A stretch of 64,000 nucleotides of DNA, taken from NCBI RefSeq assembly GCF_029338255.1, contig NZ_CP119787.1, positions 186,001 to 250,000 of the forward strand, written 5' to 3'. A program made the position numbers and the translations under genes. The notes beneath the pieces are model-generated. The model was given only the letters and a program-made list of their open reading frames with translations, searched no databases and was not told the DNA's origin. This DNA is from Haloarcula halobia. Its GTDB lineage: Archaea > Halobacteriota > Halobacteria > Halobacteriales > Haloarculaceae. This document shows positions 1 to 64,000 of this stretch, one piece after another. How positions within the stretch are numbered: the first letter of the stretch is position 1; every line of letters begins with the position of its first letter.

Positions 1-162
1 GGCGAGCCACGCGCCGACTCGAACGCCCGGTTGAAGAAGGTCCTCGAGTTGCAGGGGGCGTTCCCGAACGCAGCACCGCGGCCGCCGGCACAGCCGGTCG
101 ACGACGACGAGGTGCCAGCGATCCGACGGGCGATGGAACGTGTCGGGCTCACCGTGGCGTAG
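1..162 (+). CDS. C-terminal end of a DapA-family aldolase/lyase (partial)
   Basis: The reading frame is open from the window edge and stops with TAG at 160-162, giving 53 residues. The tail has the pattern of dihydrodipicolinate synthase-family proteins: a helix with LKKVLELQGAF, a proline-rich link (PRPPAQP), then acidic residues and a final helix AIRRAMERVGL. Members of this family are class I aldolases that use a Schiff-base lysine. The catalytic part lies outside the window, so the substrate (dihydrodipicolinate, 2-keto-3-deoxy sugar acid or other) cannot be told. It lies 56 nt upstream of a CoA-transferase gene on the same strand and may belong to the same catabolic cluster. Family assignment rests only on this tail. 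Confidence 0.55.
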   Translation, partial: GEPRADSNARLKKVLELQGAFPNAAPRPPAQPVDDDEVPAIRRAMERVGLTVA

Positions 163-218
163 GCGCCGGGTCACGCCCGCAGGAGGATTTATACGTCACT
201 CGAGAGAACCCGAGTCGT

Positions 219-1427
219 ATGTCCGACGCACTCGAGGGAATCACTATCGCCGATTTCAGCCAGATGATGCAGGGGCCGTGGGGGACCATGGCGCTTGCGG
301 ACATGGGCGCAGACGTGATCAAGATCGAGCCGCTGGGCGGCGAGTACGAGCGCCACCTGCGGGTCGCCGGCGAGATGTACGAGGGAAAGAGCCCCTACTA
401 CCTCGCGATGAACCGGAACAAGCGGAGCGTGGCGGTCGACCTCAAGGACGACCGGGGGAAAGCGGTCGCCCGTGACATCGTCGCCGACGCCGACGTCGTG
501 GTCGAGAACTTCCGGCCGGGCGTCATGGAGAAACTGGGCTTTGGCTACGAGGACGTCTGCGAGTACAATCCCGACGTCGTCTACGCGTCCGGGTCGGGAT
601 ACGGGTCGTCCGGGCCGTACGAGACCCGGCCCGGCCAGGACCTGTTGATACAGGCCATGAGCGGCCTCATGGACGCGACCGGGCGGCGAGACGACCCGCC
701 GACGGCCGCCGGGACGTTCGTCGCCGACCAGCTGTCGGCCCTCTTTATCGCGCTGCACGTCGTGATCGCGCTCTACCACCGGGAACAGACGGGGCAGGGC
801 CAGAAGATAGAGGCCAGCCTGCTGAACTCGATGATCGCGGGGATGTGCCAGGAGGTGGCCGCCACGACGAACTTAGACCGGGAGTTCGAGCGGCCCGAAT
901 CGAGCCTCTCGCACGTCCAGTTCGACGCGCCCTACGGCGTCTACGAGACCGCCGACGGACACGTGGCCATCTCGCTCGGCGACCTCGACGACTTCGCGGA
1001 CGCGCTCGCGGTCGAGGGGCTCGAAACGGACGACTCGCCCGAGGCGGCTTACGAGCGACGCGACGAGATACACGGCATCATCGAGCGCGTCACGCGCGAG
1101 CGCGAGACGGACGCTTTGCTCGACCAGCTCCTCGAGGCGGACATCTGGGCGGCACCGGTCAACGACATGGCGGCGATGATCGACGACCCGCAGGTCCGGC
1201 ACAACGACATGATTATCGAGATCGAGGACCCGGACGTGGGGTCGTTCCAGACGACGGGGTTCCCCGTGGACATGTCCGAGACGCCCGCGAGCGTCGAGCG
1301 CCCGCCGCCACGCGTCGGCGAGCACACGCGGGACGTGCTCACCGAGCTGGGATACGACGCCGACGTGATCGAAGAGCTGGTCGGCGACGACGTCCTCGAG
1401 GCGTTCGAGGCGGAGAGTCACACGTGA
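219..1427 (+). CDS. CaiB/BaiF family (class III) CoA-transferase
   Basis: A 402-residue protein, normal length for family III CoA-transferases, which move CoA between two carboxylic acids through a covalent aspartyl intermediate. The N-terminal Rossmann-like half shows GADVIKIEPLGGEYER, NRNKRSVAVDLK and VVVENFRPGVMEKLG. The expected catalytic Asp sits in PGQDLLIQAMSG (about residue 142). The C-terminal half carries the small interleaved domain and ends PPRVGEHTRDVL. A TATA-like GGATTTATAC lies about 30 nt before ATG 219. A second member of the family is at 10685-11866; the two are clearly related but not recent duplicates. Substrate unknown: the cluster has CoA-dependent dehydrogenases and hydratases, so it probably activates the imported acid or an intermediate. 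Confidence 0.9.
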   Translation: MSDALEGITIADFSQMMQGPWGTMALADMGADVIKIEPLGGEYERHLRVAGEMYEGKSPYYLAMNRNKRSVAVDLKDDRGKAVARDIVADADVVVENFRPGVMEKLGFGYEDVCEYNPDVVYASGSGYGSSGPYETRPGQDLLIQAMSGLMDATGRRDDPPTAAGTFVADQLSALFIALHVVIALYHREQTGQGQKIEASLLNSMIAGMCQEVAATTNLDREFERPESSLSHVQFDAPYGVYETADGHVAISLGDLDDFADALAVEGLETDDSPEAAYERRDEIHGIIERVTRERETDALLDQLLEADIWAAPVNDMAAMIDDPQVRHNDMIIEIEDPDVGSFQTTGFPVDMSETPASVERPPPRVGEHTRDVLTELGYDADVIEELVGDDVLEAFEAESHT

Positions 1428-1707
1428 ACCAGGCGGTGACGACCCCCGTCCGTCGAGCATCACCCTGATTGCCACCCGGTGTCCAGTGAGCGCCCCGAGC
1501 GTCGGGAACGGGCCATCGCCAGTGAACGCGTCCCAAATCTACCCGATCGACCCCCTCCCGAGCGAGCCAGATCGGTGGGACACGGCAGACAGAATCCGAA
1601 TCCGAGTTAATATTTCGGCCCTTGGCCCCTGAGGACGGCACCTTCGGCCCAATATATCACTGTAACGGGAAAAGATATAACTATCAGTACTTGGTTGTAC
1701 ACCTTGT

Positions 1708-3336
1708 ATGTCATCTGATAACAACCGCGATGCGAATTCGACCAGTGGTCGGGACAAGAGCTCGACCAGTGGGCTGTCACGCTCGTCGTTCGGTGGACGG
1801 CGAAAGTTCATGAAAGCGACAACGGTCGGCCTCGGGACGCTACTCGCCGGCTGTGGTGGCGACGGTGGCAGTGGCGGCGACGGCGGCAGTGGCGGCGACG
1901 GCGGCAGTGGCGGCGACGGCGGCAGCGACGGCGGCGACGGCGGTGACGGCGGCGACGGTGACGGCGGCTCCACGAACGGTGACCAGGGTGACGACCTCTC
2001 CGGGGTCAGCATCGACTACTGGGACGTGATGAACGTCCAGTCACAGACGGCGTCCGAGCGGGTGAGCCAGTTCATCCAGGACTTCCAGAGCGATACCGGC
2101 GCCCGCGTCCAGCTGAACAAGTCCGGCTACAGCCAGATGAGCGGCCAGAAGTGGGTCCAGGCCTGGCAGAACGAGAACTACCCGGTCGCGTTCAACTGCG
2201 AGGACTTCTACTTCGGGCGTATCATCAGGACGGGCCACCTGATGCCCTTCGACGACTACAAGTCCGACATCGACGACGCCCTCATCGACGGGATGGACTG
2301 GGCGATGAGTCTCAAGCAGGACGCGTACCGGTTCTGGGACATCCCCGGCGAGAGCAACATCATCAACTTCCCGCACGCGACCGGCGTCCGCAACCCGCTG
2401 ACGGTCCGAACGGACCTGCTCGAAGAGGCCGGGTACAGCCTGGACGACATCCCGGACACCGGCAGCGCGGTCGACGACTACGAGCAGATGATGGAGATGG
2501 CCGTGGAGGTCCAGAACAACTCCGGCGCCCGGTACGGGTTCCACGGACACGGCACCTGGCCCGACTACAACGACAACATGGCACCCTGGATGTCCGCCCA
2601 GCTCGGGTCGGGCAGCCGCTACATCAGCGAAGACGGCACGGAGCCGTACCCCGCCGACGAGTGGACGGCGTGGACCCAGCGGTATCAGGACATCGTCCAC
2701 GAGTACGAGGTCTCCGGCCCGGCCACGGCGTCGACGTCCGACGAGGAGGTCGCCAACATGATGTACGCGGGCGACGTCGCGATGGGGACCATCGAGACGC
2801 TGAACTACCCGACCTTCCTCCGTCGCGCCCCGGACCTCATGGAGAACGGCGACCTGCAAATCGTCCCGTACCCGGGCGGAGAAAGTGGTGCCCCCGGCCA
2901 CGTCGGGTTCCACGACAGCGGGCTGAACAAGAAACCGAGCAACGCAGACAGCCAGCGCTGGGAGCGCAAGCTCGCCGTCGGCAAGGCGCTCCTGAACAAG
3001 CTGGGTTCGTCGGACTTCCAGGTCGGGTACCCGGACATGGTCGGCTGGATGCCCATCCGGCAGGACCTCTGGGGCGATACGGAGGCCACGCACGACGAAG
3101 CGACAGGCTTCAGCGAGACGAACACCACGATGCTGGAGAACGCCGAGACCACGTGGCCCTACCACCGCTTCAGCAACGCGATCATCTTCCGGACCATCGC
3201 ACCGTACATCCAGAGTGCGATCAACCAGGAGATGTCGCCGGAAGACGCGATGGCACAGGCCCGGGAGGAGTCCAGCGCGGACATCCAGTCTGCGAGCGAC
3301 GAGCTCGGTGAGGTCGGCAGCTGGCCGATCTCGTAA
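1708..3336 (+). CDS. Extracellular solute-binding lipoprotein of a MalE/UgpB-type ABC importer
   Basis: A 542-residue family 1 solute-binding protein. The N-terminus has a twin-arginine signal (RRKFMK, residues 31-36) and a lipobox LLAGC with Cys49, so it should be exported folded by Tat and anchored by lipid outside the cell. A Gly/Asp/Ser linker built of GGDGGS-like units follows to about residue 90, then the ligand-binding domain (IDYWDVMNVQ onward). It lies 112 nt before two permease genes and is the first gene of that importer operon. GATATAA at 1674-1680 is a TATA box about 30 nt before the ATG. The family imports sugars, polyols and glycerophosphodiesters, but the CoA-type neighbours make a carboxylic compound possible too. 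Confidence 0.9.
   Translation: MSSDNNRDANSTSGRDKSSTSGLSRSSFGGRRKFMKATTVGLGTLLAGCGGDGGSGGDGGSGGDGGSGGDGGSDGGDGGDGGDGDGGSTNGDQGDDLSGVSIDYWDVMNVQSQTASERVSQFIQDFQSDTGARVQLNKSGYSQMSGQKWVQAWQNENYPVAFNCEDFYFGRIIRTGHLMPFDDYKSDIDDALIDGMDWAMSLKQDAYRFWDIPGESNIINFPHATGVRNPLTVRTDLLEEAGYSLDDIPDTGSAVDDYEQMMEMAVEVQNNSGARYGFHGHGTWPDYNDNMAPWMSAQLGSGSRYISEDGTEPYPADEWTAWTQRYQDIVHEYEVSGPATASTSDEEVANMMYAGDVAMGTIETLNYPTFLRRAPDLMENGDLQIVPYPGGESGAPGHVGFHDSGLNKKPSNADSQRWERKLAVGKALLNKLGSSDFQVGYPDMVGWMPIRQDLWGDTEATHDEATGFSETNTTMLENAETTWPYHRFSNAIIFRTIAPYIQSAINQEMSPEDAMAQAREESSADIQSASDELGEVGSWPIS
1856..1970 (+). repeat. In-frame tandem repeat coding a Gly/Asp/Ser linker
   Basis: The DNA repeats units of the form GGCGGCGACGGCGGCAGT about three times, then shorter GGCGGCGAC units, all in frame inside the binding-protein gene just after the lipid-modified Cys. 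It encodes a flexible acidic spacer between membrane anchor and ligand-binding domain. Such arrays can change length by slippage without breaking the frame. Confidence 0.85.
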
Positions 3337-3448
3337 GCAGGACCGACTGCACCGGTTACTACCACTTCGTTCCCACTATCGCCAATATTATTAGGACCCA
3401 CATCAAGATGAATAACTATGATAAAACACCGTCCCAAGGTGTCTATCC

Positions 3449-4396
3449 ATGAGTAACGTGACCGCACAACGGCAAGAGACCACGCAGGTGTCACGGGTGG
3501 ACCGGTTCGTCGGTGCCATCCGGGAACACTGGTTCTCGTACCTGCTGTTCCTGCCGACGCTTCTCTACCTCGTCTTCCTGCTGTGGATCCCGTTCTTCCG
3601 CGGCGTGTGGATGAGCTTCCACGAGTGGTCGTCCGGTGGTGCCAACCCCACGTGGGTCGGGCTGGAGAACTACATCTACCTGCTCAACTGGGACCCGTTC
3701 TACACGTCGCTCCAGGCGACGCTCGGGTTCGGCATCGCGACGTTCTTCCAGCTCGTGTTGGCCGTCGCGGCTGCCTCCCTCGTCGCGAACCTCGACAAGT
3801 TCAAGGCCATCGTGAGCACCGGTCTCATCATCCCGTACACGATGCCACCAGTCGTGACGGGGACCATCTGGCTCTATCTACTCGACCCGAACTACGGACC
3901 CATATTCGGGTACCTCATGGAGTGGGGAGTCATCAGCGAGCCCATCTACTGGTCCTCGAGTGGACTGCCCGCACTCAGCGTCGTCTCGGGCGTCCTCATG
4001 TGGACGTTCTGGCCGTTCATGTTCCTCATCATCCTCGCCTCCCGGGAGTCCATCCCGGACGAGTACTACGAGACGGCCCAGGTATACGGCTCCAACCGCG
4101 TCCAGACGTTCCTGCGGATCACCCTGCCACAGCTCAAGTCGGCCATCCTGGTCGCGCTGAGCATCCGCCTCGTCTGGAACCTCGCGAAGGTCTCACAGGC
4201 GTTCCAGCTGACCCAGGGTGGTCCCGGGTACGAGACGTCGGTGCTCGGTGTGCTCCTGTACCGCTTCGCGTACAGCGATGGCCAGTTCGGGATGGGCTTT
4301 GCCGTCGGGATGTTCCTCCTGGCGGTGACCATCGGATTCGTCGCGCTGTTCATCCGTGAGTTCGAGAAGGCACGCAAGGAGGGTTCGACGGCATGA
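3449..4396 (+). CDS. ABC transporter permease, MalF/UgpA type
   Basis: A 315-residue membrane protein with about six transmembrane segments. It carries the EAA loop that contacts the ATPase (ETAQVYGSNRVQTFLRITLP). The long cytoplasmic N-terminus before the first segment (FSYLLFLPTLLYLVFLLW) is typical of the MalF/UgpA partner. AAGGTG at 3436-3441 is a fair Shine-Dalgarno site 8 nt before ATG 3449. Its TGA overlaps the ATG of the next permease (ATGA), so the two are translationally coupled and should form the heterodimeric channel for the binding protein at 1708-3336. The matching ATPase is at 8127-9281 on the other strand. Confidence 0.92.
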   Translation: MSNVTAQRQETTQVSRVDRFVGAIREHWFSYLLFLPTLLYLVFLLWIPFFRGVWMSFHEWSSGGANPTWVGLENYIYLLNWDPFYTSLQATLGFGIATFFQLVLAVAAASLVANLDKFKAIVSTGLIIPYTMPPVVTGTIWLYLLDPNYGPIFGYLMEWGVISEPIYWSSSGLPALSVVSGVLMWTFWPFMFLIILASRESIPDEYYETAQVYGSNRVQTFLRITLPQLKSAILVALSIRLVWNLAKVSQAFQLTQGGPGYETSVLGVLLYRFAYSDGQFGMGFAVGMFLLAVTIGFVALFIREFEKARKEGSTA

Positions 4397-5244
4397 GTAG
4401 CGCCACCGCCAGCGGGCCGCTCTGGTATCAGGACCGGGGGGACGCCCTGTTCGCACTGCTGAAGTACACCACGATCATGTTCTTCACAGTGATGGTGCTC
4501 GTGCCCCTGATCTCCGTCGTGGTGGTCTCGTTCTGGTCACCGCCGGAGTTCTTCGGTGCGGGCCCACACATCATCCCGCAGGAACCGACGTTGGACGCGT
4601 GGGTAACCGCGTTCACCGGCTTCCAGGACAACCTGATCAACTCGGCGCTCATCGCGACGGGGACGACGGCGCTCGCGCTGCTCATCTGTATCCCCGGCGC
4701 GTACGTGTTCGGTCGGCAGGAGTTCCCTGGCAAGGAATGGGGCTTCCGGGTCATCATGGTGGCCCTGCTGTTCCCCTACATCCTGCTGATCATCCCGCTG
4801 ACCGACACGTGGTACGGCCTCGGGCTCTTCAACACGATCCCCGGGGTCATCCTCGCCTACCAGGTGTTCGTGACGCCCTTCGCCATCTGGATCCTTCGGG
4901 ATTTCTTCGAGGGCCTCCCGGCGAACTTAGAGGAGGCGGCCCAGGTATTCGGCTGTAGCCAGTGGCAGGCCTTCTACAAGGTCATCCTGCCCCTGTCGCT
5001 CCCGGCCGTCATGGCGACGGGCTTCCTGGCCTTCCTGGTCGGCTGGAACGACTTCCTGTTCTCGAACATGCTGACCACCGGGACGGGTCCGCGTCCGGCC
5101 GTCGTGACGCTGTACCTGCAGACGGTCGGCGGCGAGAGCCGCTACTGGGGACTGGTCATGGCACAGGCGCTCATCGTTGGCACCCCGCCGACGGTCCTGT
5201 ACATGATCGCCCGCCGGCATCTCACCCAGTCGTTCGCGGTCTGA
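4393..5244 (+). CDS. ABC transporter permease, MalG/UgpE type
   Basis: A 283-residue protein with six predicted transmembrane segments and a clear EAA motif (EEAAQVFGCSQWQAFYKVILP), ending in the short cytoplasmic tail usual for MalG-like subunits (ARRHLTQSFAV). It starts inside the stop of the upstream permease (4-nt overlap), giving a fixed one-to-one partner. With the binding lipoprotein and the ATPase at 8127-9281 it completes a carbohydrate-type (CUT1) importer. The substrate cannot be read from sequence. Confidence 0.92.
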   Translation: MSSATASGPLWYQDRGDALFALLKYTTIMFFTVMVLVPLISVVVVSFWSPPEFFGAGPHIIPQEPTLDAWVTAFTGFQDNLINSALIATGTTALALLICIPGAYVFGRQEFPGKEWGFRVIMVALLFPYILLIIPLTDTWYGLGLFNTIPGVILAYQVFVTPFAIWILRDFFEGLPANLEEAAQVFGCSQWQAFYKVILPLSLPAVMATGFLAFLVGWNDFLFSNMLTTGTGPRPAVVTLYLQTVGGESRYWGLVMAQALIVGTPPTVLYMIARRHLTQSFAV

Positions 5245-5283
5245 CCGCGAACGAATCCTTCGCCGCGTCGTTTTCGAAGCAAG

Positions 5284-5291
5284 TTTTATAA
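5284..5291 (+). promoter_or_regulatory. TATA box deciding the start of the small membrane protein gene
   Basis: TTTTATAA lies about 28 nt before ATG 5316. This is the spacing for a leaderless haloarchaeal transcript and favours ATG 5316 over the in-frame ATG at 5295, which is too close to the TATA box. Confidence 0.6.
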
Positions 5292-5315
5292 TGGATGGCA
5301 GCGTCCGTTCGGGCA

Positions 5316-5516
5316 ATGTTACAGCGACTATCAGGTGCCAAGGCGTCGAGATTTATTCAGATCACGTACGAGGTACTGGCAGTGCTATTCGCCGTCGCCT
5401 GGTTCGCGCTCATCGGTTTCATCCTGCTCCAGGGCGCCTACCAGGTCGCCGGCCTCTTCATCCTGTTCACGGTGTTCATCGCCGGGCTCGCGTTCGCCAA
5501 CGAACGTCCCGACTGA
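5316..5516 (+). CDS. Small two-helix membrane protein, function unknown
   Basis: A 66-residue protein with a basic N-terminus (MLQRLSGAKASRF) and two hydrophobic helices, roughly residues 16-40 and 44-60, ending in a short charged tail (ANERPD). I do not recognise the family. It has its own TATA box at 5284-5291 and lies 71 nt after the permease genes on the same strand, so it could be independently expressed. A link to the importer is only positional. ATG 5295 would add seven residues but fits the promoter less well. Confidence 0.7.
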   Translation: MLQRLSGAKASRFIQITYEVLAVLFAVAWFALIGFILLQGAYQVAGLFILFTVFIAGLAFANERPD

Positions 5517-5752
5517 CCACATACCGCGCTCTCGTTTCTGGAATCTCCGCCGTTCGTCGATAGCCGCGCTCGCGTGCTGCTCGGTAGTCTCCCGATCTCA
5601 GGGATCCACGTTCGTCATCGACTGGCACTGACCAGTACACGAACGTGGAAGCAACATCGACTCGATCTCCCGTCGCGGGGCATCGGCGGCGACGGAGACA
5701 GGGAACGCCCGTCAGGTCGACCGCGCCGGCAACCGGCGTGAGTCACGCCGGG

Positions 5753-7030
5753 TCAGTTGAACAACCGCCGGAGCGACAGGGGGACGCGCTGACCGGAAGT
5801 CGTCCCCAGCTTCAACAGCCCGATGATCCCGGCACCGGCGAGGAAGAAGGTGGCCACGAGGAACATCGACACGCCGACCCGCGTGACGTCGATGGCGGCG
5901 CCGATCATGACGGGGCCGACGGTCCCACCGACGGCGGCACCGGTGAACACGAGTCCGAAGCTCTTCCCGACCGACTCCGCCGGCGAGTACTCGGCGACGA
6001 GACGGTCCCGCGCCGGCATCGCCAGGCCGTATCCGAGACCGATAGCACCGAAGAGGGCAAGCGAGGCCAGAACCGTGGCCGGCAAGATCTCGAGAGTAAG
6101 CAGGAACGTAACGGCCGCCGCACCGCCGATGCAACCGAAGATTACGTTCGCAGGGGGGAATCGGTCGGCGAGATATCCACCGATCAGGACGCCGAAGGAC
6201 GCGAGGACGAAGAACGTCGTCAGCGCCGTGTTGCCCGTCGACTCGGTGAGGCCCAGCGACTCCACGAGGAAGACGATGGTAAAGGACTGGATGCCGGCCT
6301 CGGCGACGACGATGACGACGAAAAACAGGAACATCGCGAGGATTGTCAGCCGGAAGAAGGGACGGAGGAGCTCCCGAACGACGGACTCGTCGTCGTCGTG
6401 CTCGTCGTCGTCCGTCGGTTCGGTCCGGGTCTCCAGTTCGTTCGCGTAGACGGTGTCGACGCCGAGCTGGACGAGGATGGCGTAGACGATGCCGACGATG
6501 CCGGCGAGGACGAGCGCGACCCGCCAGCCGTACCGGAGCCCGAGTCCGCCGATGACGACGGGCGCGAACCCGGAGCCCGCGTAGCCGGCGAACGTGTGGA
6601 GGCTGAAGTTTCGCCCCGCGCGTTCGTCGGTGCTCACGACGTCGATGAGCGTGTAGTTCGCGGGGTGGTACGTGGCCTGGCCGACGCCCGAAACCAGCGC
6701 GAACGCGAGCAAGGCCGGATAGGACGTGGCCGTACTTGCACCGAGCAAGCCCCCTGCGGTGAGGAGCAGGCCGGCGACGAGGACGGGCTTTGCGTATCCC
6801 TTGTCCACGACCCACCCGAACGGGATCTGGAAGACGAACATCATCGCGAACAACGACGAGACCAGCAGTCCGAGTTCGGCGTAGGTGACGTCGAACTGTG
6901 CGAACAGGAGCGGGAACAGCGGCGGGAACGTCAGGAAGTACGCGTGCGAGAGGAAGTGGCCGAAGCTGACAGTACCGATGAGCGCGTTCGGCGTCTCGGC
7001 GGACAACCGCCTGGGGAGAGACCAGCTCAC
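5753..7030 (-). CDS. Major facilitator superfamily transporter
   Basis: A 425-residue protein with about 12 transmembrane segments and a central acidic cytoplasmic loop (TRTEPTDDDEHDDDE), as in haloarchaeal MFS carriers. The segment after helix 2 holds FGWVVDKGYAKP, the family's loop 2-3 signature region. It is the last gene of a minus-strand operon (ABC ATPase, MaoC, MaoC, MFS) with a 10-nt gap after the preceding MaoC gene. It probably moves a small organic solute in or out; direction and substrate are unknown. Confidence 0.85.
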   Translation of the reverse strand: MSWSLPRRLSAETPNALIGTVSFGHFLSHAYFLTFPPLFPLLFAQFDVTYAELGLLVSSLFAMMFVFQIPFGWVVDKGYAKPVLVAGLLLTAGGLLGASTATSYPALLAFALVSGVGQATYHPANYTLIDVVSTDERAGRNFSLHTFAGYAGSGFAPVVIGGLGLRYGWRVALVLAGIVGIVYAILVQLGVDTVYANELETRTEPTDDDEHDDDESVVRELLRPFFRLTILAMFLFFVVIVVAEAGIQSFTIVFLVESLGLTESTGNTALTTFFVLASFGVLIGGYLADRFPPANVIFGCIGGAAAVTFLLTLEILPATVLASLALFGAIGLGYGLAMPARDRLVAEYSPAESVGKSFGLVFTGAAVGGTVGPVMIGAAIDVTRVGVSMFLVATFFLAGAGIIGLLKLGTTSGQRVPLSLRRLFN

Positions 7031-7040
7031 TGTCAGGTTG

Positions 7041-7523
7041 TCAGTCGGTCGTCTCGTCGGTGCCTTCGACGGCGGACGCGGATTTCGCGATGAGCATGTG
7101 GTGGTCCTCGACGAGGACGCTCTCGCCGTCCTGGTTGGTCAGGTCCACGTCGAGGGTCAGGAGTCCCCAGGTGTCGTTCTTGCTCTCGGTGTCGGCGACG
7201 GTCACCGCCCCCGATATCGTATCGCCGACGTACACCGGCTGCAGGTAGCGGACGTTGTCGTGTCCGTAGTTCATCCCGTATGTGGCGGGTCGGGAGATGG
7301 TCTTCGCGCAGAAGGCGTCGGCGAGACTGAGGGTGTAGACGCCCGGGGCGACGATGTCGTCGAACACCGGGTGGTCAGCGGTGTACTCGCTGTTGACGTG
7401 GTTCGGGTGGGTCGCGTCGGTGGCGCCGATCCACATCCGGATGTCGGAGTGAGTGACCGTCCGTCCGACCGTGGTGTGTGACTCACCGATCTCGTAGTCG
7501 TCGAAGACTCTCTCGCTGGCCAT
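7041..7523 (-). CDS. MaoC-like (hotdog fold) enoyl-CoA hydratase family protein
   Basis: A 160-residue single hotdog domain. The hydratase motif region is WIGATDATHPNHVNSEY, which keeps the Asp and His used by R-specific enoyl-CoA hydratases (D in TDATHP, H in PNHVN). The middle helix (GVYTLSLADAFCAKTI) and the strand block VYVGDTISGAVTV fit the family. These enzymes add water to 2-enoyl-CoA esters or to branched analogues such as mesaconyl-CoA. It sits between a second MaoC gene and an MFS carrier in one operon. Two single-domain MaoC proteins in tandem may form a heteromer. Confidence 0.85.
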   Translation of the reverse strand: MASERVFDDYEIGESHTTVGRTVTHSDIRMWIGATDATHPNHVNSEYTADHPVFDDIVAPGVYTLSLADAFCAKTISRPATYGMNYGHDNVRYLQPVYVGDTISGAVTVADTESKNDTWGLLTLDVDLTNQDGESVLVEDHHMLIAKSASAVEGTDETTD

Positions 7524-7660
7524 GCGTCAACGTCTGTCGCACCGGTAATCAACCTTCTGGATGGGAGACCGGGAATTCGACGGACAGCACCGCTGCCTGT
7601 CCAGTTCGACAGGAGAGAAAGAGTACAGAGCCGGGGTCGTGACGGGGGGGAGAACTGGCG

Positions 7661-8116
7661 TCAGGGGCGCCGCTTGACGAGCAGTGTGTGCCGGTCGACG
7701 AACACCGTCTCGCCGTCCTGGTTCGTGGTCTCGTAGTCGTAGATCGCGCGGCCGTAGTCGTCGTCGTAGGGTTCCTTCTCGACGAGTTCACGGCGGGGCG
7801 AGAGCGTGTCGCCGGGGTAGACCGGCTTGACGAAGCGGGTGCCGTCGTGTCCATAGGAGAAACAGTGCATGTTCTCCTCCATCGCGATGCTCTCGGTGAT
7901 GTCCGCGATCATCTGCCCGTGGGCGATCCGTCCGTCGAACTGGGTCTCCTTGCGCGCGAACTCGCTGCTCATGTGGATCGGGTGGAAGTCCCCCGTGAGG
8001 CCGGCGAAGTTCGCGATGTCGGCTTCGGTGATCGTCCGCGCGTCCGGGAACGAAGCCGTCTCACCCACCTCGAGTTCCTCGAAGTAGCGGGCCGGTTGCG
8101 ATGGTGAGTCGGACAT
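7661..8116 (-). CDS. MaoC-like (hotdog fold) dehydratase/hydratase
   Basis: A 151-residue hotdog protein starting MSDSPSQPARYFEELEVGE. The catalytic region FAGLTGDFHPIHMSSEFA has the Asp and His in the standard positions of R-hydratases. GQMIADIT marks the central helix and FVKPVYPGDTLSPRREL the conserved strand. ATG 8116 is chosen because upstream codons in the frame overlap the ATPase gene and are out of character. The gene follows the ABC ATPase by 10 nt, which ties it to the importer operon. Substrate unknown; probably acts on an enoyl-CoA made by the dehydrogenases encoded nearby. Confidence 0.87.
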   Translation of the reverse strand: MSDSPSQPARYFEELEVGETASFPDARTITEADIANFAGLTGDFHPIHMSSEFARKETQFDGRIAHGQMIADITESIAMEENMHCFSYGHDGTRFVKPVYPGDTLSPRRELVEKEPYDDDYGRAIYDYETTNQDGETVFVDRHTLLVKRRP

Positions 8117-8126
8117 AGAGCCCCGT

Positions 8127-9281
8127 TCAGAAGATCCGCTCGCCATCCTCGTCGAAGAGCCACGCGTCGGCCATGTCGAACGAGACGGAGACGGACTGGT
8201 TGGGCTCGATCTCACCCTGCATGACGGTGGTCCTGATCGCACGGCCTTCGGTTTCGAGGTGAACCACGTCGCGAGCGCCCTGCGGTTCGATGACCGAGAT
8301 GTGGGCCTCGAAGAGGGTCTCGTCGTTGAGGCGCAGATATTCCGGCCGAATCCCGATCGTCACGTCGTGTCCGACGTACCCGGACAGGTCGTCCTCGAGC
8401 TCGGAGGGAACCTCCTTCGTGAACAGGTCGCCCTCGAGCGCGATGCCGTCGCCGTGGTCGACGAGCCTGCACTCGAAGATGTTCGTCGACGGGGATCCGA
8501 TGAACTGGGCGACGAACTGACTCTCCGGTTCGTTGTAGATCTCGTGGGGAGAGCCGATCTGCTGGATGTGCCCGTCGTCCATCACGATGATCTTGTCGCC
8601 GATCGTCATCGCCTCGTCCTGGTCGTGGGTGACGAAGATCATCGCACAGCCGATCTGGCGCTGGAGCTTTTTCACCTCGGTCTGCATCTGGTCGCGCAGG
8701 TTGGCGTCGAGCGCCGAGAACGGCTCGTCGAGCAGGAACGCGGCCGGTTCCATCACCATCGCCCGGCCGATACTGACGCGCTGTTGCTGCCCGCCCGAGA
8801 GTGCGGCGGGCTTCCGGTCCAGCATCTCCGGGATGCCGAGCGTCTCTGCCGCCTCTTCTACGCGGCGGTTCTTCTCGTCCGTGCTCAGGTCCGTCTTCAT
8901 GTCGAGTCCGAACCGGATGTTCTCGCGGACGGACATGTGGGGAAAGAGCGCGATGGACTGGAAGACGAACGCAAGATTTCGGTCTTTCGGTTTGGTGGAC
9001 GTGACGTCCTCGCCACCGATCTTGATGGTGCCCTGGTCGGGCGTCTCGAGCCCCGAGATACAGCGGAGCGTCGTGGTCTTCCCACAGCCCGACGGGCCGA
9101 GGAGGACGACGAACTCGTCGGGACTGATGTCCAGATTGATGTCCTCGGCGGCGATGATCGAACCCCCGCCGAACGTCTTGCGAACGTTGCTCAGAACGAT
9201 TTGTTGCCCCCCGGTCTCGGATGCGGTGGTTTCGCCCGCTCCTTCTGCATCTTCGACGGACGGCTCGCTACTTTGTGCCAT
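8127..9281 (-). CDS. ABC transporter ATP-binding protein, MalK/UgpC type
   Basis: A 384-residue ATPase with Walker A GPSGCGKT (residues 62-69), Q-loop FVFQS, signature LSGGQQQR (161-168), Walker B LLDEP (183-187) and the switch histidine in VTHDQDEAM. The C-terminal third has the TOBE/OB regulatory fold found in MalK-type subunits (IGIRPEYLRL). It is the first gene of a minus-strand operon with two MaoC genes and an MFS gene, and it probably energises the permease pair at 3449-5244. Its start codon faces the divergent acyl-CoA dehydrogenase gene, so both promoters share the 9282-9416 interval. Confidence 0.93.
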   Translation of the reverse strand: MAQSSEPSVEDAEGAGETTASETGGQQIVLSNVRKTFGGGSIIAAEDINLDISPDEFVVLLGPSGCGKTTTLRCISGLETPDQGTIKIGGEDVTSTKPKDRNLAFVFQSIALFPHMSVRENIRFGLDMKTDLSTDEKNRRVEEAAETLGIPEMLDRKPAALSGGQQQRVSIGRAMVMEPAAFLLDEPFSALDANLRDQMQTEVKKLQRQIGCAMIFVTHDQDEAMTIGDKIIVMDDGHIQQIGSPHEIYNEPESQFVAQFIGSPSTNIFECRLVDHGDGIALEGDLFTKEVPSELEDDLSGYVGHDVTIGIRPEYLRLNDETLFEAHISVIEPQGARDVVHLETEGRAIRTTVMQGEIEPNQSVSVSFDMADAWLFDEDGERIF

Positions 9282-9386
9282 GACGGTTGTTCACGAATTT
9301 GCGGGCATGCTTGTTAACCCTTGCGGAGCCCCGATCTCTGGACGACGAGCGAAACTGGCAGGCCGGCCCGAATCGGGATGAAAACG

Positions 9387-9395
9387 CTATTGTAC
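9387..9395 (+). promoter_or_regulatory. TATA-like element placing the start at GTG 9417
   Basis: CTATTGTAC is centred 27 nt before GTG 9417. The in-frame ATG at 9378 lies upstream of this element and so would not be on a transcript started from it. Confidence 0.45.
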
Positions 9396-9416
9396 GGTAC
9401 GTCACCACTACCCGAT

Positions 9417-10568
9417 GTGACATACAGCCTTTCGGCGGAGCAGTCCCAGCTCCGGCAGGACGTCAGGGAGTTCGGCGAGGAACGTATCGAACCGGTCGCC
9501 CGGGAGTTCGACCGCACCGGAGAGTACCCGCGCGAACTTCTCTCGACCGCCGCCGCCGAGGGGTACGTCGGCCACATGATCCCGGAGGAGTACGGCGGCC
9601 CGGGCTACGACATGGTCGAGAGCGCTATCGTCACCGAGGAGACGTGGCGAGCCGACACCAACCTCGGCTGGGCGCTCGGACTCAGCGGGTTCTCGACGAA
9701 CGTCTACGTCGTCGACGAGTACGCCGACGAGGAACTGCGAGCGGAGTGGTTCTCCGGCGTCGCGAGCGGTGACATCGTCGACGGGATCGCCGTCACCGAG
9801 CCCGACCACGGATCCGACGTGGCGGCCATGGAGACCACCGCCGAACGCGACGGCGACGAGTGGGTCATCGACGGCGAGAAGAAGTTCATCGGCAACTCGA
9901 CCATCGGCGACCGGCTCCTCGTCTTCGCGAAGACGGACCCCGACGCGGGCCACCGGGGCATCAGCGCGTTCATGGTCCCGACCGACCGGGACGGCTACTC
10001 GGTCACGCCGCTCGACGGCCGCCTCGGCGGGAACTCGGCGCCGCTCGGGCACGTCGTCCTCGACGACGTCCACGTTCCAGCCGACCACCTCGTCGGCGAG
10101 GAGAACGCCGGCTTCTACTACTTCATGGAGTCGCTCGGCTACGGGCGCATCACCGTCGCCGCACAGGCGGTCGGCGCCGCCGGCGCGGCACTCGACGCGA
10201 CGAAAGCGTACGTCCGCGAGCGCGACCAGTTCGACCAGCCCATCGGCGACTTCCAGGCCGTCCGTCACACGGTCGCGGACATGCAGACGACGCTCAGCGC
10301 CGCCCGGAGCCTCCTCTACCGGGCCGCGACCGCGGTGGCGGACGACGAGGAAGGCGCGGCGGCCCTCGCGAGTCAGGCCAAGCTGTTCGCCACCGAACGG
10401 GCCTCGGATATCATCGACGACGCCATCCAGCTCCACGGCGGCAACGGCTACCTCGCGGAGTACGACGTCGAGCGGTACTTCCGCGACGCCCGGGCCACGC
10501 GCATCTACGAGGGGGCGAGCGGGGTTCAACGCAACATCATCGCCGATTCCGTGCTCGACGACGGGTGA
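9417..10568 (+). CDS. Acyl-CoA dehydrogenase
   Basis: A 383-residue flavoprotein of the acyl-CoA dehydrogenase family, which makes the 2-enoyl-CoA and passes electrons to ETF. It has the N-terminal helical domain (LSAEQSQLRQDVREFGEE), the FAD/substrate region (AVTEPDHGSDVAAMETTA) and the C-terminal helix bundle. The catalytic base is expected at Glu in RIYEGASGVQRN. The GTG start aligns with the usual family beginning (short strand then SAEQ) and with a TATA-like element 27 nt upstream; an upstream ATG at 9378 would add 13 residues. It is followed 116 nt later by the second CaiB gene. Chain-length preference is unknown. Confidence 0.9.
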   Translation: MTYSLSAEQSQLRQDVREFGEERIEPVAREFDRTGEYPRELLSTAAAEGYVGHMIPEEYGGPGYDMVESAIVTEETWRADTNLGWALGLSGFSTNVYVVDEYADEELRAEWFSGVASGDIVDGIAVTEPDHGSDVAAMETTAERDGDEWVIDGEKKFIGNSTIGDRLLVFAKTDPDAGHRGISAFMVPTDRDGYSVTPLDGRLGGNSAPLGHVVLDDVHVPADHLVGEENAGFYYFMESLGYGRITVAAQAVGAAGAALDATKAYVRERDQFDQPIGDFQAVRHTVADMQTTLSAARSLLYRAATAVADDEEGAAALASQAKLFATERASDIIDDAIQLHGGNGYLAEYDVERYFRDARATRIYEGASGVQRNIIADSVLDDG

Positions 10569-10654
10569 GCACCCGTCGCGATCGCCGGCACAATCCCGAG
10601 GGCGACGCTGACGTCGACGGTCGGCGGAGAGCGCGCCGGTCGACCACGAGAAAG

Positions 10655-10661
10655 CTTTTAA
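10655..10661 (+). promoter_or_regulatory. TATA box for the second CaiB gene
   Basis: CTTTTAA lies 27 nt before ATG 10685, the spacing of a leaderless haloarchaeal promoter. It shows that the CaiB-hydratase pair is transcribed separately from the upstream dehydrogenase. Confidence 0.55.
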
Positions 10662-10684
10662 TCGCTTCTCGCGATGCACTAAGC

Positions 10685-11866
10685 ATGGAAGACGCGCTCG
10701 AAGACCTCACAGTCGTCAGTTTCGCCCAGCTCGCCCAGGGGCCAGTCGCCGCCCAGATGCTCGGAGACCTCGGCGCCGAGGTCATCAAGGTCGAACGTCC
10801 CGGCGGCGAGTGGCAGCGCCACTGGTCGATGGCAAACAAGTACCCTGGCGGGGAGAGCGCCGTGTTCCTCTCGTTCAATCGGAACAAGCGCAGCGTCGAA
10901 CTCGACCTCAAGGACGACGAGCACAAGGCGGTCGCCTACGACCTCATCGACGACGCCGACGTCGTCATCGAGAACTTCCGGCCCGGCGTGATGGAGCGCC
11001 TCGGCTTTGGCTACGAGGAACTGCGCGAGCGCAACCCCGAACTCGTCTACGCCTCGGCGTCGGGCTGGGGCCGCGAGGGACCGTTCTCCGACCGCGCCGG
11101 CCAGGACATCATCATCCAGGGCGTCTCCGGCCTGGCGAGCATCACGGGCCGCAAGGACGACCCGCCGACGCCCCTCGGGGCGACCGTCGTCGACTTCTTC
11201 TCGTCTGCGTCCATCGCCTTCTCCATCCTCGCCGCGCTGCACTACCGCGACCGGACCGGCCGGGGACAGCGGGTCGACGGCAGCCTCCTCAACGCGGCGC
11301 TCGGGCTCATGATGCAGGAGATATCCACCTACGCCAACGGGGGCGAGGAGCCCGAACGCAGCGAGGCGGGCATCGGCCACGTCTACAACCAGGCGCCCTA
11401 CGCGGTCTACGAGACCGCCGACGGCTACATCACCATCTCGCTGTCCCCGCCCGCCGAGGTGGGCGAGGCGCTCGGCCTCGAGGAGCTCGCCGCCGTCGAC
11501 TCCTGGGAGGAGGCCTACGAGCGCCGCGACGAACTGAAGCGCCTCATCGAGGAGTTCACCCGCGAGCGGACGACCGAGGACCTCCTCGAGATGCTCTGGG
11601 CGGAGGACGTCTGGTGTGGCCCGGTCAACGACCTCCCGGACGCCCTCGACCATCCGCAGGTCGAGGCCAACGACATGATCCAGACCGTCGACCACCCCGA
11701 CCTCGGCGAGCTGGAGTTCCCCGTGCTCCCGGTCGAGTTCAGCGAGACGCCGGCGGAGATGCGGCGGCACCCGCCCCGCTCGGGCGAACACACCGAGGAG
11801 GTGCTCCGGGAACGGGGCTACTCCGAGGAGCAGATCGAGCGCATCACCGCCCACCGAGACGACTGA
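10685..11866 (+). CDS. CaiB/BaiF family (class III) CoA-transferase, second copy
   Basis: A 393-residue family III CoA-transferase. Key regions are GAEVIKVERPGGEWQRHW, NRNKRSVELDLKDDE, VVIENFRPGVMERLG and the catalytic-Asp segment AGQDIIIQGVSGL. Its C-terminus (PPRSGEHTEEVLRERGY) matches the other copy at 219-1427 in layout. ATG 10685 is fixed by the TATA box at 10655-10661. An enoyl-CoA hydratase gene begins 25 nt downstream, so the transferase and hydratase are likely co-transcribed. This pairing recalls carnitine/crotonobetaine-type CoA pathways, but there is no specific evidence for carnitine. Confidence 0.9.
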   Translation: MEDALEDLTVVSFAQLAQGPVAAQMLGDLGAEVIKVERPGGEWQRHWSMANKYPGGESAVFLSFNRNKRSVELDLKDDEHKAVAYDLIDDADVVIENFRPGVMERLGFGYEELRERNPELVYASASGWGREGPFSDRAGQDIIIQGVSGLASITGRKDDPPTPLGATVVDFFSSASIAFSILAALHYRDRTGRGQRVDGSLLNAALGLMMQEISTYANGGEEPERSEAGIGHVYNQAPYAVYETADGYITISLSPPAEVGEALGLEELAAVDSWEEAYERRDELKRLIEEFTRERTTEDLLEMLWAEDVWCGPVNDLPDALDHPQVEANDMIQTVDHPDLGELEFPVLPVEFSETPAEMRRHPPRSGEHTEEVLRERGYSEEQIERITAHRDD

Positions 11867-11890
11867 CCACGCCCCGCACACACCACCCAC

Positions 11891-12664
11891 ATGCCCCTCG
11901 TAACCCACGACATCGACGGCGACGTCGCGACCGTCACGATCGACCGCCCGGACAAGCTCAACGCGTTGAACGCCGACGTCCTCCGTGAGCTGGAGGACGC
12001 CTTCGAAGCGGTCGAGGGCGAGGCCCGCGCCGTCTTGCTCCGGACCGCGGGCGACCGGGCCTTCGTCGCCGGCGCGGATATCAAGCTGTTCGACGAACTC
12101 GGGAGCCAGACCGAGTTCATGGAGTTCATCCGCCTCCAGAACCGCGTCAACGACTACGTCGAGGCCCACCCCGCCCTCGTGGTCTCCGTCGTCGACGCCC
12201 TCGCGTACGGCGGGGGGTTCGAACTGGTCCTGGCGACGGACCTCGTCGTCGCGGACGCCGAGGCGGAGTTCGGGCTCCCGGAGGTCAACCTGGGGTTCGT
12301 CCCGGGCGGCGGCGGCACCCAGCGTCTCCCGCGCGTCGTCGGCCCGAACGTCGCGAAGGAGATGATCGTCACGGGGAACCCCATCACGGCCGAGGAGGGG
12401 CGCGAACTCGGGCTGGTCAACCGCGTCGTCGACGACGGCGACGTCGAGGGGGCCGCCCGCGAACTCGTCGACGACGCCATGGCGAAAGCGCCCCTCGCCG
12501 TCGAGGAGGGGCTCCGCCTGGTCGACGAGGGGATGGACGCCAGCCTCGACACCGCGTTGCAGTACGAACAGGCCGTCACCGCGTACCTGTACACCACCGA
12601 GGACAACGCTGAGGGGCTCCGAGCGTTCAACGAGAAGCGGGACCCGGAGTTCGAGGGGCAGTAA
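11891..12664 (+). CDS. Enoyl-CoA hydratase/isomerase (crotonase family)
   Basis: A 257-residue crotonase-fold protein of normal length. The oxyanion-hole segments are AFVAGADIKLF and AYGGGFELVLATDL. The active-site region EFGLPEVNLGFVPGGGGTQRL keeps a glutamate in LPEV, with Gly-rich PGGGGTQ where the second catalytic glutamate often lies, so hydratase rather than dehydratase activity should be tested. It acts on S-type enoyl-CoA esters, whereas the MaoC proteins in this cluster are R-type. It follows the CaiB gene closely on the same strand and probably shares its transcript. Confidence 0.9.
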   Translation: MPLVTHDIDGDVATVTIDRPDKLNALNADVLRELEDAFEAVEGEARAVLLRTAGDRAFVAGADIKLFDELGSQTEFMEFIRLQNRVNDYVEAHPALVVSVVDALAYGGGFELVLATDLVVADAEAEFGLPEVNLGFVPGGGGTQRLPRVVGPNVAKEMIVTGNPITAEEGRELGLVNRVVDDGDVEGAARELVDDAMAKAPLAVEEGLRLVDEGMDASLDTALQYEQAVTAYLYTTEDNAEGLRAFNEKRDPEFEGQ

Positions 12665-12777
12665 CCCGTCGCTTTCTCGACCCGTCGCTCGCACCGGGTC
12701 CTTCGAGCGCGGCGACCGGTCCGACGAGAGCGGGAGTCGAGCAACGCTTTTACTGGCTGTCGCCCATGGTGTACAAT

Positions 12778-13935
12778 ATGAGTTCCCAGCACGCTGGATA
12801 CGGCCTCAGCGACGAGCACCGCGCCGTCCGACAGATGGTGCGCGAGTTCGGCGAGAACGAGATCGAACCGGTCGCCGCGGCGTACGACAGGTCCCACGAG
12901 TATCCGTTCGAGATCATCGAGCAGGCGGCCCAGCTGGACCTGGTCGCACCGAGCGCCCCCCTCGAGTACGGCGGTGCGGGGATGGACACCCTCTCGGCCG
13001 CCATCGTCACCGAGGAGCTCTGGCGTGCCGACCCGGGCATCGGCTGTGCCATCGGGAACAACGGGTTCTCGACGAACGTCTACCTGCTGACGGAGTACGG
13101 CGACGAGTGGATGTGTGAGGAGTGGCTCTCGAAGATCGTCGCGGGGCAGGCCCACGACGCGATCGCCGTGAGCGAGGCCGCCCACGGCTCGAACGTCGCG
13201 GGCATCGAGACGCGCGCGGAGAAGGACGGCGACGAGTGGGTCATCGACGGGAACAAGATGTGGATCTCGAACGGGACCGTCGCGGACGTCGTCGTGGTCT
13301 TCGCGAAGACGAATCCCGACGCGGGCCACCGGGGCATCAGCGCCTTCCTCGTCCCGACCGACCGGGAGGGCGTCCGGGCCGAGCCCATCGACGACAAGCT
13401 CGGTATCCACGCGGCGGACCTCGGGGAGATGCTCTTCGACGGCGTGCGCGTCCCCGAGGACCACCTCATCGGCGAGGAGAACAAGGGGTTCTACTACTTC
13501 ATGGAGTCGCTGGAGGACGGACGCATTACCGTCGCCGCGCAGGCCGTCGGGACGATGCAGGCGGCACTGGACGCCGCCATCGAGTATGCCCGGGAACGCG
13601 AGCAGTTCGGGCAGCCCATCGCCGAGTTCCAGGGCGTCAAGCACATGATCGCGGAGATGGCCACGAAGGTAGAGGTCGCCCGGGGGATGGTGTACCGCGC
13701 GGCGACGGCCGTAGAACGCGGCGACGACGACGCCACGCGGCTGGCGAGCATGGCCAAGCTGTTCGCCAGCGAGCGGGCCGTCGAGGTGACCGACGACGCG
13801 ATCCAGGTCCACGGCGGGGCGGGCTTCGTCTCCGACTTCCCCGTCGAGCGCTACTACCGTGACGCGCGCATCACGAAGATCTACGAGGGGACGAGCGAGA
13901 TCCAGAAGAACGTCATCGCCGACCAGATGCTCTGA
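12778..13935 (+). CDS. Acyl-CoA dehydrogenase, second copy
   Basis: A 385-residue acyl-CoA dehydrogenase. It shows LSDEHRAVRQMVREFGENE at the N-terminus, AVSEAAHGSNVAGIETRA in the flavin region, and the catalytic Glu in KIYEGTSEIQKN. It is similar over its whole length to the enzyme at 9417-10568. TTTTA at 12748-12752 lies 28 nt before ATG 12778, so that start is preferred to ATG 12766, which would add MVYN. It stands between the hydratase and an SDR, completing a dehydrogenation-hydration-oxidation series. Confidence 0.92.
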   Translation: MSSQHAGYGLSDEHRAVRQMVREFGENEIEPVAAAYDRSHEYPFEIIEQAAQLDLVAPSAPLEYGGAGMDTLSAAIVTEELWRADPGIGCAIGNNGFSTNVYLLTEYGDEWMCEEWLSKIVAGQAHDAIAVSEAAHGSNVAGIETRAEKDGDEWVIDGNKMWISNGTVADVVVVFAKTNPDAGHRGISAFLVPTDREGVRAEPIDDKLGIHAADLGEMLFDGVRVPEDHLIGEENKGFYYFMESLEDGRITVAAQAVGTMQAALDAAIEYAREREQFGQPIAEFQGVKHMIAEMATKVEVARGMVYRAATAVERGDDDATRLASMAKLFASERAVEVTDDAIQVHGGAGFVSDFPVERYYRDARITKIYEGTSEIQKNVIADQML

Positions 13936-14052
13936 ACGGAGGACTGGCGGCAGTCCCGTTCCGGGTCACCTCGAAGCGAGTGCGACGGCCTCACCGGGCG
14001 GTGGCCGTTCACACCCTCGTTTTATGCGCTGGCGCGTGGACTGTCGGACTGT

Positions 14053-14802
14053 ATGAGTTCGACGCTCGAGGGCAAGCGAGCCCTGGTCACCGGTGCGAGT
14101 CGCGGAATCGGACGAGCCATCGCAACGGCCTTCAGCGAGGCGGACGCGGACGTCGCGCTGCTCTCCCGCTCGCGGGACCAGCTCGAGGCCGTCGCGGCCG
14201 ACCTGGACGGCGAGACGCTCGTCACGGTCGGCGACGTCGGCGACACCGAGTCGGTGAACGATTGCATCGACGAGGTCACCGATACGTTCGGCGGACTGGA
14301 CGTCGTCGTGAACAACGCCGGCATCGTCACGCGCGACGACCTTTCGGACACGCCGGACGAGGACATCGAGCGGGCGTTAAACGTCAACCTCCACGGCGTG
14401 ATCCGCGTCGCCCGGCGCTCGCTTCCCCACCTGGTCGAAAGCGGCGGGACCCTACTCAACGTCGGGTCGATGGCGGCCGAGCGCGGCATCGAGGGGCTGA
14501 GTTCCTACTCCGCGTCGAAAGGCGGGGTCTCGAGCCTGACTCGCCAGCTGGCCATCGAATACGGTGACAGGGGCGTCCGGGTAAACGCCATCGTGCCGGG
14601 GACCATCAAGACGCCGGTCAACGAGGCGGTGCGCCAGTCCGACCCGGAGTGGACGGAGACCCGACGCGAGCAGGTCCCGCTCGGCCGTCTCGGCGAGCCC
14701 GACGACGTCGCGGACCCGGCGGTCTTCCTCGCGTCGGACATGGCGCGATACGTGACGGGACACGTGCTGCCGGTGGACGGCGGGGTGCTCGCGAGCGCGT
14801 GA
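14053..14802 (+). CDS. Short-chain dehydrogenase/reductase (FabG-like)
   Basis: A 249-residue SDR. It has the cofactor motif TGASRGIG, the NNAG structural motif (VVNNAGIV), a catalytic Ser in LNVGSMAAE and the YxxxK pair in SSYSASKGG. The end HVLPVDGGVLASA is the classic FabG-type C-terminus. Arg at the position after the first Gly-rich turn (TGASRGIG) is consistent with NADPH preference, but this is weak. In context it could oxidise the 3-hydroxyacyl-CoA produced by the hydratases. It has its own start region with TTTTATG at 14020-14026 about 28 nt upstream. Confidence 0.9.
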   Translation: MSSTLEGKRALVTGASRGIGRAIATAFSEADADVALLSRSRDQLEAVAADLDGETLVTVGDVGDTESVNDCIDEVTDTFGGLDVVVNNAGIVTRDDLSDTPDEDIERALNVNLHGVIRVARRSLPHLVESGGTLLNVGSMAAERGIEGLSSYSASKGGVSSLTRQLAIEYGDRGVRVNAIVPGTIKTPVNEAVRQSDPEWTETRREQVPLGRLGEPDDVADPAVFLASDMARYVTGHVLPVDGGVLASA

Positions 14803-14901
14803 GAAGCGGCGTGGCGCCCGCCTCGCGAACGATCCCGGCCCGTAACTCGCCACCACCGTTAAGAGATCCGGACGGGAACGGTCGGTCATGGCAACGCAGA
14901 C

Positions 14902-15687
14902 ATGAGCCGGGCAGAGACGGCGCTCGCGGCCGCGGAGGCCGGCGCCGAGGTCGCCGGTGAGCGCTACCAGACGTCGCTGTCGATCGACACGAAGTCGGGG
15001 AAGATGGACTACGTCACGGAGGCGGACAGACGCGCACAGCGGTCGGTCGTCGAGACGATCCGCGCCGACTACCCCGAGGCGACGGTCGTCGGCGAGGAGG
15101 ACGACGAGCTGAAGGCCATCCCCGAGGACGGCGACGCCTGGGTGGTCGACCCCATCGACGGCACGACCAACTTCGTCCACGAGATACCGCTCTGGACGAC
15201 GAGCGTCGCCGTCGTCCGCGGGGGCGAGACGACGGCCGCCGTGTCGGTCGCGCCAGCCCTCGACGGCGTCTACCGGGCCGACAGCGACGGCACGACCTGG
15301 AACGGCGATCCGGTCGCGGTGAGCGAGAAGACCGACGTCGAGACGTTCACCGTCGCCCCCATCCTCCGGTACGGCCCGGAGCGAGACGACGAGTTCGGGG
15401 ACCTCATGGCCGCGCTCATCCGGGCCTTCGGGGACCTCCGGCGGTTCGGCTCCGCCCAGGTGACACTCGCGAAGGTCGCCACCGGGTCCCTCGACGCCGC
15501 GGCCTCGGCACAGCCCCGGCCGAACCCCTGGGACACCGTCGCCGGCGCGTACATGGTCGAGCGCGCCGGCGGGACGGTGACCGACGTCCACGGCGATCCG
15601 TGGGCCCCCGGCTCTGAGGGGCTCGTCGCGTCGAACGGCGCCGCCCACGATCGGGTCGTCGCGGTCGTCCAGTCGACGATGGCCTGA
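14902..15687 (+). CDS. Inositol monophosphatase family phosphatase
   Basis: A 261-residue protein of the IMPase/FBPase metal-dependent phosphatase superfamily. Metal ligands are seen in VGEEDDE, in WVVDPIDGTTNF and in NPWDTVAGAYMVE. The first loop (TKSGKMDYVTEADRRAQ) supplies the KxxxDxVTxAD-type motif. In archaea these enzymes act on inositol phosphates, fructose-1,6-bisphosphate or adenosine bisphosphate. The neighbourhood gives no clear substrate. It lies about 100 nt downstream of the SDR on the same strand with TTAAGAGAT at 14859-14867 as a possible promoter. Confidence 0.9.
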   Translation: MSRAETALAAAEAGAEVAGERYQTSLSIDTKSGKMDYVTEADRRAQRSVVETIRADYPEATVVGEEDDELKAIPEDGDAWVVDPIDGTTNFVHEIPLWTTSVAVVRGGETTAAVSVAPALDGVYRADSDGTTWNGDPVAVSEKTDVETFTVAPILRYGPERDDEFGDLMAALIRAFGDLRRFGSAQVTLAKVATGSLDAAASAQPRPNPWDTVAGAYMVERAGGTVTDVHGDPWAPGSEGLVASNGAAHDRVVAVVQSTMA

Positions 15688-15778
15688 GGGAGGCTGTTCG
15701 GACGCGTCGTCGGGAGACAGGGGCGACGGCACAGCAGGCCGGACAGATTCAAGAGGGCTCGTCGGCTACACCGTCTCG

Positions 15779-16771
15779 ATGGAGCGAATCTCGCTCTCGA
15801 ACGCGGCCTTCGAGGGCAACAACAACGTGTTCGTCTTCGACGACGGCCCCGAGACGGTCCTCGTCGACACCGGGGACGGGACCGAGGCGACGCGGCGCCA
15901 GCTGACGGCCGCCCTCGGCGACCTGGGCATCGCGTTCGCGGACGTCGACCGGATCTTTCTCACGCACTGGCACGGTGACCACGCGGGCCTGGCCGGCCAG
16001 ATTCAGGCGGCCAGCGGCGCCGAGGTGTACGTCCACCCGGCGGACGCGCCCCTCGTGGAGGGGGACGCCGGGGCCTGGGACGACCTCCGCTCGCTCCGGG
16101 ACGCGGCCTTCGACGACTGGGGGATGCCCGTCGAGAAACGCCAGGCCCTCCGGGCGTGGCTCGAGGCACACGCGATCGAGAGCGACACCCCGAGCGTCAC
16201 CACCTTCGAGGACGGCGAGACGTTCCGCGTCAACGGCCACGAGCTCACCGTCGCCCACCGACCCGGCCACGCCGCCGGCCTCTGTGTCTTCGAGTGTCGG
16301 CTGGACGGGCGACGGGACGTGTTCTGTGGGGACGCCGTCCTGCCGGTGTACACACCGAACGTCGGCGGCGCCGACGTGCGGGTCGAGCGACCGCTGGCGA
16401 CGTACCTCCAGTCCCTCCAGCGGATCATCGAGGCGGACTACGACCGGGCGTGGCCCGGTCACCGCTCGCCGATAGACGCGCCGGCGGCGCGAGCCGCCGA
16501 GATCGTCACCCACCACGAGGAGCGTGCCCGGCGAGTGCTCGAGGCAGTGGCGAAGCGAGGACCCGCCGACGCCTGGACGGTGAGCGACGAGCTGTTCGGC
16601 GACCTCGAGGGGATCCACATCCTCCACGGGCCGGGCGAGGCGGACGCCCACCTCGAGCACCTGGCGCGGGCGGGCGAACTCACCCGGACGGCGGGACGGT
16701 ACCGGCTGACAGACGAGACGGCAGCCAGGCTCTCGGAGACGGACGGAACGCGCTGGCCGATCGAGTATTGA
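15779..16771 (+). CDS. MBL-fold metallohydrolase
   Basis: A 330-residue metallo-beta-lactamase-fold protein. The metal-binding motif is THWHGDH (HxHxDH), with further ligands in HRPGHAAG and in CGDAVLP. A C-terminal region of about 90 residues (TAARAAEIVTHHEERARR onward) resembles the winged-helix extension of LACTB2-like hydrolases. Members of this family open thioesters or phosphoesters, or cut RNA. Beside an acyl-CoA synthetase, a thioesterase-like role is possible but not shown. ATG 15779 is preceded by a weak TATA region. Confidence 0.87.
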   Translation: MERISLSNAAFEGNNNVFVFDDGPETVLVDTGDGTEATRRQLTAALGDLGIAFADVDRIFLTHWHGDHAGLAGQIQAASGAEVYVHPADAPLVEGDAGAWDDLRSLRDAAFDDWGMPVEKRQALRAWLEAHAIESDTPSVTTFEDGETFRVNGHELTVAHRPGHAAGLCVFECRLDGRRDVFCGDAVLPVYTPNVGGADVRVERPLATYLQSLQRIIEADYDRAWPGHRSPIDAPAARAAEIVTHHEERARRVLEAVAKRGPADAWTVSDELFGDLEGIHILHGPGEADAHLEHLARAGELTRTAGRYRLTDETAARLSETDGTRWPIEY

Positions 16772-16857
16772 GTGGCGGCCCGTTCGCCCTCGAGGGCGAC
16801 TGGTCCGGTTTCTTATAGAAGTATATTTGTTGCAGGTGGGTATACGTGTAGCCGGTA

Positions 16858-18495
16858 ATGGCGTGGTACATGTCACTCGAGGACTCGTATACTGCGGCCG
16901 TCGACAGCTTCGACTGGAATCTGCCGGCGGACTACAACGCAGCGACCGACCTGGTCCGCAAGCACGAGGACACGTCCCGTACCGCGCTCGTCGAGGTGAC
17001 GCCGGACGGGAACCGGTCGTTCTCCTTCGCGGACCTCGACGACCGGTCCGACCGCGTCGCCGAGGGACTGGCCGACCGCGGCGTCGAACGCGGTGACCGC
17101 GTCGCCGTCGTGCTCTCCCAGCAGGCGGAGAATCCAATCGTCCACCTCGCCTGCTGGAAGCTCGGGGCCATCTCGATACCCCTCTCGGTGCTGTTCGGCC
17201 CGGACGCACTGGAGTACCGACTCGCGGACAGCGGCGCGAAGGTCGCGGTCGTGGACGTAGACGTCGCCGACACCGTCCACGACGTCGCCGACAGGTGTCC
17301 CGAACTCGAACACGTGTTCGTCGCGCCCGGGCCGGGCGAGGAGACGGCCGCCACCGAGACCTTCGCGGACCTCGAGGCGGCCGGGAGTACCGGCTTCGAC
17401 GTCGCCGAGACGACGCCCGACACGCCCGCAATCGTCATGTACACCTCCGGGTCGACGGGCCCGCCGAAGGGCGTCCTCCACCGGCACGCCGTGTGGGCCG
17501 GAACCTGTCCCTCGTTTCTGGCCGCCAACGAGCTCGACGTCTCGGCGTCGGTCTTCTATACGCCCGCCGACTGGGCGTGGATCGGTGCCCTCGGGAACGT
17601 CGTCTTCCCGCCGTGGCACTTCGGGCAGACCATCGTCTGTCACAAGACCGAGCGTTTCGACCCGGAGCGGACATACCGCGTCTTCGAGGAGTACGGGGTG
17701 ACGAACGCGTTCGTGCCGCCGACAGCCCTCCGGATGCTGCGCGACGCCGGCGACCCGGAGGGGTTCAACCTCTCGCTCGACGTCGTCGTCGCCGGCGGAG
17801 AGGCGCTCACGCCCGAGCTCCGCGAGTGGTTCGACGACGTCCTCCCGTCGGTCACCGTCAACGAGATCTACGGCCAGACGGAGGCGAACGTCTTCGTGTG
17901 CACGTGTCACAGGTGGTTCGACCCGAAGGCCGGGAGCAGCGGGCGAGTCGTCCCCGGCCACGAGGCGACGATCCTGGACCCGGAGACCGGCGAGGAGGTC
18001 CCCGACGGAGAGGTGGGCGAGATAGCCATCGACTACGAGGGCGACCCGCTGGTGTACGTAGAGTACTGGAACGCGCCCGAGCGGACGAAGGCGGCCCGCA
18101 CCGGCCGATGGCACCGCACGGGCGACCTGGGGTACCGCGACGAGGACGGCTACTACTGGTTCAAATCGCGCAAGGACGACGTCATCATCACGTCGGGGTA
18201 CCGGGTCGGGCCGGGGGAGGTTGAGACGACGCTGCTGAAACACCCGGCCGTCGCGCAGGTGGGCGTCATCGGGGTCCCCGACGACACCCGCAACGAACGG
18301 ATCAAGGCCTTCGTCCAGACGACCGCCGACGTCGACGGCGACGACGAACTCAGGGCCGACTTAGAGGAGTGGGTCCGGGACCGGCTGGCGGAGTACGAGT
18401 ACCCGCGCGACATCGAGTTCGTCTCGGAGTTCCCCCAGACCACCAGCGGGAAGATCAAACGGAAGGCCCTCAGAGAGCGCGAGCAGAACACGTAG
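16858..18495 (+). CDS. AMP-forming acyl-CoA synthetase (acetyl-CoA synthetase-like)
   Basis: A 545-residue adenylate-forming enzyme. It contains the P-loop-like motif MYTSGSTGPPKG, the A4-A5 region YGQTE, TGDLGYRDEDGYYWFKSRKDD with the hinge Asp, and the C-terminal lysine motif TTSGKIKRKALR. The pattern GYRVGPGEVE is typical of acetate/propionate/medium-chain acyl-CoA synthetases. It makes acyl-AMP and then acyl-CoA, which gives the cluster a second way to activate acids besides the CaiB enzymes. The start may be ATG 16858 or ATG 16870 (MSLEDSY). Confidence 0.92.
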   Translation: MAWYMSLEDSYTAAVDSFDWNLPADYNAATDLVRKHEDTSRTALVEVTPDGNRSFSFADLDDRSDRVAEGLADRGVERGDRVAVVLSQQAENPIVHLACWKLGAISIPLSVLFGPDALEYRLADSGAKVAVVDVDVADTVHDVADRCPELEHVFVAPGPGEETAATETFADLEAAGSTGFDVAETTPDTPAIVMYTSGSTGPPKGVLHRHAVWAGTCPSFLAANELDVSASVFYTPADWAWIGALGNVVFPPWHFGQTIVCHKTERFDPERTYRVFEEYGVTNAFVPPTALRMLRDAGDPEGFNLSLDVVVAGGEALTPELREWFDDVLPSVTVNEIYGQTEANVFVCTCHRWFDPKAGSSGRVVPGHEATILDPETGEEVPDGEVGEIAIDYEGDPLVYVEYWNAPERTKAARTGRWHRTGDLGYRDEDGYYWFKSRKDDVIITSGYRVGPGEVETTLLKHPAVAQVGVIGVPDDTRNERIKAFVQTTADVDGDDELRADLEEWVRDRLAEYEYPRDIEFVSEFPQTTSGKIKRKALREREQNT

Positions 18496-18508
18496 GCGGC
18501 GGAGGCGG

Positions 18509-18516
18509 TGGGTTTA
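18509..18516 (+). promoter_or_regulatory. TATA box for the thermosome gene
   Basis: GGTTTACA lies about 32 nt before ATG 18545 but only a few nt before the upstream in-frame ATG 18518. The spacing favours translation from ATG 18545. Confidence 0.45.
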
Positions 18517-18544
18517 CATGTCTCTGTCGTCGAATCCACGTACG

Positions 18545-20185
18545 ATGAACGGTAGCATACGGGAGGGTATCACGGGACCCGAAGACAGCATCTCCGAGTT
18601 CGGGCCCGACGAACGTAGCGTCCGGCAGGCGAACATCGCGGCCGGTCGGGCCGTGGGCGACCTCGTCCGGACGACGATGGGACCGCGCGGGATGGACAAA
18701 CTCCTCGTGGACCGGTCCGGGATGGGGATCGTCACGAACAACGGGGCGAGCATCCTCCGCGAGACGGTCGAGCACCCCGTCGGTGATCTCATCGCGGACG
18801 TCGCGGTCTCCCAGGAGGACGAGGTGAACGACGGCACGACGACGGCGGCGACCGTCGCCGCCGAGCTCCTCGCCGAGGCCGAGGCGCTCATCGACCAGGA
18901 CGTCCACCCGACGACGATCGTGAACGGCTATCTCGCGGCCGCCGAGCACGCGACCGAGCAACTGGCGGGAGACGCGGTCGAGATCGACCCGTCGGACACC
19001 GAACGGCTGACACAGATCGCGAGGACCGCGATGTCGGGCAAGTCGGTCAAGGCCGATGCCAACATCCCCGAGCTCGTCGTCGAGGCCGCCCAGCAGGTCG
19101 CGACCGACGACGGCGTCGACGTCGACGACGTGCGGACCGAGAAGATCACGGGCGCGCAGGTCGTCGACTCCTTCCTCGCCGACAGCATCCAGGTCGGGAA
19201 GGAACGGGCCGACGCGTCCTCGCCGTACCGCGTCGAGGACGCCGACGTCGCGGTGATCAACAAGCCCATAGAGGCCCGCGAGCTCAAGGGCGACTCCGAG
19301 GTCAACTTCCTCTCGACCGACGAGTTCGACGGCATCCGCGACGGCGAGCGCTCGGAGGCCATCGCCATCGCCGAACACCTCGACGACCTGGGCGTCGACG
19401 CCGTCATCGGCGGCGAGGACATCCAGCAGGTCACGCGCTCGTTCCTGGCCCAGAAGGGGATCTACGTGGTCCGTCGCGCCGACGACGAGGACGTCAGGGC
19501 CGCCGCGAAGGCGACGGGCGCCGAGATCATCACCGACCCGCGGGACATGACAGTCGAGGACCTCGGCCACGCCGATATCGTCGAGGAGATAGACGTCGGC
19601 GGCGAGCGCAAGACGAGTATCAAGGGCCCACAGACCCAGCAGATCGCCACGCTCGTCCTGTACGGATCGACGACGGACGTGGTCGACGAGGTCGAACGCG
19701 CCGTCGAGGACGCCCTCTCGGCCGTGGCGCTCGCGCTCAACGAACCGAAGATCCTCCCCGGTGGCGGCGCGACGGAGACGGCAGTGGCCCTCGAACTGCG
19801 GGAGTGGGCGACCCAGCACGAGACCCGGGAACAGCTCGCCATCCAGGCGTTCGCACACGCACTCGAGGTGGTGCCCCGGACGCTCGCCGAGAACGCCGGT
19901 ATCAACCCCGTCGACGGCGTCGTCGACGTCCGCGCCGCGCAGTCGACGGGCACGCCGACGGCCGGTATCGACGGCGAGACCGGCGAAGTCGTCGACGCGC
20001 TGGCCGCCGGCATCGTCGAACCGCCCGCGGTGAAGCGCCACTCGATCCAGGCCGCGACGGACGCGGCAGCGGCCATCCTCCGAATCGACGACGCGCTTCC
20101 CAAGCGAGAAGAGACCCCGGACGAGATGCCCGGTGGCGGGATGGGCGGCGCAGGTGGAATGGGCGGCGGGATGGACGGACTGTAG
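18545..20185 (+). CDS. Thermosome (group II chaperonin) subunit, divergent
   Basis: A 546-residue chaperonin subunit with intermediate and apical domains in normal order and the Gly/Met-rich tail (GGGMGGAGGMGGGM). Seen motifs are TTMGPRGMDKLLVD and VEDALSAVALALNEPK, which keeps the catalytic Asp of the second ATP motif. Two ATP-site motifs differ from the family: TNDG is TNNG (Asn66 in place of the Asp equivalent to GroEL Asp52), and GDGTT is NDGTT (Asn95). The protein also lacks the usual N-terminal stretch. It folds proteins as part of a two-ring complex, probably mixed with canonical subunits encoded elsewhere. A gene symbol such as cct3 is possible, but I cannot assign it. Confidence 0.93.
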   Translation: MNGSIREGITGPEDSISEFGPDERSVRQANIAAGRAVGDLVRTTMGPRGMDKLLVDRSGMGIVTNNGASILRETVEHPVGDLIADVAVSQEDEVNDGTTTAATVAAELLAEAEALIDQDVHPTTIVNGYLAAAEHATEQLAGDAVEIDPSDTERLTQIARTAMSGKSVKADANIPELVVEAAQQVATDDGVDVDDVRTEKITGAQVVDSFLADSIQVGKERADASSPYRVEDADVAVINKPIEARELKGDSEVNFLSTDEFDGIRDGERSEAIAIAEHLDDLGVDAVIGGEDIQQVTRSFLAQKGIYVVRRADDEDVRAAAKATGAEIITDPRDMTVEDLGHADIVEEIDVGGERKTSIKGPQTQQIATLVLYGSTTDVVDEVERAVEDALSAVALALNEPKILPGGGATETAVALELREWATQHETREQLAIQAFAHALEVVPRTLAENAGINPVDGVVDVRAAQSTGTPTAGIDGETGEVVDALAAGIVEPPAVKRHSIQAATDAAAAILRIDDALPKREETPDEMPGGGMGGAGGMGGGMDGL

Positions 20186-21208
20186 TCAGACGAACTGGCT
20201 GGCGGCGAGCAGGAACCAGCCCTGTCCGTACGAGGTCACGGCGAACGGGACGCCGGGCCCGCCCGGCGGGCCGACGACGCGATTGACGGCGCCGTCGTCT
20301 CCGACGACGTCTTGCGTGACGTCCATGGCGTCTGTCGCCGCCTGTCCGTACGCCGATTCGTCGAGGAGTCCGCGGTCGATGCCCTCGCGGAACGCGTAGG
20401 CGAACATCAGCGTCCCCGAGGTCTCCAGTGCGGACTGGTCGTCGTCGAGGATGTTGTGCCAGTATCCCGAGGCGTCCTGGAGCGGGCGCACCGCCGCACA
20501 GAGGTCGGTGAATATCTCGACGAGTTCGTCGCGGTCGTCGTGGTCCTCGGGGACGTACTCGAGGGCGTCGAGGATGCCGGCCGCGACCCAGCCGTTCCCG
20601 CGCGACCAGAACGTGTCCTCGGGGAAGGTGTTTGGCTGTTCGCGCCACTCGTGGCGGTACAGGCCCGTGTGGGGGTCACGGAGGTACTTCGTCTGGACGC
20701 GAATCTGTCGAGCGGCATCGTCGATGGCGGCCGGCTCGTCCGCGACGGCGCCGTAGCGTGCCAGGAACGGGGACAGCATGTAGACGGCGTCGACCCACAG
20801 TTCCACCTTCCCGCGGTGGTGCCCGATGCCGCCGTCGGCCGTCCGCTGGGCCTCCTCGGCCAGGTAGTCGTACTGGCGCTCGGCGGCCTCTAGGTACGCC
20901 TCGTCGCCGGTCCGATCGTAGAACTCCAGGACGGGGTAGCCCAGCGCGGCGGGGTCGGTCTGGGACTGGTACTCGACGTCGTCCGTCCAGGACTTGGGAT
21001 CGAGCGACCCGTAGGAGAACTGCCCCGCCGAGGTCTGGGTCGCGATCGAGCGGTCGACGAGTCGACGGACCGCGTCGTCGTAGCCGCCGACGGCGAGGAG
21101 GCCGTTCAGCGCGACGGCTTTCTGCCACGTCTCGGACTCCATGTCCCGCTCCAGCGTGTGGTTCGCTACACGTTCGACTACTGCGGGTAGCTCCTGGTGT
21201 GCTGCCAT
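20186..21208 (-). CDS. Glycoside hydrolase family 88/105 (unsaturated glucuronyl/galacturonyl hydrolase)
   Basis: A 340-residue (alpha/alpha)6-barrel enzyme with no signal peptide, so cytoplasmic. It shows HHRGKVELWVDAVYMLSPF (Asp in the DAxYM segment), the signature FWSRGNGWVAAGILDALE, and a C-terminal YGQGWFLLAASQF helix. Families 88 and 105 remove unsaturated uronic acids from oligosaccharides made by polysaccharide lyases. ATG 21208 is used; an open frame extends far upstream but overlaps the divergent gene at 21422 and is not protein-like. It converges with the thermosome gene, with stops almost touching. Confidence 0.88.
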   Translation of the reverse strand: MAAHQELPAVVERVANHTLERDMESETWQKAVALNGLLAVGGYDDAVRRLVDRSIATQTSAGQFSYGSLDPKSWTDDVEYQSQTDPAALGYPVLEFYDRTGDEAYLEAAERQYDYLAEEAQRTADGGIGHHRGKVELWVDAVYMLSPFLARYGAVADEPAAIDDAARQIRVQTKYLRDPHTGLYRHEWREQPNTFPEDTFWSRGNGWVAAGILDALEYVPEDHDDRDELVEIFTDLCAAVRPLQDASGYWHNILDDDQSALETSGTLMFAYAFREGIDRGLLDESAYGQAATDAMDVTQDVVGDDGAVNRVVGPPGGPGVPFAVTSYGQGWFLLAASQFV

Positions 21209-21421
21209 ACCGCCCGAACAGCACGGACGTACAAAATTGTTAGGTTCACCCCGACCGCATTCCCACCGCTGTCGGTGGGCCTGGCCGGCCGGCCCGCGAC
21301 GACCCGGTCCCGGGTCGCAGCGTCGACGGGGTCGGTCGTGCACGTCCGGTCCGCCGCGACGAGACGCCTGCCGAGCGACAACAGAGGGGGGTTTCAAGAG
21401 AACCCCGACCCACCGTCCAGT

Positions 21422-21922
21422 ATGATACGAGCAGTCGACGGCATGACCCCCACGATAGCCGACTCGGCGTACGTAGACGAGGCGGCAGTCGTCATCGGGG
21501 ACGTCGTCATCGAGGCGGGGGCGAGCGTCTGGCCGAACACCACCCTCCGGGGCGACCACGGACAGATCGTGGTCGGCGAGCGAGCGAACGTACAGGACAA
21601 CGCCGTGCTCCACGAAGACGCCGTACTCGGGCCCGAGACGACGGTGGGCCACAGCGCCATCGTCCACGCGGCGACCGTCGACGAGGGGGCGCTCGTCGGG
21701 ATGAACGCGGTCGTCCTCGACGACGCCCACGTCGGCGAGGAGGCCATCGTCGGCGCCGGGTCCGTCGTCACCGAGGGGACCGAGGTCCCGCCGGCGACGC
21801 TCGCCGTCGGCACGCCGGCCGAGCCGAAGACCGAACTCGACGACCCGGACACGCGGGTGGCGGCCGAGCACTACGCCGAACTCGCCACCCGATACGAGGA
21901 GACGTCCGAACGGCTCGACTGA
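21422..21922 (+). CDS. Gamma-carbonic anhydrase-like hexapeptide-repeat protein
   Basis: A 166-residue left-handed beta-helix protein with repeated hexapeptides (VVIGDVVI, VVGERANV, ATVDEGAL, AHVGEEAI). Candidate zinc ligands are His in VLHEDAV and the pair in GHSAIVH, matching the three histidines of gamma-class carbonic anhydrases. The RGD in NTTLRGDHGQI is the usual structural motif. The acidic loop of methanogen Cam is absent, so this is the CamH-like type, whose activity varies. It would form a trimer with sites between subunits. Confidence 0.87.
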   Translation: MIRAVDGMTPTIADSAYVDEAAVVIGDVVIEAGASVWPNTTLRGDHGQIVVGERANVQDNAVLHEDAVLGPETTVGHSAIVHAATVDEGALVGMNAVVLDDAHVGEEAIVGAGSVVTEGTEVPPATLAVGTPAEPKTELDDPDTRVAAEHYAELATRYEETSERLD

Positions 21923-22020
21923 GCGGAGCCACCGGAGCGACGCGTCTCGCTGACGCCCGACCGACCGCCACGACGGGGGCGGCCGCGAGACGGCGTACCG
22001 GGACACGTCTGGTCACCACA

Positions 22021-22029
22021 ATTTTATAG
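22021..22029 (+). promoter_or_regulatory. TATA box for the M24 peptidase gene
   Basis: ATTTTATAG is centred 25 nt before ATG 22050. It sits too near the in-frame GTG 22035 for that codon to be the start. Confidence 0.55.
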
Positions 22030-22049
22030 ACTGGGTGAGTCCCTCTCGC

Positions 22050-23222
22050 ATGGGTCCAGAACCGACACTCCCGGAGTCCGAGTACGACCGCCGTATCGGC
22101 GCGGTCCGCGAGGCGATGGTCGAGAAGGAGTACGACCTCCTCGTGGTCTACGCGGACGAGTACCGGGTCGGCGACGGCTTCTACCTCTCGAACTTCAAGC
22201 CGATCAACGTCCTCGAAGAGGCACACCAGCTCGTCCTCGTCCCCGTCGACGACGACCCGGTGTTACTCACGGGAACGCTGAACAGCCACGGGGCGCGGGA
22301 GCGATCCTGGATCGACGACGTCCGCCCGTTCGCGGCGTTCACCGAGACGCTCACCGACGTCGTGGACCGCTCGGACGGCGTGTCGAGAGTCGGGCTGGCG
22401 GGGGAACGGCTGCTCCCGGTCCGCTGGTACGACCGGCTGGCGGACGCCCTCGGGTCCCGGGAGATCGTCCGCGACGACGAGCTGCTCGCTCGCTGCCGTC
22501 AGTTCAAGAGCGACGCGGAGATACGGATGCTCGAACACGCGGCGGCGATCGGCGACCAGAGCATCGTCGACGTAGTCCAGGAGATGGCAGTCGGCGACAG
22601 CGAAGCCGACCTGGCCGCGGTCGGCGAGTACGGCGCCCGTCGCCGCTCGGCGGAGATCGGGTCGGCGTACGTCGTCATCACCGGCGCGAACACCCGCCAC
22701 CCGACCTGGCGGCCGTCGCCCGACCACCACGTCGACGACGGCGACTACGTCATCATCGACGCCTCGCCCCAGTATCGCGGCTACGCGGCCGACGTGGCTA
22801 TCACCGCCATCGCGGGGGACGACCCCGAGAAGGCCGAGACGCTCGCGCGGGCGAACCGGGTCACGAACGAGCTGATCGAGGAGCAGGTTGAACCCGGTAT
22901 CCGGGCGGGGGACCTCTACGAGCGGGTGCTCGACCGGGTCCAGCGGGAGGGCTGGAGCGAGGAGTTCGAACCGTTCGCGACTGGCGTCCGGGCCATCGGT
23001 CACGGCGTCGGCATCGACGTCGTCGAGTGGCCGAACCTCGGTCCGGGCGTCGACGTGACGCTCGAACCCGGGATGGTGGTCTCACTCAAGTTCGACCTGC
23101 ACGGGATTCCCGGGGGCGGCCTCCGCGTCGAGCGGATGCTCGCCATCGAGGAGGGCGGCGCGCGCCCGCTGAACTTCACCGACCCCACCACGCTCCCCGA
23201 GGACGTCCGGGCGTTTCTCTGA
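22050..23222 (+). CDS. M24 family peptidase (Xaa-Pro aminopeptidase/creatinase fold)
   Basis: A 390-residue protein with an N-terminal creatinase domain (to about residue 150) and a C-terminal pita-bread domain. The metal ligands appear in order: Asp in VIIDASPQYRGYAADVAI, His in IGHGVGIDVVEWP, Glu in LEPGMVVS and Glu in RVERMLAIEEGG. The usual second metal Asp is in YAADVA. It should cleave an N-terminal residue before proline, or hydrolyse a creatine-like amide. It is a single-gene unit with its own promoter. The N-terminal domain and length are standard. Confidence 0.9.
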   Translation: MGPEPTLPESEYDRRIGAVREAMVEKEYDLLVVYADEYRVGDGFYLSNFKPINVLEEAHQLVLVPVDDDPVLLTGTLNSHGARERSWIDDVRPFAAFTETLTDVVDRSDGVSRVGLAGERLLPVRWYDRLADALGSREIVRDDELLARCRQFKSDAEIRMLEHAAAIGDQSIVDVVQEMAVGDSEADLAAVGEYGARRRSAEIGSAYVVITGANTRHPTWRPSPDHHVDDGDYVIIDASPQYRGYAADVAITAIAGDDPEKAETLARANRVTNELIEEQVEPGIRAGDLYERVLDRVQREGWSEEFEPFATGVRAIGHGVGIDVVEWPNLGPGVDVTLEPGMVVSLKFDLHGIPGGGLRVERMLAIEEGGARPLNFTDPTTLPEDVRAFL

Positions 23223-23296
23223 GCGCTATCAGGGACCCGTCGCTGGGACGGTCCGCCACCGGTACTTAGATAGGCCCATTCGCGCAATGGCCTGTA

Positions 23297-24217
23297 ATGG
23301 CAACTGCGGCGACGATCCTGGACCGGGTCGAAGACTACGTGACACCGATGGGCGCGCTCGCCGTCGCGGTCGTCGCGGTCAGCACCAGCGCGATCCTCGT
23401 GAGGTGGTCTACGGCGCCGTCGTCGGTCGTGGCCTTCTATCGCGTGCTCCTGACGACCGTCCTGCTCGCGCCGCTGGTGATGACCCGCCACGCAGGGTCG
23501 TTGACGAAGCTCTCCGGCCGCGACCTGCTGGTCGCCGGCGCGGCGGGGGTCGCACTCGCCGTGCACTTCGCGACCTGGTTCGAGAGTCTCGACTGGACCA
23601 GCGTCGCGGCGTCGGTCACGCTCGTCCAGGCCCAACCCCTGTTCGTCGCGCTCGGGGCGTGGGTGCTGCTCGACGAGCGTATCAGCCACCGGACTGCGAT
23701 CGGCATCGGAATCGCGGTGGCGGGCATGGCCGTGATGTCGATGGGGGACTTCCTCAGCGGGACGGCCGTGGGGCCGCGACCGCTGTTCGGGAACTCCCTC
23801 GCGGTGCTGGCCGCGGTCATGATGGCCCTGTACGTGCTCGTGGGCCGGTCACTGCGCCAGCGGCTCCCCCTGCTCCCCTACGTGACCGTCGTGTATCTGG
23901 TCGCGGCGGCGACGCTCCTGGTGTACCTGCTCGGCCAGGGCCACCCGCTCGCCGGCTATCCCCCCCGCGAGTGGCTCCTCTTTCTCGCGATGGCCGCCGG
24001 GCCGGGCGTGTTCGGACATACGGTCCTGAACTGGGCGCTGGCACACGTCGACTCGAGCGTGGTCAGCGTCTCGCTGCTCGGCGAACCGCTGGGGAGCGCC
24101 CTGCTCGCGCTCATCCTGCTCGCGGAGATCCCGACGCTCTGGACGGTGGTCGGCGGCGCAATCGTGCTCGGCGGTATCACCCTCACCGCTCGCACCGGCG
24201 GTGGCGCCGCCGAGTGA
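23297..24217 (+). CDS. EamA/DMT superfamily transporter
   Basis: A 306-residue protein with ten predicted transmembrane helices in two EamA repeats. The first repeat contains STSAILVRWSTAPSSVVAFYR and the second FGHTVLNWALAHVDSSVVS then LGEPLGSALLALI, typical EamA signatures. Members export amino acids or other metabolites; the substrate is not predictable. ACTTAGATAGG about 30 nt upstream of ATG 23297 is the likely TATA box. It is the last gene of the GC-rich core block before the AT-rich interval. Confidence 0.9.
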   Translation: MATAATILDRVEDYVTPMGALAVAVVAVSTSAILVRWSTAPSSVVAFYRVLLTTVLLAPLVMTRHAGSLTKLSGRDLLVAGAAGVALAVHFATWFESLDWTSVAASVTLVQAQPLFVALGAWVLLDERISHRTAIGIGIAVAGMAVMSMGDFLSGTAVGPRPLFGNSLAVLAAVMMALYVLVGRSLRQRLPLLPYVTVVYLVAAATLLVYLLGQGHPLAGYPPREWLLFLAMAAGPGVFGHTVLNWALAHVDSSVVSVSLLGEPLGSALLALILLAEIPTLWTVVGGAIVLGGITLTARTGGGAAE

Positions 24218-24708
24218 ACGGGGCCGATTCGCACCGCCACGACGGCTGCTGCCCGGATGCTTCGGGCCGACGTCACGGCTGCTGCTCGCTGCAGCCGATA
24301 CGAACCGGGTGGTGTCGAGGAACCGTGTGCCCACACCTCCGTCTGTCTCGAACCACCTCCCGATGCACCAGCGACCAGTCTAGCGCATCCACGTCCAGAG
24401 AATAGTTGGATAGAGAGGAGATACCACTATTTAGAGTTCTAATTGGCAGTTAATAGATCGAGATTGCCTAATGTGGCCGCTTAATAGACCTCTGTATACA
24501 GATATCCCCCATTCTAGAATTTTTTCTGGAATTTCTAATCTGTCTTCTCCCAACCTGTATTGAAACCGGAGTGTGAGGGGAGCCCTCGTCGGGGCACAGC
24601 AATTGCACGGCTGCGTTCCTGTATCGCGCACGCAATTGCTGGCTGAGTCCCGATCGTCCATGGAGACGTTGCTGCAGACAACGCGGATATGCAGCGAGGG
24701 GTTTCGGG
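24218..24708 (+). other. AT-rich intergenic interval without a supported gene
   Basis: 491 nt between the EamA gene and a convergent flavoprotein gene. From about 24400 to 24560 the sequence is visibly AT-rich (TAGTTGGATAGAG, CTTAATAGACC, CTAGAATTTTTTCTGG) in contrast to the flanking coding DNA. There is a short imperfect palindrome TCTAGAATTTTTTCTGGA near 24523. No open frame here has protein-like composition. It marks the change from the intact metabolic region to the accessory region. Confidence 0.6.
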
Positions 24709-25173
24709 TCAGTCGTCGGTTGATTCTACGACTCCGGTAAGTTCGTCGGTGCGCAGACGCACAAGCGTGAACAGCAGCTCGGACGGGGCCTCGAATACGT
24801 GGTAGAATGGGATCTTCTGTTCGTGTTCAGCATCGCTGCGTTCCGAATCGGCTGGGGTCACTCGGTCCAAGTTCTCGGTGGTATTGCGGTGCTCAAGTTC
24901 ACCGCTCGCGACGACGCTCTTCCACCCCGATTCTGTTTCGGCGGCGACAACGAACGTCGCTCGCTCGGTAGTTTCGATGTACTTCCGTTTGCGACTTCCC
25001 ACGCCGTAGCCGAGTCGAAAATAGAAATCCTCGGTCTCCGGTGCGAACGTAAACGCGACGGGGATCGCATAGGACTCGTCCTCATCCGCCAGCGCGAGGG
25101 TCCCCGTCGATCGGTTCTCGAGGAATGCTTCGATTGCTGGCTCGTCAAGAACCCCGGCAATCTGTTGGTTCAT
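24709..25173 (-). CDS. Pyridoxamine 5'-phosphate oxidase-like flavin-binding protein
   Basis: A 154-residue split-barrel protein of the PPOX/FMN-binding family. It starts with the usual LDEPAIEAFLENRSTGTLALADEDESYAIP layout cut here into helix plus first strand, then VAFTFAPETEDFYFRLG and RATFVVAAETESGWKSV. These proteins bind FMN, F420 or heme, and many are uncharacterised. GATTTATTC on the minus strand, about 28 nt before ATG 25173, is a good TATA box. A second, diverged member lies 337 nt away at 25510-25956 in the opposite direction. Confidence 0.85.
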   Translation of the reverse strand: MNQQIAGVLDEPAIEAFLENRSTGTLALADEDESYAIPVAFTFAPETEDFYFRLGYGVGSRKRKYIETTERATFVVAAETESGWKSVVASGELEHRNTTENLDRVTPADSERSDAEHEQKIPFYHVFEAPSELLFTLVRLRTDELTGVVESTDD

Positions 25174-25509
25174 AGAATAAAATTATGGCAAATCTGAATA
25201 AATCTATCGGGCTTCACCAAGTCGAGACACAGCGAACAGATCCGCTGTATCGGGTAGTAGGCTACGTGCCATCTGTTGGATAGATCGATGCGTAGTGGGT
25301 ATAGCGAGTCTGTACCGTTCCAGTGACTCGAGGTGCGGGGGACACGCCGTGAGACACCCTCGCTTCGTGACAGGTTCCCGGACGTAACCGCAACGATCGC
25401 CATCGGCGTGTGCACGATACCGGGCGCGTATCCTCCAGGTTACAACTCATTGTGCCGTAGGGAGAGATCTGCCCCGAGTTTTATTTGTGTGTGATCGTGT
25501 GACTATCGT
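25174..25509 (+). other. Divergent promoter region between two flavoprotein genes
   Basis: 336 nt separating two divergently transcribed PPOX-family genes. It contains a TATA box on each side: GATTTATTC (minus, near 25200) and GTTTTATTTG (plus, near 25480, about 28 nt before ATG 25510). The middle 250 nt hold no convincing ORF or repeat that I can see. Confidence 0.6.
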
Positions 25510-25956
25510 ATGGCTGCATTCGATTCCCTCCTGGGAAGTGAAGTTGACGATGCTGAGATCGAGGAAGTGTTGCTAGACGTGGGTTTCGGGGTGCTCTCAC
25601 TGAGTGCCGACGGAGTCCCCTATGGCGTCCCGCTCTCTTTCGGCTACGACGGCGAAGACCGGCTCTACTTCGTATTTCTCGATTCGAGCACTGAACTTCG
25701 GAAGGAACAGTACGCCGAACAAGCCTCCATTGCAAGTTTCACCACCTTCGATGTCGACCCCGACGGGTCGTGGCGGAGTGTGATCGTTGCTGGATCACTC
25801 GATAGAATCACCATCGACGAATGGGACACCGCACGTGAAGCGATGGCCGACAACGCGTACCAATCGGACCTTCTCTCGGAGTATGAACTGCAGGAGAACA
25901 CCAATGTATGGGCACTCACAATCGAAGAGCGGTCTGGACGTGCTATGGGGCAATAG
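25510..25956 (+). CDS. Pyridoxamine 5'-phosphate oxidase-like flavin-binding protein, second copy
   Basis: A 148-residue split-barrel protein. The first strands are GVLSLSADGVPYGVPLSFGY, then LYFVFLDSSTELRKEQY and ASFTTFDVDPDGSWRSVIV, followed by a helix and the last strand NVWALTIEERSGR. This is the common haloarchaeal form of the family. It is transcribed from its own leaderless promoter, away from the related gene at 24709-25173. Cofactor and substrate are unknown. Confidence 0.87.
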   Translation: MAAFDSLLGSEVDDAEIEEVLLDVGFGVLSLSADGVPYGVPLSFGYDGEDRLYFVFLDSSTELRKEQYAEQASIASFTTFDVDPDGSWRSVIVAGSLDRITIDEWDTAREAMADNAYQSDLLSEYELQENTNVWALTIEERSGRAMGQ

Positions 25957-26219
25957 CTAATCGGCCCGTCACTGGTGGATAGAAACGCTGCATTCGGCAC
26001 GCGGTTTCTGCCGGGATCCGTATGGGTCGGGTCCAGTCGAAGCGATCGTTTGAATCGGCCAGACCGACAAAGCGTGTCCCGGAAGCGGATTCGACTTGCT
26101 CACACCCGGACGTAACTCGGTTGCAAGACAGAGACGTCGCTGCCAACGCCACTGGAACCACCACCAGTCCAGATATGTGAACAACCAACATTTATACCAA
26201 TATCCGATAATGAGAACGT

Positions 26220-26435
26220 ATGGGAGATACCAAGGGTACTGCGGACGACGCATCGCATTTCGGTGAGGAACGGGACCGCACGAATCCGGATTTCTCGATT
26301 ATCGATATCTACGCCGAAGAAGGAGACGTCTGGATCCAGACGGGTGGGATACACGAGCCATACAGCGTCGACGTCGCCGAACGAATCCGCGACCGGCTCG
26401 ACAGCGTAATCGAAGACGCGAAAGGTGACGAGTGA
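26220..26435 (+). CDS. Small acidic hypothetical protein
   Basis: A 71-residue acidic protein with a strand-rich middle (DFSIIDIYAEEGDVWIQTGG) and a C-terminal helix (DVAERIRDRLDSVIEDAK). I do not recognise the family. ATTTATACC at 26189-26197 lies 27 nt before ATG 26220, a good leaderless promoter. The following 177 nt hold an unsupported short frame that ends LIVGGVTVEPITDP at about 26603, perhaps the tail of a decayed gene. Confidence 0.65.
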   Translation: MGDTKGTADDASHFGEERDRTNPDFSIIDIYAEEGDVWIQTGGIHEPYSVDVAERIRDRLDSVIEDAKGDE

Positions 26436-26612
26436 ACCAGTCGACCGAACTGTCGGGGTGACGGAAGCGGTCCCGGTACCGACGTACCGGACGGCGACCT
26501 GGTGAGTGACAGAGACGACCTCGCCGACCCGATGCCGACGATGCTATTGACGCCACAGAGTTGATCGTCGGGGGTGTCACCGTCGAACCGATCACCGATC
26601 CGTAGCTCGCTC

Positions 26613-27293
26613 ATGACCGACACCACCCTTCCAGAGGGAGAGGACTCACGACGCACGCTAGCACAGGAACTTGCCTCGCAGTCCAGCGACAGGCCCGAGA
26701 GCATCACGGATTCGGAGATGACGCAACTCGTCGCGTTGCTACGCGTGCAGGATGTGGAAACCCGTGTCCAAGCTGCCCAAGCCCTGCAACACCTGTACGA
26801 CCGTCCGACACTCTTTGCCCCGGTGATTGCCGAGCTTGTCGTGATCGGGGACACGTATCCTGAAACTGTCGACGGGATTCCCTCCCCGCAGTCGATGCTG
26901 CGTTCGCCGGAGATCCGCACTGTTGTATACGTCGCCGACTCGCTGGCGCGGGTTGCCCAAAGCGATCCGTCGCTGTTCGTTCCGGTCGCCGACCAAATCG
27001 CCGAGGCGGTCCTCAGTGGTGACCGGACACCAAAGTACTACGTCTTCATCCTCGGGTTGATCCACGATGTCGTTCCAGCGGCTGTTCCGGAAGCAGTGGT
27101 GAAAGAAGAACTCTGTACGTTGCTTGACCGCGGGCACGGATTCGGCTATCCATCGTGGGCGGCGGACACACTCCGTCGGTTGGGGGATCCGGCCGTCCTC
27201 CCCGAACTAGAGGCAAACTATCCCGAGAACCCTGTCGACGAGACCACGCAGGAGGCATTCGATGAGGCGATTGCTGAGCTACAAACGCAGTAG
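26613..27293 (+). CDS. HEAT-repeat protein
   Basis: A 226-residue helical protein. The region DVETRVQAAQALQHLYDRP is a clear HEAT-like helix pair, followed by VYVADSLARVAQSDPSLFVPVADQIAEAV and further helices to ADTLRRLGDPAVLPELEANY. HEAT proteins are protein-protein scaffolds. A second HEAT protein with a membrane anchor is encoded at 34439-35560 beside a glycosyltransferase, so the two may share partners. The start could also be GTG 26574; ATG 26613 is preferred because upstream residues are not conserved in character. Confidence 0.7.
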   Translation: MTDTTLPEGEDSRRTLAQELASQSSDRPESITDSEMTQLVALLRVQDVETRVQAAQALQHLYDRPTLFAPVIAELVVIGDTYPETVDGIPSPQSMLRSPEIRTVVYVADSLARVAQSDPSLFVPVADQIAEAVLSGDRTPKYYVFILGLIHDVVPAAVPEAVVKEELCTLLDRGHGFGYPSWAADTLRRLGDPAVLPELEANYPENPVDETTQEAFDEAIAELQTQ

Positions 27294-27575
27294 CCGTAGT
27301 CCCGTCCCGGACCAGTGCCGAGTCGACTGACGAGAGAATTAGCGTCGGATTCCGCTCGATATGCATCGATTACGAGAGACACACGGTGTGGCCTGCAGGG
27401 CTATCGATATACCGCTGGGAAGTAGTACGAATAGGCAATCTGGACACCGACTGAGGAGCCGACTCACTGAGAACTGAGATCGCTATTGGCCGAGTACTGC
27501 ATCCGGCCTCTGCAATTATCGTTGCCCCCGAGTATGCGCATCGAGTAGCGGTAATGAAAAAGCCATGCTGCGAGG

Positions 27576-27650
27576 AGCCTCCGTATCGGTCACGTCGGTT
27601 CTGGCAGGCACTCTGGCGTTCGTTTGCGAACTGCTGCATACAGCGTGCAC
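27576..27650 (+). repeat. Dispersed repeat, copy A, in a convergent intergenic spacer
   Basis: About 75 nt beginning AGCCTCCGTATCGGTCACG and ending CTGCTGCATACAGCGTGCAC. A matching copy with the same length between its two conserved ends is at 38772-38848, and the end motif recurs at 38015-38033. This copy lies between the 3' ends of the HEAT gene (+) and the lipoprotein gene (-). The rest of the 27294-27736 interval shows no supported gene. Confidence 0.6.
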
Positions 27651-27736
27651 AGTCGGCACCCGGCACAGATCTGTACTAGTACATGGTAGGTCCGGATAGT
27701 GGGATCGACCGGGCCAGGGAAGCCTTCCCGTCTCTT

Positions 27737-29887
27737 TCAGGCCCACTCCTCTTCGAGTACCTGATACGATTCTTTGAGTCGCTCCGTGTACGCAACGTCT
27801 GACCACGTCTCCCAGCTGTATTCGGTGGTGTGGAGCTCGCCACTGGTCTGACGTGGGACTGCGTGGGTGAGATTGGTCCCGCCAGAGACGGACTGTGCCT
27901 GATCATCCGCATTCGGACGGTACGTCGCAGCGCCGACAGCGACCGATTCGAACGGTACCGCAGCGAGCCCGTCGGCCCAGTCCGAGGCGATCCGCTGTTT
28001 CGTCGACGGGTCAGCTACATTGAGCAACACCCACGGGAGTCTGACCTCAATGGTCCGTTTTGAAGGGGCAACGTGAACATCTGTGAGCGAATTGTGCGCC
28101 GGTTGGGAGGGGTTCCCATTCCCGTAGGTGAGCTGTCCGGTTTCGACGGCCTCGAATGGGACGTCGTCGCCCGTTGGGGGAACCGTGTACCCGAGATTGA
28201 CCGGTTCACGAACGGGTACGAAGCCGGCGGTCCCATCCCGATAGTCCGCCATCGGGAGGCCGGCCGTGGTGCCAAATTCACGAGCGAATGCGTCGTACGA
28301 TGACTCCACCAGCAACCGCGACTGAGAGTCGCCAGCGAGGTGGACGACGAAATCCGCGACGGCCGTCGCATCCGTATCAAACGGCAACGTAGTCGACTCC
28401 CCACGGAGCCCGATTGTGAGAAGGACGTTCACTCGGTCCCACGCGACCGGTTCGGACAGCTCGGAGAGGGTGACCCGCAGTTCCAGCCCTTCTAGACTGT
28501 GAGAGATACGCAACTCTTCGAGTTGTCTGATAGCGTCGACCCCCGACGTTGCCGACGGTTCAGTGACGGTTGCGTCGCGCCACTCCGACTCGTTGCCCGA
28601 CAACGAGATAGCGTCCTCGGGGTCGAACGCCAGCAGACCGAACCGCTGTTCCGGGGTCTCGATGTTCGACCAGTACGGCCGTCGATCCGGAACCGAGCGC
28701 GCGTCGAGATTCCACGTTCGTTTGAACCACTCGTTTTGCCACGCGAAGGCGATACCCCCTGCTGTGTCGGCTTCGAGAATATCTTCGTACATTGCCGCGA
28801 CGATCTCGCCTTGCCGCTGTTCGGTGTGTCGTCCCTGGTCGCGGCCGTGGACATCGTGGTGGGCGATCCCACGGGAACTGGGCACGCCGAATTCGGCGAC
28901 GAGCAGTGGGAGCGCTGTCGCGTCAGCGAGGTCGTTCAGATAGCCGGCGTAGCTGTTGGGTTCGCCCCGGTGGTCGATGTAGTCGACATACTCCGGTGTC
29001 TCGTTGAGCAGGTCGGGATAGTACGGGTAGACGTGATACGCGGCAAACGTCCCGGGCGAAAACTCCTCGGTCGTGGTAACGGCATCAGGGTCGAGGCTGA
29101 CTGCATCCTCGGCCTCGAACGGCTCGTATGGATGGTCCAGCGGGTCCGTTGTCACCCAATTAACGAATCCGGCGGGAGCCTGCGAGCTGTACGTGGCAGT
29201 TTCGTGGGCAACCGCACCATCCAGTCGCTCGGCGAGCCATCGCTCGAATGGACTGCCACCGCTTTGGAAATACGTCCCGGCGTACGAGCCATCGGCGAGG
29301 GCCCGGTTCGTGGTGTCGACGACATCCGGTGGCCACTCGACGCCAAACAGATACCCTGCGAGCCAGTCGTGGACGTCGGCATCGTAGACACCGCTCGCAT
29401 ATCCCGGCCGGTCAGGGAGCGTCGTCGAACCGTGCACGACATCGACGGTTCGCTGCAGCTCTCGATCGACCATCCCGGAGATGGCGGTTATGTCACTCGC
29501 TTCGACCATCGGCTGGTGTGGCACCCACGTACCCTGTAGTAAGTACAGCGGGTCGGTGGTGTCGGCGTTGTAGGCCGCCAGTGCGCGATAGAACGCCGGT
29601 GGATGGATCGTGTACGTCCGAATCACGTTGGCGATCGCACCGATATCTGCGAGCCATCGGTCGTACTCGGATCGGGTGATCGCCGCGGACCCCGGGAAGT
29701 GGCCTGGCTTGGCCATCCCGATGTTGAGGCCCCGGACGGGTACCGGCTGATACTCACCGTCGGTAAGCCGTTCGAATCCCCCGTCGCGGACGCGGACTGC
29801 TGTCGGGTCCGTGCCGCCCTCGAGACAGCCGGCGGCGCCGACTGTTCCGGTAAGGCCGATACCTGCGAGAAACCGACGGCGGTTCAT
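27737..29887 (-). CDS. Tat-exported lipoprotein with a TIM-barrel glycoside hydrolase-like domain
   Basis: A 716-residue protein. It has a Tat signal with lipobox (NRRRFLAGIGLTG ... GAAGC, Cys21). The first two thirds look like a (beta/alpha)8 glycosidase-like domain: RGLNIGMAKPGHFPG, YLLQGTWVPH, LPLLVAEFGVPSSRG (Glu in AEFG fits a clan-A nucleophile) and GGIAFAWQNEWFKRTWN. The last third is beta-rich with unknown role. Similar proteins in bacteria occur beside exopolysaccharide synthases, as I recall. It would sit on the outer face of the membrane and trim or modify a glycan. It is divergent from the kinase gene, in the same neighbourhood as a GT2 synthase (35565-37001). Confidence 0.75.
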   Translation of the reverse strand: MNRRRFLAGIGLTGTVGAAGCLEGGTDPTAVRVRDGGFERLTDGEYQPVPVRGLNIGMAKPGHFPGSAAITRSEYDRWLADIGAIANVIRTYTIHPPAFYRALAAYNADTTDPLYLLQGTWVPHQPMVEASDITAISGMVDRELQRTVDVVHGSTTLPDRPGYASGVYDADVHDWLAGYLFGVEWPPDVVDTTNRALADGSYAGTYFQSGGSPFERWLAERLDGAVAHETATYSSQAPAGFVNWVTTDPLDHPYEPFEAEDAVSLDPDAVTTTEEFSPGTFAAYHVYPYYPDLLNETPEYVDYIDHRGEPNSYAGYLNDLADATALPLLVAEFGVPSSRGIAHHDVHGRDQGRHTEQRQGEIVAAMYEDILEADTAGGIAFAWQNEWFKRTWNLDARSVPDRRPYWSNIETPEQRFGLLAFDPEDAISLSGNESEWRDATVTEPSATSGVDAIRQLEELRISHSLEGLELRVTLSELSEPVAWDRVNVLLTIGLRGESTTLPFDTDATAVADFVVHLAGDSQSRLLVESSYDAFAREFGTTAGLPMADYRDGTAGFVPVREPVNLGYTVPPTGDDVPFEAVETGQLTYGNGNPSQPAHNSLTDVHVAPSKRTIEVRLPWVLLNVADPSTKQRIASDWADGLAAVPFESVAVGAATYRPNADDQAQSVSGGTNLTHAVPRQTSGELHTTEYSWETWSDVAYTERLKESYQVLEEEWA

Positions 29888-30016
29888 ACTGCTGGTATGG
29901 GGTCGTGTGTGATTATTCCAGCGTCTTCGGCGGCGTACCAGGTCGAGAATACCGATAGTATCAGACGTAATATTCGCTGGGGATGATTGATTACCGTACA
30001 GCCGATACGTGGCTTA

Positions 30017-33000
30017 ATGACAGAGACGGATGGCGATCCGGTTGGTCCGCTCCGTGTTCTCTACGTGAACGACGACGGCGAATTTTCGGAGTTGGTCCGG
30101 ACGAAACTATCGACCAGTGATCTCGACTTCGAGATCACGACCGTCAGTACCGCCGAGGAGACACTCGAACAGCTCTCGCTGACGCCTATCGACTGTGTCG
30201 TTACCTGTTACTCCCTTCCGGAGACGACCGGGGTAGAACTGAGTCAGACGATTCGATCCGCCGGATACGATCTGCCAGCGATACTGTTCACCGGCCGTGA
30301 TACCGAACCGGTCGTACGAGAGGCGATGGAAGCGGACACGCTGGAATATATACCGATTCACGCGACAGAGGACAGTTTTTCGTTGCTCGGGAGCCGAATC
30401 CGGACGCTCGTCGAAGCGGCACGTGACCAAAAGAGAGCCGAGCAGATGTCGAACCGCTTCCGGCGCACGCTAGAGCGTGCCACTGACGCGATTTACGCAG
30501 TCGACGAGGAGTGGCGTATCGAATATATGAACGAAAAGATGGCACAGCGGGTCGATCGGAACCCGGAGGCGGTGGTCGGTACCACACTCTGGGACGAGTT
30601 CCCGTCGATAGTCGGGACCGACCTCGAGGACCGGTATCGGACGGCGATGCAGACCGGTGACTCGGTGACCTTCGAACAGCGCCTCGGGGAGCCGTTCGAC
30701 TACTGGGTCGAGGTCCGTGCCTTTCCCGACGAGGACGGACTGACCGTGTTTTCACGCGATATCACGGCCGAGCGCGAACGTGAACTGGCGCTCGAACGCA
30801 GTGAGACGATTCTGCAGAACATCAACGATATCGTCCTCGTGATCGATCGGGAGGGCGTCGTCCAGTTCTCGAATGCAACCGCGGAGCGACGTATCGCAGC
30901 AGACGATTCCGGACAGCTGGAGGGACGACCACTAGCCGATGTCGTCCGTGATCGGTTCGCTGAAGCCGATGCGGAACGGTTCGCTTCGGCAGTCACGTCG
31001 TCGCTTCGCCAACTCGAAGGAGATACCGAAGTCGCTGGACTCCACGAGTCGGACCTGCAACTCGATTTCGAAAGCGGGCGGGGAGAGCGAACGCTCGACG
31101 TGCGTTTGACACCGTTCGAACGGTCCCAGGACGGCCGCGTGCTCGTCGTCGCCCGGGATGTCACCGACCGGAGCGAAGCCACCAGACAGATTGAGCGGGA
31201 ACGCGATGCACTGCAGGAGATCCAGTCCGTGATGGCACAAAGCGACATTTCGGCGGAGGCCCGTCTCGGGGAACTGCTCAAGGTGGGCTGTCGGACGCTG
31301 GGCCTGGAGATCGGCATCGTCTCGCGAGTCAAGGACAGTGACTACACCGTCAAGGCCGTCCACGCACCGAGTGCGGAGATACACGTTGGCGACCAGTTCG
31401 ATGTCGAATCGACGTACTGCGCGGAGGTGGCTACCGAAAAAGAGGTCTGTGCGTTCACCGATGCGGTTACCGATCGGAAAGAGACCCCTCCGGCATATCA
31501 CGAGTTCGAGATTGAATCGTATATCGGCGCACCGCTGGTCGTCGACGGGGAACGCTACGGGACGGTTAATTTTTCCAGTCCGACAACTCGGGTAACCCCG
31601 TTCGGGAGGCTCGAACAGACGTTCGTCGAGTTGCTGTCGGAACTCGTGGCCGCCGAAATCTCTCGAGACCGGACTAGACAGGAGCTAGAACGGCAGGAGT
31701 TCCTGTTCGAGCGGGTGCAGGAGACGGCAGAAATCGGCATCTGGGAGTACGCTCCGACGTCGGGCGAACTACACTGGTCTGACGGCGTCCGCCGGATTCA
31801 CGGGGTCGACGGGGACTACGAGCCGTCACTTGACGATGGCATCGGGTTCTACCACCCGGACGACAGAGCAGCGATAGAGTCTGCCGTCGAGCGGGCGATC
31901 GAAGACGGTGAGCCGTACGACCTCGACCTGCGAATCGTGCGGCCCGACGGTGACGTGCGAGATGTCCGTGTACAGGGAGAGCGGATCGATAGCCCCCGAG
32001 GAGACGGCACCGCGGTTCGGGGGGTGATTCAGGATATCACGGACCGAAAAGCAGCGGAACGCGAACACAGGGAACTCGCCGGGGAGTACGAGGCGCTGCT
32101 GGACACCTCAGGGGATGCCATCTTCTTGCTCGATGTCGAGACGAGTGGTGAGACGCCGACCTTCGAGTTCGCACGGCTCAGTCCGGGATACGAGACCCAG
32201 ACCGGAATCACAACCGAGGAGGTGCGGGGCCAGACACCGCGAGACGTCTTCGGGGAGGAGGGGGGTGCCGCAGTCGAGTCGCACTATCGCCGCTGTATCG
32301 AGCGTCGTGAACCCATCTCCTACCGTGAGGAGTTGGCCATCGACGAGGACGCGCGGTTTTGGGACACGAGTCTCGCTCCGGTCATCGTCGACGACGAAGT
32401 CGTTCGGCTCGTCGGCATCGCTCGGAATATCACCGAACAGGTCGAGCGGGAGCGTGACCTCGAGACGACGAACCAGCGGCTTGAGTCGCTTATCGAAGCC
32501 ACGCCCCTTACGGTCATGGAGATCGATCCGGAGGGGAACGTCACCCGCTGGAACGACGAAGCTGAGACCATGTTCGGGTGGTCCCGCGAAGAGATTCTCG
32601 GGGAATTCAACCCGATAGTTCCGGAGGAGAAACAGTCCGAGTTCGCCGCATATCGCCAGCGCGTTTTGAACGGCGAACGGATCCGCGGTGCGGAGATTCA
32701 GCGAGAGACGAAACACGGAACGGAACTTGACCTACTGCTGTCTGTCGCCCCCATCACCGGACCTGACGGCGACGTCACGAGTATCCTGGCCGTATTAGAC
32801 GACATTACCGAGCAGAAACAGCTAGAGCGAAAACTCCGTTCGCTACAGGAGACTGCGCAACGACTCAGCGGGGCACAGTCGGCCGAAGAGATCGGGTCGA
32901 TTGCCGTCGAGGCAGCCAGAGAGATACTCGGCTTCGATCTCACTGCCGTCTGGGAATACAACGAACGGGCGGAGACGTTGGACCCACTCGCGGCGAGTAC

Positions 33001-33919
33001 CCACACACGGGAACTGATCGGTGAGGTCCCGCGACTGCGAAACGAGGACAGTCCGGGGTGGAGCGCGTTCGAGGATTCCGAACTGCGTATTCACGACGAC
33101 CTCGTGTCGGAGACATCGCTCGACGTCCCGAGTGCGAAATTGGACGACGGCCTCTTCGTCCCACTGGACGATGTTGGCCTCATTGCTGCCGGGACACACT
33201 CCAGGCAGGACTTCTCGGACACGGATACCGACCTGTTCCGGATCCTCGGTTCGACCGTCGCCGCAGCCCTTGGCCGGGCAAACAGGGAAGCACGACTGCA
33301 GCGCCAGAACGAACGACTCGACCAGTTCGCAAGCGTCGTGGCCCACGACCTCCGGAATCCGTTGAGCGTCGCGATGGGCTTTACAGATATCGCTCAAGAG
33401 AGTCAAGACCCGGCCCACTTCGAGAAAATCGAGAACGCCCACGACCGTATCGAACGCCTCATCGAAGACCTGCTCACGCTCGCCCGGGGTGAAACGACGA
33501 TTACGGAGCCAGCGCAGATAGATATCAGTACCGTTGCGACCGAGGCGTGGGGATACGTCGACACACACGAGGCGGATCTCGAGATCGACGACGATATGCC
33601 GGTCGTGTCGGGAGACGACGGGCGGTTGATTCAACTGTTCGAGAACCTCTTTCGCAACGCGATCGAACATGGCGGGAACGACGTGACAGTCACTGTCGGC
33701 CTGTTACCCGATAGTGAGGGGCTCTACGTGGAAGATGACGGGACAGGGATTCCGACTGACCGCCAGGAGACGGTGTTCGACCACGGTGTCACGACAAACA
33801 CGGACGGGACGGGATTCGGACTCTCGATCGTCAGCGACATCGCGAAGGCACACGGCTGGACGGTCAGAGTAACGGACGGGACTGACGGTGGTGCACGGTT
33901 CGAGTTCGAACTTTCGTGA
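30017..33919 (+). CDS. Multi-domain PAS/GAF sensor histidine kinase with a degenerate receiver domain
   Basis: A 1300-residue soluble kinase. Domains in order: receiver-like 10-120, PAS 150-260, PAS 265-385, GAF 397-550, PAS 562-677, PAS 690-808, PAS 818-935, GAF 940-1092, HisKA 1098-1162 with phospho-His1110 (VVAHDLRNPLS), HATPase 1195-1300 (FENLFRNAIEHGG, VEDDGTGIP, GTGFGLSIV). The receiver keeps acidic Asp19-Asp20, but the phospho-acceptor is Cys64 (VVTCYSLPE), so it cannot work in the usual way. No membrane segment is seen. A response regulator gene begins 126 nt downstream and is the likely partner. ATG 30017 is used instead of TTG 29987. Confidence 0.92.
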   Translation: MTETDGDPVGPLRVLYVNDDGEFSELVRTKLSTSDLDFEITTVSTAEETLEQLSLTPIDCVVTCYSLPETTGVELSQTIRSAGYDLPAILFTGRDTEPVVREAMEADTLEYIPIHATEDSFSLLGSRIRTLVEAARDQKRAEQMSNRFRRTLERATDAIYAVDEEWRIEYMNEKMAQRVDRNPEAVVGTTLWDEFPSIVGTDLEDRYRTAMQTGDSVTFEQRLGEPFDYWVEVRAFPDEDGLTVFSRDITAERERELALERSETILQNINDIVLVIDREGVVQFSNATAERRIAADDSGQLEGRPLADVVRDRFAEADAERFASAVTSSLRQLEGDTEVAGLHESDLQLDFESGRGERTLDVRLTPFERSQDGRVLVVARDVTDRSEATRQIERERDALQEIQSVMAQSDISAEARLGELLKVGCRTLGLEIGIVSRVKDSDYTVKAVHAPSAEIHVGDQFDVESTYCAEVATEKEVCAFTDAVTDRKETPPAYHEFEIESYIGAPLVVDGERYGTVNFSSPTTRVTPFGRLEQTFVELLSELVAAEISRDRTRQELERQEFLFERVQETAEIGIWEYAPTSGELHWSDGVRRIHGVDGDYEPSLDDGIGFYHPDDRAAIESAVERAIEDGEPYDLDLRIVRPDGDVRDVRVQGERIDSPRGDGTAVRGVIQDITDRKAAEREHRELAGEYEALLDTSGDAIFLLDVETSGETPTFEFARLSPGYETQTGITTEEVRGQTPRDVFGEEGGAAVESHYRRCIERREPISYREELAIDEDARFWDTSLAPVIVDDEVVRLVGIARNITEQVERERDLETTNQRLESLIEATPLTVMEIDPEGNVTRWNDEAETMFGWSREEILGEFNPIVPEEKQSEFAAYRQRVLNGERIRGAEIQRETKHGTELDLLLSVAPITGPDGDVTSILAVLDDITEQKQLERKLRSLQETAQRLSGAQSAEEIGSIAVEAAREILGFDLTAVWEYNERAETLDPLAASTHTRELIGEVPRLRNEDSPGWSAFEDSELRIHDDLVSETSLDVPSAKLDDGLFVPLDDVGLIAAGTHSRQDFSDTDTDLFRILGSTVAAALGRANREARLQRQNERLDQFASVVAHDLRNPLSVAMGFTDIAQESQDPAHFEKIENAHDRIERLIEDLLTLARGETTITEPAQIDISTVATEAWGYVDTHEADLEIDDDMPVVSGDDGRLIQLFENLFRNAIEHGGNDVTVTVGLLPDSEGLYVEDDGTGIPTDRQETVFDHGVTTNTDGTGFGLSIVSDIAKAHGWTVRVTDGTDGGARFEFELS

Positions 33920-34045
33920 CAACCCGATGATGAGCCGAGAATCACACTCCGGACCGACGAGCGTCACCCAGTCGGGGGACCGACCAGCAACGTATTTACG
34001 ACTGGGTAACCCTTTGTCTGTTGACTGCTTACCGTATAGATACCA

Positions 34046-34423
34046 ATGAGCAACGATATACTCGTGGTCGACGACGACGAGGTCATTCGTCAGTTGCTCA
34101 CTCATCGATTTGAAGGCGCCGGATACGACGTCCGCGTCTGTGAGGACGGACGAGCAGCTATCGAGTTGTTCGATACGGGATACGAACCGGCGCTGGCTGT
34201 CGTCGACGTAATGATGCCACGACTGGACGGGACGCGACTCCTCCGGATGGTCCGGAATGGCGAGACGGCCGTCCGTTCGGACCTTCCAGTGATTATGCTC
34301 ACCTCCCGTGGACAGGAGGAACACGTGCTCGAGGGGTTCGATTCCGGTGCTGACGATTACGTCACAAAACCGTTTCGCGGACAGGAGCTGTTAGCTCGGG
34401 TTCGGAGATATGCGGGCACGTAA
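34046..34423 (+). CDS. Single-domain response regulator (CheY-like)
   Basis: A 125-residue receiver with no output domain. All key residues are present: acidic Asp9-Asp11 in VVDDDE, phospho-acceptor Asp54 in VVDVMMP, Thr86 in MLTSRG and Lys108 in VTKPF. Lacking an output domain, it must act by binding another protein. The next gene, a HEAT membrane protein, starts 15 nt later and a GT2 synthase follows, so control of glycan synthesis through protein contact is the natural guess. The upstream multi-PAS kinase is the probable phosphate donor. Confidence 0.93.
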   Translation: MSNDILVVDDDEVIRQLLTHRFEGAGYDVRVCEDGRAAIELFDTGYEPALAVVDVMMPRLDGTRLLRMVRNGETAVRSDLPVIMLTSRGQEEHVLEGFDSGADDYVTKPFRGQELLARVRRYAGT

Positions 34424-34438
34424 TCGGGTGCGGTGCTG

Positions 34439-35560
34439 ATGCAGGGCAGCGTCACCCTGGGCGGGTATCTCGTCCCGATGACGACCATCCTCGTCGTTCT
34501 CGGATTGCTCGTCGGCCTCGGGTTGGTGGTCTCGTTTGCGCTCACGGTGGGGCTGTCGGGATACCGGCATCGCACGGCGACGCGGCGCGAGCGTGTTCGA
34601 GGAGCCATACAGAACGCGTTGCTCGACAGAGCGTTCTCCCCGGACCCGAACTGGGCGGAGTGGGTGTCGACGTTGTCGGCGACCGAACGAAGCATGGCGA
34701 AGGACCTCCTCGGTGAGTACCTCCGTGAACTGGACGGGAGCGAAGCCGAGTCGCTGAAGACGCTCGGGACGGCGCTCGGGATTCCCGAACAAGCCCGAAC
34801 CGACCTCGAACGAGGACGTACGTTCGAACGACTCCAAGCGTTGACGTGGCTCATCCGGCTAGCCGATCCGGAACCCTATCGGACGGCCGCATATGAACCA
34901 CAGACACCCGCAGAGCGGGCGAGCGTGGCCCGACTGCTCTTCGAGACGGAGACGTGTACCCCACAGGAGGGTGTCGAGTTGCTGCTAGATGGAGCCACAG
35001 CGGAGTTCAGTGTCTTCGGACAGGATACGTTGTACCGCCTAGCGAGTGAGGCACCAGATACCATGTTCGCGCTCGCGGCGGAACAGTACGAGTCGTGGCC
35101 ACCGTCCCTCCTGGCACAGGTTCTGCTCGTCGCCGGCCACCTCGGCACCGGAATCCGGACAGCCGACATATCGTGGTTGACAGCGAGCCTCGAAGCTGAC
35201 GACGAGGGCGTCCGTGCCGCTGCAGCGCACGCGTTAGGTAGTTTCGGCTGGCGGCCGGAGTTCAGGGATTCGAAGTTTCTCGGCCGGGCCACGGCCGACC
35301 CGTCGCCCCGCGTCCGCGGTGCCGTCTACGAAATGCTTGGCGAGTGGGGCGACAGCGAAGCGTTGACCGTCCTCATGTATGCACTCGTCTCCGAAGACGA
35401 CCCTCGCGCACTCGTTCGCGGAACGAACGCGCTCGTCCGACGACAGGACCGAATCGATGCTGGCGCGCCAGCCGTGCTGGGCGCGCCGTGGGAGTGGAGC
35501 AGCGAACACGCCTCCTACGACAGTGTCGCCCGCGGTCGTACCCAGCGGGTGGGGGGGTAA
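34439..35560 (+). CDS. Membrane-anchored HEAT-repeat protein
   Basis: About 373 residues. One N-terminal membrane segment (TTILVVLGLLVGLGLVVSF) leads into a basic stretch (GYRHRTATRRERVR) and a long cytoplasmic helical domain. Clear HEAT repeats are at DDEGVRAAAAHALGSFGW, PSPRVRGAVYEMLGEWGD and DDPRALVRGTNALVRR. Start candidates are GTG 34433, ATG 34439 and ATG 34478; the middle one is chosen. It is sandwiched between the response regulator (15 nt) and the GT2 gene (4 nt), so it may be the adaptor that links phosphorylated regulator to glycosyltransferase. I know of no experimental study of such an adaptor in archaea. Confidence 0.85.
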   Translation: MQGSVTLGGYLVPMTTILVVLGLLVGLGLVVSFALTVGLSGYRHRTATRRERVRGAIQNALLDRAFSPDPNWAEWVSTLSATERSMAKDLLGEYLRELDGSEAESLKTLGTALGIPEQARTDLERGRTFERLQALTWLIRLADPEPYRTAAYEPQTPAERASVARLLFETETCTPQEGVELLLDGATAEFSVFGQDTLYRLASEAPDTMFALAAEQYESWPPSLLAQVLLVAGHLGTGIRTADISWLTASLEADDEGVRAAAAHALGSFGWRPEFRDSKFLGRATADPSPRVRGAVYEMLGEWGDSEALTVLMYALVSEDDPRALVRGTNALVRRQDRIDAGAPAVLGAPWEWSSEHASYDSVARGRTQRVGG

Positions 35561-35564
35561 CCCG

Positions 35565-37001
35565 ATGCACACGTCTACCCACGTCGCTATCCAGCTGTTC
35601 ACTGTTACTGGTCTCTTCGTCCTCGTCTATTACCTCGTCATCAACGGCTACTACCTCACGATCCACACGTTGGCACTCTTCGAGTTGCGCGACAACGTCC
35701 GCGAAGCGAGCTGGGACCAGCCGTTCCGCCGGTTTGCCAGCCCGTTCTATCCGGGTATCGCCCTCGTCGTTCCGGCGTACAACGAGGCTGCGACTATCGA
35801 GGAGAGCGTGCAGTCGATGCTGTCGTTGAACTATCCGGAGTTGGAAGTGGTCGTCGTCAACGACGGGTCGACGGACGAGACGCTCGCTCGACTGACCGAC
35901 CGGTTCGCGCTCGAAGAGGTGACCGCGGACGTCCCCTTCGAGGTGCCCAGCGAAGAGATACACGCGACCTATCGGTCGACCACGTACGAGGAGTTGCTGG
36001 TGGTCGATAAGGCCAACGGCGGCAAGAGTGACGCGCTCAACGCCGGGATCTGGCTCACGGAGATGCCGCTGTTCTGTGCCGTCGATTCGGATACACTCAT
36101 CGACAGAGACGCGCTCTTACAGATTGTCAAACCGTTTCTCAAGCGACCGGGGACGACGGTTGCCGCGGGCGGGGTCATCCGGGTCGCCAACGAGTGTACC
36201 GTCGAGGATGGATTGGTCAAAGAAGTGAATCTCCCCAAAACCGGGCTGCCAGGCCTCCAAGTCATGGAGTACCTTCGCGCGTTTTATTCCGGGCGACTTG
36301 GACTCAACCGAGTGAACGGACTGATCCTCATCTCCGGTGCATTCGGGCTGTTCCGGACTGACGTCGTTCGGGAGATCGGCGGGTATCGCCACGACACGAT
36401 TACGGAAGATTTCGATATCGTCGTGCGATTGCACCGGTACCTGACGGACGAAGACCGTGAGTATACGGTCGATTTCGTCCCCGAACCGGTCGCCTGGACC
36501 GAGGTCCCGGACAGTCGCCGCGTGTTGGGCCGCCAGCGCAGGCGCTGGTTCCGTGGCATGGTTGAAACCGTCATCACGAACCGGGGCGTGCTGTTCAATC
36601 CGAAGTACGGTCGTGTCGGGACAGTTGTTTTCCCGCTCTTCGTTGCAGCCGAGATGTTCGGCCCCCTCATCGAAGGCCTCGGGTACGTCCTGCTCGCACT
36701 TGGGTGGTACTTCGGCGTCTTGAACGTCGAGTTCTTCCTCGTGTTCTTCCTGCTGACGACCGGGTTCGGTATCTTCCTCTCGTGGTTCGGAGTCTTCAGT
36801 GAAGTCTGGAGCTTCAACCGATACGGGGATCCACGACAGATACTGCGGTTGCTGTGGTACGGTATCCTGGAGAACTTCGGCTACCGGCAGTGGAAAACGC
36901 TCGTTGCGTGGCAAGGTCTGCTCGAATACGTCCGTGGCGTCGAAAGCTGGGGTGTCATGGAGCGTGGCGGGTTCACTCGTCCCAACGAGGAAGAGAACTG
37001 A
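35565..37001 (+). CDS. Membrane-bound processive family 2 glycosyltransferase (PgaC/BcsA-like)
   Basis: A 478-residue GT2 enzyme. An N-terminal membrane segment (residues 8-30) is followed by the catalytic domain: VVPAYNEAATIEES, UDP-sugar site VVVNDGSTDE (Asp100), DSD 174-176, base motif TED 280-282 and the processivity motif QRRRW 324-328. Three or four membrane segments follow from about residue 350. The QxxRW motif and membrane layout are those of synthases that polymerise and export beta-linked polysaccharides (cellulose, PNAG, hyaluronan). ATG 35565 is 4 nt after the HEAT gene. A c-di-GMP PilZ domain is absent, so control probably comes from the co-encoded regulator and HEAT protein. 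Confidence 0.9.
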   Translation: MHTSTHVAIQLFTVTGLFVLVYYLVINGYYLTIHTLALFELRDNVREASWDQPFRRFASPFYPGIALVVPAYNEAATIEESVQSMLSLNYPELEVVVVNDGSTDETLARLTDRFALEEVTADVPFEVPSEEIHATYRSTTYEELLVVDKANGGKSDALNAGIWLTEMPLFCAVDSDTLIDRDALLQIVKPFLKRPGTTVAAGGVIRVANECTVEDGLVKEVNLPKTGLPGLQVMEYLRAFYSGRLGLNRVNGLILISGAFGLFRTDVVREIGGYRHDTITEDFDIVVRLHRYLTDEDREYTVDFVPEPVAWTEVPDSRRVLGRQRRRWFRGMVETVITNRGVLFNPKYGRVGTVVFPLFVAAEMFGPLIEGLGYVLLALGWYFGVLNVEFFLVFFLLTTGFGIFLSWFGVFSEVWSFNRYGDPRQILRLLWYGILENFGYRQWKTLVAWQGLLEYVRGVESWGVMERGGFTRPNEEEN

Positions 37002-37434
37002 CCGGGCAGGGAAGCCATATCCACGTCACAGAAGTCGGGCGACCAGTCCAGGGGCCTGTACGAGGTGGGTGCCGACAAGTCCGTATCCTGGCTGAGAAGT
37101 CGAGCAAGCGGGGAGACTGGGTCGTGGTCGTCTAGATCTCGCCTACGGCGTCCGTTCGTCCACCGCTGACGGCGCGTCCGAGGGCGCCGGACCGACGATG
37201 CTGATGGCGAGCATTCCGCCGCCTCCGGATCCAGATAGAGGAGCCGTGGCGTCGGCACGTCGGTGACGATCAGGAGACGATAGTGGTGGCTGATGCAGGG
37301 CCCTGCGTATGCCGACGACGTCGCCCGGGGCCCCACCGGAGTGCAGCGTGACGTGGGCACACAGACCGTGGACGACGGGGGAACAGACGGAACCCGCTGG
37401 CATGCAGACGAAGCACCGCGGGACCGTGGATTCG
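37002..37434 (+). other. Interval without a supported gene, upstream of a decayed kinase
   Basis: 433 nt after the GT2 gene. Short frames exist on both strands, but none has the acidic composition of haloarchaeal proteins over a useful length. A minus-strand stretch around 37210-37280 reads HYRLLIVTDVPTPRLLYLD, which may be a fragment of an unidentified gene. The region looks like gene debris continuous with the pseudogene that follows. Confidence 0.4.
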
Positions 37435-38000
37435 GTGAGACCGGACACCGTTTCGTCGAGCTCCTGACTCGGTGGTATAGCTACGAGAGAGAACGCGAGA
37501 AGCACCATCGAACCGTCGAAAGGCAGCACGAGCGCCGCAGCCAATGTGGTGGTTTCCTTGCCCATGGTATCCGAAACCGGCTCGCGGCCGCAATCGGCCA
37601 CACCGAATCCGCGACCGAAACCGCACCCGAATCGCTTGCGGCGCATCGCCAGACCGTGCCTGCCTCGGCCGGCGGATTGAGGATCTCGCAACGAGTACAC
37701 GCTCTGTGGCTCGTGAGGGCGTGGACGTCGGTGAGCGTGCTGCCGTCGATTTGGGCCACATTGCCCACGGAGCATGGGAGTTCGTTTCGCCATCGAAGAC
37801 GACACCGGAGGTAGCTGAACGTCGAATCGTACCCGCTGATGAATCACGGCCGGGACCGTTGATGGAGAACACATTCCGGAACGTCAAAGCGCACCGCGGT
37901 GGCGAGGTGAAAGGTACCGTGGAACTGATGCCGGGTTCGAGACTGTCGAGGATGGCCCACAGTGCCAGCCGAAATCGCCGAATCGCTATAACGACGGCTT
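37435..38000 (+). pseudogene. Decayed histidine kinase (GAF end, HisKA and HATPase remnants)
   Basis: Pieces of a sensor kinase can be read in successive frames. The GAF-end linker is FVELLTRWYSYEREREKHH, then the H-box remnant GGFLAHGIRNRLAAAIGH near 37550 keeps the His but has Gly for Asp. After a frame change the second HisKA helix reads RRIEDLATSTRSVAREG, then AAVDLGHIAHGAWEFV, and the N-box remnant PLMENTFRNVKAHRGGEV near 37860-37910. A further frame change gives TVEDGP and VPAEIAESL near 37960. At least two or three frameshifts and substitutions of key residues make it non-functional. The dispersed repeat end motif begins 15 nt beyond. It resembles the C-terminus of the intact kinase at 30017-33919, but I cannot say it is a copy of it. 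Confidence 0.75.
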
Positions 38001-38014
38001 GTGTTACGTGCGGT

Positions 38015-38033
38015 CTGCTGCATACAGAGCGCG
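38015..38033 (+). repeat. End motif of the dispersed repeat, copy B
   Basis: CTGCTGCATACAGAGCGCG, the conserved 3' motif of the repeat at 27576-27650 and 38772-38848. Only this end is recognisable here, directly after the kinase pseudogene. Confidence 0.55.
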
Positions 38034-38124
38034 TATCTTGTGGCCATCCCATAGTGTCAAAACAACTAATCGACGGCCTGAGATAGACGTTCTCCCGGAC
38101 AAGATAGACGTATCTAACGAGATG

Positions 38125-38138
38125 TATATTTATTATAT
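38125..38138 (+). promoter_or_regulatory. TATA box of the zinc-ribbon gene
   Basis: A run of A/T with TATTTATTATAT is centred 27 nt before ATG 38158. It supports that ATG, which lies in a different frame from the main downstream ORF, as the original start of the gene. Confidence 0.6.
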
Positions 38139-38157
38139 TTGAGTGGAAACGACCGAT

Positions 38158-38767
38158 ATGGAAAGAGAGATTGAATGCATGCTCTGTGGCGAGAGTGCGA
38201 GATGGGCTGAACCACTCCACCTTCGTGAACTCTCTGACAATCATCCCAAAAAAAAGGTTCGAGTTCAAACACCTCTGCCACCAGTGTCGATCGGTGTACG
38301 CACCTCCAAGATGGTTTCCTGAAGTGAAAGACGACACGGACAACGAATGGAAGTCTGTCCAGATCAAACCAGCAAAATGTTCTCTCTGTGACACCCAAAC
38401 GCTATTTTGGGTCGGTACAGCGGAGTGGGCAAATTCACAGGCGGTAATCGATACAGCCAAGAACGGAGTATCAGGGTCAAAAGAACAGATGTCATGGTCG
38501 CGTGACACTACCGATGCGGCAACGAGACCCGAATGGAATGATCCACCGGAGATGACAGAAGTGCTCACAAGAAGCGCACCAGTCTGTCATGACTGCGTGT
38601 GCTCCCACGAGCCGGACACAGTGTTTGAGGCGATGCAGGACGCAACTCAACATTATCAAGTAACCAATCCGATGTGGGAGGAAACAACTGCCGAAGAATA
38701 CGGAGACACTTCACTCACCGATGTCGTGAGGAATATTGCGCGAGAATCACCGATGAGAGATCGCTAA
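38158..38767 (+). pseudogene. Four-CxxC zinc-ribbon protein interrupted by a frameshift at an A8 run
   Basis: From ATG 38158 the frame reads MEREIECMLCGESARWAEP up to an A8 run at 38248-38255. Removing one A joins it to the downstream frame (FEFKHLCHQCRSVYAPPRW), which continues to TAA 38765-38767. The joined product is about 202 residues with four CxxC pairs (CMLC, CHQC, CSLC, CHDC), enough for two zinc sites. Without the shift the upstream part stops soon after and the first CxxC is lost, while the downstream frame has only a TTG (38171) as start. Either the gene is broken, the run is miscounted in the assembly, or slippage on A8 restores it. The family is unknown to me. Confidence 0.7.
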
Positions 38768-38771
38768 ACTC

Positions 38772-38848
38772 AGCCTCTGTATCGGTCACGCCGGTACTGA
38801 CAGACGTTGGGTAGTTCGAGAAGACACTGCTGCATACACAGCGCGAAT
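38772..38848 (+). repeat. Dispersed repeat, copy C, in a convergent intergenic spacer
   Basis: About 77 nt beginning AGCCTCTGTATCGGTCACG and ending CTGCTGCATACACAGCGCG. It begins 5 nt after the stop of the zinc-ribbon gene (+) and faces the 3' end of a minus-strand membrane gene. Copy A at 27576-27650 has the same two ends about 57 nt apart with a less conserved middle. A T-rich stretch (GTGTTTTTAGC) follows near 38900. Confidence 0.6.
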
Positions 38849-38938
38849 CGGTCACGGAGCGGTAGGTCTAAACGGATTCATCAACCAATTAATTTGAGTG
38901 TTTTTAGCTCATGCTGTAGAGTAGGATCTTCCCACCTG

Positions 38939-39241
38939 TCACGGAGCCAGTAATGCGATTAAAGCTATAAATAAAATAACCACTGCGAGTACAATGGCAC
39001 CACCACTCACGAGTACTATTGTTGAAGCCGAGAGATTAATATCAAATCGAGTCTGTAACCTTCGCCGGCTTAGAGGGAACGCAAGCACGCCGGCGAACAT
39101 GGTTAATAATCCGACAAGTATGAGAGTTGCTCCACCGGTGTGTGTTCCGACCAGTATCGCATTACCGCCGACCCACCATGTAGTGGTACTTGCGAGCACC
39201 AAGCCGAAACCGAACAGATAGCCTACAATCGTTCGGAACAA
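38939..39241 (-). CDS. Small membrane protein with three or four helices, function unknown
   Basis: About 100 residues. Hydrophobic segments are IVGYLFGFGLVLAS, TLILVGLLTMFAGVLAF and STIVLVSGGAIVLAV then ILFIALIALLAP, separated by a basic loop (SRRRLQTRF) likely to be cytoplasmic. I recognise no family. The start is uncertain: no ATG suits, but TTG 39241 lies 29 nt after a TATA-like TTTTATTTTA on the minus strand (near 39270). The open frame continues upstream into the tail of a decayed gene, which is not part of this protein. The DNA here is less GC-rich than the core region. Confidence 0.5.
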   Translation of the reverse strand: MFRTIVGYLFGFGLVLASTTTWWVGGNAILVGTHTGGATLILVGLLTMFAGVLAFPLSRRRLQTRFDINLSASTIVLVSGGAIVLAVVILFIALIALLAP

Positions 39242-39469
39242 GATGTTCGGATATGATAGGACAGTAAAATAAAATTTGGCACAAATGAGTATGCTCGGAT
39301 ACAATACGGTTCTCAACAATCGGTGCGGATGGATTTCCCACTTGCTGACTTCACCCTCCGTATCTTGCACAGCATTCGTATCTGATGGTGGAGAGTGCAG
39401 GACAGTTGTTTGAACCGATTGGCCACTGCACCTCTGCAAGACCCTCCGGTAACCCCTGCTTTCGAGACT

Positions 39470-39860
39470 GCACCTCGATCCAGATCGAGCGTGACAAGCT
39501 GCCCGGCGAGTGCTGCGGGGTCGTCTCGAGACTCCACAAAAGAGCCACCGCTCAGGAAGATCCCCGGCACCGAATCGAGCGCCGGCGATGGCGCCGGTAC
39601 CCGCACCGACCGTATCCGTATCGCCACCGCGGTTCACAACGACGCCATCGTTCGCGCTACTCGCTTTCGGGCGTCGTAGAGCGCTGTCTGGAGTGTATGG
39701 ACAACGTAGCCCGTCGTTTCTAATTGCGAACTGTCGGCGATATCTGGGACGGGTCTGAGTGGTTCGGCGAGTTCGACCGGAGCGTCACCTGTGACACGAT
39801 CGAGCGCATCTGGCAGTGGGTCGCTGTCGTCTCGCAAGTGGCCGGCGATCGGGAGGTCGC
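39470..39860 (-). pseudogene. C-terminal remnant of an ADP-ribosylglycohydrolase
   Basis: On the minus strand one frame reads PDALDRVTGDAPVELAEPL, then SSQLETTGYVVHTLQTALYDA. A second frame continues with NRGGDTDTVGAGTGAIAGAR and FGAGDLPERWL, and a third with LSGGSFVESRDDPAALAG. NxGGDTDT followed by a small-residue helix is the metal-binding signature of the DraG/ARH family, which removes ADP-ribose from proteins. Two frameshifts split this part, and the N-terminal half is missing: the similarity ends at about 39860, where a plus-strand TrkA remnant begins. It is therefore a truncated relic. Confidence 0.7.
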
Positions 39861-39864
39861 GAAC

Positions 39865-40434
39865 GAGCTCTACGCGACAGGATACACGGTGAGAGTCGGC
39901 GATCCCGAATCGGACTCGGCACTCCGACGTGCCCGGGCTAGAACGCGCCGATACGCTGATAGCAACCGTCGATGACGAAACGAATCCGGGTGTCCTCCTC
40001 TCGGCCCGCGAGGTCGACCCCGACGTACGGGCGGTGAGCCTGACAGAGGAGCCGACCACCGCGGACGCTCACCGGTATGGGGGGCAGACCACGTGATCTC
40101 GCCCGAACAGATACTGCGGGAACAGCTCGCGGGCAAAGCAGTCGGCACATTCGATTCGGCGGTCATCGATGTCATCGAGATCGACGAGAGGATTCGCTCC
40201 CCGGGCACGCAGTTGAAACTCGTCCGGACGACGGCCCCGGATGCTGATGGTGGATCACCCGCCGACGCGGACGTCCGGAACCGGACCGGCTGTACAGTGG
40301 TCGCCGTCGAACGGGACGGCAGCGTCGTCACGACGCCAGGAGCCTCGTTCGTGATCGAGCGCGATGACCAACTCGTTGTCGCCGGGACCGACGAAAACAG
40401 CACCCGGTTCCAGACCGAGTTCGTTCGATGGGTC
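39865..40434 (+). pseudogene. Remnant of a TrkA-type (RCK) potassium-uptake regulator
   Basis: The plus strand reads NELYATGYTVRVGDPESDSA (end of the TrkA-N Rossmann fold). After a one-base shift near 39938 it continues ERADTLIATVDDETNPGVLL and SAREVDPDVRAVSLTEEP. After a second shift in a G6 run near 40070 it reads VISPEQILREQLAGKA, and finally a TrkA-C-like NRTGCTVVAVERDGSVV and IERDDQLVVAGTDEN to about 40434. The order matches NAD-binding plus RCK-C domains of potassium transport regulators. The first strands with the GxGxxG motif are missing. With two shifts and a missing N-terminus it is non-functional. The downstream part alone could be read from GTG 40093. Confidence 0.72.
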
Positions 40435-40507
40435 TTCTGCCGGCTGACGACGATGCAGGCGTCCCGGAGTGCTCCAGCTGATCGAGAGAATCGGTCGGGT
40501 GGCCGGC

Positions 40508-41761
40508 TTACAACAGGAAAGCGAAGAGGAGATACGATCCCACGACCGAGAGCGACGGCGTGAGGACCCAGAGGATGACGATTCGGCTCGTTGCTGCCGG
40601 GTCGAACAGGCTCTCGGCGGTCAGTTCTTCGATGTCCTCCTCGCCGATCGGGGGGACTGACGGGGATTCGCTGTGCTGCTCCGCGGTATCCGGGGTCTTT
40701 CCGGACGCGAGGTCGCCCACAGTTGGACCTACTGGATCGTTCTCCTCGGTCGACGGGGCTGCGAGGGCGCCAGTCGTGAGATTCGGCCCCGGCTTGGCCC
40801 TGGACGGCGGTGTCGCGAGCTCCGCGAGCGTGACGGCGCGACTTGCCCGCCCCCAGCCCAGGCCGATGATACAGCAGGTCGTGCTCACAGCGAGACTCGC
40901 CGGAATACCGTAGTACGAGAGGACGGTGATGATCGTCGCACCCACGGTGGAGACGATGAGTGCTGCCAAAATGGGGAGGTCCGTGATGCCGTCACCGACC
41001 GTCGCGAGGGTACGCCTCGCGATCGTGAAGCCACCGAGGCTGATGGCGCCGACGGCAAGAAGCACACCCTGGTCGATAGTGACCGCGCGGTTGCCGACGA
41101 GTGGGGCGACAGCGTTCGCGGCGTTCGAGGCACCCGCGCTGAAGCCCATGTAACAGGCGATGCCGAGCACCAGCGCCGATCCGACGAGGTCACGTGGTGC
41201 AGCGTTCGTGTTGAATCGGATGCGCGGCACACGGCCCGAGCGGTCGACTTGGAGCAACTGTCGCTGGAGTCGCGTAAACGACAGTCGAGCTTCGAGTTGC
41301 GGATAGACGTACCGTCCGATGACGGCACCGATCGCCAGGCCGACGAGCGGAGCGACGATCCACGCGGAAACGATCGTGAACATCAACGCCTCGTTGAGCG
41401 ACCCCGTCGCGAGGCCCAGACCCACGATTCCCCCTACAGCCGTCATCGAGGTCGAGGCGGGGACGCCATAGACGTTCGAAATTAGTAACGAAGCCCCGGT
41501 GAAAAACAGCACACCGACACCGGCTACGGGAGTGAACTGTGCAGCCGGCACGATCCCCTCGCTCATCGTCACAATGACGTTGCGGCCGACCGTCCACGCC
41601 CCCAGAAACGCGAAGACGCTGAAGAGCGCTGCCGCGGTCGCCTTCCTGACGAGTCGGCTCCCGACGGCCGGCCCGAACGCGACGCCTGTCGACGACCCGC
41701 CGATGTTGAACCCGACGAACGCTGCGACCAGCAGACCGACGATGACGAGCAGTGAGACCAT
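40508..41761 (-). CDS. PiT-family inorganic phosphate transporter
   Basis: About 417 residues with 10-12 membrane segments. It shows the two PiT repeats: GFNIGGSSTGVAFGPAVGSR in the first half and MGFSAGASNAANAVAPLVGN in the second; the latter is the GANDVANA-type signature. A long acidic hydrophilic loop of about 90 residues follows (TEENDPVGPTVGDL ... EEDIEELTAES) before the last helix. PiT proteins import phosphate with a cation. ATG 41761 (MVSLLVIVGLL) is preferred to ATG 41788. It ends about 70 nt from the TrkA relic, facing it. Confidence 0.88.
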   Translation of the reverse strand: MVSLLVIVGLLVAAFVGFNIGGSSTGVAFGPAVGSRLVRKATAAALFSVFAFLGAWTVGRNVIVTMSEGIVPAAQFTPVAGVGVLFFTGASLLISNVYGVPASTSMTAVGGIVGLGLATGSLNEALMFTIVSAWIVAPLVGLAIGAVIGRYVYPQLEARLSFTRLQRQLLQVDRSGRVPRIRFNTNAAPRDLVGSALVLGIACYMGFSAGASNAANAVAPLVGNRAVTIDQGVLLAVGAISLGGFTIARRTLATVGDGITDLPILAALIVSTVGATIITVLSYYGIPASLAVSTTCCIIGLGWGRASRAVTLAELATPPSRAKPGPNLTTGALAAPSTEENDPVGPTVGDLASGKTPDTAEQHSESPSVPPIGEEDIEELTAESLFDPAATSRIVILWVLTPSLSVVGSYLLFAFLL

Positions 41762-41979
41762 GGTGAGCGTCCTAGAAACTCCATTCAACGTACAGACATA
41801 TTGGCCTGTTCATCCGCAGCCTGTGCCCCAGACCACCGAGATGACTCCGTCAGTTCCGGACGACGTTCAGCGCAATTCTGGGCCAGTACGCTCCTGCTCC
41901 CCGTCGAACTGCTTTGCGTATACACGCGGCCGGGCAACCGTCGGCGGTTTTATCTGACAGATGGAACTATCGTCGTCGT

Positions 41980-43410
41980 ATGACTGAACAGCCTGTCGAC
42001 GTCGAATCAGCGGGCGAGAACGTCGCCGGTGAGACGCCCGTCAAGGAGCCAGAGGCCGTCACCGACGACGCGACCGTCCACGACGACGACGTCGAGCTCG
42101 AACGGACCATCGGGCTGGTCGGCGGGCTGGCGATCGGGATCGGGACCATGATCGGGGCAGGAATCTTCGTCTTCCCGGGACTGGCGGCGTTCAACGCGGG
42201 GCCGGCTGCTACACTCTCGTTCGCAATCGGCGGCCTGATCGCGCTGCTGGTGGCGCTGCCGACCTCGGAACTCGCCACGGCGATGCCCCGGAGCGGTGGC
42301 GGCTACTATTTCATCTCGCGGGGAATGGGGACGGCCTACGGCTCGATCGTCGGGTTGGGGCTGTGGCTTGGTCTGATGTTCGCGTCCGCGTTCTATCTGG
42401 TCGGACTCGGTCACTACGCGAGCGCCGTGTTCGCCGAACTCGGCGTCGGATTGCCGTTCAGTCCCGTCATCGGCGTCGGGCTGCTGTTCGGCGCTGCACT
42501 GACGGCATTGAGTATCGGCGGTACGGAGAACACCGCGAAGATCCAGAACGCGGTCGTCGGGATCCTTCTCGTGGTGCTCACGGGCTTTCTCTCATACGGG
42601 GTCCTCGACGCTGTGGGCGTGTTCGGGGGCGGAACCGTTCCGGAGCAGTTCTTTTCGAGAGGATACTTTCCGGTGTTGACGACCGCGGCACTCGTGTTCA
42701 CGTCGTATCTGGGGTTCGCCCAGGTCGCGACCGTCGCGGGCGAGATCAAACAGCCGGGCCGGAACCTCCCGCTGGCGATGGTCGGCTCGGTCCTCATCGT
42801 CACGGTCTTTTACGTCGTGACGATCTTCGTCGCGACCAGTGCGTTCGGAGCCGACCGGCTGGGCCAGTACGGGGAGACGGCGATGGTCGAGGTCGCCCGC
42901 GACTTCCTCGGGCTACCCGGTGCGGTCGCAATCCTGGGTGCCGGGTTACTGGCGACGTTCTCGAGTGCGAACGCGTCGATACTCAGCGCCTCGCGGGCAG
43001 TGTACGCGCTGAGCCGTGACGCCCTGCTCCCGCGCAAGGCGAGCGAGGTCAACCTCCGCTACGGGACGCCACATATCGCCCTGCTCGTCGCTGGCGGTCC
43101 GATACTCGTCCTCGTGGCGACCGGACAGGTCGAACTACTCGCGGAGGTCGCCTCGTTCCTCCACCTCATCATGTACGGGCTGATGTGTGTCGCGCTGATC
43201 GTGTTGCGACGGCGGAATCCGGACTGGTACTCACCCAGCTACCAGGTACCGGGCTATCCGGTGGTTCCGGCAATCGGCGCGCTGGCCAGCTTCGGACTGA
43301 TCGCGTTCATGCAGCGCGAGTCGATCGGTATCGGTATCGTGGTCATGATCGTCTCGTACCTCTGGTACCGTTATTACGCTGGAGACGTCACACTCAAAGG
43401 AGATATCTGA
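41980..43410 (+). CDS. APC-superfamily amino acid permease
   Basis: A 476-residue permease with a 40-residue acidic N-terminus, then 12 membrane segments. The first helix has [18 protein letters not shown], the unwound substrate-binding GAGIF motif of APC carriers. Later helices include [13 protein letters not shown] and [28 protein letters not shown] at 41949-41957 is a TATA box about 28 nt upstream of ATG 41980. The universal stress protein gene starts 2 nt after its stop, a pairing often seen for haloarchaeal cation/amino acid carriers, so the stress protein may regulate it. Confidence 0.92.
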
Positions 43411-43412
43411 TC

Positions 43413-44159
43413 ATGACGGACCGTCCATCGATACTCGTCCCGATTCGCGTACTCGAAGGGGAGTCGGTCCCGGAGGGTGTTCCTGAACTCCTCGCGAACG
43501 CTCACGTCGTCCTCCTCGGGTATCACGTCATTCCGGAACAGACAGCACCGGGGCAGGCACAGATGCAGTTCGAGGAGCGCGCCAAGAACCGTCTCGACGA
43601 ATACGAGACGATATTCGAGGAGGCGGGAGCGACCGTCGAGCGGCGGCTCGTCTTCACTCACGACGGCCAGAAGACGATCGACCGGATGACGACCGAGCAC
43701 GACTGTCTGGCCGTGCTCGTCCCGAACGCCACCGGCCCGGTAGAGGACGTCCTCGTCGCCGTCCGTGGTGCCGTGGGAATCGACCGCCTCGCCCGTGTCG
43801 TCGCAGGCCTGTTCGCGGAGACGGACGCGTCGGTGACGCTGTACCACGTTGCAGAGCCCGACGAGACGGACGAGGACGTCGGGACACTCCTGGATGGGAT
43901 GGTGAACCGGCTGGAGGGGCTGGATATGGACGCCTCGAGAATCGAGACGCGGGTCGAGCGCGAACAGGCGGCCCTCGACGCGATCGTCGATGTTGCCGAC
44001 GCGTTCGACGTCGTCGTCATGGGTGAAACTGATCCGTCGTTAGCGACGTTCGTCTTCGGTATGCCGGCCGATCAGGTCGCCGACCGGTTCCTCGGTCCTG
44101 TTCTCGTCGTACAGCGCGAACCTGCCCCGAACGAGGGGGAAATGGAGATGGACGATTAG
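43413..44159 (+). CDS. Universal stress protein (UspA family), two-domain
   Basis: A 248-residue protein. The first Usp-like half begins SILVPIRVLEGESVPEG and continues LLGYHVIPEQTAPGQ, ending with VLVPNATGPVEDVLVAV. The second half has AEVDETD-like acidic text and ends DVVVMGETDPSLATF, FGMPADQVADRFLGPVLVV. The ATP-binding GxxGxxxxxxGS pattern is not clear in either half, so nucleotide binding is doubtful. AAGGAGAT at 43397-43404 is a good Shine-Dalgarno site, fitting an internal operon gene after the permease. It probably senses energy or ligand state for that carrier. Confidence 0.88.
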   Translation: MTDRPSILVPIRVLEGESVPEGVPELLANAHVVLLGYHVIPEQTAPGQAQMQFEERAKNRLDEYETIFEEAGATVERRLVFTHDGQKTIDRMTTEHDCLAVLVPNATGPVEDVLVAVRGAVGIDRLARVVAGLFAETDASVTLYHVAEPDETDEDVGTLLDGMVNRLEGLDMDASRIETRVEREQAALDAIVDVADAFDVVVMGETDPSLATFVFGMPADQVADRFLGPVLVVQREPAPNEGEMEMDD

Positions 44160-44596
44160 CGTCAGAGTGGTGAGTGCCGATGCGCGGCACCCGGGGAGCC
44201 GTTGAAATCGTCAGAGTCCCACCCGATAGCTATCGCCCACGTCTATATCATAGACCTGGTGTTTGATCTGTGACTGCTGGAACTGGGCTTCTCCCTCTCG
44301 TCGTCATCTTCGTCGGGACGGTCGCTCTCGTTCCCCAAGTCGGTGACCGGCCACTCGCTCGCGTCGCAGTCGCGTCGGGTGCTGGCCGGTCGCATCGACT
44401 CGTCGAGGTCGTCGGCTAGGGTCGCGACGTCCCGGTCCGCGACGACGTGATAGATGCCGCCGGTCAGATGCACAGACCCGACGCGACCACAGACCAGTTC
44501 TCGGCGCGTATCTCACCCAGGTTGTCGCCCACGCGGTCGTTCCTGATTCTGTAGAACTCGACCTCACAGTGGAGAAACACGAAAGGGGGCGGAGAG
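44160..44596 (+). other. Interval without a firmly supported gene
   Basis: 437 nt after the stress protein gene. On the minus strand two short acidic frames follow each other: VEFYRIRNDRVGDNLGEIRA (near 44500-44560) and then, after a frame change, MHLTGGIYHVVADRDVATLA from 44473 to a stop at 44243. They may be parts of one decayed protein, but I cannot name it. No RNA gene or repeat is seen. Confidence 0.4.
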
Positions 44597-44782
44597 ATGA
44601 CGTCTGAGGAGACCTCGCTTGCGTCGAAGGAAGAATTAAACGCGGAACTGAAAACCCACCTTCGCAGGGCCTGCGAGAATGGAATCGATGTGGAAGGCGG
44701 ATTCGAATGTCGGAATGGGGTCGAACATCCTGACTGGGACGTGATCGTCACCGAAGTCGAAAAGAACGAGCATTCGGAGTGA
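44597..44782 (+). CDS. Small hypothetical protein
   Basis: A 61-residue acidic protein: a helical N-terminus (SKEELNAELKTHLRRACENG), then a short strand region (VEGGFECRNG) and PDWDVIVTEVEKN. I recognise this style from many haloarchaeal small proteins but no function. GGCGGAGAG just before ATG 44597 could serve as a ribosome-binding site. It stands alone between unrelated genes. Confidence 0.6.
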   Translation: MTSEETSLASKEELNAELKTHLRRACENGIDVEGGFECRNGVEHPDWDVIVTEVEKNEHSE

Positions 44783-45026
44783 ACGACTTCGAGCGTGGCC
44801 GAATCGGTAGCAACTACTGGAAAGAAGAGTCGACAGAATGCCAGAGGGCGGTAGAGCCAGTGGATATTTGCGGATAATATAGAAGAGTAGCCAATGGCCA
44901 TAAACCGGCCCTGTCTGGGAGTCTGTACGTCTATTTCTGTATCCCAGAGATAGCCAATTCTCAGCGTGTCATAGAAGGGTTCGCAAACCCTGTCGCGTTC
45001 AGCAAGGAACGCTCAGTACAGGTGGC

Positions 45027-45482
45027 CTACTGAGAGGTGAACGAGCACAGACCGTCATAATCACGATCACAGCCACTCCCAATTTGAAATTCCAGCCCAT
45101 CGAAGCGATACCTGACGCCCACAACTACACAGTCGGTTTTGGAACTCACTACGCTATCTGCGGGAAGTAGCGACTGGTTCTTCCATTCATTGCTGTCAAC
45201 CCGGGCGGAGACTGTATAGTTCCCGGCGGTACTCCCCCATGTACATTCGACTGCCTCACTGTGAACGACGTTTCCCTCTTTTCCAGCAATGCTGTGAGAA
45301 GAAGAGTGTACTTGTGTACCGTTCCGTTCGACTTGAACCTCGAATTCGTGCTGCTCACCGTCGAAGTTTCCAACGTCAAGATACCCCAACTGAATTGAAG
45401 AATCATCTAACAGAGACAAGCAACCTCCACCAAACAAACTCACCGAAGTACCGACAGTCGTAAGAAACGAGCGTCGATGCAT
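45027..45482 (-). CDS. Tat-exported lipoprotein of unknown function
   Basis: A 151-residue protein. It starts HRRSFLTTVGTSVSLFGGGC, a Tat signal with lipobox (Cys21). The mature part is beta-rich (QLGYLDVGNFDGEQHEFEVQ, TAGNYTVSARVDS, DCVVVGVRYRFDGLEFQIG) and holds a few cysteines, suggesting an immunoglobulin-like extracellular domain anchored to the membrane. GATTTATAAC on the minus strand, about 29 nt before ATG 45482, is a good TATA box. No neighbour suggests a role. The codon use is less GC-rich than in the core genes. Confidence 0.75.
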   Translation of the reverse strand: MHRRSFLTTVGTSVSLFGGGCLSLLDDSSIQLGYLDVGNFDGEQHEFEVQVERNGTQVHSSSHSIAGKEGNVVHSEAVECTWGSTAGNYTVSARVDSNEWKNQSLLPADSVVSSKTDCVVVGVRYRFDGLEFQIGSGCDRDYDGLCSFTSQ

Positions 45483-45620
45483 GCTCCGAAGATATTAATG
45501 GTAGAGTTATAAATCGGGATGTTTGCAGACACATTGAGCGTCTATTTCGTTCTATCTGGGTCGAAATCAAATCCCTGTGAACGTTTCTATGACAGGCTCA
45601 ATTCTGGTAGGTTTATTGTG

Positions 45621-45673
45621 TATCGTGGTGGGATTGCGAATCATTGAGCCCACGAGCACCCCATCCCACGATA
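45621..45673 (+). promoter_or_regulatory. Inverted repeat upstream of the UPF0175-PIN pair (candidate operator)
   Basis: TATCGTGGTGGGAT (45621-45634) and ATCCCACGATA (45663-45673) are inverted relative to each other apart from a few extra bases in the first arm. The second arm runs straight into GATTATTAGG, the TATA-like element of the operon at 45709. The position fits an operator for autoregulation, as in toxin-antitoxin operons, though the 28-nt spacer is long. Confidence 0.35.
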
Positions 45674-45708
45674 GATTATTAGGTCCGTAGACCCGATACC
45701 TACGTACG

Positions 45709-45930
45709 ATGGCCTCTTCCAGTAGTGGGCCCTCGGACGAACTTGCGACCGCGGTGGGCCGGTACGTTCTCGGCGACCTCTCGCTCGGACGTGCTGCCCA
45801 AGTGGCCGGACTGTCCCGGTGGGAGTTCGAAGAAGTGCTGGAAGACGCTGGCTTCACGGCGCTCTACGGGCCGCGAACTGACGACCAGCTACAGCGGGAG
45901 ATCGACGTTGCACCCGACCTCGACGAATAG
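45709..45930 (+). CDS. UPF0175 family protein (antitoxin-like)
   Basis: A 73-residue protein with the UPF0175 pattern: ELATAVGRYVLGDLSLGRAA, then QVAGLSRWEFEEVLEDAGF, a short helix-turn-helix-like region, and an acidic tail (DVAPDLDE). Such proteins are usually encoded directly before a DUF3368 PIN-domain protein, as here, where the stop is followed at once by the next ATG. By analogy with VapBC pairs it should bind and silence the PIN protein and perhaps repress the operon. Confidence 0.85.
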   Translation: MASSSSGPSDELATAVGRYVLGDLSLGRAAQVAGLSRWEFEEVLEDAGFTALYGPRTDDQLQREIDVAPDLDE

Positions 45931-46437
45931 ATGCCGGACGGATACCCGCAACCGGTTTTCCTCGACGCGACCGTCATCAGTAATTTCGCTAGTACGAACT
46001 TGATCGGGTTTATCGTCGACGTACGCGAAGCACCAGTCGTGACACCCGCAGTCCGTGACGAAATCGAACAGGGGGTCGATTTCGGCCACGAGTATCAGAC
46101 CAGCGCCGTCGATGCGTTCGACGGCGGACTGACAGTCAGTGGCGTTCCACCCGAAACAGGTGGGGAGAGTCTCGGTAAACGACTCGATCCAGGCGAGACA
46201 GAAGCGTTGCGGGGAGCATTTGAACAAGACGGAACACTCGCCACTGACGGTCTCGCAGCACGCCATCTCGCGACGGAACTAGACGTACCCGTCACCGGAT
46301 CAGTCGGCCTTCTCGTTCTCGGCATCAAGCGCGAGTACGTCGACAGTGAAACTGCAGACGAGTGGATCGATATCTGGCGGAACGAACGCGGATACTACGC
46401 CCCCGTCGAGAGCGTCACCGAAGTACTAGACGAATAG
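45931..46437 (+). CDS. DUF3368 PIN-like domain protein (putative toxin)
   Basis: A 168-residue protein of the PIN-like DUF3368 family. The first acidic residue is in VFLDATVISNFAS, then VVTPAVRDEIEQG, LDPGETEALRGAFEQ and TLATDGLAARHLA supply further acidic residues of a metal-dependent RNase site. It ends with a helical tail. It starts directly at the stop codon of the UPF0175 gene. These proteins are thought to be VapC-like toxins, but few have been tested, and some such pairs have other roles. Confidence 0.85.
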   Translation: MPDGYPQPVFLDATVISNFASTNLIGFIVDVREAPVVTPAVRDEIEQGVDFGHEYQTSAVDAFDGGLTVSGVPPETGGESLGKRLDPGETEALRGAFEQDGTLATDGLAARHLATELDVPVTGSVGLLVLGIKREYVDSETADEWIDIWRNERGYYAPVESVTEVLDE

Positions 46438-46481
46438 AGCCACGACCTAGCGGGAACAGGATCAACGAATCGGCCCCAGTC

Positions 46482-47281
46482 ATGGACCTCAACAACGCAA
46501 AAATTCGGGAGACCTGTACCGACGCGGTGTTCGAGCGCGGGCAGGACTACCGCGACGAAGGGCACATCCAGCGAATTGAACGGTTTGGCGACGTGGTTAC
46601 AGCCGCGGTTCGAGGAACGAATCTGTACGACGTGACCGTCGATCTGAGCGAATACACCATCAATTCGCAGTGTACGTGTCCCTACGAGGGTACGGGCGAG
46701 TGTAAACACGTCGTCGCGGTGCTGCTGGACGTCGTCGCCGATCCGCCCCAAGACGAGAGCGAACGCGTCGAAATGGTTATTGAAGATGTCTCGTCCAACG
46801 ATCTACGCGCGTTCGTGCGCGATGCACTCGCCGAAAGCCCGAACCTGCGTGAGCAGTTCCTCGCACGGTTTGGCGACGGCGGCAAGTCGGTCGAAGCGTA
46901 CCGTGACGAGATCGAGGAGCTGTTCAACCAGCACACACAGCACTATCCAGTCGTCACGGAAGCCATCGACTTTTCTCACTTCTTCGAAGTAGCTGAGCAG
47001 TACCGCGAACGCGAGCGCTACCGGGCGGCCGCGACCGTCTACCGTGCCTGTTCGAAGGAATCGACGACAACCACGACCGCATCGATGCCGCATACGACCA
47101 CTACGCGAAGACCTTACGTTCTGCGCTCGATGAATACGTCGACTGCGTGCTCGCTGCCGACCCAAGCGACGACGAATTCGAACAATACGCCGGCGCACTC
47201 GAAGCTCAGTCAATGTCCGAACCGCGAATCAACGAGGAGCAGTTCCGACGTGCGTTCGACGCCCTCGAAGAGAGACGATGA
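46482..47281 (+). pseudogene. SWIM zinc-finger protein gene with a one-base frameshift
   Basis: From ATG 46482 the frame codes for a SWIM-domain protein: RETCTDAVFERGQDYRDEG, then the zinc motif CTCPYEGTGECKHVVAVLL (CxCxnCxH) and acidic helices to RAAATVYRAC near 47050. There the frame becomes low-complexity Thr/Ser text and runs over the next gene in antisense. Adding one base in GCCTGTTC (47046-47053) restores ALFEGIDDNHDRIDAAY and further helices to TGA 47279-47281. The restored protein is about 266 residues. Other SWIM proteins bind DNA or proteins and several assist recombination. This may be a real mutation or a sequence error. Confidence 0.75.
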
Positions 47282-47283
47282 CC

Positions 47284-47715
47284 TTACTCGGTCCAGAAAG
47301 CCCGCTGTCGATCATCGATTTCGCCGAGGACCATCGACAGCGCGTCACGCCATTCCTCCGGATGTGACGCGTCGTCGCCGGGTGTTCGCGCGTCAGGACC
47401 CGGGTGAACGTGATCGCGAGTGTTGTGATCCGAGGGATGCCGATCCCATCGGTAGTCAAACGCGCCATCCCCGAGCTCTTCGTGGTAATGTAGCGAAAAG
47501 TCCCCGTTCTCGAACCACACGATCTCAAGGCGAGCACTCTGCACACGCTGCGGATAGAATCCGGAATCGTAGCGACAGACGATGCGATCCGGTGCGAATT
47601 CTGGTTGGATTTCGATCCCAGTGAAGCGATCGTCGGTAGCGAATCGCTCCGCGATGATGTTCAGACGGGCGAAGTCGATCGGTGTACCGCTGACGTCGTC
47701 CCTTCCGCCGCTCAT
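47284..47715 (-). CDS. TumE-like (DUF6516) protein, putative toxin
   Basis: A 143-residue protein. The middle reads SARLEIVWFENGDFSLHYHE, then FDYRWDRHPSDHNTRDHVHP; the block of aromatic and His residues with RWDRHP and HxHP is the pattern I associate with the TumE/DUF6516 toxin family. Its ATG overlaps the stop of the upstream regulator-like gene by 4 nt (47712-47715), so the two are co-translated, as expected for toxin-antitoxin pairs. It converges with the frameshifted SWIM gene, whose restored stop lies 3 nt away. Function is inferred only. Confidence 0.7.
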   Translation of the reverse strand: MSGGRDDVSGTPIDFARLNIIAERFATDDRFTGIEIQPEFAPDRIVCRYDSGFYPQRVQSARLEIVWFENGDFSLHYHEELGDGAFDYRWDRHPSDHNTRDHVHPGPDARTPGDDASHPEEWRDALSMVLGEIDDRQRAFWTE

Positions 47716-48287
47716 GCGACAGGGCGCTGCCCGCCAGCGCCGTCCGTGTCAGTCTGCAATGCCCGTTCGAAAAGAGAAATTCGGCGGCGCGTCGTCTTCC
47801 ACGCTGACACCTCCCGCCACACCGCCTCGACAGAACGATCGGTGTCAGTTGCGTGTGCAACGATCGCTACTGCGTCCGGAAATTTGACATCGAACTCCTC
47901 CGCAAACGACTCATCACGCTCCACTGCGTCTTCGAGGAAGACGAGGAGCTCGTCGTCGTCGTACTGGTTCCGGAGCTGTTGGACACGCCGCCAATTCAGG
48001 TACTCCTGATTCCGTTCGTACGTCGCGGGAGAGTCTGTGACCTGCGTGACGATCCCCATGCGTTCGAACCACGCTAAATACTCACGGGCAGCGTCCACCC
48101 CGTGTCCCGCGAGATCAGCAACCTCACCTGCAGTCGCGGGGCTGTCCAGTCCGAGCACGGCATCGAAGAAGTCGTCCCGGGTGCGGTCTCCAGAAACGAG
48201 TTCTTCCGGAGGGACGAGGTCGTCGAACTCTGGCGCGTCCCGACGCTCGTCTGAATCTGCCTTTAGTTCGGTACGTGGGTCGTCCAT
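47712..48287 (-). CDS. Winged-helix regulator-like protein, putative antitoxin partner
   Basis: A 191-residue acidic protein. An N-terminal disordered part leads to a winged-helix region (SPATAGEVADLAGHGVDAAR, EYLAWFERMGIVTQVTDSPA), then a long helix (LNWRRVQQLRNQYDDDELLV) and a C-terminal domain. This is the layout of haloarchaeal DUF7342-type proteins. ATG 48287 is supported by GATTTATCC on the minus strand about 27 nt upstream. It overlaps the TumE-like gene downstream and should be the DNA-binding antitoxin or regulator of that pair. Confidence 0.78.
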   Translation of the reverse strand: MDDPRTELKADSDERRDAPEFDDLVPPEELVSGDRTRDDFFDAVLGLDSPATAGEVADLAGHGVDAAREYLAWFERMGIVTQVTDSPATYERNQEYLNWRRVQQLRNQYDDDELLVFLEDAVERDESFAEEFDVKFPDAVAIVAHATDTDRSVEAVWREVSAWKTTRRRISLFERALQTDTDGAGGQRPVA

Positions 48288-48463
48288 ACTAGAGACACGT
48301 TCCCCTAGCGGGATAAATCTTTTCGCGGGCGGGATATTCCGAAAATATGGTTTCAAAACAGGCTAGTAGCCAGCGTGATCACACTGTCCGATCTCCGAGA
48401 AGTTGAGACCAGAGAAGAAACGTGCCAAGACAAGGTCGTCTTGGGCTTTAGGGTACCGTTGAG

Positions 48464-48539
48464 AGCCAAGGGCCGGATTTGAACCGGCGATGGGCGGCTC
48501 TGCAGGCCGCTGCGTTAGGCCGGACTCTGCCACCTTGGC
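48464..48539 (-). tRNA. tRNA-Cys (anticodon GCA)
   Basis: On the minus strand the acceptor stem GCCAAGG pairs with CCTTGGC, with discriminator U. The anticodon arm GGCCTGCAGAGCC shows anticodon GCA, and the T-arm contains GGTTCAAATCC. D-arm and variable loop are of normal size. No intron is seen and CCA is not encoded. It lies downstream of the rRNA operon on the same strand. Confidence 0.95.
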
Positions 48540-48585
48540 GCACTCATCAGTAGTCGAGTCGCTCGCTTAAGGCTAGCGAATTCGA

Positions 48586-48841
48586 CTAGCCCTCGCCTTC
48601 CGATTGCCCCGGTTCGTCGACGCCCGCAACGGGGACGACGTTGAGAATCGACGACCGCACGTCTTCGACGAGTCGAAGCGCTCGTCGGGGACCCGCTCGA
48701 GTAATTCGGCCAGCGGTTCGTCACCGTCGGCATAGACGAGCTGGACGTCGTCGAACTGCTCGTGTACGTCGGTTTTCGAGAGCGGAAAGTCGCGGTCCCG
48801 ACCAGCGAGTCCAGTTCGTTCAGTTTGACGGTGCGAGTCAT
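48586..48841 (-). pseudogene. DUF5789-family small protein gene with two frameshifts
   Basis: ATG 48841 begins TRTVKLNELDSLVG. One base later the protein-like text moves to another frame: RDFPLSKTDVHEQFDDVQLV, YADGDEPLAELLERVPDERF. A second shift near 48670 leads to SSILNVVPVAGVDEPGQSEG and stop TAG at 48586-48588. The opening MTRxVKLxEL and the ending PGQSEGEG are the hallmarks of the haloarchaeal DUF5789 family, whose function is unknown. As written no single frame codes the protein. It lies between tRNA-Cys and the 5S terminator hairpin. Confidence 0.7.
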
Positions 48842-48941
48842 AGACGACGTTGGACCTCCAGGCGCTTGGTTACCTATCGCCTATCTGCGCCTGGCCGTGG
48901 GTAAGCGCTGTGGGTCCTGACGCTGATCTGTATATGAAAAG

Positions 48942-48981
48942 AGCCCTCGCGGAGAGTCGGTGATGACTCTCTGCGAGGGCT
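48942..48981 (-). terminator. Long hairpin plus T-run downstream of 5S rRNA
   Basis: On the minus strand AGCCCTCGCAGAGAGTC and GACTCTCCGCGAGGGCT form a 17-bp stem with one mismatch and a 6-nt loop, followed at once by CTTTTC. It lies 14 nt after the 5S 3' end. It looks like an intrinsic terminator or a processing stem that ends the rRNA transcript. Confidence 0.7.
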
Positions 48982-48995
48982 GAAAGTATGAGTGG

Positions 48996-49117
48996 TCGGC
49001 GGCGAACCGAGTTTCCCAGAGGCTCGCGCACTCCAGTACTCACCGGAACGCTGGCGGGCTTATCTTCCGTGTTCGGGATGGGTACGGGAGGCAACCCCGC
49101 CGCTATGGCCGCCTTAA
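48996..49117 (-). rRNA. 5S ribosomal RNA
   Basis: About 122 nt. The minus strand begins TTAAGGCGGCCATAGCGGCG and has the conserved CCCGTACCCATCCCGAACAC loop, ending with GGTTCGCCGCCGACC, whose last bases pair with the start. Length and loops match Haloarcula 5S. Last gene of the rRNA operon; ends are given to within a few bases. Confidence 0.95.
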
Positions 49118-49237
49118 CGCCGAGTCACGGAGTCGAACCGTGATGATACCGGTCTCGGTCGGTCCTAGAACCGTGTGTCCGTGCGATCCAGTTTGCGCCT
49201 GGACTCGTTCAAATACTCTCGACGAGTCACAGTGCGT

Positions 49238-52156
<2,919 letters not shown>

Positions 52157-52370
52157 CGTCAATTGTGACTCGTTGAACTGTAGTTGAACGAGTCCAGTGG
52201 ACGCCTGGATCGCACGTACACACGGTTTCATTCTCGCCCCCAAGGTGGGAGAGGTGGGCGAGTCGACCCTTCCCAACCGCGGTTTCACCCGGGTTGGTGC
52301 ATCAGTCGTCGTACCAGTCCCGAATCCCGTCCCACACTTAAGGGGAGCGATTCGGGGCCGGCACGTCGTA

Positions 52371-52442
52371 TGGACCCACTGGGATTCGAACCCAGGGCCT
52401 CCGCCTTGCAAAGGCGGCGCTCTCCCGCTGAGCTATGGGCCC
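52371..52442 (-). tRNA. tRNA-Ala (anticodon TGC) in the 16S-23S spacer
   Basis: Minus strand GGGCCCATAGCTCAGCGGGA through the anticodon stem GCCTTTGCAAGGC to GGTTCGAATCCCAGTGGG. Acceptor GGGCCCA pairs with TGGGTCC with one G-U pair. The tRNA-Ala(UGC) between 16S and 23S is typical of euryarchaeal operons. No intron; CCA not encoded. Confidence 0.97.
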
Positions 52443-52547
52443 GGCAGATCCGCATTCGTTAGCCCTGATAGTTCTTAGGTGCTCGGTCGGCGACAGTCCT
52501 CGAACCCCGTGTAAGGTGGGCTGGGGCAGTGCCCCAGTCCCGTTCTG

Positions 52548-54018
<1,471 letters not shown>

Positions 54019-54206
54019 GTATCCCGGCACAATGCCGGGGGGTTAGGCGGGTCACACCCACTGTGGGGTGTGGTCGCTATCGAAGGGTGTTCGAGGACAC
54101 TCGCCGACCGAGTGTCACCGAACTATCAGGGCTAACATCAGATTCCATCTTGACGGCGGACCGCAGGGGTGGAATCCTCATGTACTCCGGACCTGTTCGT
54201 TACGTC

Positions 54207-54230
54207 GTAGCCATCTTAAAGGCTTCGAGT
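54207..54230 (-). promoter_or_regulatory. rRNA promoter repeat 1 (nearest to 16S)
   Basis: Minus strand CTCGAAGCCTTTAAGATGGC. It shares the TTCGA/GCC-TTTAAG core with three further copies upstream and lies about 190 nt before 16S. The core resembles known haloarchaeal rRNA promoters (TTCGA-n-TTAAGT). Confidence 0.55.
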
Positions 54231-54320
54231 CACGCCGGCGAGTCGACCTCGCCGCGGTCCGATCGTGGACGGGTTTCGGTGGCCCCGACCAGGCCTCGTT
54301 CGCGTTCAATCCGAGTGCCC

Positions 54321-54342
54321 TGTTACACTTAAGGGCATCGGA
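54321..54342 (-). promoter_or_regulatory. rRNA promoter repeat 2
   Basis: Minus strand TCCGATGCCCTTAAGTGTAA. TTAAGTGTAAC is the TATA-like core and TCCGATGCC the upstream part shared with copy 3. Confidence 0.6.
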
Positions 54343-54403
54343 ACGGAGCTCGCGTCGGAACCGCCCGACGCGAATCGCCTTCGCGTTTGCATCCGAACGC
54401 CCT

Positions 54404-54424
54404 GATGTAGTTAAGGGCAACGGA
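54404..54424 (-). promoter_or_regulatory. rRNA promoter repeat 3
   Basis: Minus strand CGTTGCCCTTAACTACATCA. It has the same GCCCTTAA core as copy 2 and lies about 83 nt farther upstream. Confidence 0.55.
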
Positions 54425-54486
54425 TGCCGTCCGACCTGGCGGGGGGGCGTCGCCCCGCGCCACGTTCGCATTCGATTCCGATGGCA

Positions 54487-54509
54487 GTGTCACACTTAAC
54501 CCCGTCGAA
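54487..54509 (-). promoter_or_regulatory. rRNA promoter repeat 4 (farthest upstream)
   Basis: Minus strand TTCGACGGGGTTAAGTGTGA, the closest match to the TTCGACG-n-TTAAGTGT element of published halobacterial rRNA promoters. Confidence 0.65.
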
Positions 54510-54864
54510 CCGGACCGGCTTCGGCACGCGATTACACGGGGGAGGGAGTCCCACGCGGTCGCTGGTGACCCGCCGGGGCCGACCGCCTCGTGCACTGCAG
54601 GCCGGCCGGTGGGACGCTGCCGCGGTCCGGCCCCTGAGTATTCAGCGTCCGGGGAGGCACGGAGCGGGTGTGGTGGGGCAGTGAGCGTCGCGCGCGCTGC
54701 GCGCGAGGAGAGGAGCATCCGAGGGCGAGCGCAGAGACGCCGGTGCCACACGAGACGAAACACTGCCGGGACCGGGCGGTGCCCCTCGCCGCCTGCTGGA
54801 AACCACGACGTCGTCACTGCCTGTGATTGCGCTGTCGGAAAAGACTCGTCCGGAACGGATGGGT
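54510..54864 (+). other. GC-rich interval upstream of the rRNA promoters, no gene seen
   Basis: 355 nt between the farthest rRNA promoter repeat and the 3' end of the MC1 gene. Open frames exist on both strands because of the high GC, but they are rich in Arg and Pro and not haloarchaeal in character. I see a small self-complementary stretch GCGCGCGCTGCGCGCG near 54691 and nothing else. Confidence 0.5.
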
Positions 54865-55173
54865 CTAGATGTCGTCGAGGTGTTCGACCCCCTGCTTCGA
54901 GACGTTCCCCTTCGTGATGTCGCCGGGCATCCAGTCGGGCTTGTCGTCGGGGGCCTCCTCCACCCAGGCCCACGCCTCGTAGATGTGGACCTTGTGTGTC
55001 CCCTTCTCGCGGAGTCGAATCTCCTGGCGCTCGGCCGCCTCCTCACTGCTTGCGGGTTCGAGCCGGCGGGCCGCCTTCAGTGCGGCCTGTCGGGGTGTCC
55101 CCCCAGAGAAGACGCTCGATTCGTTGCCATCCTCACGGAGCGCAAAGTTGCGCTTATCACTGTCACGTGCCAT
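54865..55173 (-). CDS. Chromosomal protein MC1
   Basis: A 102-residue protein of the MC1 family: KRNFALREDGNESSVFSGGT, PRQAALKAARRL, IRLREKGTHKVHIYEAWAW and KPDWMPGDITKGNVSKQGVE. MC1 is a monomeric DNA-bending chromatin protein of methanogens and halophiles. ATG 55173 begins MARDSDKRNF; GGAG about 11 nt upstream could be its ribosome-binding site, and a TATA-like TATATTTATG lies near 55215. It faces the rRNA operon from upstream on the same strand. Confidence 0.92.
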   Translation of the reverse strand: MARDSDKRNFALREDGNESSVFSGGTPRQAALKAARRLEPASSEEAAERQEIRLREKGTHKVHIYEAWAWVEEAPDDKPDWMPGDITKGNVSKQGVEHLDDI

Positions 55174-55254
55174 GGTTTTCACCGCTCCATGTCAACTCAA
55201 CACATGACCGAACATAAATATACCCCCGGATTCGCCGGTCCTGCTGCGGTACTG

Positions 55255-55261
55255 TTATATA
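55255..55261 (+). promoter_or_regulatory. TATA box upstream of the AbrB-like gene
   Basis: TTATATA predicts transcription from about 55284, inside the hairpin at 55281-55306 and some 125 nt before the AbrB-like coding region. It implies an unusually long leader for a haloarchaeal mRNA. A second TATA-like TTAAGTGTA is near 55369. Confidence 0.45.
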
Positions 55262-55280
55262 CCAGAAACCGACAGGATGG

Positions 55281-55306
55281 AATCGCCCCCCCTGAAGCGG
55301 GCGATT
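55281..55306 (+). other. Hairpin in the leader of the AbrB-like gene
   Basis: AATCGCCC and GGGCGATT form a perfect 8-bp stem around CCCCTGAAGC. It lies at the predicted transcription start, so it would be at the very 5' end of the RNA, or it could be a protein-binding site in DNA. Confidence 0.4.
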
Positions 55307-55410
55307 CTGACGGGGTCGCTCGCTCGCGCGCGCCGGTTCGAGGCGGTGGAGCGGCGTGGCACGGTAGACTTAAGTGTATCCTGCAGCGAAGCACCGTGTA
55401 GGATAGCTCG

Positions 55411-55609
55411 ATGGTGCGAAAAAAGAAGCTTCAGCCCGAGTGGCGCCAAAGACGAAGACGGCGAGTACCACAACGTACACATCAACATCCACGAAGACGA
55501 ACTCGCAGTCGCCGGCATGGAGATCGGCGACGAAGTGTTCGTCCGGGTGCGTGACAACAAGATCATCATCCAGAAGGCCGACCCCGACGAGGTCGAGCAC
55601 GACTTCTGA
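55411..55609 (+). CDS. AbrB/SpoVT-like small DNA-binding protein, apparent frameshift after codon 7
   Basis: The body SPSGAKDEDGEYHNVHINIH, EDELAVAGMEIGDEVFVRVR and DNKIIIQKADPDEVEHDF is a swapped-hairpin AbrB-like domain and ends at TGA 55607-55609. Its natural beginning is ATG 55411 (MVRKKKL), but that lies one base out of frame: removing one C from CTTCAGC (55429-55435) gives MVRKKKLSPSGAKDEDG, a 65-residue protein. Read strictly, the body is open only from ATG 55277, which adds about 45 residues of unlike composition. So either the sequence has one extra base, the gene is broken, or the start is unusual. Probable role: transcription regulator. Confidence 0.7.
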
Positions 55610-55652
55610 CGCCGGTGTTCTCGCTCGAATGACCTGACGACGATACGCCCCT

Positions 55653-56705
55653 ATGAGACCCTACGATATCGCCAGACCGCTCCTCTTTCGGCTCCCGGCA
55701 GAGACCGCCAACGGCGCGGTCCACCGCCTGCTCGAGACGGTCGACGGGACGCCGGTCGCGACCGCGATGGCGCGTCGATACACCGTCGCTGACGACCGCC
55801 TGACCGTCGCGGCGATGGGGCAGTCCTTCGACAACCCCGTCGGCGTCGCCGCCGGGTTCGACAAGAACGCGACGATTCCGACCGTGCTGGCGTCGCTCGG
55901 CTTCGGGTTCGCCGAGGTCGGCGGCGTCACGGCCGAGCCACAGTCCGGCAACGCCCGCCCGCGGATGTTCCGCCTGCGCGAGGACGAGGCCATCATCAAC
56001 CGGATGGGGCTGAACAACGACGGCGCGGACGTCGTCGGTCAGCGCCTGGCGAACACCGACGCGCCGTTCCCCGTCGGCGTCAACATCGCCAAGAGCGAGC
56101 ACGTCGACACCGGAGCGGCCCCGGAAGACTACCGCTATACCTACGAGCGGGTCGCCGAGGGCGGGGACTTCTTCGTCGTCAACGTCTCCTGTCCCAACTC
56201 CCAGGGCTTCGAGGAACTCCAGAACCGCGACGCGATGGCGGCCATCTTCACCGAACTCCAGGACGCCGGTGCGGCACCGCTCCTGGTGAAGCTCTCCCCG
56301 GACCTCCCCGACCCGGCCGTCGAGGACGCCTTAGAGCTCGTGACCGACCTGGGCCTCGACGGCGTCGTCGCGACCAACACCACGATGGACCGCCCGGCCA
56401 GTCTGCGCTCGTCCAACCGGGTCGAGCAGGGCGGCCTCTCGGGGAAGCCGATCGAGGACCGAGCGACCAGCATGGTCCGGTTCGTCGCCGAACGCGTCGA
56501 CGTGCCCGTGATCGGCGTCGGCGGCGTCTCGACGGCCGAGGGGGCCTACCGCAAGATTCGTGCCGGCGCCTCGCTGGTCCAGCTGTACACCGGCCTCGTC
56601 TACCGCGGACCGTCTATCGCCCGCGACATCAACGAGGGGCTGCTCGAACTGCTCGACGACGACGGCTTCGACAGCGTCGAGGACGCAATCGGTGCGGACC
56701 TGTAG
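55653..56705 (+). CDS. pyrD: Dihydroorotate dehydrogenase (quinone), class 2
   Basis: A 350-residue class 2 enzyme. It has the N-terminal membrane-associating helices (RPLLFRLPAETANGAVHRLL), PVGVAAGFDKNAT, GFAEVGGVTAEPQ and NRMGLNNDG for FMN and orotate. NVSCPNSQGFEELQ holds the catalytic Ser region, followed by LVKLSPDL, VVATNTT and GVGGVSTAEGAYRKIRAGA. It oxidises dihydroorotate to orotate in pyrimidine synthesis and passes electrons to quinone. It is monocistronic and convergent with the pheS-pheT operon. Confidence 0.95.
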   Translation: MRPYDIARPLLFRLPAETANGAVHRLLETVDGTPVATAMARRYTVADDRLTVAAMGQSFDNPVGVAAGFDKNATIPTVLASLGFGFAEVGGVTAEPQSGNARPRMFRLREDEAIINRMGLNNDGADVVGQRLANTDAPFPVGVNIAKSEHVDTGAAPEDYRYTYERVAEGGDFFVVNVSCPNSQGFEELQNRDAMAAIFTELQDAGAAPLLVKLSPDLPDPAVEDALELVTDLGLDGVVATNTTMDRPASLRSSNRVEQGGLSGKPIEDRATSMVRFVAERVDVPVIGVGGVSTAEGAYRKIRAGASLVQLYTGLVYRGPSIARDINEGLLELLDDDGFDSVEDAIGADL

Positions 56706-56867
56706 CGGGAACGTTGAAGATGCGGGTGGGCGAACGGCCGGCGTGGCCGAGACACCTCGCCAGTTGCACATCGCGTCGTGGGACGACCGTTTTCTCGCGA
56801 GGTTGCTCGAGTCGTCCCGGTCGGGACCGTCCTCGCCGGATACGCGTAGCGTCCCAGTGCGTGTTGA

Positions 56868-58604
56868 TTACGACAGCGCGTCGAGCCGGAACTCGAAGGC
56901 CGCCACCGGCAGTTCCAGGTCGTGTTCGACGAGCACCCGTGGGTGAACCTCGCCGACGACGCCGGCGGACTCGCCGTCCAGCACCACCTCGGCCGCCCGG
57001 CCGTCGATGAACGACGGGTGGGTGGTCGGCGGCGTCTCCAGTTTCGTGTCGAAGGCCCCGGCGAGGGCCTGCAGGCGGGCCTTCGCGTCCTCGTAGGAGG
57101 CGTCGGTGCGTGCGAGCGCCCCGGCTACGGTCCGGTGCTCGGCGACGCCGGTGTTCTCCGAGTCGTCGAGCCCCGCCGCGAGGCCGATCTCGGCGAGGTC
57201 CTGCGGGTAGCGCCGGTGGGTGTTGTTCTCTAAGACCATCAGCAGCGAGGGGAGTGCCCAGGTCCGGAGGATAGTGTAGTCCTCGCTGTACGGTTCCTGG
57301 ATGGTGACGGGGTCGGCGGCCCCCACGCAGTCGTCGTCGGGGGAGACGCCCATGCGAGTGAAGTTCTCCGCCTCGTCTGTCATGTGGAAGTTCAGCAGGT
57401 CCTCGAAGCCAAGGCCAACCAGCGCGTCGCGAGCGGCGTCCTCGAGGCGCGAGCGCTCGTGGCGGCCGCCGACCGTCGAGACGTCGGGGTAGGTCGGTTC
57501 GAGCGTGTTGAACCCCAGCGCCCGGCCCACGTCGTCGACGAGGTCCAGCGGGTGGAGCACGTCGACGCGGTAGGGCGGAATCTCGACCTCGAAGGCGACG
57601 CCGCCGTCCTCGGTCTCGACCGCTTCGGCGTCGAGGCCGGCCCGCTCGGCGTAGTCGACGACCTGCTCTGGGTCCAGGTCGACGCCGATGATAGACCGGA
57701 CGCGGTCCAGCGTCACCGTCTTCGAGCGCACCGAGAGGTCCGGGCGCTCGAGCGTGCTGCCGGCGTGCTCGCCGGGGGCGTCGTCGGCGTACTCGACTTC
57801 GACGCGTTCGACCTGGCCGCCACGCGCCTCGAGTGCGTAGCAGACGATGTTGCACATGTGGTCGATGGTCCACTGGTCGGTCCCGGTCATCTCGATGAAC
57901 AGGTCCCGGGAGTCCTCGCTGACCTCGGTCCGGCGGCCGTTGATGACCGGCGGGAACGAGAACAGGCCGATGGAGTCGTAGATGGCGGGCACTCGGTCGA
58001 ATTCCGCCACGAGGTCGCCGTAGGTCCGGCCCGTCTCGTGGTCCTCGATGACCTCGGCCGGCGTCATCTCCGCGTCCGAGTCCAGCGGGACGAACGTCTC
58101 GCCGTCGGGGTCGACTCCGGTGTAGCGGATCGACTTCCCGGAGCCCTCGACGGCGGCCTCGCCTTTCAGCATCGTCAGGTCGTGGACGCCGATGGCGCCT
58201 TTCGCGCGCTTGCGCCCCATCGTCGCGTGCAGTTTCTCCTGCAGCTGGATGAGAGATTCCAGGGCGTCTTCGCCCATATCGAGGCCGCGAACGATGGCAC
58301 CCGTGACGTACGGTCGTTCCTCGGGCTGGTCCTCGACCTCGATGGTCCACTCGGCGGTGTTCGTGTTCGGGACGTACACCCCGCGGTCGTCGCCGTAGTG
58401 GTAGCGCAGCGACCGGGCGACCCCCTCCACGGAGAGGCGGTCCAGGCGGTCGGGCGCGAACTCCAGCTGGAACTCGTCGTCCTCGGTCCAGCCCTCGAAC
58501 TCCAGCCCGAGGTCGAAGAGGTCCGATTTCAGCTGGTCGTCATCCTTCTCGTCGTGACCGGTCAGGTAGCGCAGTTCGTCGGGGTCGACGTCGACGACGG
58601 GCAT
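56868..58604 (-). CDS. pheT: Phenylalanyl-tRNA synthetase beta subunit
   Basis: A 578-residue beta chain of the short archaeal/eukaryotic type. It starts MPVVDVDPDELRYLTGH, has the B3/B4 editing region (IRGxDMG-like, VIDGR; DLFIEMTGTDQWTID) and the B5 domain, and ends with the catalytic-like domain and REEF-type tail (AAFEFRLDALS). Its ATG shares one base with the pheS TGA (58604), so the two subunits are made in coupled fashion. The enzyme charges tRNA-Phe as an (alpha-beta)2 tetramer. Expression may be set by the leader upstream of pheS. Confidence 0.96.
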   Translation of the reverse strand: MPVVDVDPDELRYLTGHDEKDDDQLKSDLFDLGLEFEGWTEDDEFQLEFAPDRLDRLSVEGVARSLRYHYGDDRGVYVPNTNTAEWTIEVEDQPEERPYVTGAIVRGLDMGEDALESLIQLQEKLHATMGRKRAKGAIGVHDLTMLKGEAAVEGSGKSIRYTGVDPDGETFVPLDSDAEMTPAEVIEDHETGRTYGDLVAEFDRVPAIYDSIGLFSFPPVINGRRTEVSEDSRDLFIEMTGTDQWTIDHMCNIVCYALEARGGQVERVEVEYADDAPGEHAGSTLERPDLSVRSKTVTLDRVRSIIGVDLDPEQVVDYAERAGLDAEAVETEDGGVAFEVEIPPYRVDVLHPLDLVDDVGRALGFNTLEPTYPDVSTVGGRHERSRLEDAARDALVGLGFEDLLNFHMTDEAENFTRMGVSPDDDCVGAADPVTIQEPYSEDYTILRTWALPSLLMVLENNTHRRYPQDLAEIGLAAGLDDSENTGVAEHRTVAGALARTDASYEDAKARLQALAGAFDTKLETPPTTHPSFIDGRAAEVVLDGESAGVVGEVHPRVLVEHDLELPVAAFEFRLDALS

Positions 58605-60115
58605 CAGTGCATCACCTCCGTCTCCCGCAGGAGGTCAAGGTCACACAGCGTCCCGTGGACGTCGCGGATGTCCTCGAAGCCGTACATCAGCATCAGGAGA
58701 CGCTCCAGCGAGAGGCCCCACGCCATCACGTCACAGTCGACGCCAAGCGGCGCTAACACCTCGTCGCGGAAGATGCCGGAGTTGCCGACCTCCACGATCT
58801 CGCCGGTCTCGGGGTGGGTCCCGAACAGCTCGAAACTCGGCTCCGTGTAGGGGTTGTAGTGGGGCTTAAACTCCAGGTCGGTGATGCCGAACTGCTCGTA
58901 GAACTCGGTGAACGTCCCCATCAAATCGCGAACGGAGAGGTCCTCGGCCATCACCCAGCCCTCGATCTGGAAGAACTCCAGCAGGTGGGTCGGGTCCAGC
59001 GTGTCGTTGCGGTAGACCTTCTCGACGCTGAAGAACCGCTCGGGCGGTTCGAGCTCGCCGATCTCGTGGCCCGAGAGGTAGCGCATCGACAGCGAGGTGG
59101 TGTGGCCCCGCAGGTCCAGACCGCGGGCGACCTCCTCCTCCCACGGCGAGTGGTAGCCCTCGCCGTCGGGGCCGACGCCCTCCAGGTGGGCAGATTTGAC
59201 GCGCTCGACGAGGTCCTCGGGCAGCTCCTCGATCTCGTCGGGCGTCTCCAGGGCGAACTGGTCCCAGTGAGTCCGCGCGGGGTGGTCCTGGGGCATGAAC
59301 AGGCAGTCGTTGATCCAGAACTGCGCGTCGACGTGGGGCCCCTGCATCTCCTGGAAGCCCATGCCGACGAGGGTGTCCTTGACCCGGTTCGCGGTCTGTC
59401 GGAGGATGTGCTCCTTGCCGTGGGAGACCACCTCGGCGTCGGCCGCGACGTTGTACTCGGTGAACTCGACGTCCGCCCACTCGCCGCTGGTCAGCAGTTC
59501 CGGCGTGACCTGGTCGACGGTCGCTGCGACCTCGATGCCGGCCATCAGCTGGGTGACGCCGTCGTCGGTCAGCACGACGGAGCGGACCGTCGCCTCGCTG
59601 ACCTCGAGCAGCCCCCGGCGTTCCAGTTGCGAGAGCGCCTCGGTGTCGGCGTCCTCGACGCGGCCGTCGGCGACAGCTTCGAGCGCGAGCATCTCGGGGT
59701 CGTCCCCGGTGTCGGCGTCGGGGTCGGCGGTTATCTCGCCGCTGTCGATGTGCCCGTACCCCTTCCGGGCGTAGTTCGACAGCGCGATGTCGACGGCCGC
59801 GCCCTCCAGTCCCGAGGCACCGATGACCTGCCCCATCGACACCGGGTCCGCGTCGGCCCCGGCGTCCATCGCGGCCGCGTAGAGGTCCTGTTCGGGCAGA
59901 CTCTCACAGATATAGGACTCGCCCTCCTCGGTCAGTGCGTAGTGCTCGACAGTCTCCTCGGTGACGTCGAGCAGGCCGTCGGCCTCCAGTTCGAAGGCGG
60001 CGCGGGTGGCCGCCTCGGGCTTGAGGCCGGCCTCGTCGGCCACCTCGTCGATACCTCGCTGCTCCTGTGCGTCGGCGGCCTCGAGGACGGCCACCTGTGC
60101 CTGTGGTCGTTTCAT
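58604..60115 (-). CDS. pheS: Phenylalanyl-tRNA synthetase alpha subunit
   Basis: A 503-residue alpha chain. N-terminal winged-helix repeats of the archaeal/eukaryotic type (VAVLEAADAQEQRGIDEVAD) precede the class II catalytic core. Motif 2 is FFSVEKVYRNDTLDPTHLLE and motif 3 GLSLERLLMLMYGFED. ATG 60115 begins MKRPQAQVAVL. The 180 nt before it hold two strong hairpins and a short Phe-containing ORF, suggesting regulated read-through. It is followed with one-base overlap by pheT. Confidence 0.96.
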   Translation of the reverse strand: MKRPQAQVAVLEAADAQEQRGIDEVADEAGLKPEAATRAAFELEADGLLDVTEETVEHYALTEEGESYICESLPEQDLYAAAMDAGADADPVSMGQVIGASGLEGAAVDIALSNYARKGYGHIDSGEITADPDADTGDDPEMLALEAVADGRVEDADTEALSQLERRGLLEVSEATVRSVVLTDDGVTQLMAGIEVAATVDQVTPELLTSGEWADVEFTEYNVAADAEVVSHGKEHILRQTANRVKDTLVGMGFQEMQGPHVDAQFWINDCLFMPQDHPARTHWDQFALETPDEIEELPEDLVERVKSAHLEGVGPDGEGYHSPWEEEVARGLDLRGHTTSLSMRYLSGHEIGELEPPERFFSVEKVYRNDTLDPTHLLEFFQIEGWVMAEDLSVRDLMGTFTEFYEQFGITDLEFKPHYNPYTEPSFELFGTHPETGEIVEVGNSGIFRDEVLAPLGVDCDVMAWGLSLERLLMLMYGFEDIRDVHGTLCDLDLLRETEVMH

Positions 60116-60206
60116 AGCGTGTGTCGGTCGTTGTGAACATCACTGCGGGTCGCTCAGTTAACGGTTCTCACTTGGTCCTCGCGGGCCGTTCTCCCGCTCG
60201 GACATC

Positions 60207-60235
60207 CGAGGTCCCGTCGAGTGGGCGGGACCTCG
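60207..60235 (-). promoter_or_regulatory. Hairpin 2 of the pheS leader
   Basis: On the minus strand CGAGGTCCCG and CGGGACCTCG form a perfect 10-bp stem with a 9-nt loop, between the leader ORF and pheS. It is the strongest hairpin in the leader and a candidate attenuator or anti-attenuator stem. No T-run follows it. Confidence 0.5.
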
Positions 60236-60259
60236 CTCCCCTCGGAGGGTTTCGTCGGC

Positions 60260-60277
60260 GCCGACCGGTCGGTCGGC
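60260..60277 (-). promoter_or_regulatory. Hairpin 1 of the pheS leader
   Basis: GCCGACC and GGTCGGC form a 7-bp stem with a 4-nt loop, 17 nt after the stop of the leader ORF. A ribosome held at the Phe codons would be close enough to affect its folding. Confidence 0.45.
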
Positions 60278-60294
60278 CCCGAATCCACCACCCG

Positions 60295-60375
60295 TCAGGC
60301 AGCGACGAAGAAGCCGAACCCCGGACTGCGTGGCGACTGGCGCGCGACACCGGCACTGCGGGATTCGGATGCCAT
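60295..60375 (-). CDS. 26-residue leader peptide with Phe cluster upstream of pheS-pheT
   Basis: ATG 60375 opens a short frame reading MASESRSAGV then ARQSPRSPGFGFFVAA and TGA at 60295-60297. Three of 26 residues are Phe, all within four codons near the end (TTC GGC TTC TTC). TTTTA at 60400-60404 lies 27 nt before the ATG, exactly as for leaderless haloarchaeal genes, so this is probably the first thing translated on the pheS-pheT mRNA. This is the arrangement of the bacterial pheST leader peptide: low charged tRNA-Phe stalls the ribosome and changes the downstream RNA fold. Function is inferred, and the composition could be chance. Confidence 0.5.
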   Translation of the reverse strand: MASESRSAGVARQSPRSPGFGFFVAA

Positions 60376-60397
60376 GTGCGAACGGTTGTGACGGGGC

Positions 60398-60405
60398 AGT
60401 AAAAG
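60398..60405 (-). promoter_or_regulatory. TATA box of the pheS-pheT transcript
   Basis: Minus strand CTTTTACT, 27 nt before ATG 60375 and about 290 nt before pheS. It implies a leader RNA of about 260 nt, long for a haloarchaeal gene, since most are leaderless. Confidence 0.55.
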
Positions 60406-60470
60406 CGTTGTGACGCCGGCTAGCAACCGATTGGTGTGCCGCAGCGTACGCAACGCCAGCAGATAACATC

Positions 60471-60510
60471 GAAACCCGCCAGAAAGTCCCCGGGCGCTTT
60501 CAGTCCACCC
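60471..60510 (-). repeat. Short copy of a GGGTGGACTGAAAG...CTTTCTGG repeat
   Basis: On the minus strand GGGTGGACTGAAAG is followed by CGCCCGGGGACTTTCTGGCGG. It has the same two ends as the longer plus-strand copy at 60534-60658 but lacks its middle. The two copies point away from each other and share a 14-bp perfect inverted repeat (60497-60510 and 60534-60547) separated by 23 nt. Confidence 0.65.
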
Positions 60511-60533
60511 AGGATAAATGACCAACCGGCTAC

Positions 60534-60658
60534 GGGTGGACTGAAAGGGGCGACGCGTTCGGCAAACCCGGACGACGCAAGCACTGGAGCGAACGGAGTG
60601 AGCGAAGCGCGCAGCGAGGCCCGGGAGTCGAACGCGTCGGGGCTTTCTGGCGGTTCGC
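60534..60658 (+). repeat. Long copy of the same repeat with a nested palindrome
   Basis: Plus strand GGGTGGACTGAAAGGGG at the left and GGGGCTTTCTGGCGG at the right. Inside are perfect 11-bp inverted arms CGACGCGTTCG (60551-60561) and CGAACGCGTCG (60629-60639), and the core contains GAGCGAACGGAGTGAGCGAA, a sequence I recall from many haloarchaeal intergenic repeats. It could fold into one long hairpin. The protein-like frame over it on the plus strand is basic and not a gene. Confidence 0.65.
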
Positions 60659-60702
60659 GGTCACCACTGTGCCCGCACCACCGAAACAGAAACCGAGGAA
60701 TA

Positions 60703-62325
60703 TTAGTCGCGTCGTCGGTCGGACTCGAGTTCGATGTCGAGTTCGTCGAGTTTCGCCGCCCACTCGTCGCGTTTCTCCTGGTGGTCCTCGAGGAACTCGC
60801 GCATGAGTTCGGCGGCCTGCTCCTTGCACCCGCCACAGAGGCGCTCGCCGCCGACACACTCCTCGTAGACCTCCGTAGCGAACTCGTCGTCGTCGCCCGA
60901 CAAGAGGTACGCGTATAGTTCGTAGACCGGGCACTCGTCGGCCTTCCCGCCCTTCTCACGCTGTTCCGCGGCGGTGGCCCGGCCGCCGGTGGTCGCCGAT
61001 TTGACCTTGTCGTAGCCGTCCTCGGGGTCGTCGAGCAGGGAGATGTGTGACGCCGGGATCGAGGAGGACATCTTCCCGCCGGTGAGGCCGGTCATGAAGC
61101 GGTGGTAGACCGAGGACGGCGGGAGGAAGCCGTACCCGCCGTTGTCGAGTTCGACCTCGCGGGCCAGGTCCGCGGCCTCGTCCTGCGAGAGGTCGAAGGC
61201 GTCGACGTGTTCGTCGTAGACGCGCTTCTCGCCGTCGACGGCCTCGACGAGCGCGTCGAAGGCGGCGTCGGTCGCGCGTCGGTCGAAGATGCGCGTCCGG
61301 GGCCGGATGGGTTCCTTCCCGGCGTTCTCCAGTTTCTCGACGGCAGACTCGCGGGCCTCGCCGGGTTCGAGGTCCTGCTCGCGCAGCCAGTCGGCGGCCT
61401 CGCCACAGCGGGGCCGGTCGGCGTCCTCGGCGTAGTCCGTCCGGGCGTTGTAGGCCTTCCGCAGCAGGCCGCGCTCGGCCGGGTTCGCCTCGAAGCTCGC
61501 GTACGCCTCGGTCACGCCGAAGTAGCGCATCCGGGCCGCGAGGTCCCGGACCAGGCGCATGTGGGGGTCCTGGTCGGGGCCGACGGGGATGACGGTCGGC
61601 TTGGGCTCGTCGAGTTGCGGGTAGAGGATGTCGGCCATCTGCGTGACGACCGACTGCATGTGCGAGACGTCCGTCTCGCCGTCGAAGTCGTAGATGGCCT
61701 GCAGCTCCGAGAAGTTGGCCTCGACACCCAGTTCGAACGCGAGGTCCTGGACCTCGCGGTTGGTCGACTGGCGGTAGAGTTCCCCCTCCTCGGGGTCGAA
61801 GCCCAGCGCGAGCAGCGAGAGGACGTAACTGCGGGTGTGCTCGTCGATCTCGGCCCACGAGAGGTCGCGGGCGGCGTGGGCCTCCAGATCGGCGATGAGG
61901 CCGTAGGCGTCCCCGCCCTGCTCCTGGTGCCAGATTATCTCGTCGAACACCATCTTGTGGCCGATGTGGGGGTCGCCGGTCGGCATGAACCCCGAGAGCG
62001 CGGCGAAGTCCTCGCCCTCGCGTATCGCGCGGGCGACCCGGTCGTAGTCACGGTGGCCGAAGATGACGCTCCGGCGCATCAGGTAGTGGGGGTTCGGGAC
62101 GCCCGGGAGGATGTCGTCGAAGGCCCCGATGCCGAACTGGTCGAACAGTTTGCGGTAGTCCGCGACGGTCGAGGAGCCCCAAGGGTCAAGCGCCACGTCG
62201 TCGGCACCGGCGGCGTCGGCGCCGCCGTCGGTCCGGAAGTCCTCCGACTCACGCCACGGCGCCCCCGACTGGCGGCGGTCCTCGGCGGGCGATGCGTCGT
62301 CGTGGGGCGCGTCGTGGTCGGTCAT
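60703..62325 (-). CDS. trpS: Tryptophanyl-tRNA synthetase
   Basis: A 540-residue class I synthetase of the archaeal/eukaryotic type. An acidic N-terminal extension precedes the HIGH motif (PTGDPHIGHKMVF). VIPVGPDQDPHMRLVRDLA lines the active site, and KMSSS (GGKMSSSIPASH) is the second signature. The C-terminal part ends with a Cys-containing helix (GGERLCGGCKEQ). ATG 62325 overlaps the endA stop (ATGA), so the two are translated together. It attaches Trp to tRNA-Trp. Confidence 0.95.
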   Translation of the reverse strand: MTDHDAPHDDASPAEDRRQSGAPWRESEDFRTDGGADAAGADDVALDPWGSSTVADYRKLFDQFGIGAFDDILPGVPNPHYLMRRSVIFGHRDYDRVARAIREGEDFAALSGFMPTGDPHIGHKMVFDEIIWHQEQGGDAYGLIADLEAHAARDLSWAEIDEHTRSYVLSLLALGFDPEEGELYRQSTNREVQDLAFELGVEANFSELQAIYDFDGETDVSHMQSVVTQMADILYPQLDEPKPTVIPVGPDQDPHMRLVRDLAARMRYFGVTEAYASFEANPAERGLLRKAYNARTDYAEDADRPRCGEAADWLREQDLEPGEARESAVEKLENAGKEPIRPRTRIFDRRATDAAFDALVEAVDGEKRVYDEHVDAFDLSQDEAADLAREVELDNGGYGFLPPSSVYHRFMTGLTGGKMSSSIPASHISLLDDPEDGYDKVKSATTGGRATAAEQREKGGKADECPVYELYAYLLSGDDDEFATEVYEECVGGERLCGGCKEQAAELMREFLEDHQEKRDEWAAKLDELDIELESDRRRD

Positions 62326-63320
62326 GGTGTCAGTCGGCTCACGGCGAGCCAGCGTACCTCCCCATTGGCCCCGGTCAGCGCAAAAACCATTCGCTTCCGC
62401 ACGCCGTGGGCGAGTCGCACGTCCAGCGCGAGGTCGCGGGGCTCGAAGGCGTGGTCGGCTGGCAGCACCCGCACGAGCAGTTCGGAGTGGCCAAGGTTGT
62501 CGACGTCCTCGACGTCGGCGTAGGTCCGGAAGTCCGCGCCGAACTTGAAGCCGGTCTTGGGCACGACGCCCGCCTCCCGGAGCGTCGAGTAGACCGCGAG
62601 CCGGCGGTCGAACCGGTCGCCCTCGACGTCGCGGCCGCGGGCGACGACGGCGTCGGCGCCACCCTCGACGGCGAGCCTCCCGTCGCTGGCGAGGTACGCC
62701 GCCTCCACGAGCGACAGCTGGACGGCGTCGTCGAGCCGCTGGCCGTAGAACGCCTGCTCGTAGAGTTGTGCCGGCGGGTCCCAGCACAGCACCCGCTCGG
62801 CAAGCAGCTCGCCCTCGGTCGGGGGGACCGTGCCGTCGCTGGTCCCCGAGACGTCGGGGCGGTCGGTCGCCAGGTAGGTTATCTCGCTCTCCTCGTCGAC
62901 CACCGCGAGCACGCAGTCCCCGAGGCTCGCCGCGGGCACGCTGTCGCGCTCGCCGACGACGCGGACGCGGTAGGCGACGGCGTCGTCCCACGGCCCCTGC
63001 CCGCGGGGGTAGACCACGAAGTCCGCGCCGTCGGGGTTCTCGACCCACCCATCGCGGGCTGGCGAGAGGTAGAACCCGCGGTCCCGCAGGTCCTTGTAGA
63101 CGAGGAAGGCCACCCCGGAGACGGCCGTCGACCCGAGGAAGGCCCGGAAGTCCATCCCGTCGACGCGCTCGATGTCGCCACGGTACAGCAGGTGGGCGGC
63201 CTCGACGGGCGCGAGGTCGAGGTCGCCGTTCCGGACGCGACCGTAGCCACGCGAGTCGTAGAACCGCTCGCGGGCGCGCGGGCCGGCCCGGACCACGTCA
63301 CCGTCGAGCGTGAGGTCCAT
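62322..63320 (-). CDS. endA: tRNA-intron splicing endonuclease
   Basis: A 332-residue endonuclease made of two tandem EndA units, the long haloarchaeal form that works as a homodimer. The C-terminal unit carries the catalytic triad: Tyr in FGADFRTYADVED, His in NLGHSELLVRV and Lys in HGVRKRMVFAL. The N-terminal unit lacks it and is structural. It cuts bulge-helix-bulge motifs in intron-containing pre-tRNAs and in rRNA processing stems. It is upstream of trpS with 4-nt overlap, and in haloarchaea tRNA-Trp is a major intron-bearing substrate, so the operon joins two steps of tRNA-Trp maturation. Confidence 0.95.
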   Translation of the reverse strand: MDLTLDGDVVRAGPRARERFYDSRGYGRVRNGDLDLAPVEAAHLLYRGDIERVDGMDFRAFLGSTAVSGVAFLVYKDLRDRGFYLSPARDGWVENPDGADFVVYPRGQGPWDDAVAYRVRVVGERDSVPAASLGDCVLAVVDEESEITYLATDRPDVSGTSDGTVPPTEGELLAERVLCWDPPAQLYEQAFYGQRLDDAVQLSLVEAAYLASDGRLAVEGGADAVVARGRDVEGDRFDRRLAVYSTLREAGVVPKTGFKFGADFRTYADVEDVDNLGHSELLVRVLPADHAFEPRDLALDVRLAHGVRKRMVFALTGANGEVRWLAVSRLTP

Positions 63321-63380
63321 AGCGGGGACTGTCGGGCGGGGGACAAAGCCCCTGCGGGTCGCGCCGTGGCGTCGTCCCGG

Positions 63381-64000
63381 TCAGTCGGCGTGGTCGCAGG
63401 TACTGTCCAGACAGCGCCGCCCGCCGGCCGTCTCGAACGCCGGCAGGCCACAGGCACAGTCGTCGACGACCACCCCCGAGGGCACCGAGAAGGCGGTGTC
63501 GCAGTCGGGGTACCGGTCGCACCCGGCCAGCAGGCCGCCCCGGCGGACGATGCGCAGGTCGCCCTCGCAGTCGGGACAGCCCCACTCGCGGTCGAAAGCG
63601 GCCTTCACGCGGTCGTCCAGCGAGTCACAGTCACGGTCGAGACACACCTCGAAGGCCGCGCCGCGTTCGACGCGCATCGTGGGCAGGCCACAGTCGCCAC
63701 AGCGGCCGCCGGTGACGGTGGCATCGCTCGGCAGGCCATACGACGCCTCGCAGCCGGTACAGGCGACGTCGCCCCGCGTCCGGACGAGCGTCCCCGAACA
63801 GTCCGGACAGTCCGCGACCGGGACGCCGGCGTTCGAGGCCGGGAACCTGGCGCTCCCGTGTTCCTCGTGGGCGACCACCCGCAGGAACTCCTCGCCGTCG
63901 CGGGCGGTGACCACGCCGTCCTCGACGGCGACGCTCTCGGCCCGGGTGAGCCACGCCACGGGCTGGTAGCCCGCGGCGTCGTGGACGAGGACGGTGTTGT
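63381..64000 (-). CDS. C-terminal part of a protein with topoisomerase-type C4 zinc fingers (partial)
   Basis: The frame is open from the window edge to TGA-side stop at 63381, about 206 residues. Several four-cysteine clusters follow each other: CPDCSGTLV ... CTGC, CGDCGLPTM, CPDCEGDLRI ... YPDCDTAFS and CACGLPAFE ... CLDSTC. They resemble the C4 fingers at the end of bacterial DNA topoisomerase I. The first visible part (TVLVHDAAGYQPVAWLTRA) looks like the NucS/DUF91 nuclease region of a haloarchaeal protein that also carries such fingers, but the N-terminal half is outside the window. Probably binds DNA. It is 60 nt upstream of endA on the same strand. Confidence 0.7.
   Translation of the reverse strand, partial: NTVLVHDAAGYQPVAWLTRAESVAVEDGVVTARDGEEFLRVVAHEEHGSARFPASNAGVPVADCPDCSGTLVRTRGDVACTGCEASYGLPSDATVTGGRCGDCGLPTMRVERGAAFEVCLDRDCDSLDDRVKAAFDREWGCPDCEGDLRIVRRGGLLAGCDRYPDCDTAFSVPSGVVVDDCACGLPAFETAGGRRCLDSTCDHAD

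Follow-up and report, generated by a model that had tools for sequence, protein, structure and literature searches.

A putative leader-peptide control region upstream of pheST in haloarchaea, with Trp, Arg, and Lys counterparts

Comparison of haloarchaeal genomes indicates that the pheST operon is very probably preceded by a control region acting in cis through a leader peptide and belonging to a set of at least four (Phe-pheST, Trp-trpS2, Arg-argG, and Lys-dapA). The best reading, which rests on sequence comparison and one published table, is that charged tRNA is sensed by the ribosome translating these leaders, with control in cis of the operon that follows; the output of this control is inferred. 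Since four amino acids are matched to four genes, the leaders are hard to explain except through sensing of the cognate aminoacyl-tRNA by the ribosome.

Locus, promoter, and reading frame of the Phe leader

The window analyzed here is the whole stretch of 64,000 nucleotides from Haloarcula halobia (contig NZ_CP119787.1, positions 186,001 to 250,000). On its minus strand, trpS (60703-62325) is followed, after a gap of 587 nt, by pheS (58604-60115), which encodes the alpha subunit of phenylalanine--tRNA ligase (NCBIfam NF003210 and TIGR00468, above cut-off), then by pheT (56868-58604), which encodes the archaeal beta subunit (NCBIfam TIGR00471, above cut-off). Downstream of trpS, a near-perfect inverted repeat (GCTTTCAGTCCACCC..GGGTGGACTGAAAGG; 60496-60555) gives a sub-threshold match to an Rfam CRISPR repeat (E 0.089) and is perhaps a trpS terminator or the remnant of a mobile element.

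Promoter P1 (60399-60412, minus strand; CACAACGCTTTTAC) consists of a BRE (CACAACG) and a TATA box (CTTTTAC), and the leader ATG (60375) lies ~29 nt past the start of the latter. Of 101 leaders, 95 have a TTTW-type box whose first base is at -29 or -30 relative to the leader ATG; the BRE is conserved as C.CAACG among the pheS leaders. This spacing is that of leaderless genes and thus fits a transcript starting at the leader AUG. The ORF itself (60295-60375, minus strand) has 26 codons, MASESRSAGVARQSPRSPGFGFFVAA then TGA, with GFGFFVAA at the C-terminus of the peptide; its regulatory Phe codons, 20, 22, and 23 (TTC GGC TTC TTC, 60307-60318, minus strand), are supported by Phe enrichment and by over-use of TTT after the first Phe. 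An earlier reading of the window from sequence only had proposed that a TATA box and a leaderless, Phe-rich ORF of 26 codons precede pheS-pheT. The features that it listed are all present, the short ORF is real, and the promoter spacing is conserved beyond the genus.

Published data for Haloferax volcanii bear on the transcription start. In that species, 97 transcripts carry 5'UTRs of 150-250 nt and 16 of these contain uORFs; the tabulated cases include a uORF of 26 aa within the long pheS 5'UTR (HVO_2948) and a 23-aa uORF before a tryptophan--tRNA ligase gene, the second TrpRS, whereas neither argG nor dapA appears in the table (PMC4983044, Table 2). The mapped start lies upstream of the pheS uORF and no additional start site is given at pheS itself (PMC4983044, Table 2), so that a start mapped downstream of the ORF, which would have refuted the proposal, is not what the table records. 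One genus in our comparison, g60, is taken to be Haloferax because the TrpRS gene of one member is 98% identical to that of H. larsenii. Its Phe leaders are mostly 26 aa or 28 aa long and end in GFGFFFLTA, several of the 26-aa forms have a pI of 5.9, close to the published values, and the lengths of its Phe and Trp leaders match those of the tabulated uORFs (26 aa and 23 aa; PMC4983044).

We compared 142 distinct Phe leaders from Halobacteriales, with a consensus of about MASESHRAGVARQP..PGFGFFFA* (M-A-S/P-E-S/P-(H)...GFGFFFA-stop). The ORF was found at 27 of the 28 Haloarcula-genus loci with a readable upstream region; at the exception (L027) the leader is intact and CTG replaces ATG, a natural start-codon variant. 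A further 23 of 30 genomes sampled across the order carry the leader, which occurs in most sampled Halobacteriales families and in named members of Halorussus, Natrialba, Natrinema, Haladaptatus, Halorientalis, Natronomonas, Salinibaculum, Halogranum, Halopenitus, and further genera. Among the genomes compared, it is lost or unrecognizable upstream of pheS in several scattered lineages.

Several features point to the reading frame as the selected property. Phe accounts for 41% of the last nine residues in frame across the 142 leaders and for 9-10% in the other two frames. The distance between the two pairing segments within the ORF (see below) is divisible by three in 121 of 122 leaders, a rule that holds with inserts of up to about 60 nt, while the stop-to-pheS distance follows no such rule (54, 47, and 41 leaders in the three frame classes). 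Within the genus, codons 18-26 show a diversity of 0.236 at third positions against 0.077 and 0.081 at the others. The frame thus appears to be under selection, consistent with translation. The peptide changes more freely: in L121 and L125 its sequence is altered with RNA pairing retained, e.g. the SES/GFG codon pair of L121 became ERA/AFE, so selection acts on the frame and the Phe codons more strongly than on the sequence of the peptide. In L064, L085, and L088, long and partly repeated in-frame inserts lie between the pairing arms. Conservation well outside the genus extends to the ORF with its frame and Phe codons, to the promoter spacing, and to the hairpin after the stop codon, which excludes chance; loss of the frame and the Phe codons in relatives would have refuted the sequence-only reading, and close and distant relatives keep both.

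Hairpins within and beyond the leader ORF

The strongest structure of the leader, which the sequence-only reading did not list, is a helix of 9-10 bp within the ORF (hairpin 1). Its 5' arm (CCGAATCCC..., codons 3-6, CCGAAYCC; 60359-60368, minus strand) pairs with its 3' arm (GGGGTTCGG..., the Gly-Phe-Gly codons, GGRTTCGG; 60314-60323, minus strand). The arms occur as TCC/GGA (30), TCC/GGG (31), and CCC/GGG (26), and the combination CCC/GGA was not seen (0). Pairing is kept in 92% of the cells compared (61 distinct arm pairs), against at most 62% in slid controls, and both sides have changed in 42 cells, while no slid control exceeded 8. Located in the 3' arm of the stem, the first Phe codon is invariably TTC (101 of 101 leaders).

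Hairpin 2 (60242-60294, minus strand) begins at or just after the leader stop, immediately after it in the window. It is made up of an outer stem that covaries, a conserved internal loop (GGAYY/RYGAA) in which GGA/GAA is almost fixed, and a variable inner stem. Both sides have changed in 90 cells, against at most 38 in slid controls. A covariance model of this hairpin (R1) has one significant match in this genome, the pheS leader itself, and in 73 of the 79 genomes for which the position of pheS is known its best match is on the pheS strand, 45-178 nt before the gene. Given the lack of a second convincing copy in this genome, the element is specific to pheST here. In other genomes, second good R1 matches away from pheS were noted (G128:C1:188871-188924, G164:C2:227455-227508, G144:C1:1591259-1591310, and G059:C1:2025285-2025337), several of them in one family (f17); they perhaps represent another Phe-related leader. 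Interpretation of hairpin 2 as a kink-turn or as the UGGN bulge of a T-box was rejected on inspection, as the loops are symmetrical and T/C variation precedes GGA.

Two leaders of one lineage (L123 and L196) keep the ORF, hairpin 1, and the Phe run without hairpin 2 and without the element near pheS described below; with only some 35 nt separating the leader from pheS, they are naturally minimal forms. At another locus (L071), the leader stop and hairpin 2 are separated by an insertion that carries long inverted repeats.

The sequence-only reading had placed a 7-bp hairpin 17 nt after the leader stop and a perfect 10-bp hairpin beyond it, and had proposed a check of whether both stems are conserved with compensatory changes. 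The 7-bp helix exists, not as a separate structure but as the inner helix of hairpin 2 (60294-60242), which covaries. The 10-bp hairpin (CGAGGTCCCG/CGGGACCTCG; 60207-60235, minus strand) is likewise present and perfect in the window but is lineage-specific: most relatives, including most Haloarcula, have only about 20 nt between hairpin 2 and the pheS-proximal element and lack it. On this comparative evidence, it probably stands outside the mechanism.

The pheS-proximal element, GAACCGTTAACTGAG (GGAACCGYTAAC(TGA); 60153-60167, minus strand), lies at about -36 to -54 of pheS and is conserved even in genomes without the leader; the copy here is the only exact match in this genome. It is possibly a weak second promoter (P2) or an operator.

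Terminators of H. volcanii have been described as T-stretches ending in C, sometimes with upstream hairpins (PMC7237163). Between the leader stop and pheS, no run of four or more T was found in any of the 142 leaders, where 3.3 would be expected, and no terminator-like site was found in that interval in the window, so a terminator, if there is one, is not of the T-stretch kind. Runs of five or more T are confined to the interior of the ORF, in 86 of the 142 leaders. We rejected these Phe-tract T-runs as a regulated terminator, because RNA polymerase passes those codons before a ribosome can read them. Neither arm of hairpin 1 is more complementary than expected to the first 60 nt past the stop (mean z of 0.14 and 0.23); a perfect match in the window, GGATTCGG, is not kept in relatives, and pairing of these arms with the post-stop region was discarded as a candidate. 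Hairpins 1 and 2 share no strand, and the either/or switch of bacteria is therefore absent. Scanning window and leader against Rfam gave no leader match at or above threshold, and none to a T-box family.

Trp, Arg, and Lys leaders and their codons

We scanned 2.05 Mb of this genome, leaving out 39% of the chromosome, for a promoter followed by a short ORF with a cluster of one residue. An Arg leader (MIVTSRRTAADASERSTTLLRLRRRALR) was found before argG and a Lys leader (MRRRLPVPVAGTAAGERVVSPPKRKHSF) before dapA. Other candidates, MKHIERRRWWA and MELLHTHPHVR among them, were set aside for want of a matching downstream gene. A Trp leader, usually with Trp-Arg-Trp, precedes the second TrpRS genes (trpS2, plasmid and chromosomal) at 33 of 34 loci. 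The Arg leader is present at 51 of 60 argG loci (30 of 30 in the genus and at least 21 of 30 across the order), with a short GGGCC..TA..GGCCC hairpin spanning the stop. The Lys leader, with ATG, is present at 25 of 30 dapA loci (10 of 10 in the genus and 15 of 20 across the order); the other five order-wide loci have the AAAAAACG stretch with apparently non-ATG start codons. Several of the loci L401-L404, L410-L412, L415, L420, and L424 have, between the Arg leader and argG, another box resembling a canonical promoter (GAATTTAA...) close to the gene, suggesting tandem promoters there.

A hairpin involving early codons within the ORF exceeds the 95th percentile of shuffles in 126 of 142 Phe, 21 of 22 Trp, 26 of 51 Arg, and 18 of 25 Lys leaders; because the genomes and sequences are related, these counts overstate significance and are not probabilities. 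The frequency of the cognate residue over the whole peptide is 14.6% for F, 10.3% for W, 24.6% for R, and 7.9% for K, each in its own family, and with the exception of Arg, non-cognate regulatory residues are nearly absent from the four families.

The regulatory codons for Arg, Phe, and Lys are biased to less-used synonyms. Relative to a background of five genes of this genome, CGA makes up 164 of 270 regulatory Arg codons (61%) against 13 of 138 (9%), TTT 123 of 522 Phe codons (24%) against 2 of 76 (3%), and AAA 37 of 52 Lys codons (71%) against 16 of 50 (32%). Among Phe codons after the first, 44 of 138 are TTT, where about 6 would be expected from pheS. The T enrichment of the Phe tract may reflect this choice of less-used codons, as with CGA and AAA.

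Possible mechanism and comparison with known systems

The observed geometry can be combined with inferred events into a model. Transcription would start at the leader AUG; for H. volcanii this rests on a mapped start that gives a long 5'UTR with the 26-aa uORF (PMC4983044), and elsewhere it is inferred from the TATA spacing. A ribosome loading on the leaderless AUG would open hairpin 1, and this hairpin together with the U-rich Phe tract may pause RNA polymerase until the ribosome arrives. The GGA of the hairpin-2 loop ends 4-18 nt past the stop, mostly 10-11 nt; assuming the usual footprint size, we infer that it lies within the span of a ribosome at the stop and largely outside that of one stalled on the first Phe codons. 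With ample Phe-tRNA, a ribosome at the stop would thus cover the 5' arm of hairpin 2, at most about 18 nt away, while with scarce Phe-tRNA, a ribosome stalled on the Phe codons would cover the 3' arm of hairpin 1 and leave hairpin 2 free. Starvation is expected to yield more synthetase, and from this sign alone we infer that folded hairpin 2 is the permissive state, allowing read-through into pheST, and that the other state leads to premature loss of the transcript. A bolder reading, in which we place somewhat less than even confidence, is that haloarchaea have a network of ribosome-sensing leaders over at least Phe, Trp, Arg, and Lys genes whose switch differs from that of bacteria: ribosome position, on the cognate codons or at the stop, would select which of two independent hairpins folds, and archaeal machinery, e.g. 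aCPSF1/FttA in factor-dependent termination, would make the output in place of alternative terminator hairpins.

Charged-tRNA sensing could also feed an output other than termination: stalled ribosomes might shield the 5' end from a 5' exonuclease, or the folded leader might alter the access of ribosomes to pheS. The missing T-stretch terminator, the two hairpins that are not mutually exclusive by sequence, and the position of hairpin 1 close to the 5' end of a leaderless ORF all agree with control of mRNA stability or translation. However, stop-to-gene distance and sequence vary so widely that direct translational coupling is unlikely, and stability alone would not require the conserved internal loop of hairpin 2; we regard this output as possible and rather unlikely. 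It is much harder to credit that the leader is an independent gene for a small protein or small RNA, with pheS transcribed from a separate promoter at the GGAACCGYTAAC element. That element does resemble a BRE with a weak TATA box and is kept where the leader is lost, and several families have an additional canonical promoter near argG, but cognate residues recur in four unrelated operons, the peptide varies while its RNA pairing is kept (L121 and L125), and the H. volcanii table gives no start at pheS to go with such a promoter (PMC4983044). Hardest of all to sustain is a role for RNA structure alone (T-box-like, a riboswitch, or a PheRS-binding element), with the ORF incidental. Two covarying hairpins and a strongly conserved GGA/GAA loop would be natural for such an element, whereas spacing in multiples of three, variability at third positions, and Phe enrichment in a single frame would not; Rfam offers no match at or above threshold in the leader, and the Trp, Arg, and Lys counterparts differ in RNA sequence.

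A sensor of cognate aminoacyl-tRNA is by far the best reading, although control of termination by RNA folding has not been demonstrated. The charged-tRNA-sensing leader that the sequence-only reading inferred gains support from the conserved frame and Phe codons, from the H. volcanii start as tabulated (PMC4983044), and from the Trp, Arg, and Lys counterparts. That table gives the same uORF lengths and, within what it presents, is silent on Phe or Trp codons, conservation, RNA structure, and attenuation (PMC4983044). We found no case of leader-peptide attenuation in archaea in the open-access literature searched; reports in subscription journals could have been missed. If the four cognate leaders of this one archaeal order hold true, archaea would sense the supply of aminoacyl-tRNA through coupled transcription and translation. 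As haloarchaea are genetically tractable, the step from ribosome position to a decision on transcription or stability is directly testable, and the combination of a promoter, a leaderless ORF, a run of cognate codons, and a post-stop hairpin suggests a simple rule for finding more leaders.

In bacteria, attenuation by a leader peptide is textbook knowledge; pheM and pheL, the leaders of E. coli pheST and pheA, respectively, are ribosome-mediated attenuators of this type. The haloarchaeal leader resembles them in its short ORF before synthetase genes with a run of cognate codons near the stop, in RNA hairpins that overlap and follow the ORF, and in a codon choice suited to sensing tRNA charging. 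It differs in having a TATA/BRE promoter and a leaderless AUG, one hairpin wholly inside the ORF, and conserved hairpins that share no strand, with no hairpin-plus-U-tract terminator before the gene. Among the hallmarks of bacterial attenuators, a cluster of codons specifying the amino acid to which the downstream pathway relates is thus found in the Phe, Trp, Arg, and Lys leaders, whereas mutually exclusive hairpins sharing a strand (hairpin-1 arms against the post-stop region) and an intrinsic terminator of hairpin and T-run (142 leaders and the window) are not. On the sensor side, the comparative evidence suggests that the pheST leader works like an attenuator; as the terminator/antiterminator design is not met, we do not class it as one of the bacterial type.

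T-box leaders, too, precede bacterial aminoacyl-tRNA synthetase genes. The haloarchaeal leader shares with them a structured 5' leader before a synthetase operon and a presumed response to tRNA charging. Unlike a T-box, and without any Rfam match to one, it would sense not by binding tRNA directly but through the codons of a reading frame.

What the first reader, a model, noticed from the sequence alone, without database searches (positions are those of the whole stretch)
60471..60658. Back-to-back copies of a nested palindromic repeat between pheS and trpS
Two divergent copies begin GGGTGGACTGAAAG and end CTTTCTGGCGG. The short copy is about 40 nt, the long about 125 nt with an inner 11-bp palindrome. 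Together they make a 14-bp inverted repeat around 23 nt that contain a TATA-like GGATAAATG. The design (constant ends, variable folded core) suggests a mobile REP/MITE-like element or a structured RNA family.
Basis: partly seen in the sequence, partly recalled or inferred. Interest (0 to 1): 0.55.

Follow-up and report, generated by a model that had tools for sequence, protein, structure and literature searches.

The report
Mobile palindromic repeat of salt-loving archaea

Summary
Window 60476-60653 carries two head-to-head copies of one unit: full length (60534-60655, +) and worn to 35 nt (60476-60510, -). A covariance model (24 of 36 pairs with two-sided changes) matches 165 of 194 sampled genomes of the class, 57 of 65 genera, and gives 18 matches at E<=0.001 in this genome. 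Rfam gave no match at its cut-offs. Head-to-head pairs number 107 in 15 of 41 genomes. The nearest relative has both copies full length at the same pheS-trpS site, so the short copy is a deletion product; seven relatives have an uninterrupted site. The units lie inside insertions of two kinds: ends shared with an IS6-family transposase gene, four with perfect 8-bp duplications, and elements bounded by CTAG, the window's kind. The TATA-like spacer is not conserved. Best reading: a non-autonomous MITE/PATE-like element with a strand-specific folding core. What the core does, and what moves CTAG copies, is unproved. Unexplained: the tails between core and CTAG vary freely, yet their length keeps one triplet phase in 82 of 94.

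The parts
60420..60706 (.). Whole element (287 bp), CTAG to decayed CTAG (TTAG)
   Evidence: Aligned with the 378-bp orthologue in G013, which has CTAG at both ends
60420..60423 (.). CTAG end on the pheS side
   Evidence: Sequence; same in G013
60424..60475 (-). Tail of the short half
   Evidence: 97% identical to G013 over query 1-97; its CTAG is in the common phase in G013 (L272, 55 nt)
60476..60510 (-). Short half: unit that lost its core
   Evidence: R1 24.5 bits, E 0.005; full length in G013
60511..60533 (.). Spacer between the two heads
   Evidence: Head-to-head arrangement found 107 times in 15 of 41 genomes
60534..60655 (+). Long half: complete unit of the family
   Evidence: R1 132.6 bits, E 1e-24, a training row
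60543..60547 (+). GAAAG arm of the outer helix, pairs with 60643-60647; invariant in all 40 rows
   Evidence: helix 1
60552..60563 (+). 5' arm of helix P1 (12 pairs), pairs with 60627-60638
   Evidence: All 12 pairs show changes on both sides among 40 sequences
60627..60638 (+). 3' arm of helix P1
60656..60702 (+). Tail of the long half
   Evidence: Position between unit and end; sequence
60703..60706 (.). TTAG, decayed CTAG end; holds the trpS stop codon TAA (- strand, 60703-60705)
   Evidence: G013 reads CTAG here with trpS stop TAG

Best explanation
This is a decayed copy of a non-autonomous mobile element of haloarchaea. Its centre is two inverted copies of a roughly 120-nt unit that folds on its own outward strand, joined head to head through a short spacer; outside each unit lie a variable tail and a terminal signal. 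Shown for the family: a covarying fold; dispersal; copies inside insertions whose inverted repeats are shared with an IS6-family transposase gene, some with perfect 8-bp duplications (type ii); and copies bounded by CTAG (type i, the window's kind) with uninterrupted sites in relatives. Inferred: a transposase supplied in trans moves the copies (IS6 for type ii; unknown for type i). Type i copies sit at the scarce word CTAG, in part at stop codons, which would spare genes. Inferred and weakest: the folded core is the handle by which a protein of the transposition or resolution machinery recognises the element as a single strand, as hairpins do in REP/IS200-type elements. In the window one half later lost its core, leaving the 35-nt copy.
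For: Fold: 36 pairs, 97.3% of 1410 cells paired, 24 pairs with two-sided changes, 0 of 500 shuffles as high. Distribution: 165 of 194 genomes. Type ii: of 127 core blocks 6 have IS6-type motifs at both ends, 4 of them with 8/8 flanking duplications; the same ends bound a 697-bp IS with an IS6 transposase. Type i: CTAG on 69 of 111 outer sides against 7.4 expected. Uninterrupted sites: 7 of the 10 pheS-trpS loci that could be read, and several at three further sites. Deletion history: G013 has both halves full length. All 59 pairs examined are intergenic by a simple gene finder.
Against: Type i has no transposase assigned and no inverted repeats beyond CTAG and a weak neighbouring motif. Only one empty site aligns cleanly across the joint, and it reads CTCG, not CTAG, so a CTAG duplication is not proved. 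A general search for end repeats plus duplications was no better than its control (6 of 129 blocks, control 15). No copy was seen to move. The role of the core is not tested, and the triplet-phased tail is not explained.
Confidence: 0.7

Rival explanations
1. The halves are genes of a structured non-coding RNA made outwards from the spacer as a divergent pair; selection keeps the RNA, and mobility is incidental.
For: Strong covariation; G.T exceeds A.C on the outward strand, 43 to 13 in the alignment and 37 to 7 in helix P1 of 172 halves; conserved unpaired letters in the internal loops.
Against: No promoter-like word in 59 spacers; copy number ranges from none to many between related genomes; the RNA energy z-score of the window's long half is better on the minus strand (-4.38) than on the plus strand (-1.70); no transcript data.
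Confidence: 0.15
2. It is a PATE, a shortened relative of IS605-type transposons, moved as single-stranded DNA by a Y1 transposase.
For: The Haloquadratum paper describes near-terminal palindromes, a heterogeneous 20-50 bp terminal stretch, a short conserved terminal oligonucleotide, core deletions, and small repeats inserted into the palindromes (PMC3119063, passages, section 29). All of these have counterparts here.
Against: Of 40 loci around TnpA or TnpB genes in eight genomes (all 10 TnpA places, 30 of 69 TnpB places) only one has a core match at E<=0.001, weak at 31 bits (L400). CTAG stands at both ends. Type ii copies clearly have IS6 ends.
Confidence: 0.1
3. It is a host-kept element with a cellular role, such as terminator, mRNA stabiliser or nucleoid site, like a BIME.
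For: Intergenic in all 59 pairs, often directly after a stop codon; found in most genera sampled.
Against: Copy number is very uneven and 29 of 194 genomes lack a match; 14 of 54 pairs with both neighbours called lie between divergent genes and only 7 between convergent ones; orthologous sites are occupied or empty.
Confidence: 0.05

Closest known systems
PATEs and SMR-A repeats of Haloquadratum walsbyi (PMC3119063; passages and section 29 seen, supplements not)
   Same: Palindromes near the ends, heterogeneous tail, short terminal word, core deletions, small repeats nested in the palindromes
   Different: PATEs are tied to IS605-type transposons; here 1 of 40 IS605-gene loci has a weak core match, and type ii copies have IS6 ends with duplications
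MITEs moved by IS6-family transposases
   Same: Type ii copies share terminal repeats and 8-bp duplications with a 697-bp IS6-family element
   Different: The inside is not a shortened IS but a conserved folded pair that also occurs in CTAG-bounded elements; the window copy has no IS6 ends
REP / REPIN / BIME repeats of bacteria (PMC3733652, abstract and passages seen)
   Same: Dispersed intergenic palindromes, often two in inverted orientation, units with a defined strand
   Different: REPs are 20-40 bp, carry GTAG or CGTC at one end, and GTAG REPs go with RAYT genes; this unit is about 120 nt, lacks such a tag, and was not found at 10 of 10 TnpA-type loci

Membership tests
IS6-derived MITE | Terminal inverted repeats shared with an IS6 element (family level, type ii) | tested here: met
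   6 of 127 blocks with both ends, 6 with one; 30 of the loci had been fetched with this motif
IS6-derived MITE | 8-bp target duplication (type ii) | tested here: met
   8/8 in 4 of the 6 two-ended blocks, 6/8 in one, 2/8 in one
IS6-derived MITE | IS6 ends on the window copy itself | tested here: not met
   The window copy is bounded by CTAG and TTAG
IS6-derived MITE | Movement by the transposase in trans | not testable with these tools
   Needs an assay
PATE | Near-terminal palindromes, no long terminal inverted repeats | tested here: met
   Type i copies
PATE | Variable tail ending in a conserved terminal oligonucleotide | tested here: met
   CTAG on 69 of 111 sides; tails differ at orthologous sites
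PATE | No target duplication | tested here: inconclusive
   CTAG on both sides in 21 of 52 pairs with both sides scored; empty sites too diverged
PATE | Palindromes related to those of IS605-type transposons | tested here: not met
   One weak match in 40 loci around TnpA/TnpB genes, 30 of 69 TnpB places examined
REP/REPIN | 20-40 bp unit tagged GTAG, linked to RAYT-type Y1 transposase | tested here: not met
   Unit about 120 nt without the tag; Y1 genes in 5 of 8 genomes, no core at the 10 loci
Rfam RNA family | Match at a family's gathering score | tested here: not met
   None over the element in the window; in five copy loci only 13 sub-threshold matches, mostly microRNA models
Structured non-coding RNA | Conserved, covarying secondary structure | tested here: met
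   also compatible with single-stranded DNA
Structured non-coding RNA | A transcript | not testable with these tools
   No expression data available

The most novel reading that the evidence does not exclude
The core is a class-wide folded module that rides in at least two unrelated transposition systems and is kept for its own function as a paired, strand-specific single strand. In CTAG-type copies it is joined to a hypervariable tail whose length keeps one phase modulo 3 and whose every third base is mostly a pyrimidine, as if a triplet-stepping protein (a RecA-type filament, or a ribosome) measured the distance from fold to CTAG.
Probability: 0.2. Interest if true: 0.78.

Novelty: new variant of a known kind. 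Interest (0 to 1): 0.56.

Why it matters
A covarying fold matched in 165 of 194 sampled genomes of the class, with no Rfam match, would add a lineage-wide element family, tie part of it to IS6 transposase, and give annotators a model for these copies. The CTAG-bounded kind suggests how an element can use a word that is scarce in these genomes and partly sits at stop codons. The triplet-phased tail is a concrete, testable puzzle.

Tried and rejected
Exact 14-mer in the own genome: only this site, which first looked like a single-copy feature; relaxed and structural searches showed otherwise. Spacer as promoter: not supported. Tail as coding sequence: the phase suggested a reading frame; G+C by codon position is flat and ACA and GCA are the commonest triplets. 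Stops in frame 0 are fewer than expected (12 against 27.8, z -3.4), but frame 1 is also depleted (z -2.6), so coding is neither shown nor excluded. CTAG as always the neighbour's stop codon: true at 15 of 42 sides facing a convergent gene. A blind search for end repeats plus duplications was no better than its control. IS605 origin: not supported. Viral carriage: no match in the phage records at E 1e-5, no exact 17-mer in IMG/VR. An earlier count said about 20 CTAG stops; the recount is 15.

Full report
What is there. One search gives the sequence, another the repeats. The two copies are real: a short one on the minus strand (60510 down to 60476) and a long one on the plus strand (60534 to 60653), heads 23 nt apart. 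The window is G000:C1:186001-250000 of a 3.48 Mb genome. The best trpS relatives among named genomes are Haloarcula and Halomicroarcula.

The unit recurs. The exact 14-mer occurs only here, but the 321-base region matches in 31 of 41 genomes, and the strict head-to-head pattern occurs 107 times in 15 of 41 genomes, all of the same genus, with none for the backwards control (places are listed only in part). From 56 halves found in the first loci I kept 42 of 94-120 nt, leaving out one short and one very short half and 12 with inserts (150-234 nt); two more were dropped (L025, whose body is inverted, and L077), and the 40 left form A1. I drew the structure by hand from the alignment and counted it: 36 pairs, 97.3% of 1410 cells paired, 24 pairs with changes on both sides, 0 of 500 shuffles as high, slid versions 31-45% paired. 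The structure comes from the same alignment, so the slid control leans its way. Model R1 matches 165 of 194 genomes of the class, 57 of 65 genera, with at most 18 candidates scored in a genome. In the own genome it gives 19 matches at E<=0.1, 18 of them at E<=0.001; two are the two strands of one stretch, whose body is inverted. No Rfam family reaches its cut-off on the element or on five copy loci (13 sub-threshold matches). Twelve plasmid records under ten haloarchaeal genus names match; no phage record does.

Strand. In A1, G.T plus T.G number 43 and A.C plus C.A 13, six of the latter at one column pair of a subtype. In helix P1 of 172 distinct halves, a set that overlaps A1 and excludes halves with fewer than 9 of 12 Watson-Crick pairs, the numbers are 37 and 7. 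So the outward strand of each half seems the one kept foldable. Against this, the RNA energy z-score of the window's long half is -1.70 on the plus and -4.38 on the minus strand, and the short half folds no better than shuffles (z 0.93). RNA and single-stranded DNA cannot be told apart.

Insertion, type ii. Some copies end in repeats like GGYRGTGTTTAG, mostly 39 nt beyond the core. Of 127 distinct core blocks (30 of the loci examined had been fetched with this motif), 6 have such motifs on both sides, 4 of them with identical 8-bp flanks, one with 6/8 and one with 2/8; 6 more have one such side. The same ends bound a 697-bp element with a 211-aa IS6-family transposase (NCBIfam NF033587 E 2.1e-56; Pfam DDE_Tnp_IS240). 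Copies L299, L305, L307, L309 and L313 of it have 8/8 duplications; L296 and L304 have 3/8.

Insertion, type i, the window's kind. In 59 head-to-head loci from five genomes, 69 of 111 outer sides with a recognisable core end have CTAG within 100 nt, against 7.4 expected at the rate of those loci; of 52 pairs with both sides scored, 21 have it on both, 23 on one and 8 on none. At pheS-trpS, could read ten of 28 loci up to the pheS leader: the own genome and G013 have the element, seven have a short uninterrupted region (G001, G004, G006, G009, G015, G016, G017), and one (L082) has other sequence. Eighteen could not be read by my motif test. L110 (Haloarcula rara) has a full pair and L115 a remnant; G010 also has a core there. 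G013 has two full halves where the window has one. Joined-flank queries for four sites found uninterrupted relatives at three of them. Only one aligns cleanly over the joint, G001 with CACCTCGG against CACCTAGG; the others differ in length or sequence there. G002 and G007 hold core-deleted forms with the unit's ends still visible; G008 and G011 hold short interruptions without recognisable core. A CTAG duplication is thus likely, not proved. All 59 pairs lie between genes by a simple codon-score gene finder: tandem 33, divergent 14, convergent 7, undetermined 5. CTAG is the stop codon of the facing gene at 15 of 42 such sides.

The odd tail. Among 163 distinct tails, 94 have a CTAG within 104 nt; its first occurrence is in one phase modulo 3 in 82, in the others 8 and 4. 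One base in three, in phase, is C or T in 75% of cases in tails with CTAG and 63% in those without; the pattern fades beyond CTAG. From the phase-specific base frequencies, composition alone would favour another phase. At orthologous sites in different species, flanks of 90-97% identity often go with unrelated tails, though other pairs keep the tail. Tests for coding are mixed. I have no mechanism.

Nearest known. The 2011 Haloquadratum paper (PMC3119063; passages, section 29; supplements not read) describes PATEs of very similar anatomy, derived from IS605-type transposons. Loci around IS605-type genes in eight Haloarcula genomes do not carry this core apart from one weak match (all 10 TnpA places, 30 of 69 TnpB places). 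REPs differ in size, tag and partner gene (PMC3733652, abstract and passages). Nine paper searches returned no paper that I recognised as describing this unit from the listing; PMC12306157 on REPs in bacteria and archaea was searched for haloarchaeal names and held none. The library lacks most subscription journals, so I do not claim that it is unpublished.

Verdict. A real, widely spread element family of haloarchaea; mobility well supported, the core's role inferred, the window copy a decayed member.

Noticed in passing
window 60295-60375, - strand; 25 of 80 named trpS loci: A conserved short ORF ending in GFGFFF or similar (e.g. MASESHRAGVARQPPVRPGFGFFFAA), just upstream of pheS in the Haloarcula loci read; looks like a phenylalanine-rich leader peptide, possibly an attenuator of pheST in an archaeon. 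One paper search listed nothing on it.
   Followed up: partly
L037, L042, L055, L063, L065, L068, L070, L074, L075, L076: About 12 of 56 halves carry extra stretches with short hairpins inside the unit; the orthologous copies L049 and L063 differ mainly by such inserts, so a second small palindromic module seems to insert into the first.
   Followed up: partly
Tails of type i copies, e.g. L218-L275: Hypervariable tails with a triplet-phased pyrimidine pattern and a length fixed modulo 3; unexplained.
   Followed up: partly
L224, L233, L231, L246 and others: The 3' end of the unit plus tail is tandemly repeated in some copies, commonly with a 45-nt period.
   Followed up: no
L194, L208, L215, L216, L101: In other genera the unit is preceded by a different shared stretch, CGGCTGGGGAGGCGTG or similar, instead of a second head-to-head unit.
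   Followed up: no
L025, + strand half: One half of a pair in the own genome has its body inverted between the P1 arms while its constant ends keep their orientation; R1 matches that stretch on both strands.
   Followed up: no
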